From the NCBI GenBank assembly GCA_026995935.1, contig JALWNK010000030.1:1-51968 (forward strand): DNA of 51,968 nucleotides, in the 5' to 3' direction. This DNA is from Deltaproteobacteria bacterium. GTDB lineage: Bacteria; Desulfobacterota; Dissulfuribacteria; Dissulfuribacterales; QOAL01. The first letter of the stretch is position 1; each line of letters begins with the position of its first letter. Made by a program: the position numbers and the translations under genes. Under the pieces are notes generated by a model. The model had not been told where the DNA came from. It did not search any database and was given only the letters and a program-made list of their open reading frames with translations. This document shows positions 1-51,968 of this stretch, piece by piece.

Positions 1-281
1 CCTTCGGCAACGATCTTTTGTGCTCGAACCCAGGGGTAGAGTTCCACTTTTAGGGGAATATCCAGGCGGTGAAATGCCTCTGTCATTATCTCGTAAAAAA
101 TTCCGGCAGGCTTTCCGTCTGTTCCCCGGTAGATTAGGGGCGGGTAATCCTCGTCGTCCACCCAGTGAAAGGCCGTTGCGTTGCCTGCACAGACAGGGTC
201 AGGCATAAGCACAAGCGCCATCAATATAGAGATAACTGCCCGGATTATAAACCCTTTTTGCAATCTGTATGTTGTGAACAA
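1..281 (-). CDS. Periplasmic solute-binding protein, family 3 type (partial, N-terminal part)
   Basis: Only the first 93 codons are in the window; the gene runs off the left edge. The reading starts at TTG (279-281), with GGAGG six bases upstream; no ATG lies at a better place. Residues 1 to about 35 form a signal peptide (basic start, hydrophobic core, then VCAGNATA). The mature start, FHWVDDEDYPPLIYRG then GKPAGIFYEIMTEAF, is the typical opening of family 3 extracellular solute-binding domains (amino-acid-type ABC receptors or sensor input domains). No partner permease is visible. It is the last gene of a minus-strand row that begins with the phosphatase/kinase pair. Ligand unknown. Confidence 0.75.
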   Translation of the reverse strand, partial: MFTTYRLQKGFIIRAVISILMALVLMPDPVCAGNATAFHWVDDEDYPPLIYRGTDGKPAGIFYEIMTEAFHRLDIPLKVELYPWVRAQKIVAE

Positions 282-351
282 TTTTGACCTCCCACCTTTT
301 TCTGAAATGGCCCCAAACTGCCCGTCACCTCTTAACCGGCCCGAACAGGCC

Positions 352-723
352 TTAACCCACAGTCACATACCTCCTCTTTTTTTCAGGTATGTCCTGCTCT
401 ATCTCTTTCTGGGGAGGATCATCCGGGATGGGGTCTTTACACGGCTTGTTGCTGGTGAACGCAGAAGCCTTGGTCTTTTTTGAGGGTTCTTCCTCGAACT
501 CTGGTTTGTCGAAAAGAAACTTGTCTATGCAAAAACCAAGTGGTCGATATTCCTCGGTCTTTATGCCATAGGGCCTTACCGTTAAAAGGCCAGGCTCGAC
601 CCTTAAAAGCCTCCCCTTTTGCTCACAGGCAGAAATCTTTGTACCATAAGATTCCTTGAAATCAGCTATTATCGTCTTTAGCTGAAAGAAATTATCTGGA
701 AATGACCAAGAATCCGAAATCAT
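352..723 (-). CDS. Hypothetical protein, possibly the 3' part of a decayed gene
   Basis: A 123-residue reading that I do not recognise. The C-terminal half is Lys/Glu/Pro-rich and probably disordered; the N-terminal half has mixed hydrophobic content. No signal peptide or membrane span is seen and no good ribosome site precedes the ATG at 723. The same frame stays open upstream to 781 except for one TAA at 778-780, and that upstream stretch also reads like real protein. This ATG may therefore be an internal methionine of a broken gene. It lies between a small membrane protein and a solute-binding protein, all on the minus strand. Confidence 0.4.
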   Translation of the reverse strand: MISDSWSFPDNFFQLKTIIADFKESYGTKISACEQKGRLLRVEPGLLTVRPYGIKTEEYRPLGFCIDKFLFDKPEFEEEPSKKTKASAFTSNKPCKDPIPDDPPQKEIEQDIPEKKRRYVTVG

Positions 724-780
724 GCCCCAAAAATAGCATAGGCTTTCAAATGTACAAATATTTTTTATCCATGTTTTTTA

Positions 781-918
781 TTCTTTCTCTAGAAGATGGC
801 TATATCTCAACCTCCTGTATCCTTCTTCTTGCTCAAAATCCAAATTGTCAATCAAATCAACCACTTGAATTTCAATATCGGGCTCCTGCCCATAATGTGC
901 GGACGAAACAGTGGTGCT
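781..918 (-). pseudogene. Open fragment in frame with the hypothetical gene at 352-723
   Basis: Forty-six codons without a stop, bounded by TAA at 919-921 and TAA at 778-780. The translation contains HYGQEPDIEIQVVDLIDNLD and then a charged stretch ending in LLEKE. The composition is coding-like but there is no ATG and no ribosome site. Frame continuity with 352-723 suggests one ancestral gene interrupted by a stop. It could also be chance open sequence in an AT-rich gap. Confidence 0.3.
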
Positions 919-990
919 TTAAGGGCTAAGGCGTGGATGACCATTCATTGTCGTTCGATGGGATTGCAAAGGCAAGGGTAGTCCCTTTTC

Positions 991-1335
991 TCAGTGAAGA
1001 AACAGCACCGAAAGCAGGTGAAGAAGGGCTACAGATATGGTTGCAAAGGCTGCCCGTTTGTGCCAGACAAAAAGCCTGGCCCTGTCCTTGGACATAAACT
1101 TTCCAATTAAGAAGGTTGTGAGGAGCAAGGAAAAGGTTAGCGTTCCAAGGCCTGCTATAATGTATAAAGGACTGATGAAAAAAGTATCCTTAAGCCTGTC
1201 CCCCTCATGGGCCAGGGTTGGTGCGGGTAGCCAAATCAGAGCCATGAGAGAATACAGGAGTAGATTTAGCCGCCCTTTTATCTTCTGGCCTTTTTGCCGC
1301 CAACGGAAAGGTTTTGGGTTACGTTCCTTACGCAT
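991..1335 (-). CDS. Small membrane protein with three hydrophobic segments
   Basis: A 114-residue protein. A basic N-terminus is followed by a signal-peptide-like helix (about 25-42, ending PAPTLAHEGD), then two membrane spans (about 52-76 and 92-112). Histidines sit at the likely membrane borders (AHEGD, VWHKR, LLHLL and the C-terminal LFLH), a pattern seen in small haem or quinone-associated membrane proteins, but no family is recognised. The ATG at 1335 has GAGGAGG ten bases upstream, yet it overlaps the last 58 bases of the kinase gene in another frame. An internal start after 1278 would avoid the overlap but cut into the first helix. Confidence 0.55.
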   Translation of the reverse strand: MRKERNPKPFRWRQKGQKIKGRLNLLLYSLMALIWLPAPTLAHEGDRLKDTFFISPLYIIAGLGTLTFSLLLTTFLIGKFMSKDRARLFVWHKRAAFATISVALLHLLSVLFLH

Positions 1336-3134
1336 CTAAAGCCGACCTCCTCAAATGCCTCCCAGGGGTTTCTCTTTACTGGAAGGGGTATCCTGCTTTG
1401 TTCCGAAAGCCCTGTTTCAAAACCTGCAAGTATGGTTAGTGGCAATTCCCTTTGACTTTTTGGGGCGAAAAGAACATCCAGAACCCATGTCCCCAGGTGG
1501 ATGTTCATTGCCCGAATGCCAAAAAAATTTGGTTTAAATAACATCACAGGATATGGAAGCTTGATTGTTTCAAAAAATGAGGGTGGAAGCACAACTTGCC
1601 TTTTGTCCTGCTGATTTTTGTTTCCTTTAACGTTTCCCTCCGCAGCCACATAAAGCCATTCAAGTTTGGTGGGAAGCCTCTTTCCGTAAAAAAAAGCATA
1701 GGCCTGCGCCCCGTAACCAGTGACCCTGATTACCGGGCAGGAAGAGTGGGCTGAGTTTTTTACCTTGAACCTGCCGTTAAAGAAGACAATTGGCTCGTAT
1801 CCTTGCAAGGCCTCGCCAAGATAGAGGTATATTTTCCCATCTCTCTTTACAGCACCATCTTCCACTTTAAGGTCTGCCCGTATCTGGTTAAGAAAGTCCA
1901 CAAATTGCTGATTTGTTACAGGGGTTTCATCCATATAAAAGGGGGCTACTTTCACCGTTCCAGACGAGGTGCTGTCAAAGTCATCTGGCAGCCAAAAGGT
2001 TCCTCCAGGTATGAGACGTAAGATGGTGCCGTCAACGCTTTCTATTTTGGCAGGATACTGACTTGGGAGGATTAGCGTTCTGACCCTGGCAGGCTGGCCT
2101 GATAAAAAGTGCTCCTGCACGTAGTGAAACCCCCAAAAGGAAAGGCCAATGAAGAGAAGGGCAGCCAGCACCGATAAAATTGCAAGGGTTTTCCTGGACA
2201 TGTAAACGCCGCTCAGCCCTGTACGGGAACGGTTCTCTGAACGAGCGGAATGCTGCCATGAATCAATAGCCTCCTCCAATGCCTTTTTCATTTCGGAAAC
2301 GGACTGAAATCTCCTTTCGGGCTCCTTGTCCGTGGCCTTTCTTATGATCCAATCCAGTTTTTGGAAAAGATCTCCCTCAGGGTCTTTAAGACCCACTTGG
2401 GTAAACGGGACCGCATTTTCCGGGATTTTCCCTGCTATTGCCTCATAGAGTATTTTCCCCAGGGCATAGATATCGGTTCTCGCATCTGCCCTCTTAAAGT
2501 CCATGAACTGTTCAGGGGCCATGTAGCCAGGGGTGCCCTTTATCTCCAGGGAACAGGTCATGGATTCCATGTGGCAGGAACGTGCAAGGCCGAAATCCGC
2601 TATCTTGGGCGTGTCATTATCAAGCAGAACGTTTTCGGGCTTAATGTCTCTGTGGAAAATGCCTGCCCTATGGATTGCAGAAACCCCGTTCAAGACAGGA
2701 ATGAAATACTTGCGAATCCAGGCAACAGTGGCAGCCTCGTCAGGGTAGAAGCCCTCATCCTTCATGGTATCCCTGAGTGTAAGGCCGGGCACGTATTCCA
2801 AGGCAATGTAGTTTATCTCATACTCGTCCTTGTCTGTCTTAACGGCGGCCTTGTCGAAGTCGTAGATCTGGATGACATTTGGATGGCGGATCTGGGCCAT
2901 GGTAAGAACTTCTTGCCTGAAGCGCTTAAGTGCGTTTTCTTTTTCTTCCGGGTCCTCCTGGATGTCTTCCAGCCACTGCCTGGATACCGTCTTTATGGCA
3001 ACATCGCGCTTGAGGTTTAGCTGGTGGGCCCTGTATATCTCTCCCATGCCGCCTTTTGCGATAAATTCCAGTATCACCCACTTGTCGTTCAGTATGGTAC
3101 CTATTGGCAGGCTATGTTGAGTTTTTTCATCCAT
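1278..3134 (-). CDS. Membrane-anchored Ser/Thr protein kinase with C-terminal FGE-sulfatase (SUMF1-type) domain
   Basis: A 618-residue Hanks-type kinase. Visible motifs are the glycine loop AKGGMGEIY (26-34), the VAIK lysine (48), HRDIKPEN (161-168), DFG (180-182) and GYMAPEQF, so the kinase should be active. A single membrane span follows at about 318-338. The C-terminal part (about 375-612) is a formylglycine-generating-enzyme/sulfatase-modifying-factor fold: IPGGTFWL, MDETPVTNQQF, GKRLPTKLEW and a terminal GFRCVRN. In such kinases this fold is usually an extracytoplasmic sensor or carbohydrate-binding module rather than a sulfatase activator. The start ATG overlaps the phosphatase stop (ATGGATGA), so the two are translationally coupled antagonists. 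Substrates unknown. Confidence 0.9.
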   Translation of the reverse strand: MDEKTQHSLPIGTILNDKWVILEFIAKGGMGEIYRAHQLNLKRDVAIKTVSRQWLEDIQEDPEEKENALKRFRQEVLTMAQIRHPNVIQIYDFDKAAVKTDKDEYEINYIALEYVPGLTLRDTMKDEGFYPDEAATVAWIRKYFIPVLNGVSAIHRAGIFHRDIKPENVLLDNDTPKIADFGLARSCHMESMTCSLEIKGTPGYMAPEQFMDFKRADARTDIYALGKILYEAIAGKIPENAVPFTQVGLKDPEGDLFQKLDWIIRKATDKEPERRFQSVSEMKKALEEAIDSWQHSARSENRSRTGLSGVYMSRKTLAILSVLAALLFIGLSFWGFHYVQEHFLSGQPARVRTLILPSQYPAKIESVDGTILRLIPGGTFWLPDDFDSTSSGTVKVAPFYMDETPVTNQQFVDFLNQIRADLKVEDGAVKRDGKIYLYLGEALQGYEPIVFFNGRFKVKNSAHSSCPVIRVTGYGAQAYAFFYGKRLPTKLEWLYVAAEGNVKGNKNQQDKRQVVLPPSFFETIKLPYPVMLFKPNFFGIRAMNIHLGTWVLDVLFAPKSQRELPLTILAGFETGLSEQSRIPLPVKRNPWEAFEEVGFRCVRNVTQNLSVGGKKARR

Positions 3135-3936
3135 GTTTGTCTTTGTTTTTTTGATTATATTTTATCACTATTGTTGTAACGTTGTCCCTGCCGCCTTCAT
3201 CCAGTGCCTTCTGCACAAGGCCTTCACATATCTTACCTATTGGCATGTCCTTTTGGATGATTGCGGCAATTTCTGTTTCTGAGACCATGTCGTGCAAACC
3301 ATCAGAACAAAGCAGGAATATGTCTCCTGGCTCCAGCCTTTCGCATCGTGTAAATATTTCATCCATGCCAGTACCAAGGGCCTGCATGAGCACGTGACGC
3401 ATGGGATTTTCCCTGGCCTCTTCCCTGGTAATCTCCCCCATTTCCACCAGATCTTGAACAAATGTATGGTCCTGGGTCAGTAGTTCAAGGACTCCTTTTC
3501 TCATTCGGTAGATGCGGCTGTCTCCCACGTGCCCTATGATGGCATGATTATTTTTCAGGACAAGCACCGAGAGCGTCGTCCCAAGGCCTTGGCACTTTTC
3601 GTGGCTGCAGGCATACTTGCATATCTCCCTGTTTGTCTTCTTTATGGTCTGGACAATTCTTGTTACTAGGGGACGGCAGTCAAAAAGCGTTAACCCCCTG
3701 TAAAAAAGCCTCTTGGGGATTGGCATTTGGTAGTATGTTCGGGCAAAGGCAGTGCACGCAATACGGCTTGCCACATCCCCTGCCGGGTGTCCGCCCATTC
3801 CGTCAGCCACAGCAAAAACAAGGCCCAGGGAACTGGTGTCAAAGGTTTCCTGATAATCGTCAGGAGTAAGGGAAAAATCCTCGTTCCTTTTTCTCTTAAG
3901 GCCTATATCTGTCTTTTTACAATATTCCAAACTCAT
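3127..3936 (-). CDS. prpC: PP2C-family Ser/Thr protein phosphatase (PrpC/Stp1 type)
   Basis: A 269-residue metal-dependent protein phosphatase that removes phosphate from Ser/Thr, probably reversing the kinase encoded immediately downstream. The motifs are RNED (17-20), VADGMGGHPAGD with metal ligand Asp45, GHVGDSRIYR, LCSDGLHDMV and GGRDNVTTIVI, so the two-metal centre is complete. There is no membrane span, so it is cytosolic. It is the first gene of the minus-strand row, and its 3' end overlaps the kinase start by eight bases. The gap to the divergent gene at 4098 (161 bases) should hold promoters for both directions. Confidence 0.93.
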   Translation of the reverse strand: MSLEYCKKTDIGLKRKRNEDFSLTPDDYQETFDTSSLGLVFAVADGMGGHPAGDVASRIACTAFARTYYQMPIPKRLFYRGLTLFDCRPLVTRIVQTIKKTNREICKYACSHEKCQGLGTTLSVLVLKNNHAIIGHVGDSRIYRMRKGVLELLTQDHTFVQDLVEMGEITREEARENPMRHVLMQALGTGMDEIFTRCERLEPGDIFLLCSDGLHDMVSETEIAAIIQKDMPIGKICEGLVQKALDEGGRDNVTTIVIKYNQKNKDKHG

Positions 3937-4044
3937 CAGGAGATGGGCACCATTTGGTGGTTCTTAATGACCTTGAGCTTTCAGGTAGGCTTTGCGGAAG
4001 ACTCACTGCCACGGAATTTAAGCATGTACAAAGATTTTCTGTAA

Positions 4045-4073
4045 TTGACGTCCCTACTTTTACATAATAAACT
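4045..4073 (+). promoter_or_regulatory. Putative sigma-70 promoter for the membrane protein/CusCBA row
   Basis: TTGACG (4045-4050), a 17-base spacer and TAAACT (4068-4073), 5/6 and 4/6 matches to consensus, lie 25 bases before the ATG at 4098. No clear Shine-Dalgarno sequence follows, so a near-leaderless transcript is possible. Confidence 0.45.
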
Positions 4074-4097
4074 GAAATTGTCATTGAAAAAATTTAT

Positions 4098-4673
4098 ATG
4101 CTAAAAAAGAATATCAAGCTCATTTTCACACTTATTGGTTTTGTCTTTGGGGTTATAGTTGCCCATCCCTACGTGATGCTGGTCTATTTGCTCACCCATC
4201 CTCAAGGCTGGAAACATCCTGATCATGGCAGCGGTTTATGGCAATCGGTTGGAAGGGTGTTTTCTGCTGACATGTTTCCAATGGCCGCCTCCTTTGCAAT
4301 TTTTTGCGGCATCCTAGGACTTCTCCTGGGAATCCTCTATGAACGAAATCTCAGGCTGAACCAGATGAAACTTGAGATGGAAAAGAAGAAACAGATCATG
4401 GAATCCATGCACAGGCTGTTATCCGTGCTTTCCCATTTCATTATAAATTCCAACCTAGTAATAGGGGCAAAGGTCAGAAAGTTGCAGAAAATGGATATGG
4501 AGGGGAGTCTGGGCCAGATCCTTAAGAGTATACTTCATGAGGCCAAGAGAAACGAAGAGGTCATGAGGCTTGTGAACCAGTGTGAATTTCTTGAAAACCT
4601 GGAAGATTCAGAGACCTCTATGGATGAGATTCTTAAGCTGACAAAACAAATCGAGGTCCACCTTTCAAAATGA
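4098..4673 (+). CDS. Two-helix membrane protein with histidine-kinase-like dimerisation helix, no ATPase domain
   Basis: A 191-residue protein. Span 1 is about residues 7-32; a loop (about 33-60) contains histidines in HPQGWKHPDHG; span 2 is about 62-82. A long charged helix, probably a coiled coil, follows (about 83-110), then LSHFIINSNLVIG (111-123), which resembles the H-box helix of HisKA domains, and more helix to the end. No HATPase domain is present. The 3' end overlaps the TolC-type gene (ATGA at 4670-4673), placing it in the efflux operon. The His-rich outward loop makes a metal-sensing or accessory role plausible, but this is inference; no family was recognised. Confidence 0.65.
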   Translation: MLKKNIKLIFTLIGFVFGVIVAHPYVMLVYLLTHPQGWKHPDHGSGLWQSVGRVFSADMFPMAASFAIFCGILGLLLGILYERNLRLNQMKLEMEKKKQIMESMHRLLSVLSHFIINSNLVIGAKVRKLQKMDMEGSLGQILKSILHEAKRNEEVMRLVNQCEFLENLEDSETSMDEILKLTKQIEVHLSK

Positions 4674-6019
4674 TCCTTCGACATCTTCTGATAATTGTTT
4701 GCCTTTGCATTCTCCTCTTTCCTGTTAAAAAGGCAATGGCAGGAGGGGCTGAGGCCATTTCTTCAGAGGCCTGTGACAGGATTAGCCTGGATGACGCATT
4801 GTTTATGGCCCTTAGGAACAATCCGGACCTTAAGGCCCTTTATTCACGTTACGCAGCCATTACCAACGTGCCTGCCCAGAGGGGAAGCCTTCCAGACCCT
4901 GTGCTTAGCTTCAATGCCCTCAATCTTCCTGTGGACACCTTCGATCTTGACCAGGAGGCCATGACGCAGATGCAGGTCAGGCTTACGCAGAAGCTCCCAT
5001 TTCCGGGAAAGCTTTCTTTAGGCAGAGAGGCTGCAGAAAAGGACGTGGAGGCCCTTAAACTTAGGATACGCGAATTCAGCCTTGGCCTTTCAAAGGATGT
5101 TGAGGAGACGTGGTGGGATCTCTTTTACATCAAAAAGGCCCTTTGGATAATAGGGAGGAACAAGAAAAACATCCAGCAGATGGTGGATGTGGCAAGGGCC
5201 AAGTACGAAGTTGGAAGGGGCCTCCAGCAGGACGTGCTTCTTGCCCAGGTGGAGCTTACAACCCTTTTTAATGAGGAGGCAGAGTTTAGGGGCCGCTACG
5301 AAGCAAAAAAGGCAAGGCTTTTCCGTCTCCTTGGTAAAAAAGAGGCGTCCTGTTCAGCCTTGGTCTTTGATAAGTCCCCTCCGAGACTTTCACCTCCCCC
5401 TGAAAGGAAAGGGCTACTTAAACTCGCCCTAAGATCACGGCCCCTTCTTGGAGTGAGAAAAAAGGAGATAGAGGCAAGCAGAAAAAGGCTTGCCCTTTCA
5501 AAAAAGGGGTACATGCCGGACTTCACCCTTGGGGCAGCCTACGGATTCAGACAGGATGGACCAAATGGTGTGAAACGTCCAGATTTTGCATCTTTCACCC
5601 TTTCCATGAACATTCCCATCTGGGCAGGTAGCAAGCAGTCAAGGCTTGTTGCACAAAGGTCCAGGGAGGTTGCCGAAAAGATGCAGCTTTTAAGAAGCGC
5701 TGCTGACGAGGTTAGAAGACAGGTGGAAAGCAGCCTCGCCCTATATGAGGCAAGCTACCAGCAGGCCATGCTTTATAAAAACTCGGTTATACCTCAGGCC
5801 CAGCATACCCTGGCGTCCATGATGAGCGGTTATGAGGTAAACAGTGTGGATTTTCTAAACGTCATAAGGGCAAGGCTTGCGCTCATTAGGTATGAAAAAG
5901 GTTACTGGAAATCCGTTTCAGAGGCCATGAAGGCCCGTGCCAGGATAGCTGCAGCAACAGGTACAGGATTTCCCCTTAAAGGTTCAAAAACGAAAGGTAA
6001 AAGTAGTGAAGGGCGTTAA
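4670..6019 (+). CDS. TolC-family outer-membrane channel of a CusCBA/CzcCBA-type efflux system
   Basis: A 449-residue outer membrane efflux protein. A signal peptide occupies residues 1-25 (hydrophobic core, VKKAMAGG). The body has two repeated long alpha-hairpin units typical of the family (ALFMALRNNPDLKALYSRY opening, MTQMQVRLTQKLPFPGKL, then LALSKKGYMPDFTLGAAYGF and FTLSMNIPIWAG). The family forms the trimeric duct through which RND pumps expel substrates. The start ATG overlaps the previous stop. The next gene, the adaptor, begins 14 bases before this gene ends. The substrate is inferred from the neighbours to be Cu(I)/Ag(I). Confidence 0.9.
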   Translation: MILRHLLIIVCLCILLFPVKKAMAGGAEAISSEACDRISLDDALFMALRNNPDLKALYSRYAAITNVPAQRGSLPDPVLSFNALNLPVDTFDLDQEAMTQMQVRLTQKLPFPGKLSLGREAAEKDVEALKLRIREFSLGLSKDVEETWWDLFYIKKALWIIGRNKKNIQQMVDVARAKYEVGRGLQQDVLLAQVELTTLFNEEAEFRGRYEAKKARLFRLLGKKEASCSALVFDKSPPRLSPPPERKGLLKLALRSRPLLGVRKKEIEASRKRLALSKKGYMPDFTLGAAYGFRQDGPNGVKRPDFASFTLSMNIPIWAGSKQSRLVAQRSREVAEKMQLLRSAADEVRRQVESSLALYEASYQQAMLYKNSVIPQAQHTLASMMSGYEVNSVDFLNVIRARLALIRYEKGYWKSVSEAMKARARIAAATGTGFPLKGSKTKGKSSEGR

Positions 6020-7355
6020 AACAGCTATCGTAGCACTTATCTTTCTGGTTATCGGTCTTTCCATTGGCCTTTACGGGTCGGCAATGTTTTCAAAACCCGG
6101 TACCGGTGGAAAGCCCACGGCGGTATCCCCTTCGCCCAAGAAGAAGATACTTTTTTACAGAAATCCCATGAACCCCTCGATTACTTCCCCTGTTCCCAAA
6201 AAGGACGAGATGGGCATGGATTACGTGCCTGTTTACGAAGGTGGGGAATCCGGAGGGCCGGCAGGCACCGTCACCATCGACCCTGTGGTGGAGCAAAATA
6301 TAGGGGTAAGGATCAGCAAGGCCCGGGTCATGAGGCTTTCAAAGATGGTGCGCACCTACGGCCGGGTTGCCCTTGATGAGGACAGGATATATTCCGTTTA
6401 TCCCAGGTTCAAGGGATGGATTGAAAGGGTAATTGTTTCAAGGGAGGGAGAAAGGGTAAAAAAAGGCCAGCTTCTTTGCACGGTCTACTCGCCTGAACTC
6501 CTTTCCACCGAGCAGGAGTACCTGGTTGCACTTAAGGGGAAAGAGATACTCAAAGGCTCTGACATAGGCCTTTTAAGGAAAAACAGCTCAAGGCTTGTTT
6601 CTGCGGCAAAAAGACGCCTTGAGCTTTTTGGAATAACAGAAAGTGAAATAAGACGTCTTGAAAGGACGTCAAGGCCCCTTACGGCCCTTGGGCTTACAAG
6701 CATTGTGACAGGAACTGTTATGAAGACAGAGGCGAGAAAGGGCCTTTTTGTGACGCCAAGAACTCCCCTTTACCAGATTGCAGACCTTTCAATGGTTTGG
6801 GTGTTTGCAGAGGTTTATGAAAAGGATCTTCCCTGGATAGAAAAGGGAAACGAGGCTGAGATACGCTTTGAGGCACTGAAAGGTGCACCCCTTAAGGGAA
6901 AGGTGGATTTTATCTACCCTTATGAGAATCTTGAAAAGAGAACCATAAAGGTTCGCATGATCTTCCCTAACGGGGACGGGAGACTAAGGCCAGAGATGTT
7001 CGGTGACGTATCCATCATGGCAAGCCCCAGAATGACTCTTGCAGTTCCGAGCCAGGCCGTTATCAACACAGGCACCAGGGAGCTGGTCTTCGTTCAGACC
7101 GCACCAGGCAGGTTTGAGCCAAGGGAGATTGAGACAGGAATTTCCGCCAGTGGCTACACTGAGATATTAAAGGGGCTTTCCCCGGGCGAGGATGTCGTAA
7201 CCTCCTCCCAGTTCCTCATTGATTCTGAGTCAAGGCTCAGGGAGGCAACCGCAAAGATGCTTTCGCCAGACAAGGAAAAGGCCGCTGGTAATATGGGCAA
7301 GATGGATATGGGTGCGGGCATGGGCAAAGGCCAAAAGGCCCATAACAAAAGATGA
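6006..7355 (+). CDS. cusB: RND efflux periplasmic adaptor, CusB type, with N-terminal heavy-metal-binding domain
   Basis: A 449-residue membrane-fusion protein that links the inner-membrane pump to the outer-membrane channel. The start is GTG at 6006, overlapping the channel gene. An N-terminal anchor helix (about 5-25) is followed at about 48-78 by YRNPMNPSITSPVPKKDEMG then MDYVPVYEG, the short heavy-metal-binding module found in CusB-like adaptors. The barrel-sandwich and beta-barrel parts follow (RFKGWIERVIVSREGERV, GTVMKTEARKGLFVTP, MVWVFAEVYEKD). The last 20 residues are Met/Lys-rich (MGKMDMGAGMGKG), suggesting extra Cu/Ag ligands. It overlaps cusA by four bases. Confidence 0.9.
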   Translation: MKGVKTAIVALIFLVIGLSIGLYGSAMFSKPGTGGKPTAVSPSPKKKILFYRNPMNPSITSPVPKKDEMGMDYVPVYEGGESGGPAGTVTIDPVVEQNIGVRISKARVMRLSKMVRTYGRVALDEDRIYSVYPRFKGWIERVIVSREGERVKKGQLLCTVYSPELLSTEQEYLVALKGKEILKGSDIGLLRKNSSRLVSAAKRRLELFGITESEIRRLERTSRPLTALGLTSIVTGTVMKTEARKGLFVTPRTPLYQIADLSMVWVFAEVYEKDLPWIEKGNEAEIRFEALKGAPLKGKVDFIYPYENLEKRTIKVRMIFPNGDGRLRPEMFGDVSIMASPRMTLAVPSQAVINTGTRELVFVQTAPGRFEPREIETGISASGYTEILKGLSPGEDVVTSSQFLIDSESRLREATAKMLSPDKEKAAGNMGKMDMGAGMGKGQKAHNKR

Positions 7356-10300
7356 TCCAGTCAATAATAAGGGCCTCTGTAAGAAACCGTTTCCTGGTAA
7401 TCATGGCGGCAGCCATCATCGTTGCCGCAGGGCTTTGGACACTAAAAAGCATTCCCCTTGACGCCATTCCCGACCTTTCTGACGTTCAGGTAATCGTCTT
7501 TACCGAGTATCCTGGCCAGGCCCCCCAGGTGGTTGAGGATCAGGTAACATACCCACTTACCACGGCCATGCTCTCTGTGCCAAGGTCGAAGGTGGTAAGA
7601 GGCTACTCCTTCTTTGGACTTTCCTTTGTATACATAATCTTTGAAGACGGAACAGATCTATACTGGGCACGCTCCAGGGTACTCGAGGCGTTAAACTATG
7701 TTTCTTCAAGGCTTCCAGCAGGGGTGAGCCCGGCTCTTGGTCCCGATGCCACAGGGGTTGGCTGGATTTACGAGTATGCCCTTGTGGACAAAAGTGGACG
7801 GCATGACCTTTCCGAGCTTCGCTCCATACAGGACTGGTACCTGCGCTATCCCCTGCAAACCGTTCCAGGCGTTGCAGAGGTCGCCTCCATCGGCGGGTAC
7901 GTGAAACAGTACCAGGTGGAGGTGGATCCGGCCCTACTTGCTGCCTACAACATCCCCATACAGAGGGTGAGGACCGCCATAAAAAGGTCAAACGGGGACG
8001 TTGGAGGAAGGCTCCTTGAAATGTCAGAGACCGAGTATATGGTTCGGGGAAGGGGCTACATCAAGTCCCTGGATGACCTCAAGAACATTCCGCTTACTAG
8101 CAACAGGGAGGGGGTACCAGTGCGCCTTGGGGATGTGGCCAACATCCATCTTGGCCCGGAACTTAGGCGCGGCCTTGCTGAGCTTAACGGCCAGGGGGAG
8201 GTGGCAGGAGGAATAGTTGTCATGCGCTTTGGAGAAAACGCCCTTGCCACCATAAAGGCCGTGAGGAAAAAGCTGCGGGAGCTTTCTGCGGGCCTGCCAG
8301 AGGGCGTTGAGATAGTTCCAGTCTATGACAGGGGAAGCCTCATAGAAAGGGCCATAGAGAATCTCAAGGGAAAGCTCATAGAGGAATGCGTCGTGGTTTC
8401 CGTGGTGTGCGTCATATTCCTCCTCCATCTCCGCTCAGCCCTCGTGGCCATTGCCACCCTCCCAATGGGCATACTTATTGCCTTTATCATAATGCGTCTT
8501 CAGGGGATAAACGCCAACATAATGTCCCTGGGAGGCATTGCCATAGCAATCGGGGCGATGGTGGACGGGGCCATAGTCATGATAGAAAATGGTCACAAGC
8601 ACCTTGAGAAGGCGGAAAAGGAAGGCATAAGCCTGACAGGCGCAAAAAGGTGGCGAATAATGACAGAGGCGGCATCCGAGGTCGGGCCTGCACTTTTCTT
8701 CTCCCTTCTTATTATCACCTTCTCTTTCCTTCCCATCTTTTCGCTCCAGGCCCAGGAGGGAAGGCTCTTCAGCCCGCTTGCCTTTACAAAGACGTACTCA
8801 ATGGCCGCAGCTGCGCTCCTTTCCGTGACCATTGTTCCCATCCTCATGGGTTTTTTCATAAGGGGCAGGGTTATGCCAGAGGCCAAAAACCCCATAAACA
8901 GGTTTCTGCAGTTCGTCCATGGCCCGGTCCTCGACCTTTTCATCAGGTGGAAGTGGCTTGTGGTGATAGGTGCGTTACTCATGCTCGCCCTGACCTACAT
9001 TCCTGTTACCAGGATAGGAAGCGAGTTCATGCCGCCCCTTGACGAGGGCGACATCCTTTACATGCCAAGTACCTTTCCTGGGATATCCATTACAAAGGCC
9101 AAGGAGCTTCTTCAGCAGACAGACAAGATACTAATGAAGTTTCCCGAGGTGGAGTCGGTTTTTGGAAAGGTGGGTAGGGCCGAAACAGCAACCGACCCTG
9201 CGCCTCTTTCCATGATAGAGACTACCGTTCGGCTAAAACCAAGGGACAAGTGGCCGAACCCGTCAAAGACCACCCAGGAGCTCATGAAGGAGATGGACCG
9301 GGAGCTTCACTTCCCCGGCCTTGCAAATACCTGGACCATGCCCATAAAGACAAGGATAGACATGCTTTCAACGGGTATTAAAACCCCGGTGGGCATAAAG
9401 GTTTCAGGGCCGGACCTGAATGTTCTGCAGAGGGTGTCAAAGGAGCTTGAAAACATAATGAAGGGGCTTCCAGAGACGGTCTCTGCTTATGGTGACAGGG
9501 CCGTTGGCGGCTACTTTCTCGATATTGACATAGACCGGCACAAGGTCGCAAGGTATGGGCTGACAGTTGGGGCAGTTGAGGACGTCATAATGTCTGCCCT
9601 CGGGGGCATGAAGGTTTCGGAGACGGTGGAGGGCCTTGAGCGCTACCCCATAAACGTTCGCTACCCAAGGGAGCTGAGGGACAACCCTGAAAAGATAGGA
9701 AGTGTGCTCATCCCTGCCCCGGGCGGAAGGCAAATACCCCTTTCCTCAGTGGCAAGGATAACCCTGAGGAGGGGCGCCCCTGTAATAAAGAGTGAAAACG
9801 CCCGGCCAAACGCGTGGGTTTACGTTGACATAAACACCTCAGACATTGGAGGCTTTGTGAAAAAGGCCAAGGCCGCGGTTCGGGAAAAACTCGCTTTGCC
9901 TGCCGGCTATACCCTTAGCTGGTCGGGTCAGTTTGAGTACATGGAAAGGGCAAAGGAGAGGCTTAAGCTTGTTGTCCCTATCACCCTTCTTCTCATCTTT
10001 TTCCTGCTCTATTTTAACTTCAAGAACATACACGAGCCGGTCATAGTCATGCTTACCATACCCTTTGCCCTTGTAGGGGGCATCTGGCTCGTTTATCTGC
10101 TTGGCTACAACCTTTCGGTTGCCACTGTGGTGGGTTTTATTGCCCTTGCCGGGGTTGCTGCAGAAATAGGGGTCCTGGTCCTCACCTTCATTGACCAGGA
10201 ACTTGAAAAGGAGGAGGCAAAAACAGGAAGTCTTAATCCTTCACAGATACTTGAGGCCGTTCACAGGGGAAGTGCCGAAAGGGTGCGCCCCATTGTAATG

Positions 10301-10504
10301 ACGGCAGCAGCTATTGTAATCGGGCTCCTACCCATAATGTGGGGAGGGGGGACAGGCTCCCAGGTGATGCAGCGCATCGCAGCCCCAATGGTGGGAGGCA
10401 TGATAACTACTACGCTCCTGTGCCTTTTGGTTTTGCCGGTAATCTATGCCATCTATCTGAGTTTTGCAAAAAAGGATGTTAACAGGGCCAGGGACCGCGT
10501 ATGA
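7352..10504 (+). CDS. cusA: CusA-type heavy-metal RND efflux pump (Cu(I)/Ag(I))
   Basis: A 1050-residue inner-membrane proton/metal antiporter of the HME-RND family. Twelve membrane helices are expected. The N-terminal helix, the periplasmic porter domain (QVVEDQVTYPLTTAMLSVP) and a helix with GAMVDGAIVMIENGHK carrying the proton-relay acid are visible. ATDPAPLSMIETT and RIDMLSTGIKTPVGIKV match CusA/SilA rather than CzcA. Methionines near residues 620, 671 and 752 fall where I recall the CusA methionine triad, supporting monovalent copper or silver as substrate. The start ATG overlaps the adaptor stop. It ends directly against the convergent histidine kinase gene with no terminator between. 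Confidence 0.92.
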   Translation: MIQSIIRASVRNRFLVIMAAAIIVAAGLWTLKSIPLDAIPDLSDVQVIVFTEYPGQAPQVVEDQVTYPLTTAMLSVPRSKVVRGYSFFGLSFVYIIFEDGTDLYWARSRVLEALNYVSSRLPAGVSPALGPDATGVGWIYEYALVDKSGRHDLSELRSIQDWYLRYPLQTVPGVAEVASIGGYVKQYQVEVDPALLAAYNIPIQRVRTAIKRSNGDVGGRLLEMSETEYMVRGRGYIKSLDDLKNIPLTSNREGVPVRLGDVANIHLGPELRRGLAELNGQGEVAGGIVVMRFGENALATIKAVRKKLRELSAGLPEGVEIVPVYDRGSLIERAIENLKGKLIEECVVVSVVCVIFLLHLRSALVAIATLPMGILIAFIIMRLQGINANIMSLGGIAIAIGAMVDGAIVMIENGHKHLEKAEKEGISLTGAKRWRIMTEAASEVGPALFFSLLIITFSFLPIFSLQAQEGRLFSPLAFTKTYSMAAAALLSVTIVPILMGFFIRGRVMPEAKNPINRFLQFVHGPVLDLFIRWKWLVVIGALLMLALTYIPVTRIGSEFMPPLDEGDILYMPSTFPGISITKAKELLQQTDKILMKFPEVESVFGKVGRAETATDPAPLSMIETTVRLKPRDKWPNPSKTTQELMKEMDRELHFPGLANTWTMPIKTRIDMLSTGIKTPVGIKVSGPDLNVLQRVSKELENIMKGLPETVSAYGDRAVGGYFLDIDIDRHKVARYGLTVGAVEDVIMSALGGMKVSETVEGLERYPINVRYPRELRDNPEKIGSVLIPAPGGRQIPLSSVARITLRRGAPVIKSENARPNAWVYVDINTSDIGGFVKKAKAAVREKLALPAGYTLSWSGQFEYMERAKERLKLVVPITLLLIFFLLYFNFKNIHEPVIVMLTIPFALVGGIWLVYLLGYNLSVATVVGFIALAGVAAEIGVLVLTFIDQELEKEEAKTGSLNPSQILEAVHRGSAERVRPIVMTAAAIVIGLLPIMWGGGTGSQVMQRIAAPMVGGMITTTLLCLLVLPVIYAIYLSFAKKDVNRARDRV

Positions 10505-12688
10505 CTATTTATTTAGATCGTCCAAGGGGATAACAAAACCAAAGGTGCTCCCCTTGCCTGGTCTGCTTTTTACCCATATTACTCCGCCGTGCAATTCTAC
10601 AAGGTTCTTGCAAAGGGAAAGGCCAAGTCCCGTGCCTTTGTACCTTTTTGACCTTGAGGAGTCCACCTGCTCAAAGGCATCAAATATCTTTTCTTGGTGT
10701 TCTTCGGCTATACCTATCCCGGTATCTTCCACGGAAATCAAAAGGAACCTGTCATGGGGCCGTCCCTGTTTCTCCAGCTCTTTTTTTCTGAACCGTTCGG
10801 GAATCACCTCGGAAAGGTTTACCCTGTCAACGACACTTGCCGAAAGCCTTATGGTGCCACCGTCCGGGGTGAACTTGACCGCGTTTGAGACCAGATTGTA
10901 GATGATCTGCTTGAGCTTTTGTTCGTCCGCCCTTATGGTTTCAGGGACATCTTTGGCAATGTCAAGCTCCAGGGTAATATCGTGTTTAAAGGCCTTGTGA
11001 CGTATCATGGTAAAGCCAGAGTCCAGCACGTCCTTCACAACCACGTCATCCAGGATGACCTCGGCCTTACCGGCCTCTATTTTTGAAAGATCGAGGATGT
11101 CGTTTATAAGGTCAAGCAGGTGGCGACCACTAGTGAGTACGTCAGTGAGGTAGTCTTTCTGTACATCGTTCAGCTCGCCAAAATGCTGGTCCAGCAAGAG
11201 CTCTGAAAAGCCTATTATGGCATTTAGCGGTGTGCGCAGCTCATGGCTCATGTTTGCGAGAAAGTCGCTTTTCATTCTCGATGTCCTTTGAAGCTCCAGG
11301 TTGCTCTCCTCAAGCTCTGCTGATTTTTTCATAAGGTCCTCAAAAGTCATGGCGTTATGGAGGGCCACGCCAAGCTGTCTGGTGGAGTTTTGGAGGAATG
11401 AAAGCGTATAGTCATTGGGCCTGGATTTGGTTGCAAGGACAAGAGAGCCTATTGCCTTTTTCTGAAATTCAAGGGGGAAGACCAGCAATGTAAAGGGTTC
11501 TGAAATCCCTCGTTTCTTGTCCCTGTCGATCTCTTCCATGATAAAGCCGCCATTTTCCTGGATGAGCCTCGACCGGTTTTGGGAAATATCGTGAAGTCTA
11601 TCTATGCAGGAGGGTTTATTGAACTTACACTGTTCCAGTTCTGGGCCGATATACTTTTTTTGGGGGATTAAAATATGGTTTTTTGTCTTATCATCCCACA
11701 GGTAAACGGCTCCCCATGCTGCACCGGAAACCTCGGCAATCCGGTTCAGGCAAGTCTCCATAATGTCATCTATGTCTATGGAGTTCATACGGCTTACCAG
11801 GTCGCTGTAGGCCGACTGTATCTTTTTCTGAAGCCAAAGCTCCCTTTTCTGGGCCTCGCTGAGCTTCAGGGCCTCTGTGCGCAAAGCCACCTGTCTTTCA
11901 AGCTGTTCTTTGTTTTCCTGAAGCCGCCTGTCCTGCTCTTGTATCTGCTCAAGCATCTCGTTAAATCCCCGCATGAGCATTCCCAGTTCGTCCCTGGAGT
12001 CATAGCCGCTGACCCTTATGGAATAGTCCTGTTTGTTTCTCACCCTCTCCATGGAAGAGGCAAGGTTTTCAATGGGCTCTGACACTATACGTTGAAGCTT
12101 TGAAGAGATAAAGTAGGAGATGCCGATGAGTCCAATCACCACGCAGAACACAGTAAGGGCGAACACCCACAATTGATGGTAGATCCAGCTTTGGTCTACC
12201 CTGATAAAAACCGCTCCAATAATTTTTCCTTCAAGACGTACTGGTGTTACTATATCCAGGGAGTCAGTCATTAATGAATCGTTATTTATTGTATAGACAT
12301 AGAGACCAGGTGCAACTGGATTTCCTTGAAACAGGGAATCCATGTTCAAATGGTGGGGTAGCACCTGCTTTTTATTTTTATCAGGAGCAAATTTAGCAAA
12401 AATCTTACCGTCTTTTTGATACAGGGCGGCAGCCAATATCTGAGGCTCTGCCTTGAGGGCTTCCAAAAGTTCCTGTGCCGTTTCATCATCATCAAAACTG
12501 AGTGCAGCAGTGCTGTTTCTTGCAGTAATGCCTGCTATTGCAGATAGGTTGTGAAACATTGCCCGCTTTATGGATATGGCCTCGTTTGTTAAAAAAAAGG
12601 CAGCAATAAATAGGATCATAAGGCCAGAAGTGGCCAGGATGATTATCGTAAGTTTATGTTTTAGAGACAGATCCTTGAAAAAGGTCAT
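10505..12688 (-). CDS. CHASE8-HAMP-GAF sensor histidine kinase
   Basis: A 727-residue membrane sensor kinase. Helix 1 is about 13-33; the extracytoplasmic region (about 34-165) has RNSTAALSFDDDETAQELLE, the hallmark of CHASE8. Helix 2 (about 172-195), HAMP and a coiled coil (about 196-290) follow, then a GAF-like domain (about 300-445), the HisKA box MSHELRTPLNAIIGF with the phospho-acceptor His, and an HATPase domain (N box LKQIIYNLVSNAVKFTPDGG, DTGIGI, GTGLGLSLC). There is no attached receiver. It is the last gene of a TonB receptor-YfiR-kinase row, a grouping in which the receptor and YfiR-like protein are thought to feed the kinase. The signal is unknown. Confidence 0.92.
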   Translation of the reverse strand: MTFFKDLSLKHKLTIIILATSGLMILFIAAFFLTNEAISIKRAMFHNLSAIAGITARNSTAALSFDDDETAQELLEALKAEPQILAAALYQKDGKIFAKFAPDKNKKQVLPHHLNMDSLFQGNPVAPGLYVYTINNDSLMTDSLDIVTPVRLEGKIIGAVFIRVDQSWIYHQLWVFALTVFCVVIGLIGISYFISSKLQRIVSEPIENLASSMERVRNKQDYSIRVSGYDSRDELGMLMRGFNEMLEQIQEQDRRLQENKEQLERQVALRTEALKLSEAQKRELWLQKKIQSAYSDLVSRMNSIDIDDIMETCLNRIAEVSGAAWGAVYLWDDKTKNHILIPQKKYIGPELEQCKFNKPSCIDRLHDISQNRSRLIQENGGFIMEEIDRDKKRGISEPFTLLVFPLEFQKKAIGSLVLATKSRPNDYTLSFLQNSTRQLGVALHNAMTFEDLMKKSAELEESNLELQRTSRMKSDFLANMSHELRTPLNAIIGFSELLLDQHFGELNDVQKDYLTDVLTSGRHLLDLINDILDLSKIEAGKAEVILDDVVVKDVLDSGFTMIRHKAFKHDITLELDIAKDVPETIRADEQKLKQIIYNLVSNAVKFTPDGGTIRLSASVVDRVNLSEVIPERFRKKELEKQGRPHDRFLLISVEDTGIGIAEEHQEKIFDAFEQVDSSRSKRYKGTGLGLSLCKNLVELHGGVIWVKSRPGKGSTFGFVIPLDDLNK

Positions 12689-12698
12689 AAGTTTTTTC

Positions 12699-13274
12699 TC
12701 AATATTTATGTGCTACCTTTAATAATTTAGAGCTAAAGGATATTCCAACCCTTTCGGCAAGCCTTGTGTTAATTGCAATGATTATGCGTTTGCCTGTCAG
12801 GACAAGCCCTACCATGGCACCTTTTTGAAGAAATCCCCGGCTGTTTCCTACAATGAGGGTATGTTTTTGGGCAAGTTTCTCCAGCAGTCTGGCAGATACT
12901 TCCTGCTCCCTGGAACTGTCCACAAAAAGTATCTGGCAGTCATGGATTTCTTCAACTGAATTAATGGATCTGACTATTATGTTCCTTCCTTCCAGCTTTT
13001 CTCCCTTGGTCAACAGGGCCAGGTTCCTGGCCAATTCGGGGTTCCCCAACACCTCCATTACAAAGTCCCCGTCTTGCATGGTTGTCTCAGGCCAATGCAC
13101 AAAATTGGCAAGGTTATAGAGATAGGCAGCTTTTATCTCAACAGGCTTAAATGAAGCTAGAGCCAGAAGCGGTGAAAGACCCAGAATAATAACCAGGGGA
13201 ATTAATACCCCCTCTTTCAGTTCGCTAATGCCTTTTTGGCGTAGGAATCCGTGAAGCTTGCCTAAAATTGCCAC
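12699..13274 (-). CDS. YfiR family periplasmic protein (DUF4154)
   Basis: A 191-residue protein with an N-terminal hydrophobic segment (about 23-42) acting as signal peptide or anchor. EIKAAYLYNLANFVHWPE is the family hallmark. Later conserved parts are CQILFVDSSREQE, HTLIVGNSRGFLQKGAMVGL and IIIAINTRLAERVGISFSSK. In Pseudomonas, YfiR is a periplasmic repressor of a membrane signalling enzyme; here the natural partner is the CHASE8 kinase downstream. The start overlaps the end of the TonB receptor gene by 13 bases, and the gene is followed after ten bases by the kinase, so the three are one transcript. Confidence 0.85.
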   Translation of the reverse strand: MAILGKLHGFLRQKGISELKEGVLIPLVIILGLSPLLALASFKPVEIKAAYLYNLANFVHWPETTMQDGDFVMEVLGNPELARNLALLTKGEKLEGRNIIVRSINSVEEIHDCQILFVDSSREQEVSARLLEKLAQKHTLIVGNSRGFLQKGAMVGLVLTGKRIIIAINTRLAERVGISFSSKLLKVAHKY

Positions 13275-15283
13275 GTCAACTTTCCGTAAAAACTTCTGGG
13301 CACTTCAGATGCCCTGAGTGCTCCTATGCTCCCAAATTCCGGGTGCCGATTGTCCAGCAGATTCTGTAGCTTAAGGCTTAAGGAAAGGTTTTTTATAGGG
13401 TTCCAGCCCAGACGCATGTCAAGCCTTGTATAACCTGGAACGTCAAGGCCATTTAAGGTATCCACGTGAAATAACATGGCATCAAATTGGATATTTGCAG
13501 GCAGATCCATGTAGCTTCTTATGGAAAACTGGTTCCTGGGAATGTTGTCCTCCTTTAATTCTATGTCATTTACCTGCTTTGAGGTGTGAAGGAGAAGCTT
13601 CAGCCAGGAATAGGATAGACTGAGTTTCCACCACTTTGTCATGCCTATTTGGCTTGAAATTTCAAGACCGTAGCCGTCTTCATGGTACTGGTTTACTATG
13701 TTAAGGGGGATGATATTGATATTTGGAGAAGCAAAAAGGGATGGAATTTGCGTTGGTTCACCAATATGGTTGGTACGCAGGTCTCTATAGACGTTATAAA
13801 AAAGCGAAATGTCAAAGGAGTAACGTCTTCCAGGAGCGAACCGGTAACCTGCCTCGTAGGCCAGGAGTTTTTCAGAGCCAAAATCATCATTTCCCCTTAG
13901 CAGCATAATATTCTGAACAGGGCCGACATTAAGGGTCTGCAGTGTAAAATTCATGTCGTGGTCGGCCCTGGAAGGGGTCCTGACGGCCCTTGAAATGGCT
14001 GCCCAGAACAGTTGGTGGATGGTGGGCTTGTAGCGTATCCTGAAACTAGGTTGGACCTCGAATCCACTGTAATCGTTGTGCTCAAGCTTTGTGCCCAAGG
14101 TAATATCCAGTGTTTTGTCAATTATAGAAATTTGATCCTGTAAAAAGCCGGAAAAGAGGTTATCCGTTCGACTCTTAGGGTCGAAGATAAAGACCGGTGT
14201 CCTTGGCAGATTGTCATGGGTTAACCGGTACTCAAGCCCCCATATCAGATGATGCCGTTTAAAGGCAACGAAGGAGTGCTGAATGTCCAGGTCAAAATTG
14301 TTTCTGGTCTCCTTGATATAGGGGTTGTACCTGTGGGTCCTGTCAAAGTAAAATTGGATTTTCAGGTCCGAGGTTTCAGAAAAGTGGTGTCTGAAGCTTC
14401 CAATTATGTCACCGCCATTTTGGTCTTCCGATATTTCATCAAAGGGAACACTTCTGCCAGGGGGCGTAAATGCAAGGAACGAGGAGGACTGCCCTGCAAA
14501 AAGGTCCCCTTCCAGGGTGAATTCGTTGTTGAGGCTCGGATAAAAGTCCATTCTGAAACCGCAACGGCCCATCTCCCAGTCATCGTTGGCGTCATGTCCC
14601 GACCTGGTCTTGAATGAGGCCCTGTTGAAGTACTTGGCGTACACCCTGTACCAGCCCTTTTCTCCAATTGTTCCGCCGTATCTTGCCCCTCCAAAACCTT
14701 GCTCCAGGTTACCGCCGCCTGCCTTTACCAGGCCTCCCTGGGTATCCTGGGCCTTCTTGGTGATGATGTTTATGACCCCGTTTACCGCGTTTGCCCCCCA
14801 AAGGGTGGCACCAGGCCCTCTAATGACCTCGATCCGGTCAATGTCATCCAGGAAGGTGTCCTGCATATTCCAGTTCACGCCAGAAAAAAGAGGCGTGTAT
14901 ATGCTCCGGCCATCCATAAGAACCAGCAGTTTGTCTGAATACCACGCGTTGAATCCCCTTGCGGATATGGCCCACTTGTTCCCGTCTATGTGGGCCACCT
15001 GGAGGCCGGGCACCATCCTGAGGAGTTCCGGTATGGACGTGAGCCCGCTTCTTCTGATGTCTTCCTGGGTGATCACATAGATGGCAGCATCGGCATCTGA
15101 CATCTTTTCCTCTGTCTTGGACACCGAGGTGACTTCAAGGGAAGATAGCTGGGCTATTGACAGGTTTTTGAGATAAAGGAGATGGTTATCCTGGTTAGAG
15201 GCATGGGTTGTAGAGTGAACTGCCAGCCATGCAAGCACAAGAAAGAATGTCCAACCAACTCGCCAAAGAATTTTCCCGTTCAT
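13262..15283 (-). CDS. TonB-dependent outer-membrane receptor
   Basis: A 673-residue receptor. The signal peptide is residues 1-28 (VHSTTHA). The plug domain (about 55-170) has MSDADAAIYVITQEDIRRSG, SIPELLRMVPGLQVA, SARGFNAWYSDKLLVLMDGR and IEVIRGPGATLWGANAVNGV. The beta-barrel follows and ends in the aromatic LTWQF typical of outer-membrane proteins. This plug subtype is the one commonly paired with YfiR and CHASE8 kinases. No ExbB/ExbD/TonB genes are in the window. The linkage to two histidine kinases and a receiver suggests a sensory rather than purely nutritional role, but the ligand cannot be read from sequence. Confidence 0.92.
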   Translation of the reverse strand: MNGKILWRVGWTFFLVLAWLAVHSTTHASNQDNHLLYLKNLSIAQLSSLEVTSVSKTEEKMSDADAAIYVITQEDIRRSGLTSIPELLRMVPGLQVAHIDGNKWAISARGFNAWYSDKLLVLMDGRSIYTPLFSGVNWNMQDTFLDDIDRIEVIRGPGATLWGANAVNGVINIITKKAQDTQGGLVKAGGGNLEQGFGGARYGGTIGEKGWYRVYAKYFNRASFKTRSGHDANDDWEMGRCGFRMDFYPSLNNEFTLEGDLFAGQSSSFLAFTPPGRSVPFDEISEDQNGGDIIGSFRHHFSETSDLKIQFYFDRTHRYNPYIKETRNNFDLDIQHSFVAFKRHHLIWGLEYRLTHDNLPRTPVFIFDPKSRTDNLFSGFLQDQISIIDKTLDITLGTKLEHNDYSGFEVQPSFRIRYKPTIHQLFWAAISRAVRTPSRADHDMNFTLQTLNVGPVQNIMLLRGNDDFGSEKLLAYEAGYRFAPGRRYSFDISLFYNVYRDLRTNHIGEPTQIPSLFASPNINIIPLNIVNQYHEDGYGLEISSQIGMTKWWKLSLSYSWLKLLLHTSKQVNDIELKEDNIPRNQFSIRSYMDLPANIQFDAMLFHVDTLNGLDVPGYTRLDMRLGWNPIKNLSLSLKLQNLLDNRHPEFGSIGALRASEVPRSFYGKLTWQF

Positions 15284-15298
15284 ATTTAGGGCACCAAA

Positions 15299-15673
15299 TC
15301 ACGATTTTTGAAGAAAGTCTTTTATTTCATCAAGAAAGGTCCTGGTGTTTATTGGTTTACTGATGTACCAGTCACAACCAACCTCCCTGGCCTTTTTCTT
15401 GTCTCCATCCATTGCGTAGGATGTGATTGCAATTATGGGTATATGGCCCGTAAGGGGATCATTCTTGAGTATTGAGGTGGCCTCAAGGCCGTCCATCCCT
15501 GGAAGCTGTATGTCCATGAGGATGAGATCAGGCTGTTTCTTGCGGGCAATTTCTATTCCTGTTTCCGCATCAACAGCCTCGATAACCTGAAAGTTACCTA
15601 TGTGTAACAGGCTGCGTACAAGCTTAAGATTAATTTCGTTGTCTTCTATAACGAGAATGGTTTTCTGATCCAT
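15299..15673 (-). CDS. Single-domain response regulator (CheY-like)
   Basis: A 124-residue receiver domain with no output domain. The acidic pocket (VIEDNE), phospho-acceptor Asp in LILMDIQLPGMDG, the switch Thr/Ser (AITSYAM) and Lys (YISKPI) are all present. It resembles the stand-alone receivers that serve in phosphorelays. It lies one base after the stop of the receiver-kinase gene and 15 bases before the TonB receptor gene. It may shuttle phosphate between the two kinases of the block. Confidence 0.9.
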   Translation of the reverse strand: MDQKTILVIEDNEINLKLVRSLLHIGNFQVIEAVDAETGIEIARKKQPDLILMDIQLPGMDGLEATSILKNDPLTGHIPIIAITSYAMDGDKKKAREVGCDWYISKPINTRTFLDEIKDFLQKS

Positions 15674-15674
15674 G

Positions 15675-16877
15675 TCAGCCTCTTGTTTGATGCCTTTCCT
15701 CGGTATCTTGGTGGTTTTGTTGGGAGTTCAGTGGCAGGGAGAAGGAAAAAATGCATCCTGTATCATTGGTTTTGTTGGACACCCAGATTTTTCCACCGTG
15801 CAGTTCCACAGCCATCTTGCAAAAATTCAGGCCAAGGCCGACACTTCCCGTGGTGACGCCTTCCTTTTTCAGGTTTATCTGTTCAAAGCGGTCAAAAATA
15901 CGTTGATGATATTTCTCATGGAGCCCCCTTCCACTGTCAGCCACCGAGAAGACTATTGACTTTAGTTCATTGTCAATGGAGAGTCCTATTTTGATATTTC
16001 CTCCCTCAGGGGTATGCCTTATCGCATTATCGAGGAGATTGCCAATCACCCGGCTTATCAGCTCCAGGTCCATATGGATGGCCGGGCAGTCAGATGGTAA
16101 CTCAAGATCAAGATGTATCTTTTTTGATTCAAGCTGGGGGCTGAATCGATCCGCCACATCCCTTACAAGCTGCTCTGGCCCGATTCTCTGCTTGTTGAGG
16201 GTGAGTTTGCCCTTTTCCATCTTGTAAATATCTAGAAGACCCTGGATCATGGAGTCGAGACATGTGCACTGGTAACTTGCGTTTTCCAGGTAGCGTTTTA
16301 TTCCCAGGTCCTGTTCCAGTTTCATGAGGCACAGGTCTATGTTCATGGATAAGCTGGTCAGGGGGCTTCTAAGGTCATGGACTATCATGTGGGTCAGGGC
16401 CTCTTTTGCCTTTTCCAGTTTTTTAAGCTGCTTTTTCTGCTCTTCCAGAATACGATTGCTCTCCACAAGCTCGTCCGAGTACTGTTTTATCCGTACCAGA
16501 GACTTGACCCGGATTATCAGCTCGGTCCTGTCAATGGGTTTACTCAGAAAGTCGTCAGCACCGGCCTCAAGGGCCTGTTGCCTGTGAATCTTGTCCTGCA
16601 GGGCCGTTACCATGAGCACAGGTATAAGACGCATGTCCTTTCTGGCCTTGATCCTCCTGCATACCTCGAATCCGTCCATTTCTGGCATCATGACGTCAAG
16701 GAGAATGATGTCTGGGTTGTGTTTTTCCAGGAGTTCCAGGGCATTGGGTCCGCTGTCGGCCTTAAGGATGTTGTAGCCCTCTGCGGAAAGCATACCGTTA
16801 AGTATCTTGATATTAACTGGTTCATCATCAACTATGAGGATATGAGTATCTTTCTTCTCCATGGCCCACCTGTCCAT
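15675..16877 (-). CDS. Receiver-histidine kinase (N-terminal response regulator domain)
   Basis: A 400-residue soluble protein. The receiver (about 8-125) has ILIVDDEP, acceptor Asp in IILLDVMMPEMDGF and the FLSKPI lysine. A coiled linker (about 130-155) leads to the HisKA box THMIVHDLRSPLTSLSMNI and an HATPase domain (VIGNLLDNAIRHTPEGG, VADSGRGL, GSVGLGLNFCKMAVELHGG). No membrane span: it is cytosolic and can receive phosphate before its own kinase step. Two starts compete: ATG at 16877 or ATG at 16862 (MEKKDTHILIV), the latter closer to the usual start of the domain and preceded by AGGTGG. It heads the signalling row. Confidence 0.9.
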   Translation of the reverse strand: MDRWAMEKKDTHILIVDDEPVNIKILNGMLSAEGYNILKADSGPNALELLEKHNPDIILLDVMMPEMDGFEVCRRIKARKDMRLIPVLMVTALQDKIHRQQALEAGADDFLSKPIDRTELIIRVKSLVRIKQYSDELVESNRILEEQKKQLKKLEKAKEALTHMIVHDLRSPLTSLSMNIDLCLMKLEQDLGIKRYLENASYQCTCLDSMIQGLLDIYKMEKGKLTLNKQRIGPEQLVRDVADRFSPQLESKKIHLDLELPSDCPAIHMDLELISRVIGNLLDNAIRHTPEGGNIKIGLSIDNELKSIVFSVADSGRGLHEKYHQRIFDRFEQINLKKEGVTTGSVGLGLNFCKMAVELHGGKIWVSNKTNDTGCIFSFSLPLNSQQNHQDTEERHQTRG

Positions 16878-16936
16878 CTCATAGATTTTATCGGTGAAAT
16901 GATAGAATATGTTGAAATTTATCCTGGTTTTGGAGG

Positions 16937-16965
16937 AATAAAAAACCTACTTAAAACAATTGCAA
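16937..16965 (-). promoter_or_regulatory. Putative promoter for the signalling row
   Basis: On the minus strand TTGCAA (16960-16965), a 17-base spacer and TTTATT (16937-16942) give 4/6 matches in each box. It lies 60 bases upstream of the receiver-kinase start in a 146-base divergent gap shared with the DUF1614 gene. Weak by itself; the position supports it. Confidence 0.3.
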
Positions 16966-17023
16966 GGATATATTATAAAAAAGTTTTAAGAAAAAGACCT
17001 CATTCTCCATTTAAGGAGCACAT

Positions 17024-17695
17024 ATGTTTTTCAATCCCTTTGGTCTGTTTTTTCTTTTTATCTTTTTTATCCTCTTTTTCATTCTCTTTACCTTTATCCA
17101 ATTGGGGCTTATCACCGTTGCCTTTGAAAGGATAGGCCTTAGCGAATCCCAAACCCTTGGTTTCCTCTTGCTTTCACTTCTTGGAAGCAGCATCAACATT
17201 CCTGTAAAAAGGGTGGAGTTGGCACCACCTGAACTGCCTGATGAGAAGGTCCGTTTTTATGGGATGATCTACAATGTGCCCCAAAAACCCAGGGGGCATA
17301 TGGTTGTGGCAGTAAACCTTGGTGGTGCCATGGTTCCCTTTATCCTCTCCTGTTATTTGATGGTTAAAAACGGGATCTTTATCGAACCGGTCATGGCAAC
17401 TCTTCTTGTGGCAAGTATCACATACTTTCTTGCAAAACCGGTCCCGGGAGTGGGCATCGCAATGCCCGTTTTCATACCGCCTCTTATTGCCGCAGTTGTC
17501 TCTTTTTTGCTGGGATCAGGCCCCCATGCCCCTGCCATAGCCTACATTGCCGCCACCATGGGAACACTTCTTGGTGCGGATATCTTTCATCTAAAGGACA
17601 TAGAAAAGATTAAGGCGCCTATGGTCTCCATTGGTGGTGCCGGAACCTTTGACGGGATATTTCTGGCTGGGATAATTGCGGTCATACTCGCATAG
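17024..17695 (+). CDS. DUF1614 family membrane protein
   Basis: A 223-residue integral membrane protein of unknown function. AAGGAG lies six bases before the ATG. An N-terminal hydrophobic, Phe-rich helix (1-25) precedes the family signature GLSESQTLGFLLLSLLGSSI and then NIPV (about 45-66); further spans are near 95-118, 125-150, 155-175 and 205-223. GHMVVAVNLGGAMVPF and GIFLAGIIAVIL are also family-typical. It stands alone between the signalling block and a repeat region and has its own divergent upstream gap. Nothing in the context assigns a substrate. Confidence 0.85.
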   Translation: MFFNPFGLFFLFIFFILFFILFTFIQLGLITVAFERIGLSESQTLGFLLLSLLGSSINIPVKRVELAPPELPDEKVRFYGMIYNVPQKPRGHMVVAVNLGGAMVPFILSCYLMVKNGIFIEPVMATLLVASITYFLAKPVPGVGIAMPVFIPPLIAAVVSFLLGSGPHAPAIAYIAATMGTLLGADIFHLKDIEKIKAPMVSIGGAGTFDGIFLAGIIAVILA

Positions 17696-17702
17696 TGTTT
17701 GG

Positions 17703-17910
17703 TGTTCATTTCTTTTGTTCGCCCAAAAGAAACGAACCAAAGAAAAGGGCGCCCCGTTGCCGCTTGATTCTTGCGCGCGAAAGTCTTGGAGTCCAGGCCG
17801 CCCAAAGGGGCCATCCATGGCCCAATGGGCGGTGGCGGAATCGTCCCGCCACCCCTTCGGGGCCTTTTGGGACTCCAAGCCTCTCGTGCTCGGCGCGGCA
17901 AAAGGGGGTT
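17703..17910 (+). repeat. Structured repeat element, left copy
   Basis: About 208 bases, matching the reverse complement of 18182-18384 over nearly its whole length. The outer 80 bases (TTTCTTTTG...CCAAAGAAA...GCCCC) are the best conserved. The inner part folds into stems: 17785-17794 pairs with 17870-17879 (10 bp, CTTGGAGTCC with GGACTCCAAG), and 17831-17838 pairs with 17846-17853 (GGTGGCGG with CCGCCACC). It starts eight bases after the DUF1614 stop. Short readings through it look like chance ORFs. Similar A/T-then-G/C-rich repeats are known as dispersed intergenic elements in proteobacteria (recalled, not checked). Confidence 0.75.
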
Positions 17911-18181
17911 AAAAACATCCTGTTTCCACAAATCCGAAAAATTCGCCCTATTTCCCAAAAGTTTCCCCACGAGAGTATCTTTTAAATGGGGGTATCCTTA
18001 TTTTAAAAATTTCCTATGCGGCCTTCGGCCTTGCTCCGTGTCGGCAAGGTGACGCTGGACAATTTCTCATAATTTTACGTGCGCCGTAAAGGATTTTTGA
18101 AAAACATGGCAAATCCCGTCCAAGGTGGCATGCCTGCCTGAATCATTTTTACTCCGTGGTGGCCCGTTTGCACGACGCACT
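17911..18181. other. Non-coding centre between two inverted repeat copies
   Basis: About 270 bases without a convincing gene. It has an AT-rich part (17975-18010) and a small GCGGCCTTCGGCC hairpin near 18016. No transposase-like or RNA-gene signature was recognised. With the two flanking repeat arms it makes a 680-base segment bounded by long inverted repeats. Confidence 0.5.
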
Positions 18182-18384
18182 TCACCCCTTATGCCGCGCC
18201 GAGCATGGAAGTGACAGGCCCGATCAGGCCCCGAAGGGGTGGCGGCATGGACGCCGCCACGGGCTGACGGCCAGGATGGCCCTTTCAGCCCGCCAGGGCC
18301 TGGTGCTTCCACGCGCAGGGATTAAGCGGCATCGGGGCGTCGTTTTCTTTGGTTCTTTCTTTTGGACGAGCAAAAGAAAGAACA
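18182..18384 (-). repeat. Structured repeat element, right copy (inverted)
   Basis: Inverted copy of the element at 17703-17910. The same fold is kept with different bases: 18207-18221 pairs with 18296-18310 (12 of 15 positions), and 18239-18246 pairs with 18253-18260 (GTGGCGGC with GCCGCCAC). The CCACCCCTTCGGGGCC block and the TGCTCGGCGCGGCA inner end are shared by both copies. It ends 62 bases downstream of the engB stop. Confidence 0.75.
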
Positions 18385-18446
18385 ATGAAGGGTTGTTTGG
18401 ACACTGCAAGGCCTTAAGCATTAAGAGCAGGAAAAAAGACAACCTT

Positions 18447-19058
18447 TTAGGAATCAATTTCTTTTAGAAAAGGACAAATCACCTGTTCCAAAAACCTGGA
18501 AACCCCCTTCTTGGTCTTTGCAGAAACCACAAAAGGCGGAACGGGAAGTTCCGGAAGAAGAAGTGTTGCCCTTTCGAGGTTCGCCCTGATCTTGTTGTTT
18601 GAAAGCTTATCGGCCTTGTTAAATACCACCCAGGGCGTGACCTTTATGGACTGAAGATAATTTATCAGCCCCATATCAAGCTCATCCACACCCCTTCTTA
18701 TATCAAAGATGCACACCACACCCTTTAAGGTGGACCTTTCCTGAAGGTAGCCTTCTATGAGCCTCTGCCACTTCTGTATCACCTTTCTTGGAGCCTTGGC
18801 ATAGCCATAACCGGGAAGGTCAACGAAATAGGCCTGCCTGTTGATGAGGAAAAAGTTGAGGGACTGTGTAAACCCTGGTCTGCTGCTAACCTTTACATAC
18901 TTTCTTGTTCCAAAGATGGCATTCAGGAGCGAGGATTTACCAACATTTGAACGCCCAGCAAATGCAATTTCAACGGGAAGTTCAGCAGGAAGGTCTTTTA
19001 GTGAGTAAACACTGGTTACAAACTCCACATTCTTTATGCACGAAGAGCCTGTTTGCAA
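18447..19058 (-). CDS. engB: Ribosome biogenesis GTPase EngB (YihA/YsxC)
   Basis: A 203-residue Era/TrmE-type GTPase needed for assembly of the large ribosomal subunit. G1 is GRSNVGKSSLLNAI, the switch region has SSRPGFTQSLNFF, G3 is VDLPGYGYAKAP, G4 is FNKADKL and G5 is VSAKTKKG. The family's N-terminal FVTSVYSLKDLP motif is present and the length is normal. It is the last gene of the row cutA-hisI-hisG-engB, five bases after hisG. The structured repeat begins 62 bases beyond its stop and may mark the transcript end. Confidence 0.93.
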   Translation of the reverse strand: MQTGSSCIKNVEFVTSVYSLKDLPAELPVEIAFAGRSNVGKSSLLNAIFGTRKYVKVSSRPGFTQSLNFFLINRQAYFVDLPGYGYAKAPRKVIQKWQRLIEGYLQERSTLKGVVCIFDIRRGVDELDMGLINYLQSIKVTPWVVFNKADKLSNNKIRANLERATLLLPELPVPPFVVSAKTKKGVSRFLEQVICPFLKEIDS

Positions 19059-19063
19059 GGATC

Positions 19064-19936
19064 CTACAATACCTTATTGAGAGAGTATTCTATTATCCCC
19101 TGGGCCCCTGCCTCCTGGAGCCTTGGCACAAGTTCCCTGACACTTCCCTCATCAATCACCGTTTCAATGGAACACCAGTCCTGGTCGTAAAGGGAGGAAA
19201 CCGTTGGAGCATTGAGGCTCGGAAGGATGGAGACCACCCTTTGGACCCTGTCCTTTGGACAGTTCATCTTTAGCCCCACAAGGCGGTCTGCCCTTAGTGC
19301 ACCCTTCATCAATAGGGCTATTTGCTGAATCTTCTTTCGCTTCCACTCATCCTGCCATGCTTCCTTATTGGCAATAAGCTTGGGGTTTGACTCCATGAGC
19401 TCTTCAATAATGACGAGGCCGTGGGCGCGGATGGTTGTGCCCGTTTCTGTCACCTCCACAATGGCGTCAGCAAGCCCGGAGACGACTTTTGCTTCAGTTG
19501 CCCCCCAGGAAAATTCCACCTCCACATTTACTCCCCTTTGGGAAAAGTATTTCTTGGTGAAATTTACCAGTTCCGTTGCGATCTTTTTCCCCTCAAGGTC
19601 CTGGACCCGCCTGTATGGAGAGTCAGAGGGGACTGCCAGTACCCACTTTGCAGGCCGTCTGCTAACCTTTGAGTAGATGAGGTCTGTCACGATGTGGACA
19701 TCGGACTCATTTTCCAGTATCCAGTCGTAGCCTGTAATTCCCACATCAAGGGTGCCGTTTTCCACATATCGGGACATCTCCTGGGCCCTGCATATACTGC
19801 ATGAAATTTCAGGGTCGTCTATGTCCGGGAAGTAGCTTCGGTGGTGCACGTTTATTCTCCAGCCTGACTTGGCCAGAAGTTCAATGGTTGCCTTCTCAAG
19901 ACTTCCCTTGGGTATTCCTAATTTGAGCCTTTTCAC
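19064..19936 (-). CDS. hisG: ATP phosphoribosyltransferase, long form
   Basis: A 290-residue enzyme for the first step of histidine synthesis (ATP + PRPP to phosphoribosyl-ATP). The N-terminal [20 protein letters not shown] and the [12 protein letters not shown] region form the catalytic domains. The PRPP loop is around [18 protein letters not shown]. The C-terminal 70 residues ([16 protein letters not shown] to [10 protein letters not shown]) are the ACT-like regulatory domain of long-form HisG, so no HisZ partner is needed and feedback inhibition by histidine is expected. It overlaps the hisI stop by four bases. Confidence 0.94.
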
Positions 19937-20319
19937 TTTTTGTAGACCTCCTTGGGGTCAAATACCAGCTCTCCGGTCTCCTTCAATTCCTCTCCCTCGA
20001 CCTTGTTAAAAAAACAGCTCCTGTGGCCAGTGTGGCAGGCTGCCCCACCAATCTGTTCAACCTTTAAAAGTATGGTGTCAAGGTCGCAGTCCAGATAGGC
20101 ATCCTTAACCACCTGTACATGTCCCGAGGTCTCGCCTTTAAGCCACAGTTTCTGTCTTGAGCGCGACCAGTAATGGGCCTTGCCCGTCTCAAGGGTCTTT
20201 TCCCATGCCTCCTGGTTCATGTAAGCAAGCATGAGCACCTCCCCGGTTGAGGCGTCCTGGGCAATCACCGGAAGGAGGCCTCCGCACTTTTTAAAGGCCA
20301 GTTCTTTTGCCTTTTTCAT
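19933..20319 (-). CDS. hisI: Phosphoribosyl-AMP cyclohydrolase
   Basis: A 128-residue enzyme that opens the purine ring of phosphoribosyl-AMP, the third step of histidine synthesis. Zinc and magnesium ligands are seen in [13 protein letters not shown] and [32 protein letters not shown] and [18 protein letters not shown] are family blocks. There is no HisE domain, so this is the single-function form. It overlaps hisG by four bases, so the first and third steps are co-translated. The other his genes are outside the window. Confidence 0.94.
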
Positions 20320-20429
20320 TCGTTTATCGACTCTCCAAAGGTAAATTTAAGGGGCAAAATTACTCCCCTGCAGGTAAGTTGGCAAGTTTTCACGGAAAAG
20401 GTGCTGGAATTTTGCCTCGCTGGCACTCT

Positions 20430-20756
20430 TCACCCTTTTGTTTCAGCACTCACCCAGTCTGCATACTCTTTAAGCACCTCATCTGCCTTAAGCGCAACTA
20501 TCTCGGGAAGTTCATAGGAGTGTTTCTCTCTAATGACGGATACAGCCCTTTCAAAGTTGGAAGCAACCATCTTGAATTTCACCTGCCACTCCTCATCCTC
20601 CTCAAGCCTGTCATTCCACCAGTAAAAGCTGGTTATCGGCCCAGAGACCTGGGCGCATGCGGCTATCCTTTGGCTCACAAGGTGCCTAGCAAGGTCTTGT
20701 GCCTCCTTTCTGGTTCCGCACGTGGTAATCACCATTATAATGGACTTTTGTTCCAT
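20430..20756 (-). CDS. cutA: CutA divalent-cation tolerance protein
   Basis: A 108-residue small trimeric cytosolic protein. Family blocks are CGTRKEAQDLARHLVSQRIA, ACAQVSGPITSFYWWN, EEWQVKFKM, and SYELPEIVALKADE. CutA is linked to copper tolerance in E. coli but its molecular action is unsettled. GGGGAGG lies seven bases before the start at 20756. It is the first gene of the minus row leading to hisI, with a 110-base gap between them that contains a spaced inverted repeat (GGCAAAATT near 20352 and AATTTTGCC near 20408). Confidence 0.9.
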   Translation of the reverse strand: MEQKSIIMVITTCGTRKEAQDLARHLVSQRIAACAQVSGPITSFYWWNDRLEEDEEWQVKFKMVASNFERAVSVIREKHSYELPEIVALKADEVLKEYADWVSAETKG

Positions 20757-20786
20757 GTTTGCCTCCCCAGGTTCTGTTTTTTTTCA

Positions 20787-20816
20787 ATCTTACCCGTTAA
20801 CTGCCCTCTGTCTCAA
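20787..20816 (-). promoter_or_regulatory. Putative sigma-70 promoter for cutA-hisI-hisG-engB
   Basis: On the minus strand TTGAGA (20811-20816), an 18-base spacer and TAAGAT (20787-20792), 5/6 and 4/6 matches, lie 31 bases upstream of the cutA start in the divergent gap with purQ. Confidence 0.5.
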
Positions 20817-20950
20817 GTATATCAAGACTACACAATGTTTTGTCCATGACATGGATGTTGCAAGAGCCATTTATGAAAGAGTTGCCCAGCTTCATGCTTT
20901 GCATTACAGTTTTTGAAATTTCGCAATTTTACAGATGAGCGGGGTAGGAA

Positions 20951-21781
20951 ATGGCATCCCAGGTAAAGGCAATAGTGACAACGGGTTACGGTACAAACTG
21001 TGAAAGGGAGATGGCGCACGCCTGCAAGGTGGCAGGGGCTGAACAGGTGGACATAGTTCACCTAAGCGATATCCTGGATGGAACCTACAAGATTACCGAT
21101 TACCATTTTCTCAACCTGCCAGGGGGATTTCTCGACGGTGACAATCTAGGTGCCGCCCAGGCGGGTGCACACCGGCTGCGCCATGCCAGGATCGCAGGAA
21201 CAGGTGAGCGCCTAATGGATCAGATCCTGGAGTTCGTGGATCAGGGTGGGCTCATCCTGGGAGTGTGTAACGGTTTCCAGCTCATGGTAAAGACCGGTCT
21301 GCTCCCTGGCCTTGAAGAAAACTATGAAAACCGTGTTGTAAGCCTTACCTGGAACGACTCGGGACGTTTTGAGGACAGGTGGGTAACATGCAGGGCAAAC
21401 CCCTCTTCTCCATGTGTTTACACAAAAGGAATAGAGAAAATCGAGATGCCTGTGCGGCACGGGGAAGGAAAGTTCGTGGGGCTGGATGAAGAAGTGGTTT
21501 CAACCATAAAAGAAAATGACCTTATAGCCCTTCAGTATGTTGACCCCGAAAGCGGAGAACCTACCCAGGAATATCCTCTCAATCCAAACGGTTCCATTCT
21601 TTCAATTGCAGGCATATGCGATCCGACAGGCAGGCTCATGGGCCTTATGCCGCATCCTGAGGCCTTTCACCACTTCACCAACCACCCCCAGTGGACAAGG
21701 AGATTCTTTGACAAAGAGGAAGGCGCAGGCATAGCCTTTTTCAGAAACGCCGTTGATTACATACGGAAAAACATTTTGTGA
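20951..21781 (+). CDS. purQ: Phosphoribosylformylglycinamidine synthase, glutaminase subunit PurQ
   Basis: A 276-residue class I glutamine amidotransferase that supplies ammonia to PurL in purine synthesis. NLPGGFLDGDNLGAAQAGAH, the nucleophile region LILGVCNGFQLMVKTGLLPG, PVRHGEGKFV, and the catalytic His/Glu in GLMPHPEAFHH are all visible. The length suits the larger PurQ-like form of this phylum. GGGGTAGG precedes the ATG at 20951. PurL and PurS are not nearby. It is followed by tatC after 34 bases on the same strand. Confidence 0.92.
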   Translation: MASQVKAIVTTGYGTNCEREMAHACKVAGAEQVDIVHLSDILDGTYKITDYHFLNLPGGFLDGDNLGAAQAGAHRLRHARIAGTGERLMDQILEFVDQGGLILGVCNGFQLMVKTGLLPGLEENYENRVVSLTWNDSGRFEDRWVTCRANPSSPCVYTKGIEKIEMPVRHGEGKFVGLDEEVVSTIKENDLIALQYVDPESGEPTQEYPLNPNGSILSIAGICDPTGRLMGLMPHPEAFHHFTNHPQWTRRFFDKEEGAGIAFFRNAVDYIRKNIL

Positions 21782-21815
21782 CAGGTTGGCACTGCATCTG
21801 CCTTTAAGAGGGTAA

Positions 21816-22565
21816 ATGGGCCATAATCAGGCTTACCATGGCAATTTTCCGGACATTTTAGGTGATGAGGATTCTGCTGCAAGAAAACTAGCCCTGTTCC
21901 TCTATGGATTCAGGCGTTTTGTCCTTGAAATAGCCGTATCCTTTCTGCTTCTAAGCTTCATCTTCTACTGGATAGCCCCGGACATACTTTACTTTTTGCA
22001 GTTGCACCTGGACCAGAAGCTTGCCTTCTTCGGTGTGATGGAGCCCATTGTCTCGCTGATGAAGATCGCATGCGTAATGGCCCTTATGGTGCTCATGCCC
22101 TGGATACTTTTTCGGATTACCCAGGTCCTTGTATCTCATTTTGGCCTTTCAAAGGGCTTTGGATTTGGCCTGGTAATAACCGCCTTGATGCTGTTTTACT
22201 TAGGGGCCGCCTTTTGCTTTTTCATAACCCTCCCCTTTGGGATAAATTTTCTCCTGGGCTATCAATCTGAGCACGTAAGGCCTGTGATCAGCGTGGGAAG
22301 GTTTGTTAACTTCGTGGGCCTTTTTCTTTTGGGCTTTGGGCTAATTTTTGAGCTTCCACTAATAATGACCGTTTCTTGCAGGCTTGGTCTTTGTTCCTAC
22401 TCCATTTTCAAGAAGGGAAGGCGTTACGCCATACTCATCATAGCCATCCTTGCGGCAATCCTTACCCCGACCCCGGACGTTATAAACATGGCACTAATGG
22501 GCCTCCCTCTCTATCTCCTGTACGAACTTGGAATAGTTGTGGCCCGCCTTTCATCGCCAAAATAG
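21816..22565 (+). CDS. tatC: Divergent TatC, twin-arginine translocase subunit
   Basis: A 249-residue membrane protein with six predicted spans. Clear TatC blocks are FYLGAAFCFFITLPFGINFL, LFLLGFGLIFELPLIMTV and TPTPDVINMALMGLPLYLLY. The usual N-terminal HLxELRxR motif is degenerate (FLYGFRRFV), with Gly31 where E. coli has Glu15, and the cytoplasmic loop that carries Glu103 in E. coli reads GLSKGFG here. Those two glutamates contact the twin-arginine signal. No tatA/tatB lies in the window. It follows purQ and precedes the promoter of the lipid operon. Identity is sure; whether it is an active translocase is not. Confidence 0.85.
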   Translation: MGHNQAYHGNFPDILGDEDSAARKLALFLYGFRRFVLEIAVSFLLLSFIFYWIAPDILYFLQLHLDQKLAFFGVMEPIVSLMKIACVMALMVLMPWILFRITQVLVSHFGLSKGFGFGLVITALMLFYLGAAFCFFITLPFGINFLLGYQSEHVRPVISVGRFVNFVGLFLLGFGLIFELPLIMTVSCRLGLCSYSIFKKGRRYAILIIAILAAILTPTPDVINMALMGLPLYLLYELGIVVARLSSPK

Positions 22566-22585
22566 TTTTTGCCTCCAGGCCTTAC

Positions 22586-22615
22586 TTGACAATCAGTGCC
22601 CAGTCCATATATTGT
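22586..22615 (+). promoter_or_regulatory. Sigma-70 promoter for the DUF177-rpmF-plsX-fabH run
   Basis: A perfect TTGACA (22586-22591), an 18-base spacer and TATTGT (22610-22615, 4/6) lie 57 bases before the ATG at 22673. The predicted leader is about 50 bases and contains the palindrome at 22643-22664. Confidence 0.6.
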
Positions 22616-22642
22616 GGTTTTTCTAAAAAATCTAAATAACTG

Positions 22643-22664
22643 TTTTTTGCCAAGGGGCAAAAAA
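22643..22664 (+). promoter_or_regulatory. Palindromic hairpin in the leader of the lipid operon
   Basis: TTTTTTGCC, loop AAGG, GGCAAAAAA: a perfect 9-bp stem between the promoter and the DUF177 start. The loop and right stem contain AAGGGG, the only Shine-Dalgarno-like sequence before the ATG (15 bases away). It has no U-tract after the stem, so it is not a standard terminator. Confidence 0.45.
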
Positions 22665-22672
22665 TCAAAGAC

Positions 22673-23206
22673 ATGCAAACAGAAACACGTATTCAGGTAG
22701 CTGATATCCCTGAAGAGGGATTATTTTTAAATTTCACCGAGTTGTCTCACCTCATACCAGAGGTGGATGAATTCGTTGAGATAGAAAAGACCCAGGGACG
22801 CCTGGAGATTCACAAATCCGGCAGGGACATAGAGATAAGCGGCCATGTAAAGAGCAGGGTGTTCCTTTGCTGCGACAGGTGTCTTAAGAGCTTTTCCATA
22901 CAGGTGGAGACCCCTTTCTTCTATCTTCTTCAGCCCAAGGCGGATTTTGGTGCGGATCTTGAGCCAGACCACCAGCTTTCAAACGACGAAATTGATGTTT
23001 ACTGGTACGAAGACGGGGAGATAAAGGGGGAAGAGCTTTTCAGGGAGCAGATACTCCTTCAGCTTCCAATGAGGGCCCTTTGCTCTGAAACCTGCAAGGG
23101 ATTGTGTCCAGGCTGCGGAGTGGATCTAAACGAAACGGCATGCCAGTGTGCAAAAGAGGAGCCCCAGGGGCCCTTTGCAGTGCTGGCCCAGTTAAAGGTA
23201 TCCTGA
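22673..23206 (+). CDS. DUF177 (YceD) family protein
   Basis: A 177-residue cytosolic protein that in nearly all bacteria precedes rpmF. The family is linked to 23S rRNA/large-subunit maturation but its mechanism is not settled. Visible features are VFLCCDRCLKSF in the middle and the C-terminal ALCSETCKGLCPGCG and ACQC, whose cysteines may bind zinc. The length is normal. Rpm F follows after 33 bases. It is the first gene after the TTGACA promoter, and its start lies close behind a leader hairpin, so expression may be tuned at translation. Confidence 0.88.
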   Translation: MQTETRIQVADIPEEGLFLNFTELSHLIPEVDEFVEIEKTQGRLEIHKSGRDIEISGHVKSRVFLCCDRCLKSFSIQVETPFFYLLQPKADFGADLEPDHQLSNDEIDVYWYEDGEIKGEELFREQILLQLPMRALCSETCKGLCPGCGVDLNETACQCAKEEPQGPFAVLAQLKVS

Positions 23207-23239
23207 AGATACATTTTATAAATGGAGGAATAACAGAAA

Positions 23240-23422
23240 ATGGCTGTACCTAAGAGAAAAGTATCAAGGGCAAGAAGGGGAAACAGACGCTCCCATGACG
23301 CCATAAAGAAGCCGGCAGTTTCCATGTGCCCACAGTGTGCAGAGCCAAAGGCACCCCACAGGATCTGCCCACACTGCGGAACCTACAAGGGAAAGGTCTT
23401 TACAGGAGAGGACGTGGAATAA
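23240..23422 (+). CDS. rpmF: Ribosomal protein L32
   Basis: A 60-residue large-subunit protein. MAVPKRKVSRARRGNRRSHD is the conserved start. A zinc ribbon is formed by CPQC and CPHC (CPQCAEPKAPHRICPHCG), so this is the zinc-containing form. GGAGGA lies ten bases before the ATG. The rpmF-plsX coupling is the standard bacterial order that ties ribosome and membrane-lipid synthesis. Confidence 0.97.
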   Translation: MAVPKRKVSRARRGNRRSHDAIKKPAVSMCPQCAEPKAPHRICPHCGTYKGKVFTGEDVE

Positions 23423-23428
23423 CAGGCC

Positions 23429-24436
23429 ATGAAAATCGCTCTTGATGCCATGGGAGGGGACAAGGGGCCCTCCACTCTCGTCCAGGGAGCCGTCAGGGCT
23501 GCCAGAGAGCTTGGCACAGAGGTCATTCTTGTGGGACAGGAGGACATCCTAAGCCGGGAGCTTTCAAGGTGCGGGGCCAAGGGCCTGCCCATCTCCATCA
23601 AACATGCCTCCCAGGTGGTGGATATGGCAGAATCCCCCTCTGACGCCTTGAGGCGTAAGAAGGATTCTTCCGTGCGGGTGGCCTTTGACCTGGTGAAGGC
23701 AGGCGAGGCCAAGGGTGCAGTAAGCGCCGGAAACTCAGGGGCGACCCTTGCAACTGCCATGTTCACCCTGGGGCGTATCAAGGGCATTAGACCCGCCATT
23801 GCCACACTTGTTCCCACCCTCAAGGAACCCTCCCTTATCATAGATGTTGGGGCAAACGTGGATTGCAAGCCCCATCACCTTCTCCAGTTCGGCATCATGG
23901 GCGCCCTATTTGTAAGGGAGTTTCTAAAGAACGAAAACCCCAGGGTGGGGCTTTTGAGTATTGGAGAGGAGGGAAGCAAGGGGAACATCCAGGTGAAGAA
24001 GGCCTACGACCTCCTTGAAGCAAGCAATCTCAACTTCTGCGGCAACGTGGAGGGAAGGGACGTTTTCAAGGGAGAGGTGGACGTGATCGTTTGCGACGGC
24101 TTTGTGGGAAACATCTGTCTCAAGCTTAGCGAGGGGCTGGCAGAATCCGTTATAGCCATGCTCAGGAACGAGATAGAGGGAAATTTTCTGGCTATCATGG
24201 GTTACGGGCTTGCCAAGAAGGCCTTCAAGAGGTTCAAAAAGAGGGTGGATTACGCAGAATATGGGGGAGCCCCACTTCTTGGCGTAAAGGGCACTGCCAT
24301 AATCTGTCACGGAAGCTCTGAGCCCAAGGCCGTTATGAACGCCATAGGTGTTGCCCACAACCTTGCAGCCTTGAACCTTGCGGAAAAGCTTCAGGCCTCC
24401 ATGTCAAACCGCAGGGACATCCTCAGGATAATTTGA
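23429..24436 (+). CDS. plsX: Phosphate acyltransferase PlsX
   Basis: A 335-residue enzyme that makes acyl-phosphate from acyl-ACP for phosphatidic acid synthesis. MKIALDAMGGDKGP, GAVSAGNSGATLATAMFTLG, LIIDVGANVDCKP, CDGFVGNICLKLSEG and GGAPLLGVKG are the family blocks. Peripheral membrane protein. It starts six bases after rpmF and is followed by fabH. The acyl-phosphate user PlsY is not in the window. Confidence 0.96.
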   Translation: MKIALDAMGGDKGPSTLVQGAVRAARELGTEVILVGQEDILSRELSRCGAKGLPISIKHASQVVDMAESPSDALRRKKDSSVRVAFDLVKAGEAKGAVSAGNSGATLATAMFTLGRIKGIRPAIATLVPTLKEPSLIIDVGANVDCKPHHLLQFGIMGALFVREFLKNENPRVGLLSIGEEGSKGNIQVKKAYDLLEASNLNFCGNVEGRDVFKGEVDVIVCDGFVGNICLKLSEGLAESVIAMLRNEIEGNFLAIMGYGLAKKAFKRFKKRVDYAEYGGAPLLGVKGTAIICHGSSEPKAVMNAIGVAHNLAALNLAEKLQASMSNRRDILRII

Positions 24437-24445
24437 TTTCACGTC

Positions 24446-25429
24446 ATGACAATCAGGGCAAAAATCGTAGGAACCGGCTCTTGTGTGCCTGAAAAGGTGC
24501 TCACCAACAAGGACCTTGAGCAGATGATTGATACCAGTGACGAGTGGATAACCACCAGGACGGGTATCAAGGAAAGGCACATTGCCCAGGAGGGAGAAAA
24601 CAACTCTGATCTCGCCGTTGGGGCTGCAAGAAGGGCCCTTGAGATGGCTGGGATTGCCCCTGCTGACCTTGACCTCATAATTGTAGGGACCCTGACTCCT
24701 GACATGCCCATGCCTTCGGTGGCCTGCCTTGTGCAGAAGGAACTTGGAGCAAAACGGGCAGGGGCCATGGATATCTCAGCCACCTGTTCCGGTTTCCTTT
24801 ACAGCCTTTCCGTGGCAGACAAGTTTGTAAGGTGTTCACCTGATAGCAAGGTGTTGGTTATAGGAAGCGAGGTGCTTTCTCGAAGGACAAACTGGCAGGA
24901 CAGGACAACCTGTGTGCTCTTTGCAGATGGCGCAGGCGCAGCCGTGGTCACTGGAGCCAGGGGGGAAAACGGCATTGTTTCCACCCATCTTCATGCAGAC
25001 GGCAGCGTCTGGGAGCTCTTGACCATAAAGGGCCTTGGTACGGCGCACCCGGTTGACGAGTCCATTCTTGAAAAGGGCTGGCAGTACATAGAGATGCAGG
25101 GAAGGGACGTATTCAAGCATGCGGTAAAGGCCCTTGAATCAGTGGCCTTTGAGGCCCTGGATGCCTCGGGATGGACTTTGGAAGACATTGATCTTCTTAT
25201 TGCACACCAGGCAAACATAAGAATACTTGAACATTTACGAGAGAGGCTTTCACTGCCAAAGGACAAGGTCTTTATCAATATACACAAGTATGGTAATACC
25301 TCTGCGGCAAGCATACCCATTGCCCTTGACGAGGCAAACCGCAAGGGCAGGCTTAAGGCGGGAGACAAGGTGCTTATGATCTCCTTTGGAGGGGGATTTA
25401 CATGGGCTGGTGTCACCATGAAGTGGTAG
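24446..25429 (+). CDS. fabH: Beta-ketoacyl-ACP synthase III
   Basis: A 327-residue condensing enzyme that starts fatty-acid synthesis from acetyl-CoA (or another short acyl-CoA) and malonyl-ACP. The triad is Cys114 (DISATCSGF), His254 (LIAHQANIRI) and Asn284 (HKYGNTSAAS), all intact. SDEWITTRTGIKERH and the C-terminal FGGGFTWAGV are typical. It starts nine bases after plsX. In most genomes fabD follows; here an acyl-CoA dehydrogenase does. Confidence 0.96.
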   Translation: MTIRAKIVGTGSCVPEKVLTNKDLEQMIDTSDEWITTRTGIKERHIAQEGENNSDLAVGAARRALEMAGIAPADLDLIIVGTLTPDMPMPSVACLVQKELGAKRAGAMDISATCSGFLYSLSVADKFVRCSPDSKVLVIGSEVLSRRTNWQDRTTCVLFADGAGAAVVTGARGENGIVSTHLHADGSVWELLTIKGLGTAHPVDESILEKGWQYIEMQGRDVFKHAVKALESVAFEALDASGWTLEDIDLLIAHQANIRILEHLRERLSLPKDKVFINIHKYGNTSAASIPIALDEANRKGRLKAGDKVLMISFGGGFTWAGVTMKW

Positions 25430-25469
25430 GCAGCGCTAGTTTTTAAGAAGGGAAGGAGAGGGCTTATTA

Positions 25470-26633
25470 ATGGCAAATGTCAATTATTTTCTAAGTGAAG
25501 AGCAGCAGATGATAGTGGATCTTGCCAGGCAGATCGCCGTGGAAAAGATCGTTCCCGTAAGAGCAAGGCTTGACGAGACGGAGGAATTTCCATGGGACAT
25601 CATGAAGGACCTTGCCCAGGCAGATCTTTTTGGCCTTTACATTCCTGAGGAATATGGCGGCCTTGGTGGGGGCTGTTTTGAAAACTGCCTTGCAGTAGAG
25701 CAGCTAGCCTACGGATGCATTGCCGTAACCACCACCTTTGCAGCAAGCGCCCTTGGCGGCTACCCCATAGTGATGTTTGGAAGTGATGAGCAGAAGAAGA
25801 AGTACCTGCCAGATATTGCCTCTGGCGCAAGGCTTGCCGCCTTTGGCCTTACGGAGGCGGGGGCAGGCAGTGACGCAGCTGGCATAAAGACCACGGCCGT
25901 TGAGGATGGCGACTACTGGGTGCTAAACGGAACAAAACAGTGGATAACAAACGGGGGAGAGGCGGAAATTTATACCATCATAGCCCTTACGGACAAGAAC
26001 AAGGGCGCAAGGGGGGCTTCAGCCTTCATAGTTGAAAAGGGAGACGAGGGTTTCAGCTTTGGCAAGAAGGAAAGGAAGATGGGCCTTCGGGCATCTGCCA
26101 CCAGGGAGCTCATCTTCAACAACTGCCGCATTCCAAAGGACAGGCTTCTTGGCAGAAGGGGCCTTGGTTTCATCATCGCCATGAGGACCTTGGATCTTGC
26201 AAGGCCGGGAATCGGCGCAATTGGTGTTGGCCTTTCCCAGGCGGCCCTTGACGAATCCGTCACATATGCCCGCCAGAGGGTGCAGTTCGGCCAGCCGATA
26301 ATCTCATTCCAGGCCGTTCAGCACATGCTGGCAGACATGGCCACCCAGACAGAGGCTGCAAGGGCCCTTGTCTATGCCGTTGCCCGCACCATAGACTCTG
26401 GTGAAAAGGACATATCAAAGATTTCGGCCATGGCAAAGCTCTTTCCAACGGATGTGGCCATGAAGGTGACAACGGATGCCGTTCAGATCCTTGGCGGCTA
26501 CGGATACATGAAGGATTACCCTGTGGAAAAGATGATGCGGGATGCAAAGATTCTTCAGATTTACGAGGGCACAAACCAGATACAGAGAAACGTGATCGGC
26601 CAGGCCCTTAACAAGGAATACGCAAGAAGATAG
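25470..26633 (+). CDS. Acyl-CoA dehydrogenase (short-chain/butyryl-CoA type)
   Basis: A 387-residue FAD enzyme that interconverts acyl-CoA and trans-2-enoyl-CoA. Signatures are FGLTEAGAGSDAAGIKTTA, WITNGGEAE, and QILGGYGYMKDYPVEKMMRD; the catalytic Glu is in IYEGTNQIQR. GGAAGGAG precedes the start. It is followed within five bases by etfB and then a ferredoxin-fused etfA, the arrangement of butyryl-CoA-dehydrogenase/Etf complexes. Placed between fabH and fabG, it may reduce enoyl thioesters in a biosynthetic or short-chain pathway, or serve acyl-CoA oxidation; sequence does not decide the direction. Confidence 0.93.
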   Translation: MANVNYFLSEEQQMIVDLARQIAVEKIVPVRARLDETEEFPWDIMKDLAQADLFGLYIPEEYGGLGGGCFENCLAVEQLAYGCIAVTTTFAASALGGYPIVMFGSDEQKKKYLPDIASGARLAAFGLTEAGAGSDAAGIKTTAVEDGDYWVLNGTKQWITNGGEAEIYTIIALTDKNKGARGASAFIVEKGDEGFSFGKKERKMGLRASATRELIFNNCRIPKDRLLGRRGLGFIIAMRTLDLARPGIGAIGVGLSQAALDESVTYARQRVQFGQPIISFQAVQHMLADMATQTEAARALVYAVARTIDSGEKDISKISAMAKLFPTDVAMKVTTDAVQILGGYGYMKDYPVEKMMRDAKILQIYEGTNQIQRNVIGQALNKEYARR

Positions 26634-26637
26634 GAAA

Positions 26638-27426
26638 ATGAACATAGTAGTCTGTATAAAGCAGGTCCCGGATGCTGAAAGCGTCAAGTGGGACAGAAAG
26701 ACAGGAACACTCATAAGAGACGGCGTAAAGAGCGTCATAAATCCTTTTGACTATCATGCCATTGAGGCGGCCCTTACCCTCAAGGATAAACTTGGTGGAA
26801 AGGTCACGGCAGTTACCATGGGGCCACCCCAGGCACAGGATGCCATTCGCGAGGCCATGTCCATGGGAGTGGACGAAGGGGTCGTGGTGTCGGACAGGGC
26901 CTTTGCAGGTGCAGACACCCTGGCCACCACCTACACCCTTTCCAGGGCCATCAGGAAACTGGGAGAAGTGGATGCGGTTTTTTGCGGCAAGCAGGCAATT
27001 GACGGCGATACCGCCCAGGTGGGGCCTGGGCTTGCTGTGCGTTTGGGCCTGCCCTGTGTGACATATGCCTCTCATATGGAAATTCTTGACGGTGGCAAGG
27101 GCCTACGCATAAGACGCATGTCAGAGAGTGGTTTTGACGTTGTGGAGGTGGAATTTCCCGTGGTTGTTACTGTCCTTTCCTCCTTGAATGTTCCAAGAGT
27201 CCCATCGCTTAAGGGCAAGATGCGGGCCAAAAAGGCTGAGATTCCCCTTTGGAGTGCCGCTGACATAGGAGCCAGCCCTGAAAAGATAGGCCTTGCGGGC
27301 TCTCCAACAAAGGTTTACTCAACCTTCATTCCAACCTTTGAGGCAAAGCGGGAGTTTATAGAGGGTGATCCAGAGGAGCAGGCAGGCGCTCTGGTTGAAA
27401 GACTTAAAGAGGCAGGAATCATCTGA
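26638..27426 (+). CDS. etfB: Electron transfer flavoprotein beta subunit
   Basis: A 262-residue FAD/AMP-site subunit. NIVVCIKQVPDAESVKWD, VINPFDYHAIEAALTLKD, AVTMGPPQAQDAIREAMSMG and DRAFAGADTLATTY are present, and CGKQAIDGDTAQVGPGLAV resembles the EtfB of bifurcating complexes more than the mitochondrial type (recalled comparison). ATG starts four bases after the dehydrogenase stop. Its last base is shared with the etfA start. With EtfA it should carry electrons between the dehydrogenase and NADH/ferredoxin or a quinone reductase. Confidence 0.94.
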   Translation: MNIVVCIKQVPDAESVKWDRKTGTLIRDGVKSVINPFDYHAIEAALTLKDKLGGKVTAVTMGPPQAQDAIREAMSMGVDEGVVVSDRAFAGADTLATTYTLSRAIRKLGEVDAVFCGKQAIDGDTAQVGPGLAVRLGLPCVTYASHMEILDGGKGLRIRRMSESGFDVVEVEFPVVVTVLSSLNVPRVPSLKGKMRAKKAEIPLWSAADIGASPEKIGLAGSPTKVYSTFIPTFEAKREFIEGDPEEQAGALVERLKEAGII

Positions 27427-28634
27427 TGCTTACTGTTGATATAGAAAAGTGCATTGGTTGCGGTGAATGCGAAGAGGTCTGCAGCTTCGGGGCCATTTCC
27501 GTTGTTGATGAAAAGGCCAAGGTTGACCCGGACCTTTGTTCCCTTTGCGGCACCTGTGTGGATACGTGCCCTGAAGGGGCCCTTGAGATGGAATCTGGGG
27601 GTCCAGACAAGGAAAAGCAGGATCTTAGCGCATGGAGGGGTGTCTGGGTGGTGGCAGAGGTCCGCGGGGACGATTTTGCCCCTGTGACCCTTGAGCTTCT
27701 TGGAAAGGCCCGTGAGCTGGCAGACACCCTGTCTGTGCCGGTCACTGCCGTAGTAATAGGAAGCGGCGTGAAGGAACGGGCCAGGAATCTCATTACAAGG
27801 GGGGCAGACAGGGTGATAGTGGCAGACCATCCTGAGCTTTCAAGTTTCGTTGACGAGGCCTACTCTAAGATAGTGGCCCATCTTGCAAGAAAGGAGCGTC
27901 CTGAAATCATTCTCTCCGGGGCAACGGCCATGGGCAGGGCCTTTATTCCCCAGGTTGCAACCATGCTTGAGACAGGTCTTACTGCCGACTGTACTGGCCT
28001 TGAAATCGAGGAAGGTGGAAGGAACCTGTTGCAGACAAGGCCTGCCTTTGGGGGCAATCTCATGGCCACCATAATCTGTGATGACCACAGGCCCCAGATG
28101 GCCACAGTCCGCCCACATGTACTGAAGGCCCTTGAGCCAGACGAGTCGAGAGATGGGGAAATCGTTGATTTTCTGCCTACTCCTGAGCTTCTTGAGCACA
28201 GGGTCAAGGTGGTGGAGTCAGCTGCAGAGGAGTCTGAAGGGCCAGGGCTTACCGATGCGGAAATCGTGGTTACTGCAGGACGTGGTCTTGAGAAGAAGGA
28301 GAATCTTCACCTTGTGGAAAGGCTTGCCCAATGTCTGGATGCCGGTATCGGGGCCACAAGGGCCATAACGGATGCAGGCTGGATATCAGGAAACCACCAG
28401 ATCGGCCAGACAGGAGTCACGGTTTCTCCCAAGCTCTACATTGCCTGTGGCGTAAGCGGTGCCATACAGCACCTTGTGGGAATGCAGGGCTCAGACATCA
28501 TAGTTGCCATAAACAAGGACAAGGATGCCCCCATATTTGATGTGGCCACATACGCAGTAGTTGGCGATGTTAAAGAGGTGCTGCCTGAACTAATAAAAAA
28601 GGTTTGCAAGGAGCGCGGAATAGAAGATGTGTGA
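27426..28634 (+). CDS. etfA: Electron transfer flavoprotein alpha subunit with N-terminal 2[4Fe-4S] ferredoxin domain
   Basis: A 402-residue protein. The first 55 residues are a two-cluster ferredoxin: Cys9, 12, 15, 19 and Cys38, 41, 44, 48. The EtfA body follows from about residue 70, with ILSGATAMGRAFIPQVA, GLTADCTGLEIEEGGRNLLQ and the FAD motif ATRAITDAGWISGNHQIGQT and KLYIACGVSGAIQHLVGM. Fused ferredoxin modules give the Etf a direct iron-sulphur port and occur in some anaerobic Etf complexes. The start overlaps the etfB stop (TGATG), so the two subunits are coupled. Confidence 0.94.
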   Translation: MLTVDIEKCIGCGECEEVCSFGAISVVDEKAKVDPDLCSLCGTCVDTCPEGALEMESGGPDKEKQDLSAWRGVWVVAEVRGDDFAPVTLELLGKARELADTLSVPVTAVVIGSGVKERARNLITRGADRVIVADHPELSSFVDEAYSKIVAHLARKERPEIILSGATAMGRAFIPQVATMLETGLTADCTGLEIEEGGRNLLQTRPAFGGNLMATIICDDHRPQMATVRPHVLKALEPDESRDGEIVDFLPTPELLEHRVKVVESAAEESEGPGLTDAEIVVTAGRGLEKKENLHLVERLAQCLDAGIGATRAITDAGWISGNHQIGQTGVTVSPKLYIACGVSGAIQHLVGMQGSDIIVAINKDKDAPIFDVATYAVVGDVKEVLPELIKKVCKERGIEDV

Positions 28635-29382
28635 AAAACGCCTAAAGGGTAAAAACGCCCTTGTCACAGGGGGCTCAAGGGGCATAGGAAGGGCCATTTG
28701 TCTTAGACTTGCAGAAGAGGGTGCCCACATTGTCATAAACTATGCATCAAATGAGGATGCGGCAAAGGATGTCCTCACCCTCATAGAGGCCCAGGGAGGA
28801 AGTGGTTCACTTCTTCCCTTTGACGTATCGGATACATCATCTGTGAAGGAAAAGATATCAGGATTTATCAAGGAAAACGGCCCCATCCAGATATTGGTAA
28901 ACAATGCAGGAATAACAAGGGACGCCCTTGTTGCAAGGATGAAGGAGGCAGATTGGGACAAGGTCATCTCAGTCAATCTCAAGGGGGCATTTAACTGCGT
29001 GCAGGCCTGCGCCATGGCCATGATGAAGGCAAGGTGGGGCAGGATCATTAACATAGGTTCGGTTGTTGGCACCTCTGGAAATCCCGGGCAGGCCAACTAC
29101 GCTGCTGCAAAGGCTGGCCTTCAAGGGTTTACAAAGACCGTTGCCAAGGAGATGGCAACCCGCGGCATAACGGTGAATCTTGTGGCGCCTGGCTTCATAG
29201 AAACCGACATGACTGCGGTGCTTCCCGAAAAGATAAAGGAGCGCCTTTTGGGTGAAATACCCTTGGGAAGAATGGGGCAGCCTCAGGAGGTGGCCGCGGC
29301 GGTGGCTTTTCTTGCATCAGAGGATGCATCATATATTACAGGGCATACCCTGCATGTTAATGGCGGGCTTGTCTGCCAATAA
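28627..29382 (+). CDS. fabG: 3-oxoacyl-ACP reductase
   Basis: A 251-residue NADPH-dependent short-chain dehydrogenase, second step of chain elongation. The cofactor loop is [24 protein letters not shown] follows in [16 protein letters not shown], and the catalytic Ser, Tyr, Lys are in [20 protein letters not shown] then [14 protein letters not shown] and the C-terminal GHTLHVNGG are typical. It overlaps etfA by eight bases, which ties the dehydrogenase/Etf set to the fatty-acid genes in one transcript. Confidence 0.95.
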
Positions 29383-29405
29383 AGATATTCAGGAGGAAAG
29401 AGAAA

Positions 29406-29642
29406 ATGGATGTTCAGGAAAAAATCATTGAGATAATCTCAAGCCAGTTGAGTGTTCCAAAGGAAAAGGTGGTCCCCCAGGCCTCCTTTACCGACGATCT
29501 TGGTGCCGACAGTCTTGACCTTGTGGAGCTTGTCATGGCAATGGAAGAGGAGTTTGGCATGGAGATAGCCGACGAGGATGCGGAAAAGCTTCAGACCGTG
29601 CAGGATACCATCGATTACGTGAAGCAGCACCTGGAAAAATAG
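29406..29642 (+). CDS. acpP: Acyl carrier protein
   Basis: A 78-residue acidic carrier protein. The phosphopantetheine-bearing serine is in [21 protein letters not shown] strong AGGAGGAAAG ribosome site lies before the ATG, fitting its need for high expression. It sits between fabG and fabF, the standard order. Confidence 0.97.
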
Positions 29643-29664
29643 AACAGACCAAAAAGGGGCTTTC

Positions 29665-30921
29665 ATGGGCGCTAAGGATTGCAACCGAAGGGTGGTGGTT
29701 ACGGGCCTTGGACTGGTGTCCCCTGTTGGCATCGGTGTCAAGGAGGGATGGGGTAGCATCGTTTCCGGCAGGTCTGGTGTTGGCCTTGTCACCAAATTTG
29801 ATACCGAAGGTTATGCCTGCCGCATAGCCGGTGAGGTCAAGGGCTTTGAGCCAGAAAGGTTTATGCCTGCCAAGCTGGTAAAGAGACTTGACCCCTTTGT
29901 CCAGTACGCAATTGCCGCCTCCAAAGAGGCCTGGGAAGATTCAGGTCTTGATTCCGACAAGGTGGACCCAGACAGGGTTGGAGTCATTACTGGTTGCGGC
30001 CTTGGAGGCCTTGGCTCCATAGAGTTTTACAGAGACGTTCTTGTAAAAAGGGGGCCCAGGAGGGTCAGTCCCTTTTTCATACCCATGGCCATTCCGAACA
30101 TGGCCTCCGGGCAGATATCCATACTTTTCGGCGCCAAGGGCCCAAACACGGTGGTTTGCACCGCATGCGCAGCCGGTACCCATGCAGTAGGCCAGGCATT
30201 CAAGGAGATCCAAAGGGGAGCTGCTGATGTCATGTTTTGCGGCGGAACAGAGGCGGTAATCACCGAGCTTGCCCTGGCGGGATTCGGTTCCCTCAAGGCC
30301 CTTTCAACAAGAAATGACGAGCCCCAAAGGGCCTCCCGCCCCTTTGATAGGGACAGGGATGGTTTTGTCATAGGTGAGGGTTCTGGCATGCTCATTATCG
30401 AGAGCCTTGATCATGCCAAGGGGCGGGGTGCCAGAATAAAGGCAGAGCTTTGCGGTTTTGGCCTGACTGGTGATGCCTACCACATGACCGCTCCTCCAGA
30501 TGACGGCGAGGGAGGGGCAAGGGCAATGAAGGAGGCCTTGAAAGATGCATCCATGGCCCCTGAAGACATTGATTACATAAACGCCCACGGAACCAGCACA
30601 CCCCTTAATGACAGCTGCGAAACCAAGGCCATAAAGACTGTCTTCGGGGACCATGCCTACAGGATACCGGTAAGTTCTACCAAGTCCATGACAGGCCACC
30701 TCCTTGGCGGCGCAGGCGGAGTCGAGGCAGTATTTACGGTGAAGGCCCTTGAGGATGGCATTGTGCCTCCCACCATCAACTACGAGAATCCGGACCCTGA
30801 GTGCGATCTGGATTATGTGCCCAACGAGGCCAGGGAGATGGATATCCGTACTGCCATGAGCAACTCCTTCGGCTTTGGTGGAACCAACGGGGTTCTCATA
30901 TTCAAGAGGTTTGACCAGTAA
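29665..30921 (+). CDS. fabF: Beta-ketoacyl-ACP synthase II
   Basis: A 418-residue condensing enzyme for chain elongation. [15 protein letters not shown] is the standard start. The active-site Cys168 lies in [15 protein letters not shown], and the two histidines are in [11 protein letters not shown] and [15 protein letters not shown]. The C-terminal [10 protein letters not shown] is present. It starts 22 bases after acpP with AAGGGG upstream. Its last base overlaps the rpiB start. Confidence 0.96.
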
Positions 30922-31367
30922 TGAAGATTGCAATAGGTTCTGATCACGGCGGCTTTGAGTTGAAGGAGACGGTTAAGCCTCTCCTTAAAGAGCTGGGCCA
31001 TGAGGTGGAGGACGTTGGATGCTATTCTCAGGATTCAGTTGACTACCCGCAAGAGGCAAAAAAGGTGGTAGCCCTTATAAAAGAAGGCAAGGTCCAGCGC
31101 GGAATACTTATCTGCGGAACGGGAATAGGCATGTCCATTGCGGCCAACAGGACTCCAGGGATCAGGGCCACTTTGTGTCACGAGCTTTTTACTGCCGAGA
31201 TGAGCAGGAGACACAACGACTCCAACGTTCTTTGCATGGGGGGCAGGGTCATTGGCCCTGGGCTTGCCCTTGAGATGGTGAAGGTCTGGCTTTCTACACC
31301 CTTTGAGGGGGGAAGGCACACCAGGCGTCTTTGTCAGATTGACAGTAAAGAAGATGAATGTTCCTGA
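30921..31367 (+). CDS. rpiB: Ribose-5-phosphate isomerase B
   Basis: A 148-residue RpiB/LacA-family isomerase of the pentose phosphate pathway. [14 protein letters not shown], the catalytic cysteine in [17 protein letters not shown], and [18 protein letters not shown] are visible. The ATG overlaps the fabF stop (TAATG). The fabF-rpiB-glyA order is common in this phylum and links the lipid genes to one-carbon and pentose metabolism. Confidence 0.95.
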
Positions 31368-31389
31368 TCCAGATTCGTAAGGTGTTGAG

Positions 31390-32676
31390 ATGAAAGAGCT
31401 GTGTGAGACTGATTACGAGGTGTTTCAGGCCCTAAGGGCAGAGATAGGGCGGCAGACCGGTCAGCTTGAGATGATTGCCTCAGAAAACTTTGCCAGCGAG
31501 GCGGTAATGCAGGCTGAAGGAAGCGTTTTCATGAACAAGTATGCCGAGGGCTATCCTGGCAGGCGCTACTACGGAGGCTGTGAGAACGTTGATGTGGTTG
31601 AGCAGCTCGCAATTGATCGTCTCAACATGCTCTTTGGTTCTGAATATGCAAACGTACAACCGCATTCCGGCAGCCAGGCCAATATGGCGGTATATTTCGC
31701 TGTTTTAAACCCTGGGGATACCATCCTTTCCATGAACCTTGCCCATGGAGGCCATCTGTCCCACGGCGCCTCTGTGAGTTTTTCAGGCCGGCTGTTCAAT
31801 GTGGTGCATTACGGCGTTGAAAAGGAATGTGAGACCATAGACTTTGACCAGGTGGCGCAACTTGCCAGGGAACACAGGCCCAAGCTCATTGTGGCAGGAG
31901 CAAGCGCCTATCCAAGGACCATTGACTTTGCCACCTTCCGCATGATCGCCGATGAGGTGGGCGCATACCTTATGGTTGACATGGCTCACATTTCCGGTCT
32001 CGTTGCAGCAGGCATACACCCATCCCCGGTTCCCTTTGCCGAATTTGTGACCTCTACTACCCACAAGACCTTAAGGGGGCCAAGGGGTGGTTTCATACTC
32101 TCCACTGAGAAGTACTCAAGGCTTTTAAACAGCCAGATATTCCCGGGAATACAGGGAGGGCCGCTGATGCACGTAATTGCTGCAAAGGCCGTGGCCTTCA
32201 AGGAGGCCCTTGGAGACGAGTTCAAGTTCTACTGCCAGCGGATAGTGGCCAATGCAAAGGTCCTGGCCCAGGTGCTCAGTGAGCGGGGTTTCAGGCTGGT
32301 ATCCGGAGGCACCGACAATCATCTTATCCTCCTTGATCTTTCTGACAAGTCCATCACGGGAGCAGAGGCGGAAAAACTACTGGAAAGGGCGGGAATTACA
32401 GTGAACAAAAATGCCATCCCCTTCGACTCTCAGCCGCCTACCGTGACAAGTGGAATCCGCATCGGCACCCCTGCAGTAACCACCAGGGGGCTCAAGGAGG
32501 AGGAGATAAAAGAGGTTGCAGGCTTCATCGCAGATCTTCTCCTTAATCCCAATGATGAGGCTGTGGCACAAAGGGTTAGGGCTGGCGTGCAGGAGATCTG
32601 CAAGAATTTCCCCCTATACGAAGCAAGGCTCAAAAGATACGAAGAAAGTCTAAAAGAGTGTTCTGGGAAAGACTGA
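31390..32676 (+). CDS. glyA: Serine hydroxymethyltransferase
   Basis: A 428-residue PLP enzyme that converts serine and tetrahydrofolate to glycine and methylene-tetrahydrofolate. [44 protein letters not shown] and the PLP lysine in [14 protein letters not shown] are intact. Length and start are normal, 22 bases after rpiB. It feeds one-carbon units to purine and thymidylate synthesis. Confidence 0.97.
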
Positions 32677-32680
32677 TAAA

Positions 32681-33208
32681 GTGACTCCTCAGAAGAGCTC
32701 CGGTAGTGACAAACGGCCTAGCTGGGACGAGTATTTCATGTCCATAGCAAGGCTTGTGGCCGGACGTTCAACCTGCCTCAGAAGAAAAGTGGGCGCAGTG
32801 CTTGTAAAGGGCAAACGAGTCCTTTGTACTGGCTACAACGGTGCACCTGCAGGGCTTAAGCACTGCCTGGAAATCGGCTGTTTACGGGAGAAACTGGGTA
32901 TCAAGTCAGGTGAGAGGCACGAGCTTTGCCGTGCACTCCATGCCGAGCAGAACGTTTTAATCCAGGCGGCCTATCACGGTATTGCCGTGGTGGATTCGGT
33001 TCTGTATTGCACCAATCTTCCCTGTTCCATCTGTACAAAGATGTTAATAAATGCGGGCATAAGGCGTATCTACTACGAGGAGGGCTATCCTGACGAGATG
33101 TCAAAGGAGATGCTCAAGGAGGCAGGAATAGAGCTTATAAGGCTTACTCCCGAAGCCGGCCAAAAGGAAGATAGCGGAGATACCAGTGTCAAAAAAATCC
33201 CCAACTAA
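32681..33208 (+). CDS. dCMP deaminase/ComEB-family cytidine deaminase
   Basis: A 175-residue zinc deaminase. [20 protein letters not shown] then [11 protein letters not shown] is the family start, which is why the GTG at 32681 is preferred over inner methionines. GYNGAPAG, the HAE zinc motif with catalytic Glu ([10 protein letters not shown]) and the PCSICTK cysteines are intact. It probably makes dUMP from dCMP, next to glyA, which supplies the folate for thymidylate synthase. The last 23 bases overlap the next gene. Confidence 0.9.
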
Positions 33209-34121
33209 TTCAAACAACGAGGAAAACGAAAAGATACTTCCCTGGCAAAGGCCAAAGCGCAAAGAGGAAGAGCCCAGGGTCCTTGAACTAGTAAGGAGAA
33301 TAATGGAGGATCCAAGCTACAGGCTTGCAGAGGAGGATCCTGATTTCATTAAGTCTCCAAGGGCCCGGGGGATAAGGCTTCAGCTGGACTATCTCAAGGT
33401 GGAGCTGAAGCTTCAGGAACTTGGCGTAGAGCACACCATAGTGGTCTTTGGAAGCGCAAGGATATTGGAAAAGAAGACGGCCCTAAAGAAACTGGAGGCC
33501 GTTCAAAAAAGGCTCAAGCGCGACGGGGAAACGGCTCGGCTTCTTGTTAAGCTGGCTACAGCCGAGAAGATGGTTGAAAAGAGCGTATTCTACGATGATG
33601 CCAGGGAGTTTGGCCGCCTTGTGGGAAAGAGCGGAAGGGGCCCGGAGGACTGCCGGGTCATTCTTATGACAGGAGGGGGACCAGGGATAATGGAAGCGGC
33701 AAACCGCGGGGCCTACGACGTTGGGGCAAAGTCCATTGGTCTTAACATCCAGCTTCCCCACGAACAGTATCCAAATCCATACATAACGCCTGGGCTCTGC
33801 TTTCAGTTTCACTACTTTGCCATGAGAAAACTGCACTTTCTCAACAGGGCTAGGGCCCTTGTGGTATATCCTGGCGGCTTTGGCACCCTGGATGAACTTT
33901 TTGAGACCTTGACCCTGGTCCAGACCCACAAGCAGGAGCCCATGCCCATAGTCATGGTTGGAAGGAGATACTGGAACAGGCTTATTGATTTTGAGTTCCT
34001 GGTGGAGGAGGGAAGCATTGCACCCAGGGACCTTGATATCTTCGCTTTTGCAGACAGCGCCCAGGAGGCATGGGACATCATACTAAACTGGCACAGAAAC
34101 AGGAAAAGACCCCTGTTTTAA
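33186..34121 (+). CDS. LOG-family/TIGR00730 Rossmann-fold protein, long form
   Basis: A 311-residue protein of the lysine decarboxylase-like (LOG) family. [20 protein letters not shown] and the nucleotide-phosphoribohydrolase motif [20 protein letters not shown] are intact. The first 80 residues are an added charged region not found in short LOG proteins. Start is GTG at 33186, inside the deaminase gene. Family members cleave nucleoside monophosphates at the N-glycosidic bond; the physiological substrate here is unknown. It ends the long plus-strand run, four bases from the convergent radical SAM gene. Confidence 0.88.
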
Positions 34122-34125
34122 GGCC

Positions 34126-35241
34126 TTATTCATAAGTAAGTGCCATATACATCTCTTTTTGAGGCTCTGTTGGGGCCGTTTTCGGAAACCTTCTTTGAAC
34201 AGAGTCGGCCATTAAGTAATCCAGGTGGCCAATGGAAGAGGGACACCACCCAAACACGTTTTCCCACACGTTCCATCTTTCCATACAAAGGTACGTGAAG
34301 CACTTTTCGGCCCCTGCGTCTTTCAGACACTTAAGCAGAAAGGAGTACATCTCCTCCCTGACAGGACGTAGGTATCTGAACTTGTTATCGTTCCCAAGTA
34401 CCATCTCCTGCGCAGTTATCCTGGAGGAGGGATAGTTGTTTTCTATTTTCTTTTTCATCTCAGGGTTAAACCTGAGGCTGCCAATGGATATCCATATGCA
34501 GTTTTCAGGATCTATTGCAGAAAAGACGGAACGGACAAGTTCTTCATAGGCCCTTTGCCAGCCTGGAAAGAGAATCATTGGGTCAAAATGGAGCCCCACT
34601 GGATAGCCTGACTTGGAGACAAGCTCCATGGCTCTAAGCCTATTATCAAGGCTTGCGGTGCCAATCTCCTCCTTCGCTATAACCTGGGGAGGGTTTAGTG
34701 TCCAGGAGACCACGGTCCTGCCCCCGTGGTCAATATCCAGAAGCGGTTCCACAAAGCCCCCCTTTGTCCTGAGTTTGAGAATGCAGTTTCTGAGGTCTTT
34801 AAATTCCTCAACAAGCTCCACGGCCACGTGGTTAAGGGGTGGAACAGCAAGGCTGTCTCCAAGCTCCCACGTCCCTATCCTGAACAGCCTCCAGGGCTGA
34901 ACGGAGGTCTTTTCCCTTATTTCCCTTATTATTGCCTTGGTGTCTGCAACCACGGTCAAGGTGGTATCCGTGAGATAATTCTGAAGAAAACAGTAGGTAC
35001 ATTCAAAGGGACAGTTGCTTATCTGGGAAATGACATGGGTGCTGCAGCAGATATAGCGGGGGTCAAGTGATGCACAGATGTGAAAGAGCTCTCCACGCTT
35101 TGGCGCCACAAAGAGGTGGCGTTTTCCCTGTCTGTAATCGGAGAGCCTTGGGCCTTGGCTGCTGATGTCGCTCTGGCCAAGACGTCTGGCAATCTTTGTG
35201 TTTTTCACCTCCGGGTGAATGGTTACACTTCGAAATCGCAT
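34126..35241 (-). CDS. Spore-photoproduct-lyase-like (SPL family) radical SAM protein
   Basis: A 371-residue radical SAM enzyme. The cluster cysteines are Cys77, Cys81 and Cys84 (SNCPFECTYCFLQNYL). GTWELGDSLAVPPL and VSWTLNPPQVIAKEEIGT match the SPL family. True spore photoproduct lyases repair UV thymine dimers in endospores; this genome context is not of a spore former, so the substrate is open. It is the 3' gene of a three-gene minus row with a ParB-domain gene (14 bases upstream) and a nucleosidase-glycosyltransferase gene. Little Shine-Dalgarno is visible before the ATG. It ends convergently with the LOG gene. Confidence 0.85.
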   Translation of the reverse strand: MRFRSVTIHPEVKNTKIARRLGQSDISSQGPRLSDYRQGKRHLFVAPKRGELFHICASLDPRYICCSTHVISQISNCPFECTYCFLQNYLTDTTLTVVADTKAIIREIREKTSVQPWRLFRIGTWELGDSLAVPPLNHVAVELVEEFKDLRNCILKLRTKGGFVEPLLDIDHGGRTVVSWTLNPPQVIAKEEIGTASLDNRLRAMELVSKSGYPVGLHFDPMILFPGWQRAYEELVRSVFSAIDPENCIWISIGSLRFNPEMKKKIENNYPSSRITAQEMVLGNDNKFRYLRPVREEMYSFLLKCLKDAGAEKCFTYLCMERWNVWENVFGWCPSSIGHLDYLMADSVQRRFPKTAPTEPQKEMYMALTYE

Positions 35242-35255
35242 CTTTTTTAGCCCAA

Positions 35256-36245
35256 TCAGAAGTAGGAAAGGATCTTTTTTATGCCCTCTTTTGTTTTAGC
35301 GCTGGAGATGGCATCCACAATATCAGAGAGCTCGGAAAGGTCAGAGACAGAGGCCGAAATGGTGACCTTCTTGTTCTCCAGGGTCTCATCCCATTTGACC
35401 AGGAGAGGGGAGTTTTTAAAGTAATCTTTTTGTATGTCATGAAGCTCCCCTTGGAGCCTGGTGAGTACAGGATATCTCATCTCTTTTACCATTTGCCTGA
35501 AAAGCCTTGTCCTTTGGTTCATGTCCATTTCGCGAGAAAAAATGTGTTTTATCTCCTCTTTTTCAAAAAATTCGTCTGCTGTTATTTTATCCCTTTTAAG
35601 TATGTCACTGATGTTGTCTGTTAGCTCGAGGAGAAGGCTTGCAGAAATGGAAATCTTGTTTTTTAACCGGATGATTTTTTCAAGGAGCAGTTTCGGTTGA
35701 TGGGTAAGGTTAAGGCACCTTTTAAGAGAAAGGTCCTTTTCATGGCAAAAACGCAACACCTCTTTTGGAAGGGTAGAGACGCGCAGATATTTTTCAAGCA
35801 GGCCCCCGAATGGCTGAAGCCCAAGCCCCCTCATTGCCAGATCCATTAAAAGGTTCTTTGGAAAGCCTGCTTCAGAAAGATGGTTCAGGAACAACGCCTT
35901 TGTGGCGCAGGTTTTTAGGTGGCCTGAGTATCTTGAAAGCAAGAGGAGCAAGACCTGTCTTCTTGTCATGTCCCCGGCCTTGAGCACTGGCACTTCGGTC
36001 AGACCTTTTTTCAAGGCCCATTTTAGACGCTTAAACCCGTCTATTACCATCAGTGCTCCCTCAATATGGTTTATTTTTGCTACAAGGATGGGGGTCAGAA
36101 TGGAATTTTCCTCAAGGCTCTGAAATAAAAGGGAGGTATCCCACACGGAAAGCTCCTCTAGGACCCTTGAAAAGTCAAGGGTTTGGTCAAGGCGCTTTGG
36201 GGCTATTACAGACGTTTTTTCAAAAGGAGGGGATGGTCTTTCCAC
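35256..36245 (-). CDS. ParB N-terminal-domain protein
   Basis: A 329-residue protein. A ParB/sulfiredoxin-type fold is seen at about 35-95: SLEENSILTPILV then VIDGFKRLKWALKKGLTEVP (67-86), the equivalent of the CTP-binding region of ParB. The rest is helical and Leu/Lys-rich with no helix-turn-helix I can name and no parA neighbour, so chromosome partition is unlikely. The start overlaps the glycosyltransferase gene by 40 bases, and the radical SAM gene follows after 14 bases. ParB-like domains also occur as nucleotide-binding or nuclease modules. Confidence 0.7.
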   Translation of the reverse strand: MERPSPPFEKTSVIAPKRLDQTLDFSRVLEELSVWDTSLLFQSLEENSILTPILVAKINHIEGALMVIDGFKRLKWALKKGLTEVPVLKAGDMTRRQVLLLLLSRYSGHLKTCATKALFLNHLSEAGFPKNLLMDLAMRGLGLQPFGGLLEKYLRVSTLPKEVLRFCHEKDLSLKRCLNLTHQPKLLLEKIIRLKNKISISASLLLELTDNISDILKRDKITADEFFEKEEIKHIFSREMDMNQRTRLFRQMVKEMRYPVLTRLQGELHDIQKDYFKNSPLLVKWDETLENKKVTISASVSDLSELSDIVDAISSAKTKEGIKKILSYF

Positions 36246-37735
36246 GATACCTCTTTTCCATTTTGAAGGTTTTCAAGTAGCTCCTTGAAGGTTTTTACAC
36301 CTTCAAGGTTTTTCCTCTTCCTGGCGCCATTATAGAGAATTGAGAGCCTTTTTATTATGGCCGTCCTTAAGATATCCCTCTTTTCAGGTTCTTCCTCGGC
36401 CTCAAGGGCAATGAGCAGGGCTGCCACCCTGAATCTGTCCATGGCCTCAAAGCGAGTTGAAAGCTGGTCCGGGTGGCCTCCATATTTTATGAGATCCGGT
36501 TCAGGGTTAAGGCCCACAGGTTTCCTTCCGCTTATTCTAAGCCACATCTCAAAGTCTTCACAGGCCGGAAACTCTTCCCTGAAGCAGCCAAAGCGTTCAA
36601 GGAGCCCTTTTCTTAAAAGTACACCAGAAGGGCTGATTGCGCACATCTCTATACTCTTTTGCCATATCCAGCCAGCCTCCTTCTCGTGGTGCTTGCACCT
36701 GTTTACCCTTTTCCCCCTTCTTATCCATATCTCTTCGCACTGTTCTATCTCAAAAAAAGGCCTCTTTTTCAAGAAGCGGAATTGGTTTTCAAGTTTTTTC
36801 CTTTTCCACTCATCATCCGAGTCAAGAAGGGCAATCCATGTGGATGAAGCAGTCCTTATGCCTGCATTCCTGGCAGCACCAACACCTCTGTTTTTTGAAA
36901 AGCGTATGATATTTACGCGTTTCTTTATATCTGTTTCTCTTCCAAGGACTTCCTCCACTGGTTGATCAGATCCGTCATCCACAACTATTATCTCCCTGGG
37001 CCTGTGACTTTGGTTGATGACGGATGAGACGGCACGTTTAATGAGTCCTGGGCGGTTGTGCACAGGAATTACAACAGAGACGTCATCTGGAAATGAGCTG
37101 GGATCAAGAAAGGACAATAACTTTTTTATTGACCTTCGAATATGGATGAGCGCCTTTTTAAACTGCTGCCTGCTTGAGGCAGAGCATCTATCAGCTGGTA
37201 TCTTTATTACGGAAAAAGGTATAGTGTGTTTCCGAAATATCCTGTGCTGAAATCCTGCCTCCATGTCGACAAGCGGCAAGATATTCGGATCGTGTCTGAG
37301 TAAGGGTTTCTCAAGGCTTTCTACGGCGGCCTTTTTTAAATTGATTTCAGGAGAAAGCGGAAAGGGCGGCTCTGTAAGACACCTTAACAGCGTCCCTTTG
37401 GTTTTGGTGTGTGAGGCCACAAGGACATGATTAAAGTAGGAGGTGTCTTTTTCCGTGTTTATGCCGCAGCCTCCCACATTTACGACAGCAAGGGGGTTTA
37501 GATACTTAAGAATCAGGCGGGCAGATTTTTCGCTCCATTCCCTGCCAACCCCAGTTACCACAAAGACAACCGAGTCTCTTTGATAGCTTTTCGCAAGGCA
37601 GGAGCTAATGCCGCTTTCAAGGCCCCTTGGGCTGATTACAGGGAAACCACATTCCTTTATGAAGTCTATGGGCAGCTCTTCCTTGAGGGCCGCGGTAAAG
37701 ACAAGCCTTTCTTCCTGAGGGTTGTTTGAAACCAC
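36206..37735 (-). CDS. Fusion of a nucleosidase-like domain with a family 2 glycosyltransferase
   Basis: A 509-residue cytosolic protein. Residues 1 to about 200 resemble the nucleoside phosphorylase/MTA-SAH nucleosidase fold: VFTAALKEELP, VVTGVGREWSEKSARLIL, VVNVGGCGIN and VDMEAGFQ (156-163). Residues 218 to about 430 are a GT2 glycosyltransferase: VVIPVHNRPG (221-230), IIVVDDGSDQ, NRGVGAARNAGIRTA, LLDSDDEW (303-310) and a later CEDFEMWLRISG. A helical tail follows. GTG at 37735 is the start, with AAAAGG just before. I know of no characterised protein with this architecture. The 3' end overlaps the ParB-domain gene by 40 bases. Confidence 0.82.
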   Translation of the reverse strand: MVSNNPQEERLVFTAALKEELPIDFIKECGFPVISPRGLESGISSCLAKSYQRDSVVFVVTGVGREWSEKSARLILKYLNPLAVVNVGGCGINTEKDTSYFNHVLVASHTKTKGTLLRCLTEPPFPLSPEINLKKAAVESLEKPLLRHDPNILPLVDMEAGFQHRIFRKHTIPFSVIKIPADRCSASSRQQFKKALIHIRRSIKKLLSFLDPSSFPDDVSVVIPVHNRPGLIKRAVSSVINQSHRPREIIVVDDGSDQPVEEVLGRETDIKKRVNIIRFSKNRGVGAARNAGIRTASSTWIALLDSDDEWKRKKLENQFRFLKKRPFFEIEQCEEIWIRRGKRVNRCKHHEKEAGWIWQKSIEMCAISPSGVLLRKGLLERFGCFREEFPACEDFEMWLRISGRKPVGLNPEPDLIKYGGHPDQLSTRFEAMDRFRVAALLIALEAEEEPEKRDILRTAIIKRLSILYNGARKRKNLEGVKTFKELLENLQNGKEVSWKDHPLLLKKRL

Positions 37736-37755
37736 CTTTTGTTTTTTACAAAGAT

Positions 37756-37902
37756 TCAGGAATTTTCCTCTATGGGAAGACGTATGAAAAAGGTCGTCCC
37801 CATTCCTTCCTTGCTCTTTGCCCAGATACGGCCTCCGCTTGCCTCCACAATGGCCCTGGCAGAGCCCTGTCCCTTCCGCCTTCTGCCTGGCAAACGATCC
37901 AT
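37756..37902 (-). pseudogene. Relic of a histidine kinase HATPase C-terminus
   Basis: A 48-codon reading with [20 protein letters not shown] then GTTFFIRLP, the classical end of a histidine kinase ATPase domain. The preceding glycine-rich G2 box is damaged (GRRRKGQGS in place of GTGLGLSI) and no DHp or N box lies upstream, because marC ends at 37909 in the same frame. Best read as the surviving tail of a deleted kinase gene, perhaps lost when marC or its neighbours rearranged. Confidence 0.65.
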
Positions 37903-37908
37903 GGATTC

Positions 37909-38538
37909 TTACCTGAGAACCGGGAAAAGCCCTCTAAGCCCTGCTGCCATGAATTCCACAGAGATTGCCGCCAGGATAAGTCCCAATATCCGCACGGCGA
38001 TGTTTATCCCCGTGGCTCCAAGCCTTGTGCCAATGGGAACGGCCATTTTGAGGGTGAGCCATACAATCAGGCCCACCACCACTATTATTGCGGCAATGGC
38101 CAGCTTTTCGTGAAGATTATGTGAATAGTGGGCATAAAGTATGACTGTACTTATTGAGCCGGGGCCTGCAAGTATTGGCATGGCCAGGGGTACCACGCCA
38201 ATGGATTCCATGTCTTCTGCCTCCTGGGCCTCCTGTGGCGTGTGCCTGGCATGGCTGAGTCTGGCATGGAGCATGGATATTGCGATGAGAAGAAGGAGCA
38301 CACCTCCTCCAACCTGGAAGGAAGAGAGGCTTATGCCAAAAAATTTAAGTACATAGGTGCCTGAAAAGGCGGAAATCAGGAGAATGATCGTGGTGGCAAG
38401 GGCTGTGACCTTGGCAGTGTGGTTTCGCTGTTTCTGGGTCCATTCCGAAGTAAGGCCGATAAAAATGGGAATGGCTCCAATGGGGTTTACTATGGAGATG
38501 ATTCCGGAGAAGGTTTTTAGTATTTCCGCGCTGTTCAT
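37909..38538 (-). CDS. MarC family integral membrane protein
   Basis: A 209-residue protein with six membrane spans. IVNPIGAIPIFIGLT is the N-terminal family signature and is repeated in the second half as PLAMPILAGPGSISTVIL. A small soluble loop (ARHTPQEAQEAEDMESIG) lies between the halves. The family was once linked to antibiotic resistance, but function is unknown. AGGG lies before the ATG and a good promoter lies 50-85 bases upstream, so it is transcribed on its own. Confidence 0.9.
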   Translation of the reverse strand: MNSAEILKTFSGIISIVNPIGAIPIFIGLTSEWTQKQRNHTAKVTALATTIILLISAFSGTYVLKFFGISLSSFQVGGGVLLLLIAISMLHARLSHARHTPQEAQEAEDMESIGVVPLAMPILAGPGSISTVILYAHYSHNLHEKLAIAAIIVVVGLIVWLTLKMAVPIGTRLGATGINIAVRILGLILAAISVEFMAAGLRGLFPVLR

Positions 38539-38593
38539 TGTGGCCCTGTTTTATTCTTGTTGATCATACGGTTATTTCTAGAAGATTCCTTGC

Positions 38594-38622
38594 ATGATAT
38601 TATTAAAACATAACTACTTCAA
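38594..38622 (-). promoter_or_regulatory. Sigma-70 promoter for marC
   Basis: On the minus strand TTGAAG (38617-38622), a 17-base spacer and TATCAT (38594-38599), 4/6 and 5/6 matches, lie in an AT-rich gap 56 bases before the marC ATG. Confidence 0.55.
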
Positions 38623-38704
38623 TAAGTTAAAAATTTAACAAGATAATTCGGCTAAATGAAAAGTTGTCCGTAGCCATGTTAGGGCTCGTGTAGTTTGTGG
38701 CCTT

Positions 38705-39076
38705 TCAGAAGGCAAAGGGGATGTGTTCGATATGGGGTTTTTTATCTGCTGAAAATGTTATTGCCATAACGTCAAATCTTACGGGCACATCCTGGAGGCT
38801 ATTCTCCTGAAGAAAGGCGCTTGCCACCTTGCGAATGACCCTTTGCTTGACTTGGGTTACGGCCTCTTGTGGAAGCCCATATTTTTGGGATTTTCTTGCC
38901 TTCACCTCCACAAAGACAATATATCCATCTCCTTGGGCCACAATATCTATTTCTCCAACCCTTGTCCGGTAGTTTGTCTTTATGATCTTGTAGCCGTTTT
39001 TTTTAAGATGAGCTACGGCAAGTTCCTCACTCAAATTTCCAAGGGACTTTGGCTCCAGGCCAAAAGCCTTAACCAT
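38705..39076 (-). CDS. YraN/UPF0102 family nuclease-fold protein
   Basis: A 123-residue Holliday-junction-resolvase-like protein. LGNLSEELAVAHLKKNGYKI, VGEIDIVAQGDGYIVFVEVK (restriction-endonuclease-like acidic E-D-EVK motif) and the C-terminal FDVMAITF are typical. I chose ATG at 39076, which overlaps the rnhB stop as ATGGTTAA and has GGAG just upstream; a longer reading from 39124 would overlap rnhB by 56 bases. It is the last gene of the ffh-rpsP-...-rnhB row, its usual place. Function in vivo unknown. Confidence 0.88.
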   Translation of the reverse strand: MVKAFGLEPKSLGNLSEELAVAHLKKNGYKIIKTNYRTRVGEIDIVAQGDGYIVFVEVKARKSQKYGLPQEAVTQVKQRVIRKVASAFLQENSLQDVPVRFDVMAITFSADKKPHIEHIPFAF

Positions 39077-39713
39077 CTCCACAAACTCCCCTGAAGCTCT
39101 TTCTGTGGATGGGGCAGGGGCCAAAACGCCTGATCATTTCCCTGTGGCTTTTGGTGCCATAACCCTTGTGTTTTTCAAAGAGATACTGTGGGAACTCCTG
39201 GCTGTACTCTTCCATAAGCCTGTCCCTGTAGACCTTGGCGACAATGGATGCAGCGGCAATGGAGCAGGATCGGCTGTCACCCTTGATGACTGTTTTTTGG
39301 GGTATGTCTATAGGGACTTGCTGGTTGCCGTCAACAAGAATGGCCCTTGGCTGGACACTTAGGGATTTTACGGCAAGTTTCATTGCAAGCAGACTTGCCT
39401 GGAGAATGTTGATCCTGTCTATCTCCTTAGGCTCAATCCTCGCCACCGAAACGGAAACGGCAACCTCCTTGATAAGTTCTGCAAGCTGCTGGCGCTGCGT
39501 GGCTGAAAGCCGTTTTGAGTCTGTTATGCCGTGTTTTGTAAGGTCCTTTGGGAGAATTACTGCTGCTGCAACGACAGGGCCGGCCAGGCAGCCTCTTCCC
39601 ACCTCGTCCACGCCGGCTACTGGCCAAAGGCCCTGATCCTGAAGAATCTGTTCAAAGTGCCAGGCCCCCTGCACCGGATCAAGTTTGTCCTGATCAAACA
39701 GGGACCTGGGCAA
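39069..39713 (-). CDS. rnhB: Ribonuclease HII
   Basis: A 214-residue enzyme that cuts RNA in RNA/DNA hybrids and at single ribonucleotides. The active-site acids are in VAGVDEVGRGCLAGPVVAAA, TDSKRLSATQR, and ILVDGNQQVPID; IKGDSRSCSIAAASIVAKVY and HKGYGTKSHREMIRRFG complete the family. The start is one base after the rplS stop, and it is followed by yraN with an eight-base overlap. Confidence 0.95.
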   Translation of the reverse strand: MPRSLFDQDKLDPVQGAWHFEQILQDQGLWPVAGVDEVGRGCLAGPVVAAAVILPKDLTKHGITDSKRLSATQRQQLAELIKEVAVSVSVARIEPKEIDRINILQASLLAMKLAVKSLSVQPRAILVDGNQQVPIDIPQKTVIKGDSRSCSIAAASIVAKVYRDRLMEEYSQEFPQYLFEKHKGYGTKSHREMIRRFGPCPIHRKSFRGVCGDG

Positions 39714-39714
39714 G

Positions 39715-40071
39715 CTACATGGTCCTCTTGTTTCTGATCTTCTGCCTCATGGCCTTTCCGCGCAGGTTGCGCAGGTAGAAGAGCTTTGATCTGTTGTGGC
39801 GTCCGCTCTGGACTATCTCTATCTTTTCTATCCTGGGGGAATTGACTGGAAATATCCTTTCCACTCCAACCCCGTAGGATATCTTCCTGACCGTGAAGGT
39901 CTCCGAGATTCCGCTGCCCTTGCGGCTTATCACAACACCCTCAAAGACCTGGATCCTCTCCTTTTCTGCGGTCTCCCTGATCTTTACGTGGACCTTTACC
40001 GTATCTCCTGGCCTGAAGGGCGGGATGTCCGTTCTCATTTCCTCAAAGGCCAGACGACGTATCACATCCAT
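39715..40071 (-). CDS. rplS: Ribosomal protein L19
   Basis: A 118-residue large-subunit protein at the subunit interface. [56 protein letters not shown] and the C-terminal [13 protein letters not shown] are intact. GGAGG lies just before the ATG. It follows the RNA methyltransferase gene by one base in the trmD operon. Confidence 0.97.
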
Positions 40072-40072
40072 T

Positions 40073-40645
40073 TTATTGCCTCCTGATTCCTAAAATTCTG
40101 TCAAGCGTAATGGCAACGGCGCTCCGCACGGAAAGGTGGTTGTAGTCAGTGGGCCCGTAGATAGGGCAAATAACACCATTACACTCCTCGAAGCATTCTT
40201 CGTGGAGTCCAGAGGCCGTTCCAAAGAGCAATAATATACATTCAAACTCAGAATTGTACACTATTTTTTGAAGGTTTTTCCAGCAAGTGCATCCTTGTGC
40301 CTTTCTGGCCGAGGTGGCAAAGACGGCCATCTTTACTCTTGGATATCCCGTGGCCTTAATGGCCTCAGCAATGGAATCAACTACCCTTATCTGTTGAAAG
40401 GCCCTTTTCCTGTCAGGGTTAAACTGGCCCCCCGCCCCTGTAACCCAGTGTTTCACCACCCTTTGGGCAAGGGCCTTCTGCTCTGAGGACGGGGTGACCA
40501 CAAAAAATCCCGATGTACCGTAAGTGGTGCACGTGCGGGCGATGTCGTGGATGTCAAGGTTGGTTATTGCAGAACATATCTTTTCGCCCTGGCGGTTTAT
40601 TACAGGGTAATGCACAAGGGCCAGGAAGATCTTTGGGTCCTTCAT
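40073..40645 (-). CDS. SAM-dependent RNA methyltransferase, TrmD-neighbour family (COG4752 type)
   Basis: A 190-residue SPOUT-type protein. [50 protein letters not shown] and the knot region [14 protein letters not shown] are characteristic of the family usually encoded beside trmD in Desulfobacterota and some other phyla. The RNA target is not established. It overlaps the trmD stop by four bases and precedes rplS by one base. Confidence 0.85.
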
Positions 40646-41382
40646 CCTTTATCCTGCTCTTTTTTAAGTTGATTAAGGAGCCTTATGTCAGAAGGTGAAA
40701 GGTTGGCCTTCTCAAGAAGCTCCGGCCTCCTCTTTAGTGTGATTTCCAGGGACTTTTTCCTTCTCCACTCTTCAATCTTTTTATGATCCCCGCTGAGGAG
40801 CACCTCTGGCACATCCATGTCAATAAAGCGCCTGGGCCTGGTGTAATGGGGATGCTCAAGGAGACCGGTTGCAAAGGAATCGTTGACAGCGGACTCGTCA
40901 GAGCCAAGGACTCCAGGAATAAGCCTTCCAACGGCATCAATGACCACAAGGGCAGCAGGTTCACCTCCCGAAAGCACATAGTCGCCAATGGATAGCTCAA
41001 GGTCAACAAAACGATCGATAATCCTCTGGTCAACACCCTCGTAGCGGCCGCACACCAAAATGAGCTCCTTGTGGCAGGAAAGCTCCCTTGCCAGCTGGTG
41101 GTCAAAAAGTTGTCCCGAAGGGGAAAAGAGTATAACCGGGGCGTCCTTTCCTTCCCTTTTCACAGACGAGATGGCCTTGGCCAGGGGCTGGGGTATCATT
41201 ACCATGCCGGCTCCACCTCCATAGGGCCTGTCGTCTGTGGTTCTGTGGCGATCCGTTGTAAAGGAGCGAAGGTCAATGGGGTTTACCTCTATGATGCCCT
41301 CTTTTATGGCCCTTCCAATGACCCCTTGCTTTAGAGGCGAGTCAAAATAGTCTGGGAATATGGTGATGACATGAAAAATCAC
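40642..41382 (-). CDS. trmD: tRNA (guanine-N1)-methyltransferase
   Basis: A 246-residue SPOUT enzyme that makes m1G37 in tRNA. ITIFPDYFDSPLKQGVIGRA, RPYGGGAGMVM, LVCGRYEGVDQRIIDRFVD, and the knot motif LSIGDYVLSGGEPAALVVID are intact, as is HYTRPR. It overlaps rimM and the next methyltransferase by four bases each, so the three are translationally coupled. Confidence 0.96.
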   Translation of the reverse strand: MIFHVITIFPDYFDSPLKQGVIGRAIKEGIIEVNPIDLRSFTTDRHRTTDDRPYGGGAGMVMIPQPLAKAISSVKREGKDAPVILFSPSGQLFDHQLARELSCHKELILVCGRYEGVDQRIIDRFVDLELSIGDYVLSGGEPAALVVIDAVGRLIPGVLGSDESAVNDSFATGLLEHPHYTRPRRFIDMDVPEVLLSGDHKKIEEWRRKKSLEITLKRRPELLEKANLSPSDIRLLNQLKKEQDKG

Positions 41383-41921
41383 TTTCTTTTCCCCTTGATG
41401 GACGTGGCCGTGGTTTCTTCAAGCCCTGGGGGAAGGTCCACCAGGCAAATGCCCCTGGTCGTGTCTATCTCCTTGATGAATTCATCCACCATTGGTATGA
41501 GTATTTCACGCTTGCCGTCCCTTACAACGAGTACGTCCTGGGCCCCGGCCTCTATGATGGAGTATACGGTGCCAAGCTCCTTCCCATCCTGGTCCATCAC
41601 CCTAAGGCCCTCTAATTCGTACCAGAAGTACTCGTCCGTATCTTCCCGGGGCAGCAGGGACTTTTCCTGGAAAACCTGCCTTCGTTCAAGGCCCTCTGCC
41701 AGGGTCCTGTTGTTTACACCTTCAAGGAGACACACAAGTTCCTTGGGTCCCTTTTCCCGAAACCTTGCTATCTGGAACCTTCTGAACCCATCTTTCTCTT
41801 TTAGGAAAAGGCAGCCGGGGACAATAATGCTTTTCGTGGATGAGAAGGCCTTTATCAGGACCTCTCCCTTTAGCCCCACGGCCCTTTTTATCCGGCCTAC
41901 GGCAACGTAATCTTTTTCCAT
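41379..41921 (-). CDS. rimM: 16S rRNA processing protein RimM
   Basis: A 180-residue small-subunit maturation factor. VGRIKRAVGLKGEVLIKAFS is the RimM N-terminal domain; the PRC-barrel follows from about residue 95 (EYFWYELEGLRVMDQDG, LGTVYSIIEAGAQDVLVV, ILIPMVDEFI). It starts downstream of the terminator-like hairpin at 41936-41981 and overlaps trmD by four bases. Confidence 0.95.
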   Translation of the reverse strand: MEKDYVAVGRIKRAVGLKGEVLIKAFSSTKSIIVPGCLFLKEKDGFRRFQIARFREKGPKELVCLLEGVNNRTLAEGLERRQVFQEKSLLPREDTDEYFWYELEGLRVMDQDGKELGTVYSIIEAGAQDVLVVRDGKREILIPMVDEFIKEIDTTRGICLVDLPPGLEETTATSIKGKRK

Positions 41922-41935
41922 GTGCGCCAGGATAA

Positions 41936-41981
41936 GGAAAAGAGAGACAAAACAGGCCGACTGTACCTTAACAGCCGGCCT
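41936..41981 (-). terminator. Intrinsic terminator or attenuator between khpA and rimM
   Basis: Read on the minus strand: AGGCCGGCTGT, loop TAAGGT, ACAGTCGGCCT. The RNA stem is 11 bp, fully paired with one G-U, and is followed by GTTTTGTCTCTCTTTT. The plus-strand RNA would have an A-C mismatch instead, so the hairpin is tuned to the gene strand. Its place inside the operon suggests it lowers rimM-trmD output relative to rpsP. Confidence 0.6.
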
Positions 41982-42022
41982 TCACATAATAATTACCCGG
42001 GTTTGAAGGGCTTCTTACTGGA

Positions 42023-42253
42023 TTATTCCAGGATCTCCAGCACAGCCCTTTTTTTGAGTTTTGCGGAGGCTGCACTCAAGATGGTTCTCATGGCACGGGC
42101 GGTCCTGCCCTGTTTGCCAATTATCTTGCCAAGGTCCTCCTTGGCCACCTTCAGTTCGATTACTGAGGTCTGCTGACCTTCAACCTCATTAACCTCGACC
42201 TGATCTGGATAGTCAACAAGAGCCTTGGCAATGTGTTCTATCAAGTCCTTCAT
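42023..42253 (-). CDS. khpA: KH-domain RNA-binding protein KhpA
   Basis: A 76-residue protein made of one KH domain. The GxxG loop is in [20 protein letters not shown]. The N-terminal [20 protein letters not shown] is typical of the YlqC/KhpA family found between rpsP and rimM. GGAGGTG lies seven bases before the ATG. It binds RNA and likely acts with KhpB/Jag, which is not in the window. Confidence 0.93.
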
Positions 42254-42316
42254 GTTTTCACCTCCACATAACCACCATCGGTTGGCACGTTCAGTTCTAC
42301 GAGGGAAGGACGGATA

Positions 42317-42562
42317 CTATGCCGTGCCTCCAGCCTTGGCAATGAGTGAACGCACGGTCTGTGAAGGCTTGGCACCCCTTTCCAGCCACTTTTTGACCTT
42401 TTCCTGGTCGAGTTTTATCTCAGCAGGGTCCTTTAAGGGGTCATAGGTGCCAAGCACCTCGAGAAAGCGCCCATCCCTTGGGGATTCCGAGTACGCTGCT
42501 ACAATACGGTAAAACGGCCTTTTCTTGCGGCCGCCCCTTGCTAAACGAATTCTAACTGCCAT
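42317..42562 (-). CDS. rpsP: Ribosomal protein S16
   Basis: An 81-residue small-subunit protein. [37 protein letters not shown], and the C-terminal [20 protein letters not shown] are intact. AATTGGAGGAAT precedes the start. It lies 86 bases downstream of ffh and 63 bases before khpA. Confidence 0.97.
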
Positions 42563-42648
42563 TTATTCCTCCAATTTAAATTTTATGCATTTTGTTTGCT
42601 GTTGGGAAGTCCTTAATTACTAATTTTGGAACAAGGATGCAAGCCCGT

Positions 42649-43980
42649 TCAAAAGGGGAACAGTCCCCTTGGCATCTTTTTGAAACCGCCTTTCCTGAAT
42701 TTCTTGAGCATCTTGTTCATCTCGGCATAGTTTTTAAGCAGCTGGTTTACGTCCTGGACGGTGGTGCCACTGCCCCTGGCGATACGCCGTCTCCTGCTGG
42801 CATTGATAATGGTGTACTTGCGTCTCTCCTCCGGGGTCATGGAGTTAATGATGGCCTCTATCTTTACCAGCTCCTTCTCATCAGGCATCATGCCCTTTAG
42901 CTGCTTCATCTTGTTGAGCCCTGGTATCATGGAAAGTATCTGCTCAAGGCTTCCAAGCCTTCGTACCTGACGAAGCTGATCCCGGAAGTCCTCCAGGGTA
43001 AATGCGTTTTTCTTGAGTTTTTCCTGGAGCTCCAGGGCCTTGTCCTTGTCTATGGTATCCTGGGCCTTTTCAATAAGGGTGAGTACATCCCCCATCCCAA
43101 GGATTCGGTCTGCAATGCGTTTTGGGTGAAAGACCTCAAGGGCATTTATCTTTTCGCCAACACCGACGAATTTTATGGGTGTGGATGTCACCGCCCTTAT
43201 GGAAAGGGCTGCCCCGCCCCTGGCATCCCCCTCCATCTTGGTAAGTATAACCCCGGTAATGGAAAGGGCCTTGTTGAAGCTTTCCGCAATGTTTACTGCA
43301 TCCTGGCCTGTCATGGCGTCTGCGACAAGCAGTATCTCCTGTGGTTCCACCTGCTCCTTTATGGCCTTGAGTTCTGCCATTAGGGCCTCATCCACGTGAA
43401 GACGCCCTGCCGTGTCGATTATCACCGTGTCAAGTCCCTGCATCTCCGCCTGGGCCACTGCCTGCCTGGCAATGTCGGCAGGGGGTGTGCCCTCCTTGGT
43501 AGGAAAGTATGGACAGTCGATCTGGCGGGCCAGGGTCTCAAGCTGTTTTATGGCTGCCGGGCGGTATATGTCTGCAGGCACAAGGAAGGGTTTTCTGCCC
43601 TTTTTGCGAAGCCATCTTGCAAGTTTTGCCGCAGTTGTGGTCTTACCAGAGCCCTGGAGCCCTACAAGTACGATGACTGCAGGCTGACGTCCAGCCAGAT
43701 TAAGTCCTTCTCCCTCTGTGCCAAGAAGCCTTATGAGCTCCTCGTGGACAATCTTTACAACCTGCTGGCCAGGGGTGAGGCTTTCCATTACCTCGTGCCC
43801 CAGGGCCCGCTCCTTCACCCTCTTTATAAAGTCCTTTACTACCTTGTAGTTGACATCGGCCTCAAGAAGGGCAAGACGCACCTCCCTGAGCCCCTGGTCG
43901 ATGTCTTCCTGGGAAAGGGTTCCCTGGCCCTTTAGCTTTTTAAAGACCTTGGCGAGTCTGTCACTGAGATTTTCAAACAT
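42649..43980 (-). CDS. ffh: Signal recognition particle protein Ffh
   Basis: A 443-residue SRP54 GTPase that targets membrane proteins. The NG domain has [54 protein letters not shown] and [15 protein letters not shown]. The M domain follows from about residue 300 and has [13 protein letters not shown] and [20 protein letters not shown], the 4.5S RNA-binding block. It heads the translation operon, with a TTGACA promoter 41 bases upstream. The 4.5S RNA gene was not found in the window. Confidence 0.97.
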
Positions 43981-44027
43981 ATTCGCGGCCTGATAAACAC
44001 CCAGATTGATTTAGTCGAAACCAAACC

Positions 44028-44056
44028 AAGTTACTGGAAGGGTTAGGACGTGTCAA
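44028..44056 (-). promoter_or_regulatory. Putative sigma-70 promoter of the ffh operon
   Basis: On the minus strand a perfect TTGACA (44051-44056), a 17-base spacer and TAACTT (44028-44033; conserved T, A and last T) lie 48 bases before the ffh start. Confidence 0.5.
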
Positions 44057-44230
44057 TAAGGGGCCGGGGCTGTTGTGTACACTTTCCGGACTATTTTAGA
44101 GGCCTTAGCAATCGTCTTATCTGGACAACACAGTGAAATGTATCCATGTTCGTTCTTGCAGGTTTTCATGTTCTATGGCAATCACCACCAGCTGTCCTTT
44201 CTTCCAAATGCAGGTTTATCAACTGTAGGG

Positions 44231-44803
44231 TTAGTCAAGCAGCGCTATATTTTTCGAGGCGAGTATCTCCAGATACTTTCTCACCCGAGTCTTTTCCCAA
44301 CGAGAAAGTGCCTTTGCCACGTCTGAGTAGTCCATGAATTTCAAATCACCTGAGATTTCTGTCAATATCTCTATGAGCCTTACGAAGTCCGTCACCAGCT
44401 GGGAATAGAGGCGGAAAAGCTCCTGCTTGGACCTGTAGGGGCTGTACGTGTCCGATAAAAGGTGATAGGAGCGCCTCCCAAGGTTTATGAAGTAGTCTAT
44501 GTCAAGGAGCCTTCTCGTGAGAAATTCGGGGTAGAGTCCTGCAAAGATAAGTGCCAGGTCCCCAACTGCCTTGAGTTCTCTTGTCTTCTCAAAGATGTTC
44601 TTGTGAAGGGCCTCGAGAAGCACCACCCCCAGAGGCTTGTCCTGGACGATTTCCGAATAGAAAAAGTCCTCGCTCTCCGAAAGGTGTTTCAACAGGTGAA
44701 GCAGGTATAGTTTTGAATGGGGGCCAAGCTTCAGGCTGAGTTTTTCTTCTGCTGCCTCTATTTCATCAACGAAAAAGTCATCAAATCCCTGGACAAGCTC
44801 CAT
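44231..44803 (-). CDS. Unrecognised helical cytosolic protein
   Basis: A 190-residue protein I do not recognise. It is almost entirely predicted helix, Leu/Glu-rich, with no signal peptide, membrane span or cysteine. Notable stretches are FDDFFVDEIEAAEEKLSLKL, LLHLLKHLSESEDFFYSEIV and a C-terminal ALSRWEKTRVRKYLEILASK that could be a small DNA- or protein-binding helix pair. AGGAGG lies ten bases before the ATG. It stands alone, 250 bases upstream of ffh and divergent from the EF-G paralogue. Confidence 0.75.
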   Translation of the reverse strand: MELVQGFDDFFVDEIEAAEEKLSLKLGPHSKLYLLHLLKHLSESEDFFYSEIVQDKPLGVVLLEALHKNIFEKTRELKAVGDLALIFAGLYPEFLTRRLLDIDYFINLGRRSYHLLSDTYSPYRSKQELFRLYSQLVTDFVRLIEILTEISGDLKFMDYSDVAKALSRWEKTRVRKYLEILASKNIALLD

Positions 44804-45005
44804 GAGTCATGCACCTCCTGTCTCTTACTGCTTATCGACATAAAAAGGCGCAATAATCCAAAGAAGAGTCAGGAATTGGCGGCCAGCCAGAAGCGGCAGC
44901 CTGTTGGTTCTTCCGGTCATGGAACTGATCAGAAAATAATTTTAAACAGTGAAGCAGAAAATTCCAGTGGTCGGCAGAGTTTTAAAGGGCAAAATGGCCT
45001 AATAC

Positions 45006-45035
45006 TTGACGCAATATAATGAAATTAATTATGTT
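45006..45035 (+). promoter_or_regulatory. Putative sigma-70 promoter for the EF-G paralogue row
   Basis: TTGACG (45006-45011), an 18-base spacer and TATGTT (45030-45035), 5/6 and 4/6 matches, lie 66 bases before the ATG. A TATAAT also occurs at 45015-45020 but lacks a matching -35. The rest of the 298-base divergent gap (44804-45101) shows no gene. Confidence 0.45.
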
Positions 45036-45101
45036 GCCCAAATCAGGCTCACGATGCTGGATGCCAAACAGACCAACTTGTAGGGAAAGGGAGAAGAAGA
45101 C

Positions 45102-47174
45102 ATGGAAACAGCCAAGGTAAGGAATTTTGCAATAGTTTCCCAAAGCGGCAGCGGCAAGACCTCTCTGGCCGAGGCCCTTCTTTATTCGGCAAAGGCCATA
45201 AAGAAGCTAGGCAGGGTGGATGATGGAACGTCCCACCTGGATTTTGAGCCTGAAGAGGTAAAACGTAACATCACCATCAGCACGGCCTGCTTTGCCTTCA
45301 AATGGAACAAGCACGCCCTTTTTCTCATGGATACACCAGGGGAGGACAATTTTCTTCACGAGACCATTTCCGCCCTCAGGGTGGCGGACAGCTGTCTCTT
45401 TGTTGCAGACGCAGTTGATCCGGTCAAGCCCCAGACCCAGAAGATATGGTCGTTGATATCGGATTCTGGCGCTCCTTCCATTATGTTTCTCAACAAGATG
45501 GACAGGGAAAGGGCGGATTTTACCGCGGCCCTTGACGCCATAAAGGAGGCCCTGGAGCTGAGGCTTGTGCCAGTAACCCTGCCAATAGGCAAGGAGGAGA
45601 GTTTCAAGGGCGTTGTGGACCTTGTGCAGATGAAGGCATATGAATTCGGCGAAGACGGCAAGAAAAAGCCTGTTGACATTCCATCAGACATGGCCGACGA
45701 GGTGGAAGAGGCAAGGAACAACCTGATAGAATACGCTGCAGAGTCCGAGGAGGAGCTGCTTGAAAAGTTTCTTGAAGGAGAGGAACTTTCATCCGAGGAG
45801 ATAATTTCAGGCCTCCGGCAGGGAATACTTGACGGCGGTTTCGTTCCTGTGGTCTGTGGTTCTGCCTTAAAAAATATTGGAGTTTCCATACTCCTCGACC
45901 TCGTAGTGAGTTTTATGCCCTCTCCTGAAGACAGGGGAGAGGTAACCGGAGAGGACCCTGAAAAGGGTGAAGAAATCACCAGAAAGCCCAGCCCGGATGA
46001 GCCCTTTTCTGCCCTGGTCTTTAAGACCCTTACCGACCCATATGCAGGGCGCCTTTCCCTAATGCGCATATATTCAGGTACCCTTAAGCCTGACAGCACC
46101 GTCTTTAATGGCAACAAGAAGGAGAAGGAGAAGTTTGGACCCCTTTTCGTGCTAAAGGGCAAGGAGCAGGAAAGCGTGGACGAGGCAGGCCCAGGCTGCA
46201 TAGTTGCCCTTGCAAAGCTAAAGCACACCGAGACTGGGGATACCCTGTCTGATCCGTCAGCCCCCATTGTGTACCCCTTTGTTGAATTTCCTTCTCCTGT
46301 TATCACTTATGCCCTCAAGCCTAAGAGCAGGGGGGATGAGGAAAAGATTACCCAGGCCCTTTCTCGCCTCAGGGAGGAAGACCCGACCCTACAGGTCACC
46401 AGGGACCCAGAGACCAACGAGCTTCTCATATCCGGACTTGGCCAGATACATATTGATGCAACAATAGAGAAAATGGAGAGAAAGTTCGGGGTGAGCGTGG
46501 ATCTCTCCACCCCGAAGATCGCCTACCGTGAGACCATAAAGGCGCCCAAGAAGGGCGTTATCTACCGCCACAAGAAACAGACAGGTGGTGCCGGACAGTT
46601 CGCCGAGGTCCATTTCGATATCACGCCCCTTCCAAGAGGAGAGGGATATGAGTTCGAAGAGGCCCTTGTGGGAATGAATGTTCCCAGAAATTTCGTGCCT
46701 GCCGTTGAAAAGGGGATTCAGGAGGCAATGCAGTCCGGGCCTCTTGCAGGCTACCCTGTTACCGACGTAAAAGTGCGCTTTTATGATGGAAAGTCCCACG
46801 AAGTGGATTCCAGTGAAATGGCCTTTAAGATTGCGGCCATCCAGTGTTTCAAAAAGGGTGTTCTCGAGGCAAAGCCTACCCTGCTTGAGCCTATTGTAAA
46901 GCTTGTGGTGACAGTGCCAGAAGATAGCGTTGGCGATATAATCGGGGATCTTAACGCAAGGCGTGGAAAGGTGATGGGTATGGAGCCAGGAAAGGGTGTT
47001 CAGACCGTAACCGCCCTTGTGCCCCTTTCAGAGGTCCAAAAGTATGTCCTTGATCTAAACGCAATGACTGCCGGCCAGGGAACCTTCACCATCGAGTTTT
47101 CCCACTACGAGGAGGTGCCACCAAACCTCATTGAAAAGATAGTTGCCCAAAGAAAGCAGGAGGAAGAAAAATAG
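45102..47174 (+). CDS. Elongation factor G-like translational GTPase (EF-G2-type paralogue)
   Basis: A 690-residue five-domain EF-G homologue. G1 is SQSGSGKTSL in place of the usual HVDAGKT; G2 is RNITI; G3 is MDTPGEDNF (76-84), with Glu81 where canonical EF-G has the catalytic His of DTPGHVDF; G4 is FLNKMDRERADF. Domains II-V are well kept (IVALAKLKHTETGDTL, GLGQIHIDATIEKMERKFGV, DVKVRFYDGKSHEVDSSEMA, NARRGKVMGMEPGKG, GQGTFTIEFSHYEEVP). It is therefore a ribosome-binding paralogue, not the housekeeping factor, which would sit in the str operon. GTP hydrolysis may be slow. It precedes a MogA/MoaB gene with no gap. Confidence 0.9.
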   Translation: METAKVRNFAIVSQSGSGKTSLAEALLYSAKAIKKLGRVDDGTSHLDFEPEEVKRNITISTACFAFKWNKHALFLMDTPGEDNFLHETISALRVADSCLFVADAVDPVKPQTQKIWSLISDSGAPSIMFLNKMDRERADFTAALDAIKEALELRLVPVTLPIGKEESFKGVVDLVQMKAYEFGEDGKKKPVDIPSDMADEVEEARNNLIEYAAESEEELLEKFLEGEELSSEEIISGLRQGILDGGFVPVVCGSALKNIGVSILLDLVVSFMPSPEDRGEVTGEDPEKGEEITRKPSPDEPFSALVFKTLTDPYAGRLSLMRIYSGTLKPDSTVFNGNKKEKEKFGPLFVLKGKEQESVDEAGPGCIVALAKLKHTETGDTLSDPSAPIVYPFVEFPSPVITYALKPKSRGDEEKITQALSRLREEDPTLQVTRDPETNELLISGLGQIHIDATIEKMERKFGVSVDLSTPKIAYRETIKAPKKGVIYRHKKQTGGAGQFAEVHFDITPLPRGEGYEFEEALVGMNVPRNFVPAVEKGIQEAMQSGPLAGYPVTDVKVRFYDGKSHEVDSSEMAFKIAAIQCFKKGVLEAKPTLLEPIVKLVVTVPEDSVGDIIGDLNARRGKVMGMEPGKGVQTVTALVPLSEVQKYVLDLNAMTAGQGTFTIEFSHYEEVPPNLIEKIVAQRKQEEEK

Positions 47175-47669
47175 TTGTTTAAGGCCGGAGTTTTGACAAT
47201 AAGCGACAGCGCCTCAAGGGGCCTTCGGGAAGATTCCGGAGGCCCTTTGATATGTGAGTTTCTTGAAAAAAGTGGAGATTTTGAGATAGCCGCTCGTGAC
47301 CTGTGCCCGGACGAGGAGGACAGAATCGGCTCTGCACTTGTTATCTGGGCAGATGATCTGGGCCTTGACCTCATTATTACCACAGGGGGGACAGGCCTTT
47401 CTCCAAGGGATGTTACGCCAGAGGCCACTGAAGCCGTGGTAGACAGGGTTGTTCCTGGCATTTCAGAGGCTATTCGTGCCTTTGGCCTTAGGAAGACAAG
47501 CAGGGCCATGCTCTCACGGGGTATTGCCGGGGTAAGGGGTAGGTGTCTCATCATAAACCTTCCCGGAAGCCCAAAGGCGGTAAGGGACGGTCTTGAGGCT
47601 GTGGGAGACGTTCTTGTCCACGCCATCTCGAAGATCCAGGGAGATACCACGCCCTGTGGTGAATCCTGA
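47175..47669 (+). CDS. MogA/MoaB family molybdenum cofactor protein
   Basis: A 164-residue protein. KAGVLTISDSASRGLREDSG is the family start; the MPT-binding loop is LIITTGGTGLSPRDVTPEAT, followed by SRAMLSRGIAGVRGRCLIIN and LPGSPKAVRDGL. It should adenylylate molybdopterin during molybdenum or tungsten cofactor synthesis. The start is TTG directly after the EF-G stop, with AGGAGG 11 bases upstream inside the EF-G gene. No other moa/moe genes are near, so the pairing with translation GTPases is not obviously functional. Confidence 0.88.
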   Translation: MFKAGVLTISDSASRGLREDSGGPLICEFLEKSGDFEIAARDLCPDEEDRIGSALVIWADDLGLDLIITTGGTGLSPRDVTPEATEAVVDRVVPGISEAIRAFGLRKTSRAMLSRGIAGVRGRCLIINLPGSPKAVRDGLEAVGDVLVHAISKIQGDTTPCGES

Positions 47670-47698
47670 AATAATATTGAAGAAAAGGTAGAGATATC

Positions 47699-48745
47699 GT
47701 GGAAATAGGAATTGTAGGGCTTTCAGGCTCCGGAAAGACAACCATATTCAATGCCCTGACTGGCAGTGAGGCCGAGGTTTCAGGCTTTTCAGGCGCAAAG
47801 AAGGACCCTAACATTGCTCAGGTGAAGGTGCCTGATGAGCGCCTTGACGTTCTAAGCAGTATGTACAAACCCAAAAAGACCACCCCTGCCATCATCCAGT
47901 ATGTTGACCTGGGAGGTGGACTTTCCGCCAAGGAGGAAAAGGACTCCCTTGAGTCCATCCTGCGCCTTCTAAGGCCATGTGACGCCCTTGTCCACGTTGT
48001 TCGATGTTTTGAGTTTGCAGGCCAGGCCCCTGACCCCCAGGCGGACTTTGAAAACTTTGAAGCAGAGCTTATTCTTACAGACCAGGTTATTGTTGAAAGG
48101 CGTCTTGAGCGCATGGAAAAGGAGCTTAAGAAGGGGAAAAAGGGAAACCCACGGGAATTTGAGCTCCTAAAGCGCGCCTATGCCTTGCTTGACCAGGGAC
48201 GCGCACTACGGGAGGATGAGGAGATAAGAAAGGCTCCAGAGCTCAAGGGCTACACGTTTCTTTCCGCAAAGCCCTGCATAGTGGTCCTTAACCTGGGAGA
48301 GGATGTGGAACCGGGCTCTGTGGATCTCTCCCTGCCTGAAGGCATGCCCCTTGTAAAGATAAAGGGAAGCCTTGAGATGGAGCTTTCCCAGCTGGACAGC
48401 GAAGAGGCAGAGCTTTTCAGAAAGGATATGGGCATAGAGGAGCCTGCCACACACATGCTCATAAGGGAATCCTACAGGCTCCTTGGGCTCATCTCCTTTT
48501 TTACTGTTGGGGACGATGAGGTGAAGGCCTGGACCATTGTCAAGGGCACGCCTGCCCAGAAGGCAGCAGGGCGGATTCACTCGGACATAGAAAGGGGATT
48601 TATCAGGGCAGAGGTGGTCGCCTTTGACGATCTCATTGCGGCTGGTAGCTACCAGGCCGCCCAAAAGGCGGGAAAGGTGCGACTTGAGGGAAAGGATTAC
48701 ATTGTAAAGGACGGGGATGTGATTAACTTCAGGTTCAACGTGTAA
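47699..48745 (+). CDS. YchF/Obg-like ATPase/GTPase, divergent form
   Basis: A 348-residue P-loop protein with the YchF layout: G domain, helical insert (about 125-175, very Lys/Glu-rich) and C-terminal TGS-like domain (WTIVKGTPAQKAAGRIHSDI, FIRAEVVAFDDLI, GKDYIVKDGDVINFRFNV). The P-loop is GLSGSGKTT (7-15) instead of GLPNVGKST, and the switch II region is YVDLGGGLSAKEE rather than DIAGLV. It is likely a paralogue of canonical YchF. Start is GTG at 47699. It lies 29 bases after the MogA-like gene and in the same row as the EF-G paralogue, so both may act at the ribosome. Confidence 0.85.
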   Translation: MEIGIVGLSGSGKTTIFNALTGSEAEVSGFSGAKKDPNIAQVKVPDERLDVLSSMYKPKKTTPAIIQYVDLGGGLSAKEEKDSLESILRLLRPCDALVHVVRCFEFAGQAPDPQADFENFEAELILTDQVIVERRLERMEKELKKGKKGNPREFELLKRAYALLDQGRALREDEEIRKAPELKGYTFLSAKPCIVVLNLGEDVEPGSVDLSLPEGMPLVKIKGSLEMELSQLDSEEAELFRKDMGIEEPATHMLIRESYRLLGLISFFTVGDDEVKAWTIVKGTPAQKAAGRIHSDIERGFIRAEVVAFDDLIAAGSYQAAQKAGKVRLEGKDYIVKDGDVINFRFNV

Positions 48746-48834
48746 AGGGGCCTTTTGAAGCAAAAGAAAATCAGGGGCCTTGCCAGTCACTTGAAATTTT
48801 GACCAGAACGACAGAGATTTTCTTCCTGATCACT

Positions 48835-48862
48835 TTGTAATTCAGGGCCAATCTAGTATAAT
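48835..48862 (+). promoter_or_regulatory. Sigma-70 promoter for nikR
   Basis: TTGTAA (48835-48840), a 16-base spacer and a perfect TATAAT (48857-48862) lie 54 bases before the nikR ATG. No clear NikR operator palindrome (GTATGA...TCATAC type) was found beside it. Confidence 0.55.
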
Positions 48863-48916
48863 TCTTTCGATTTACCCGGCGTGGAATCTCCTTTTGAAAA
48901 GCCTTGAAGGGTTGAC

Positions 48917-49357
48917 ATGAAAAAAGAGAAAAAGGAATCCCTTTGCAGATTTGGTGTGTCCATTCCCAAGTCCCTGATTGAGGCCTTTGACAACTACATA
49001 AAGGTTCGCGCCTACAGGAACAGGTCCGAGGCGATAAGGGATCTCATCCGGGAAAAGCTTGTGGAGCAAGAGTGGGAGGCAGACGCAAAGGACAGAGAGG
49101 TGGTTGGCACCATCACCTATGTCTTTGATCATCACAAGAGGGAGCTGGTAGATTCCATAATCAGGATTCAGCACCAGTTTTCAGACCACGTTATTGCCTC
49201 CCAGCACGTGCACCTTGACCATGACAACTGTCTTGAAGTGGCCATAGTCAAGGGCAGACCCAGTACGCTCAGGGGGGTTGCCTACAAGTTGAAGGCACTT
49301 AAAGGGGTAAAACACTGCCGTTTCACAATGACCACCACAGGGTCGACCTTGAAGTAG
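48917..49357 (+). CDS. nikR: Nickel-responsive transcriptional regulator NikR
   Basis: A 146-residue ribbon-helix-helix regulator. The DNA-binding part is CRFGVSIPKSLIEAFDNYIK then RNRSEAIRDLIREK; the ACT-like metal domain holds His86, His97, His99 and Cys105 (IQHQF, SQHVHLDHDNC), which match the E. coli nickel site His76, His87, His89, Cys95 in spacing. It should repress nickel uptake, and perhaps hydrogenase or urease genes, when nickel is plentiful. No nickel transporter is in the window. It has its own promoter and lies 51 bases before gyrA. Confidence 0.95.
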   Translation: MKKEKKESLCRFGVSIPKSLIEAFDNYIKVRAYRNRSEAIRDLIREKLVEQEWEADAKDREVVGTITYVFDHHKRELVDSIIRIQHQFSDHVIASQHVHLDHDNCLEVAIVKGRPSTLRGVAYKLKALKGVKHCRFTMTTTGSTLK

Positions 49358-49408
49358 CGCAGAATAAAAGATTTGGACTGTCAAAAGTGACTTAGTCAGG
49401 AGTGATAG

Positions 49409-51865
49409 ATGGCTGAACAGCAGGAATTGTTCAAAGAAAAGGTGGATGTCTGCGACATATCCACGGAGCTAAAGAGATCGTACCTTGATTATGCCATGAG
49501 TGTCATCATCGGCAGGGCCCTGCCGGACGTGCGAGACGGACTCAAACCAGTTCACAGGCGTATTCTATATGCCATGCACGAGCTTGGAAACGCCTACAAC
49601 AGGCCCTACAAAAAGTCTGCGCGCATAGTTGGAGACGTCATAGGTAAGTACCATCCCCACGGAGACGCTGCCGTTTACGACGCCATAGTAAGGATGGCAC
49701 AGGATTTCTCAATGGGTTACCCCCTGATAGACGGCCAGGGAAACTTTGGCTCCATTGACGGGGATTCCCCTGCTGCCATGCGTTATACCGAGGTGAGGCT
49801 CACAAAGCTTGCCCACGAGCTTCTCCAGGACCTTGACAAGGAGACCGTGGATTTTGTCCCCAATTACGACAACTCCCTGCTTGAGCCCACAGTTCTTCCT
49901 TCAAAGATTCCAAACCTTCTCATAAACGGGTCTTCCGGCATTGCAGTGGGAATGGCCACCAACATCCCGCCCCACAATCTGGGAGAGGTGGTTGACGCCT
50001 TGATCGCCCTCATAAAGAATCCGAATCTCACAGTGGCAGATCTCATGCAGTACGTGGAAGGGCCGGATTTTCCAACAGGTGCTTACATCACAGGCAGAAA
50101 GGGGATAAAGGATGCCTATGAGACTGGGCGCGGCATTGTAAGGATGAGGGCCAGGGCCACCATTGAACAGGTGGCCAAGGGAAAGAAGGAGCAGATAATA
50201 GTCACCGAGATACCCTACCAGGTCAACAAGGCCAAGCTCGTTGAAAGGATTGCCGCCCTTGTCCGTGACAAGAAGATAGACGGTGTCCATTCGGTGAGGG
50301 ACGAATCCGACAGGAGGGGCATGAGGATAGTGGTTGAGCTCAAGAAGGACGGCGTTGCCCAGGTGGTTCTAAATCACCTCTACAAGCACACGGCCATGGA
50401 GTCGAGTTTCGGCATCATCCTTCTCGCCATTGTTAATGGAAAGCCTGAGCTCCTAAACCTCAAGGGGCTTCTGGTACACTTCATAGACCACAGAAAGACC
50501 ATAATCATAAGGCGTACCACCTATCTCCTCAGAAAGGCACGGGAACGGGCCCACATCCTTGAAGGGCTCAAGATTGCCATAGACAACCTGGACGAGGTGG
50601 TGGCCCTCATAAGGGCCTCAAAGACCCCGGCAGAGGCGAGAGAGGGCCTAATGGAGCGTTTTGGCCTTACGAAAATACAGGCCCAGGCCATCCTTGACAT
50701 GAAGCTCCAAAGGCTCACCGGCCTCGAGCTTGAAAAGATAATAGAGGAGTACAAAAAGGTCTTTGAGGAGATAAAGGACTATGAAGACATCCTGGCCAAC
50801 GAGCAAAGGGTTCTTGATATCATCCATGATGAGCTTACCTCCATAAAGGAGGAGTATGCCCTGCCCAGAAGGTCCGAGATCATTGGGGAGCCAAAGGAGA
50901 TAAACATAGAGGATCTCATCGCAGAAGAGGACATGGTGGTGACCCTGTCCCACAGGGGCTACATAAAGCGTAACCCCTTGAGCCTTTACCGCAGCCAGAG
51001 GCGCGGGGGAAAGGGCGTTATCGGCCTTTCCTCAAAGCAGGAGGACTTTGTTGAGCGCCTTTTCGTGGCCTCCACCCACGACTACTTCCTCTGTTTCAGC
51101 AACCTTGGCAGGATATACTGGCTCAAGGTTCATCAGATTCCAGAGGCGGCCCGCACATCCAGGGGCAAGGCACTGATCAACCTTCTTCCCATTGACAAAG
51201 CCGCAAACGAATACATTGCAGCCGTTGTTCCCGTCAGGGAGTTTGAGGAGGACAAGTTCGTGGTCATGGCCACAAAGACCGGGATTGTAAAGAAGACACC
51301 GCTTAAGGACTTCTCCCATCCGCGTCCCTCAGGCATTATTGCCGCCACCATCAAGGAAGGAGACGAGCTGGTGACGGCATCTGTGACAGACGGAGAGGCA
51401 GACATCTTTCTTGCCACCAGAAACGGGTTGAGTATTCGCTTTTCAGAAAAGGACATAAGGCCAATGGGAAGAAAGGCCGCCGGCGTTATCGGTATCCGGC
51501 TCAAGGGGGATGACCAGGTGGTGGCCATGGTCACCATAACTGAGGAGGAGGGCCATATACTTACGGCCACGGAAAACGGTTTTGGGAAAAGGACGCCCAT
51601 TTCCGAATACAGGGTGCAATCCCGGGGCGGAAAGGGCGTTATCAACATCAAGGTATCTGAAAAGATAGGCAGGGTTATTGGTGCGGTCCTTGTTTATGAA
51701 AATGATGAGATAATGCTTGTTGGCGCAAGCGGAAATATTATTCGCATGAAGGTGAAGGACATTCGAATTACAGGGCGTTCAGCCCAGGGTGTTAAGCTCA
51801 TTCGCCTTGCAGAAGGAGATAAGCTTGCCGCCATAGCAAAGCTTGGGATAAACGAACAGCAATGA
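49409..51865 (+). CDS. gyrA: DNA gyrase subunit A
   Basis: An 818-residue type II topoisomerase subunit. [31 protein letters not shown], the quinolone-determining stretch [20 protein letters not shown], and the DNA-cleaving tyrosine in [14 protein letters not shown] are intact. The C-terminal beta-pinwheel begins with the GyrA box SQRRGGKGV (residues about 530-538), which marks gyrase rather than topoisomerase IV. Residue 83-equivalent is Asp in HGDAAVYD rather than the usual Ser of enterics, a natural variant. The stop overlaps gpsA (ATGA). gyrB is not in the window. Confidence 0.97.
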
Positions 51866-51968
51866 AAAGCGTAGCAATCCTTGGTGCAGGCAGTTGGGGT
51901 ACTGCCCTTGCAATTCTCCTTGCAGAAAAGGGCGTTCCAGCCACCTTGTGGGCCAGAGATCAGGAGCA
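51862..51968 (+). CDS. gpsA: Glycerol-3-phosphate dehydrogenase [NAD(P)+] (partial, N-terminal part)
   Basis: The first 35 codons only; the gene runs off the right edge. [20 protein letters not shown] then AEKGV is the nucleotide-binding GxGxxG motif specific to GpsA. It makes sn-glycerol-3-phosphate, the backbone for phospholipids. The ATG overlaps the gyrA stop, so the two are coupled. Confidence 0.88.

Follow-up and report, generated by a model that had tools for sequence, protein, structure and literature searches.

A radical SAM enzyme of the SPL fold, a ParB-like protein and a glycosyltransferase that are inherited together may form one modification pathway

What could a radical SAM enzyme, a ParB-domain protein and a glycosyltransferase do together in one bacterial operon? 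The question is raised by a compact locus at positions 34126-37735 of the window, the whole 51,968-nucleotide stretch of DNA that was analyzed. Open reading frame calling confirmed three minus-strand genes with the 40-base overlap and 14-base gap given in the initial annotation. They encode a fusion of a nucleosidase and a family 2 glycosyltransferase (GT2) (36206-37735, 509 aa), a ParB-like protein (35256-36245, 329 aa), and a radical SAM enzyme with the fold of spore photoproduct lyase (SPL) (34126-35241, 371 aa). The identities first given to these parts were borne out by Pfam, by profiles and, for the SPL and ParB folds, by AF2 models. Rfam and tRNA searches of the window gave no match, and promoter and terminator scans showed no excess over chance. 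SOS control of the operon was rejected, as no LexA-like site lies close to it and the window contains fewer such sites than shuffled sequence.

We surveyed the three gene families in 198 genomes of the window genome's phylum, representing 78 families. All three are present in 99 genomes (97 as scored, and 99 after adding short ParB-like genes that the full profile had not detected), and all three are absent from 79. By family, the trio is complete in 41, absent from 31 and partial in 6. Pairwise Fisher tests gave p values between 1e-35 and 1e-41 with genomes as the unit and between 5e-16 and 3e-18 with families; both counts ignore relatedness above the family level. The genes form a contiguous triad in 31 genomes, a pair with the glycosyltransferase elsewhere in 34, and lie entirely apart in 24. 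This co-inheritance, even where the genes are scattered, indicates that they probably serve one modification pathway.

Other species of the window genome's genus and family show synteny at this locus, as do distant phyla. The order glycosyltransferase-ParB-radical SAM is found again in Zixibacteria, KSB1, Caldithrix, Binatia and further deltaproteobacterial lineages, and only the glycosyltransferase, ParB-like and radical SAM families are broadly conserved at the cross-phylum loci. Co-occurrence and cross-phylum synteny together rule out chance adjacency. The initial annotation had proposed a joint system, to be abandoned if the genes were adjacent only in close strains or if the radical SAM gene usually occurred alone. 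Neither is the case: distant classes and other phyla also have the three genes side by side, more than that proposal had asked for, and the radical SAM gene is seldom found without the other two. Scattered copies, usually one per genome, have only housekeeping neighbors (e.g., purC, dusB, and clpX), none of which hints at an acceptor or a sugar donor. Searches of phages, viral contigs and plasmids found no close relative, the five plasmid matches being remote relatives of SPL, and a mobile or phage origin was rejected on these negative searches.

The radical SAM protein matches Pfam SPL (5e-24) and Radical_SAM (9.6e-07). Its AF2 model (pLDDT 90.6) aligns with SPL structure 4fhf over 310 residues (VIA Z 35.1, rmsd 2.0), and the SPL fold is accompanied by the CxxxCxxC motif (C77, C81, and C84; 34990..35013, minus strand), conserved in 59 of 59 sequences of alignment A5. 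In addition to the full-length fold and this motif, the protein has D129, K160, E192 and other residues in common with SplB (PF20903, TIGR04070). However, it falls far under the cutoff of the SPL equivalog TIGR04070 (105 versus 400 bits), and, unlike SplB, its family is co-inherited with a glycosyltransferase and a ParB-like protein. The position of the catalytic Bacillus-type H-donor (Cys140/141) is occupied by Glu, E126 in the window protein (34864..34866, minus strand), in 59 of 59 A5 sequences, although the A5 conservation of E126 and of an added HFDP motif is partly built in, as those peptides served as collection-scan patterns. Both show no variation in the A2 set either, which was gathered without those patterns. 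The relay Tyr99 of SPL is mostly replaced by I, V or F (Tyr in 5 of 59 A5 sequences; F85 in the window protein). Four further cysteines absent from SplB are invariant in A5 (59/59) and were not part of the scan patterns: C56, C65, and C66 (35044..35076) and C319 in a CME motif (34285..34287), all encoded on the minus strand. Given that the defining residues are missing, a genuine Bacillus-type SPL is ruled out. Long N-terminal "fusions" of the gene in GC-rich genomes proved to be spurious open frames, except for one degenerate case (L213).

These replacements bear on the chemistry. SPL mutants C141A or Y99F use one SAM per turnover (PMC3742179). The cysteine-tyrosine relay responsible for SAM regeneration is missing here, so the enzyme is expected to consume SAM, with 5'-deoxyadenosine as a released product. 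Alignments to the C140A/S76C chain 4rh0 and to SplB match C56 to Ser76 of Geobacillus SPL. We take it to occupy the position of Cys74, the alternative H-donor in C. acetobutylicum SPL (PMC5368176), which would make this cysteine, conserved in 59 of 59 sequences, a candidate H-donor.

The ParB-like protein consists of an N-terminal ParB/Srx domain with an HTH region (residues 1-200; 35646..36245, minus strand) and a C-terminal domain (residues ~200-329; 35256..35648, minus strand) that is helical and includes a helix-strand-strand-helix unit. The single-sequence ParB_N match is below the Pfam cutoff (E 0.008), the family profile matches solved ParB/Noc chains at 9e-20, and the AF2 model shows the ParB/KorB/Noc fold across residues ~1-225 (VIA Z 8-9). 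By profile and predicted structure, then, the protein has the ParB_N and HTH fold of ParB partition proteins, with the nucleotide-binding fold of chromosomal ParB, Noc and KorB. The CTP-site motifs (GERR and EN.QR..N..E) are incomplete in the window protein: the G.RR-type motif is partly retained as GFKR, but N..N..E is lost (Y106, T112, and T115), whereas most full-length relatives retain N, N, and E. Unlike the chromosomal proteins, it has no ParA partner at the locus, and a real ParA-ParB pair is encoded on contig C17 of the same genome, ruling out a genuine chromosomal ParB.

A further difference is that several lineages dispense with the ParB and HTH domains, which are lost in Binatia, in genomes G082, G117, G149, G177, and G203, and in others. 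The constant part is the C-terminal domain only, which is common to full-length and short forms, with R257, P259, and E290 near-invariant; in one genome the radical SAM protein carries a fused remnant of this domain. Neither Pfam nor PDB gave a sequence match to it, and the VIA comparisons, which hardly probe this region, gave no fold match. Its helix-strand-strand-helix order is that of the ParB dimerization domain, a likeness of topology only.

The GT2 domain (fusion residues 206-509; 36206..37120, minus strand) matches Glycos_transf_2 at 2.4e-30, is soluble, with no transmembrane segment, and conserves DDGS, DSDD, and ED-x-x-WLR motifs, consistent with a GT-A nucleotide-sugar site (DxD-type) and ED base. 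At one locus (L051, family f12) the order is radical SAM-GT4-ParB-like, with a GT4 gene between the same pair. A second SPL-like subfamily (SPL2) sits in operons with a WbsX-type glycosyltransferase. Thus, glycosyl transfer recurs with unrelated glycosyltransferase families.

The nucleosidase half (PNP_UDP_1/MTAN-like; fusion residues 1-205; 37121..37735, minus strand) goes unrecognized by Pfam alone (0.094). PNP_UDP_1 is matched by nine of nine homologues (best, 2.4e-08), and the domain profile matches MTA/SAH nucleosidases at 1.7e-06. E20, E159 (VDMEAG), and D182 are invariant and correspond to the catalytic Glu, Glu, and Asp of PNP/MTAN. The domain resembles Pfs/MTAN in superfamily motifs and in these acidic residues, but it is short, fused to a glycosyltransferase and carries N-x-G-x-C-G instead of the usual GSAG, and its subclade, in the window genome's order, occurs solely next to SPL-like systems or fused with them. 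At five loci, a related nucleosidase gene lies directly 5' of the radical SAM gene of SPL2; in Fusobacterium the two are fused (623 aa). The unusual N-x-G-x-C motif is common to the SPL2-associated nucleosidase and the window domain. SPL2, found with its nucleosidase in the window genome's order and in the Fusobacterium fusion, thus resembles the window system, sometimes with a glycosyltransferase nearby, but it lacks the ParB-like protein and the extra CC cysteines. Within family f1, SPL2 and the trio occur in different genera.

Among trio carriers the nucleosidase is limited to the window genome's family and one relative. It is missing from most, so a nucleosidase step is not general, contrary to the core role first assigned to it. 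The suggestion that it removes a base from nucleic acid is not supported either, in that the domain resembles small-molecule MTA/SAH nucleosidases and not a DNA glycosylase. Its restriction to the window genome's order and its pairing or fusion elsewhere with another SPL-like enzyme make clearance of the adenosine product a more likely role than stripping of a nucleic-acid base.

We propose, at a probability of about one half, that the three genes encode one obligate radical SAM/adaptor/glycosyltransferase modification pathway. We infer that the SPL-fold enzyme would generate a 5'-deoxyadenosyl radical and activate a C-H bond of the acceptor, consuming SAM and releasing 5'-deoxyadenosine, and that the soluble GT2 would then move a sugar onto the product. 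The ParB-like protein would act as an adaptor whose C-terminal domain is the part that the pathway needs, and the ParB and HTH part, where retained, may add nucleotide-dependent or DNA-linked control. Radical SAM enzymes are inhibited by 5'-deoxyadenosine (PMC8102628), and in the window lineage the fused nucleosidase may hydrolyze this compound. Alternatively, the pathway product may be adenosylated, with the nucleosidase taking off its adenine as happens in hopanoid or futalosine synthesis. A small molecule or envelope component is the leading acceptor, at somewhat less than even odds, ahead of nucleic acid and protein, which are equally tentative. Counting against one pathway are eight genomes that have the radical SAM and ParB-like genes without GT2, and a ParB domain would be unexpected in a purely metabolic pathway. 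A radical SAM step is combined with a glycosyltransferase, and in some cases a nucleosidase, in the mycofactocin, hopanoid (HpnH/HpnG/HpnI) and arsenosugar pathways, but these use different radical SAM subfamilies, have no ParB-like partner and act on known substrates. Full-text literature searches found no description of the three-gene set, in agreement with the initial annotation.

Should the acceptor be DNA or RNA, the ParB-like protein would place the SPL-fold enzyme on it, a base would be functionalized, and the glycosyltransferase would cap it with a sugar. This is possible but doubtful. Almost the entire radical SAM protein follows the fold of an enzyme that acts on DNA bases (Z 35), and most full-length ParB-like members combine the ParB/Noc fold and HTH with G.RR and N..N..E nucleotide-site motifs. 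Against this, several lineages have lost the ParB and HTH part while retaining the rest, the proteins are not notably basic, the nucleosidase is of small-molecule type, and the usual single copy in a housekeeping setting, with none in phages or viral contigs, is unlike known DNA glycosylation systems. A specific version, in our view unlikely, is chromosomal housekeeping glycosylation across several phyla, not a phage weapon, in which a clamp derived from ParB, or the C-terminal remnant of one, would bring the SPL-fold enzyme to DNA or RNA, the enzyme would functionalize a base or sugar of the nucleic acid, and GT2 or GT4 would attach a sugar. Less probable still is adenosylation analogous to HpnH/HpnG or MqnE/MqnB, with addition of 5'-deoxyadenosyl by the radical SAM enzyme, removal of adenine by the nucleosidase and extension of the remaining sugar. 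PNP-superfamily nucleosidases do recur beside or fused to SPL-like enzymes, and the better fold matches outside SPL include an MqnE structure (VIA), but that similarity is shared by radical SAM enzymes generally, and most trio genomes lack a dedicated nucleosidase.

Light-independent repair of DNA lesions by an SPL variant, using C56 as the Clostridium-type cysteine with the glycosyltransferase as bystander, is very unlikely. The position of C56 favors it, but the glycosyltransferase is co-inherited as tightly as the ParB-like protein; E126, H218, D220, and three further cysteines are non-SPL features; and the low equivalog score and the lack of a nearby LexA-like site also argue against repair. 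Anti-phage defense, raised in the initial annotation, is hardly credible. Defense systems do include modification enzymes and proteins with ParB-type domains, but PADLOC detected no system (one weak domain match), searches of phages and viral contigs gave no close relative, and neither the usual single-copy housekeeping context nor the remote plasmid matches point that way. Of the modification pathway as first sketched, the joint system is supported; nucleosidase base removal and defense are not.

Retention of the trio in roughly half of the phylum's sampled genomes, and in members of KSB1, Zixibacteria, Binatia, Caldithrix and further phyla, whether or not the genes are neighbors, is the signature of one pathway. 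Such a pathway would add an SPL-fold reaction outside spore DNA repair and would assign a ParB-like protein a function other than chromosome partition.

Three minus-strand genes encode a nucleosidase-GT2 fusion protein (509 aa; 36206-37735), a ParB-like protein (329 aa; 35256-36245), and a radical SAM protein related to spore photoproduct lyase (SPL) (371 aa; 34126-35241). An ORF check bore out the coordinates of the initial annotation, with one 40-base overlap and one 14-base gap. A MarC-family gene lies upstream of the trio. Downstream and convergent with the radical SAM gene is a plus-strand LOG-family ("lysine decarboxylase") gene (33186-34121), and Marinimicrobia loci likewise have LOG-family homologues close to their radical SAM gene. 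The GC content of the trio (0.45-0.49, versus 0.50 for the window) is slightly below that of most neighboring genes, and its base composition does not look foreign. The trio is real and conserved and, so far as we searched, undescribed.

Related species, both within the genus and in the wider family, share this gene order. Profiles of the three protein families were searched against one set of 198 genomes from the phylum, and the radical SAM protein was detected in 114, the ParB-like protein in 108, and the glycosyltransferase (GT) in 109. As scored, 97 genomes have all three and 79 have none. Two apparent absences of the ParB-like protein are short genes missed by the full profile, bringing the complete set to 99/198, and several other partial genomes are draft assemblies with a gene at a contig end (e.g., G111, G224, and G227). 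Pairwise Fisher p values, which are indicative as the species tree is not modeled, range from 1e-35 to 1e-41 by genome and from 5e-16 to 3e-18 over the 78 taxonomic families, of which 41 are complete, 31 empty, and 6 partial. Two of these families (f24 and f25) include members with all three genes beside members without any. The triad is contiguous in 31 genomes; another 34 have the ParB-like gene paired with the radical SAM gene and the GT at a different site, and in 24 each of the three genes lies apart from the others. That the genes are inherited together even when they are not neighbors is the most telling sign that they share a pathway. Adjacency is not limited to close strains, nor is the radical SAM gene usually found alone, and the case for one joint system, as first proposed, is strong.

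Among the best 80 of at least 575 matches in a species-genome scan, a lower bound with phyla named from record titles, the radical SAM subfamily occurs in Zixibacteria, KSB1, Caldithrix, Binatia, Acidobacteria, Marinimicrobia, Nitrospinae, and Omnitrophota. The first four have the GT-ParB-radical SAM order, and Acidobacteria and Marinimicrobia have the ParB-like/radical SAM pair. Clustering of all neighbors revealed no other broadly conserved partner. Where the trio genes are scattered, their neighbors are housekeeping genes (names read from translations): purC is directly upstream of the ParB-like gene in 13 loci (e.g., L050, L143, L258, and L263), dusB is near the GT gene in 5, and a tig-clpP-clpX cluster precedes the GT gene in 4 (L229, L235, L238, and L241). 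A GH57-like gene is also upstream of the GT gene in these last four loci. Given such neighbors, with searches of phages and viral contigs negative and the plasmid hits limited to remote SPL relatives, the role in defense that had been suggested is unlikely.

The radical SAM protein matches the Pfam SPL family (5e-24) and scores 105 bits against the NCBIfam SPL model, which requires 400. Its AF2 model (pLDDT 90.6) superimposes on the SPL structure with Z 35.1 and rmsd 2.0 over 310 residues; all other matches have Z ≤15.1. In an alignment of 59 relatives, also aligned to SplB, Glu takes the place of the SPL hydrogen donor Cys141, and most have Ile, Val, or Phe where SPL has the relay residue Tyr99. 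SPL that loses Cys141 or Tyr99 does not regenerate SAM and uses up one SAM in each turnover (PMC3742179). Cys56 aligns with Ser76 of Geobacillus SPL, the residue mutated to Cys in 4rh0. We take this position to be that of Cys74 in Clostridium acetobutylicum SPL, the hydrogen donor in that enzyme (PMC5368176). Cys56, Cys65, Cys66, and Cys319 are all invariant in the radical SAM alignment and might bind a second cluster. Conservation of E126 and HFDP among the 59 relatives is partly built in, as both, unlike the cysteines, were used as search patterns; both are also invariant in a 13-sequence set gathered without those patterns.

As a single sequence the ParB-like protein has a weak ParB match (0.008), and its family profile matches ParB and Noc at 9e-20. 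The model (pLDDT 93) has a ParB/KorB/Noc fold across residues ~1-225. The C-terminal ~130 residues, for which no sequence relative was found, end in a helix-strand-strand-helix arrangement, the topology of the ParB dimerization domain. Most full-length members keep the nucleotide-site residues G.RR and N..N..E; the window protein lacks N..N..E. Short forms (about 168-212 aa) with the C-terminal half only occur in Binatia and several lineages of the phylum; therefore, nucleotide binding or cutting by the ParB domain, invoked initially, is not the common core. In one genome a degenerate remnant of the C-terminal half is fused in frame to the radical SAM protein (L213, 1557-3071).

The GT2 half of the fusion protein is unambiguous (DSDD and ED motifs). 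Among genomes without the GT2 gene, one of family f12 has a GT4 gene (Pfam "GT4-conflict" match) between the radical SAM and ParB-like genes (L051, 6744-9971). The radical SAM variant at this locus lacks C56, C65, and C66 and keeps the CME cysteine. A WbsX-type glycosyltransferase is present in operons of SPL2, a second SPL-like radical SAM subfamily in the window's taxonomic order. Thus, enzymes from unrelated families repeatedly supply a sugar-transfer function. For the chemistry of the trio, which we infer, nucleic acid is a possible but not favored acceptor.

Residues 1-205 of the fusion protein form a PNP/MTAN-type nucleosidase (9/9 homologues match PNP_UDP_1). Its profile matches MTA/SAH nucleosidases, and there is no variation at the acidic residues E20, E159, and D182. 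Among the 198 genomes, this dedicated nucleosidase is confined to the order, with matches <1e-50 only in the window and three relatives. An MTAN-like nucleosidase gene directly precedes the SPL2 gene in five loci of the order (L052, 4217-6060; L055, 5980-7801; L056, 2274-4119; L061, 8200-10133; L062, 5699-7597) and shares an N-x-G-x-C motif with the window domain. In L056 and L062 the SPL2 gene is followed by genes for an SDR, the WbsX-type glycosyltransferase, and another radical SAM protein. The genera sampled from family f1 carry SPL2 or the trio, not both. A single 623-aa protein of Fusobacterium vincentii joins the nucleosidase to SPL2. The fusion frame (L275, NZ_CP084075.1, around 1192726-1193514) lies in an unannotated record titled plasmid though chromosome-sized. 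Thus, a nucleosidase accompanies SPL-like radical SAM enzymes in three architectures. By analogy with hopanoid and futalosine synthesis, in which adenine is stripped from an adenosylated product, the nucleosidase could alternatively act on such a product of the trio. The simplest reading is that it would remove the adenosine product of the radical SAM step, because 5'-deoxyadenosine is an inhibitor of radical SAM enzymes (PMC8102628).
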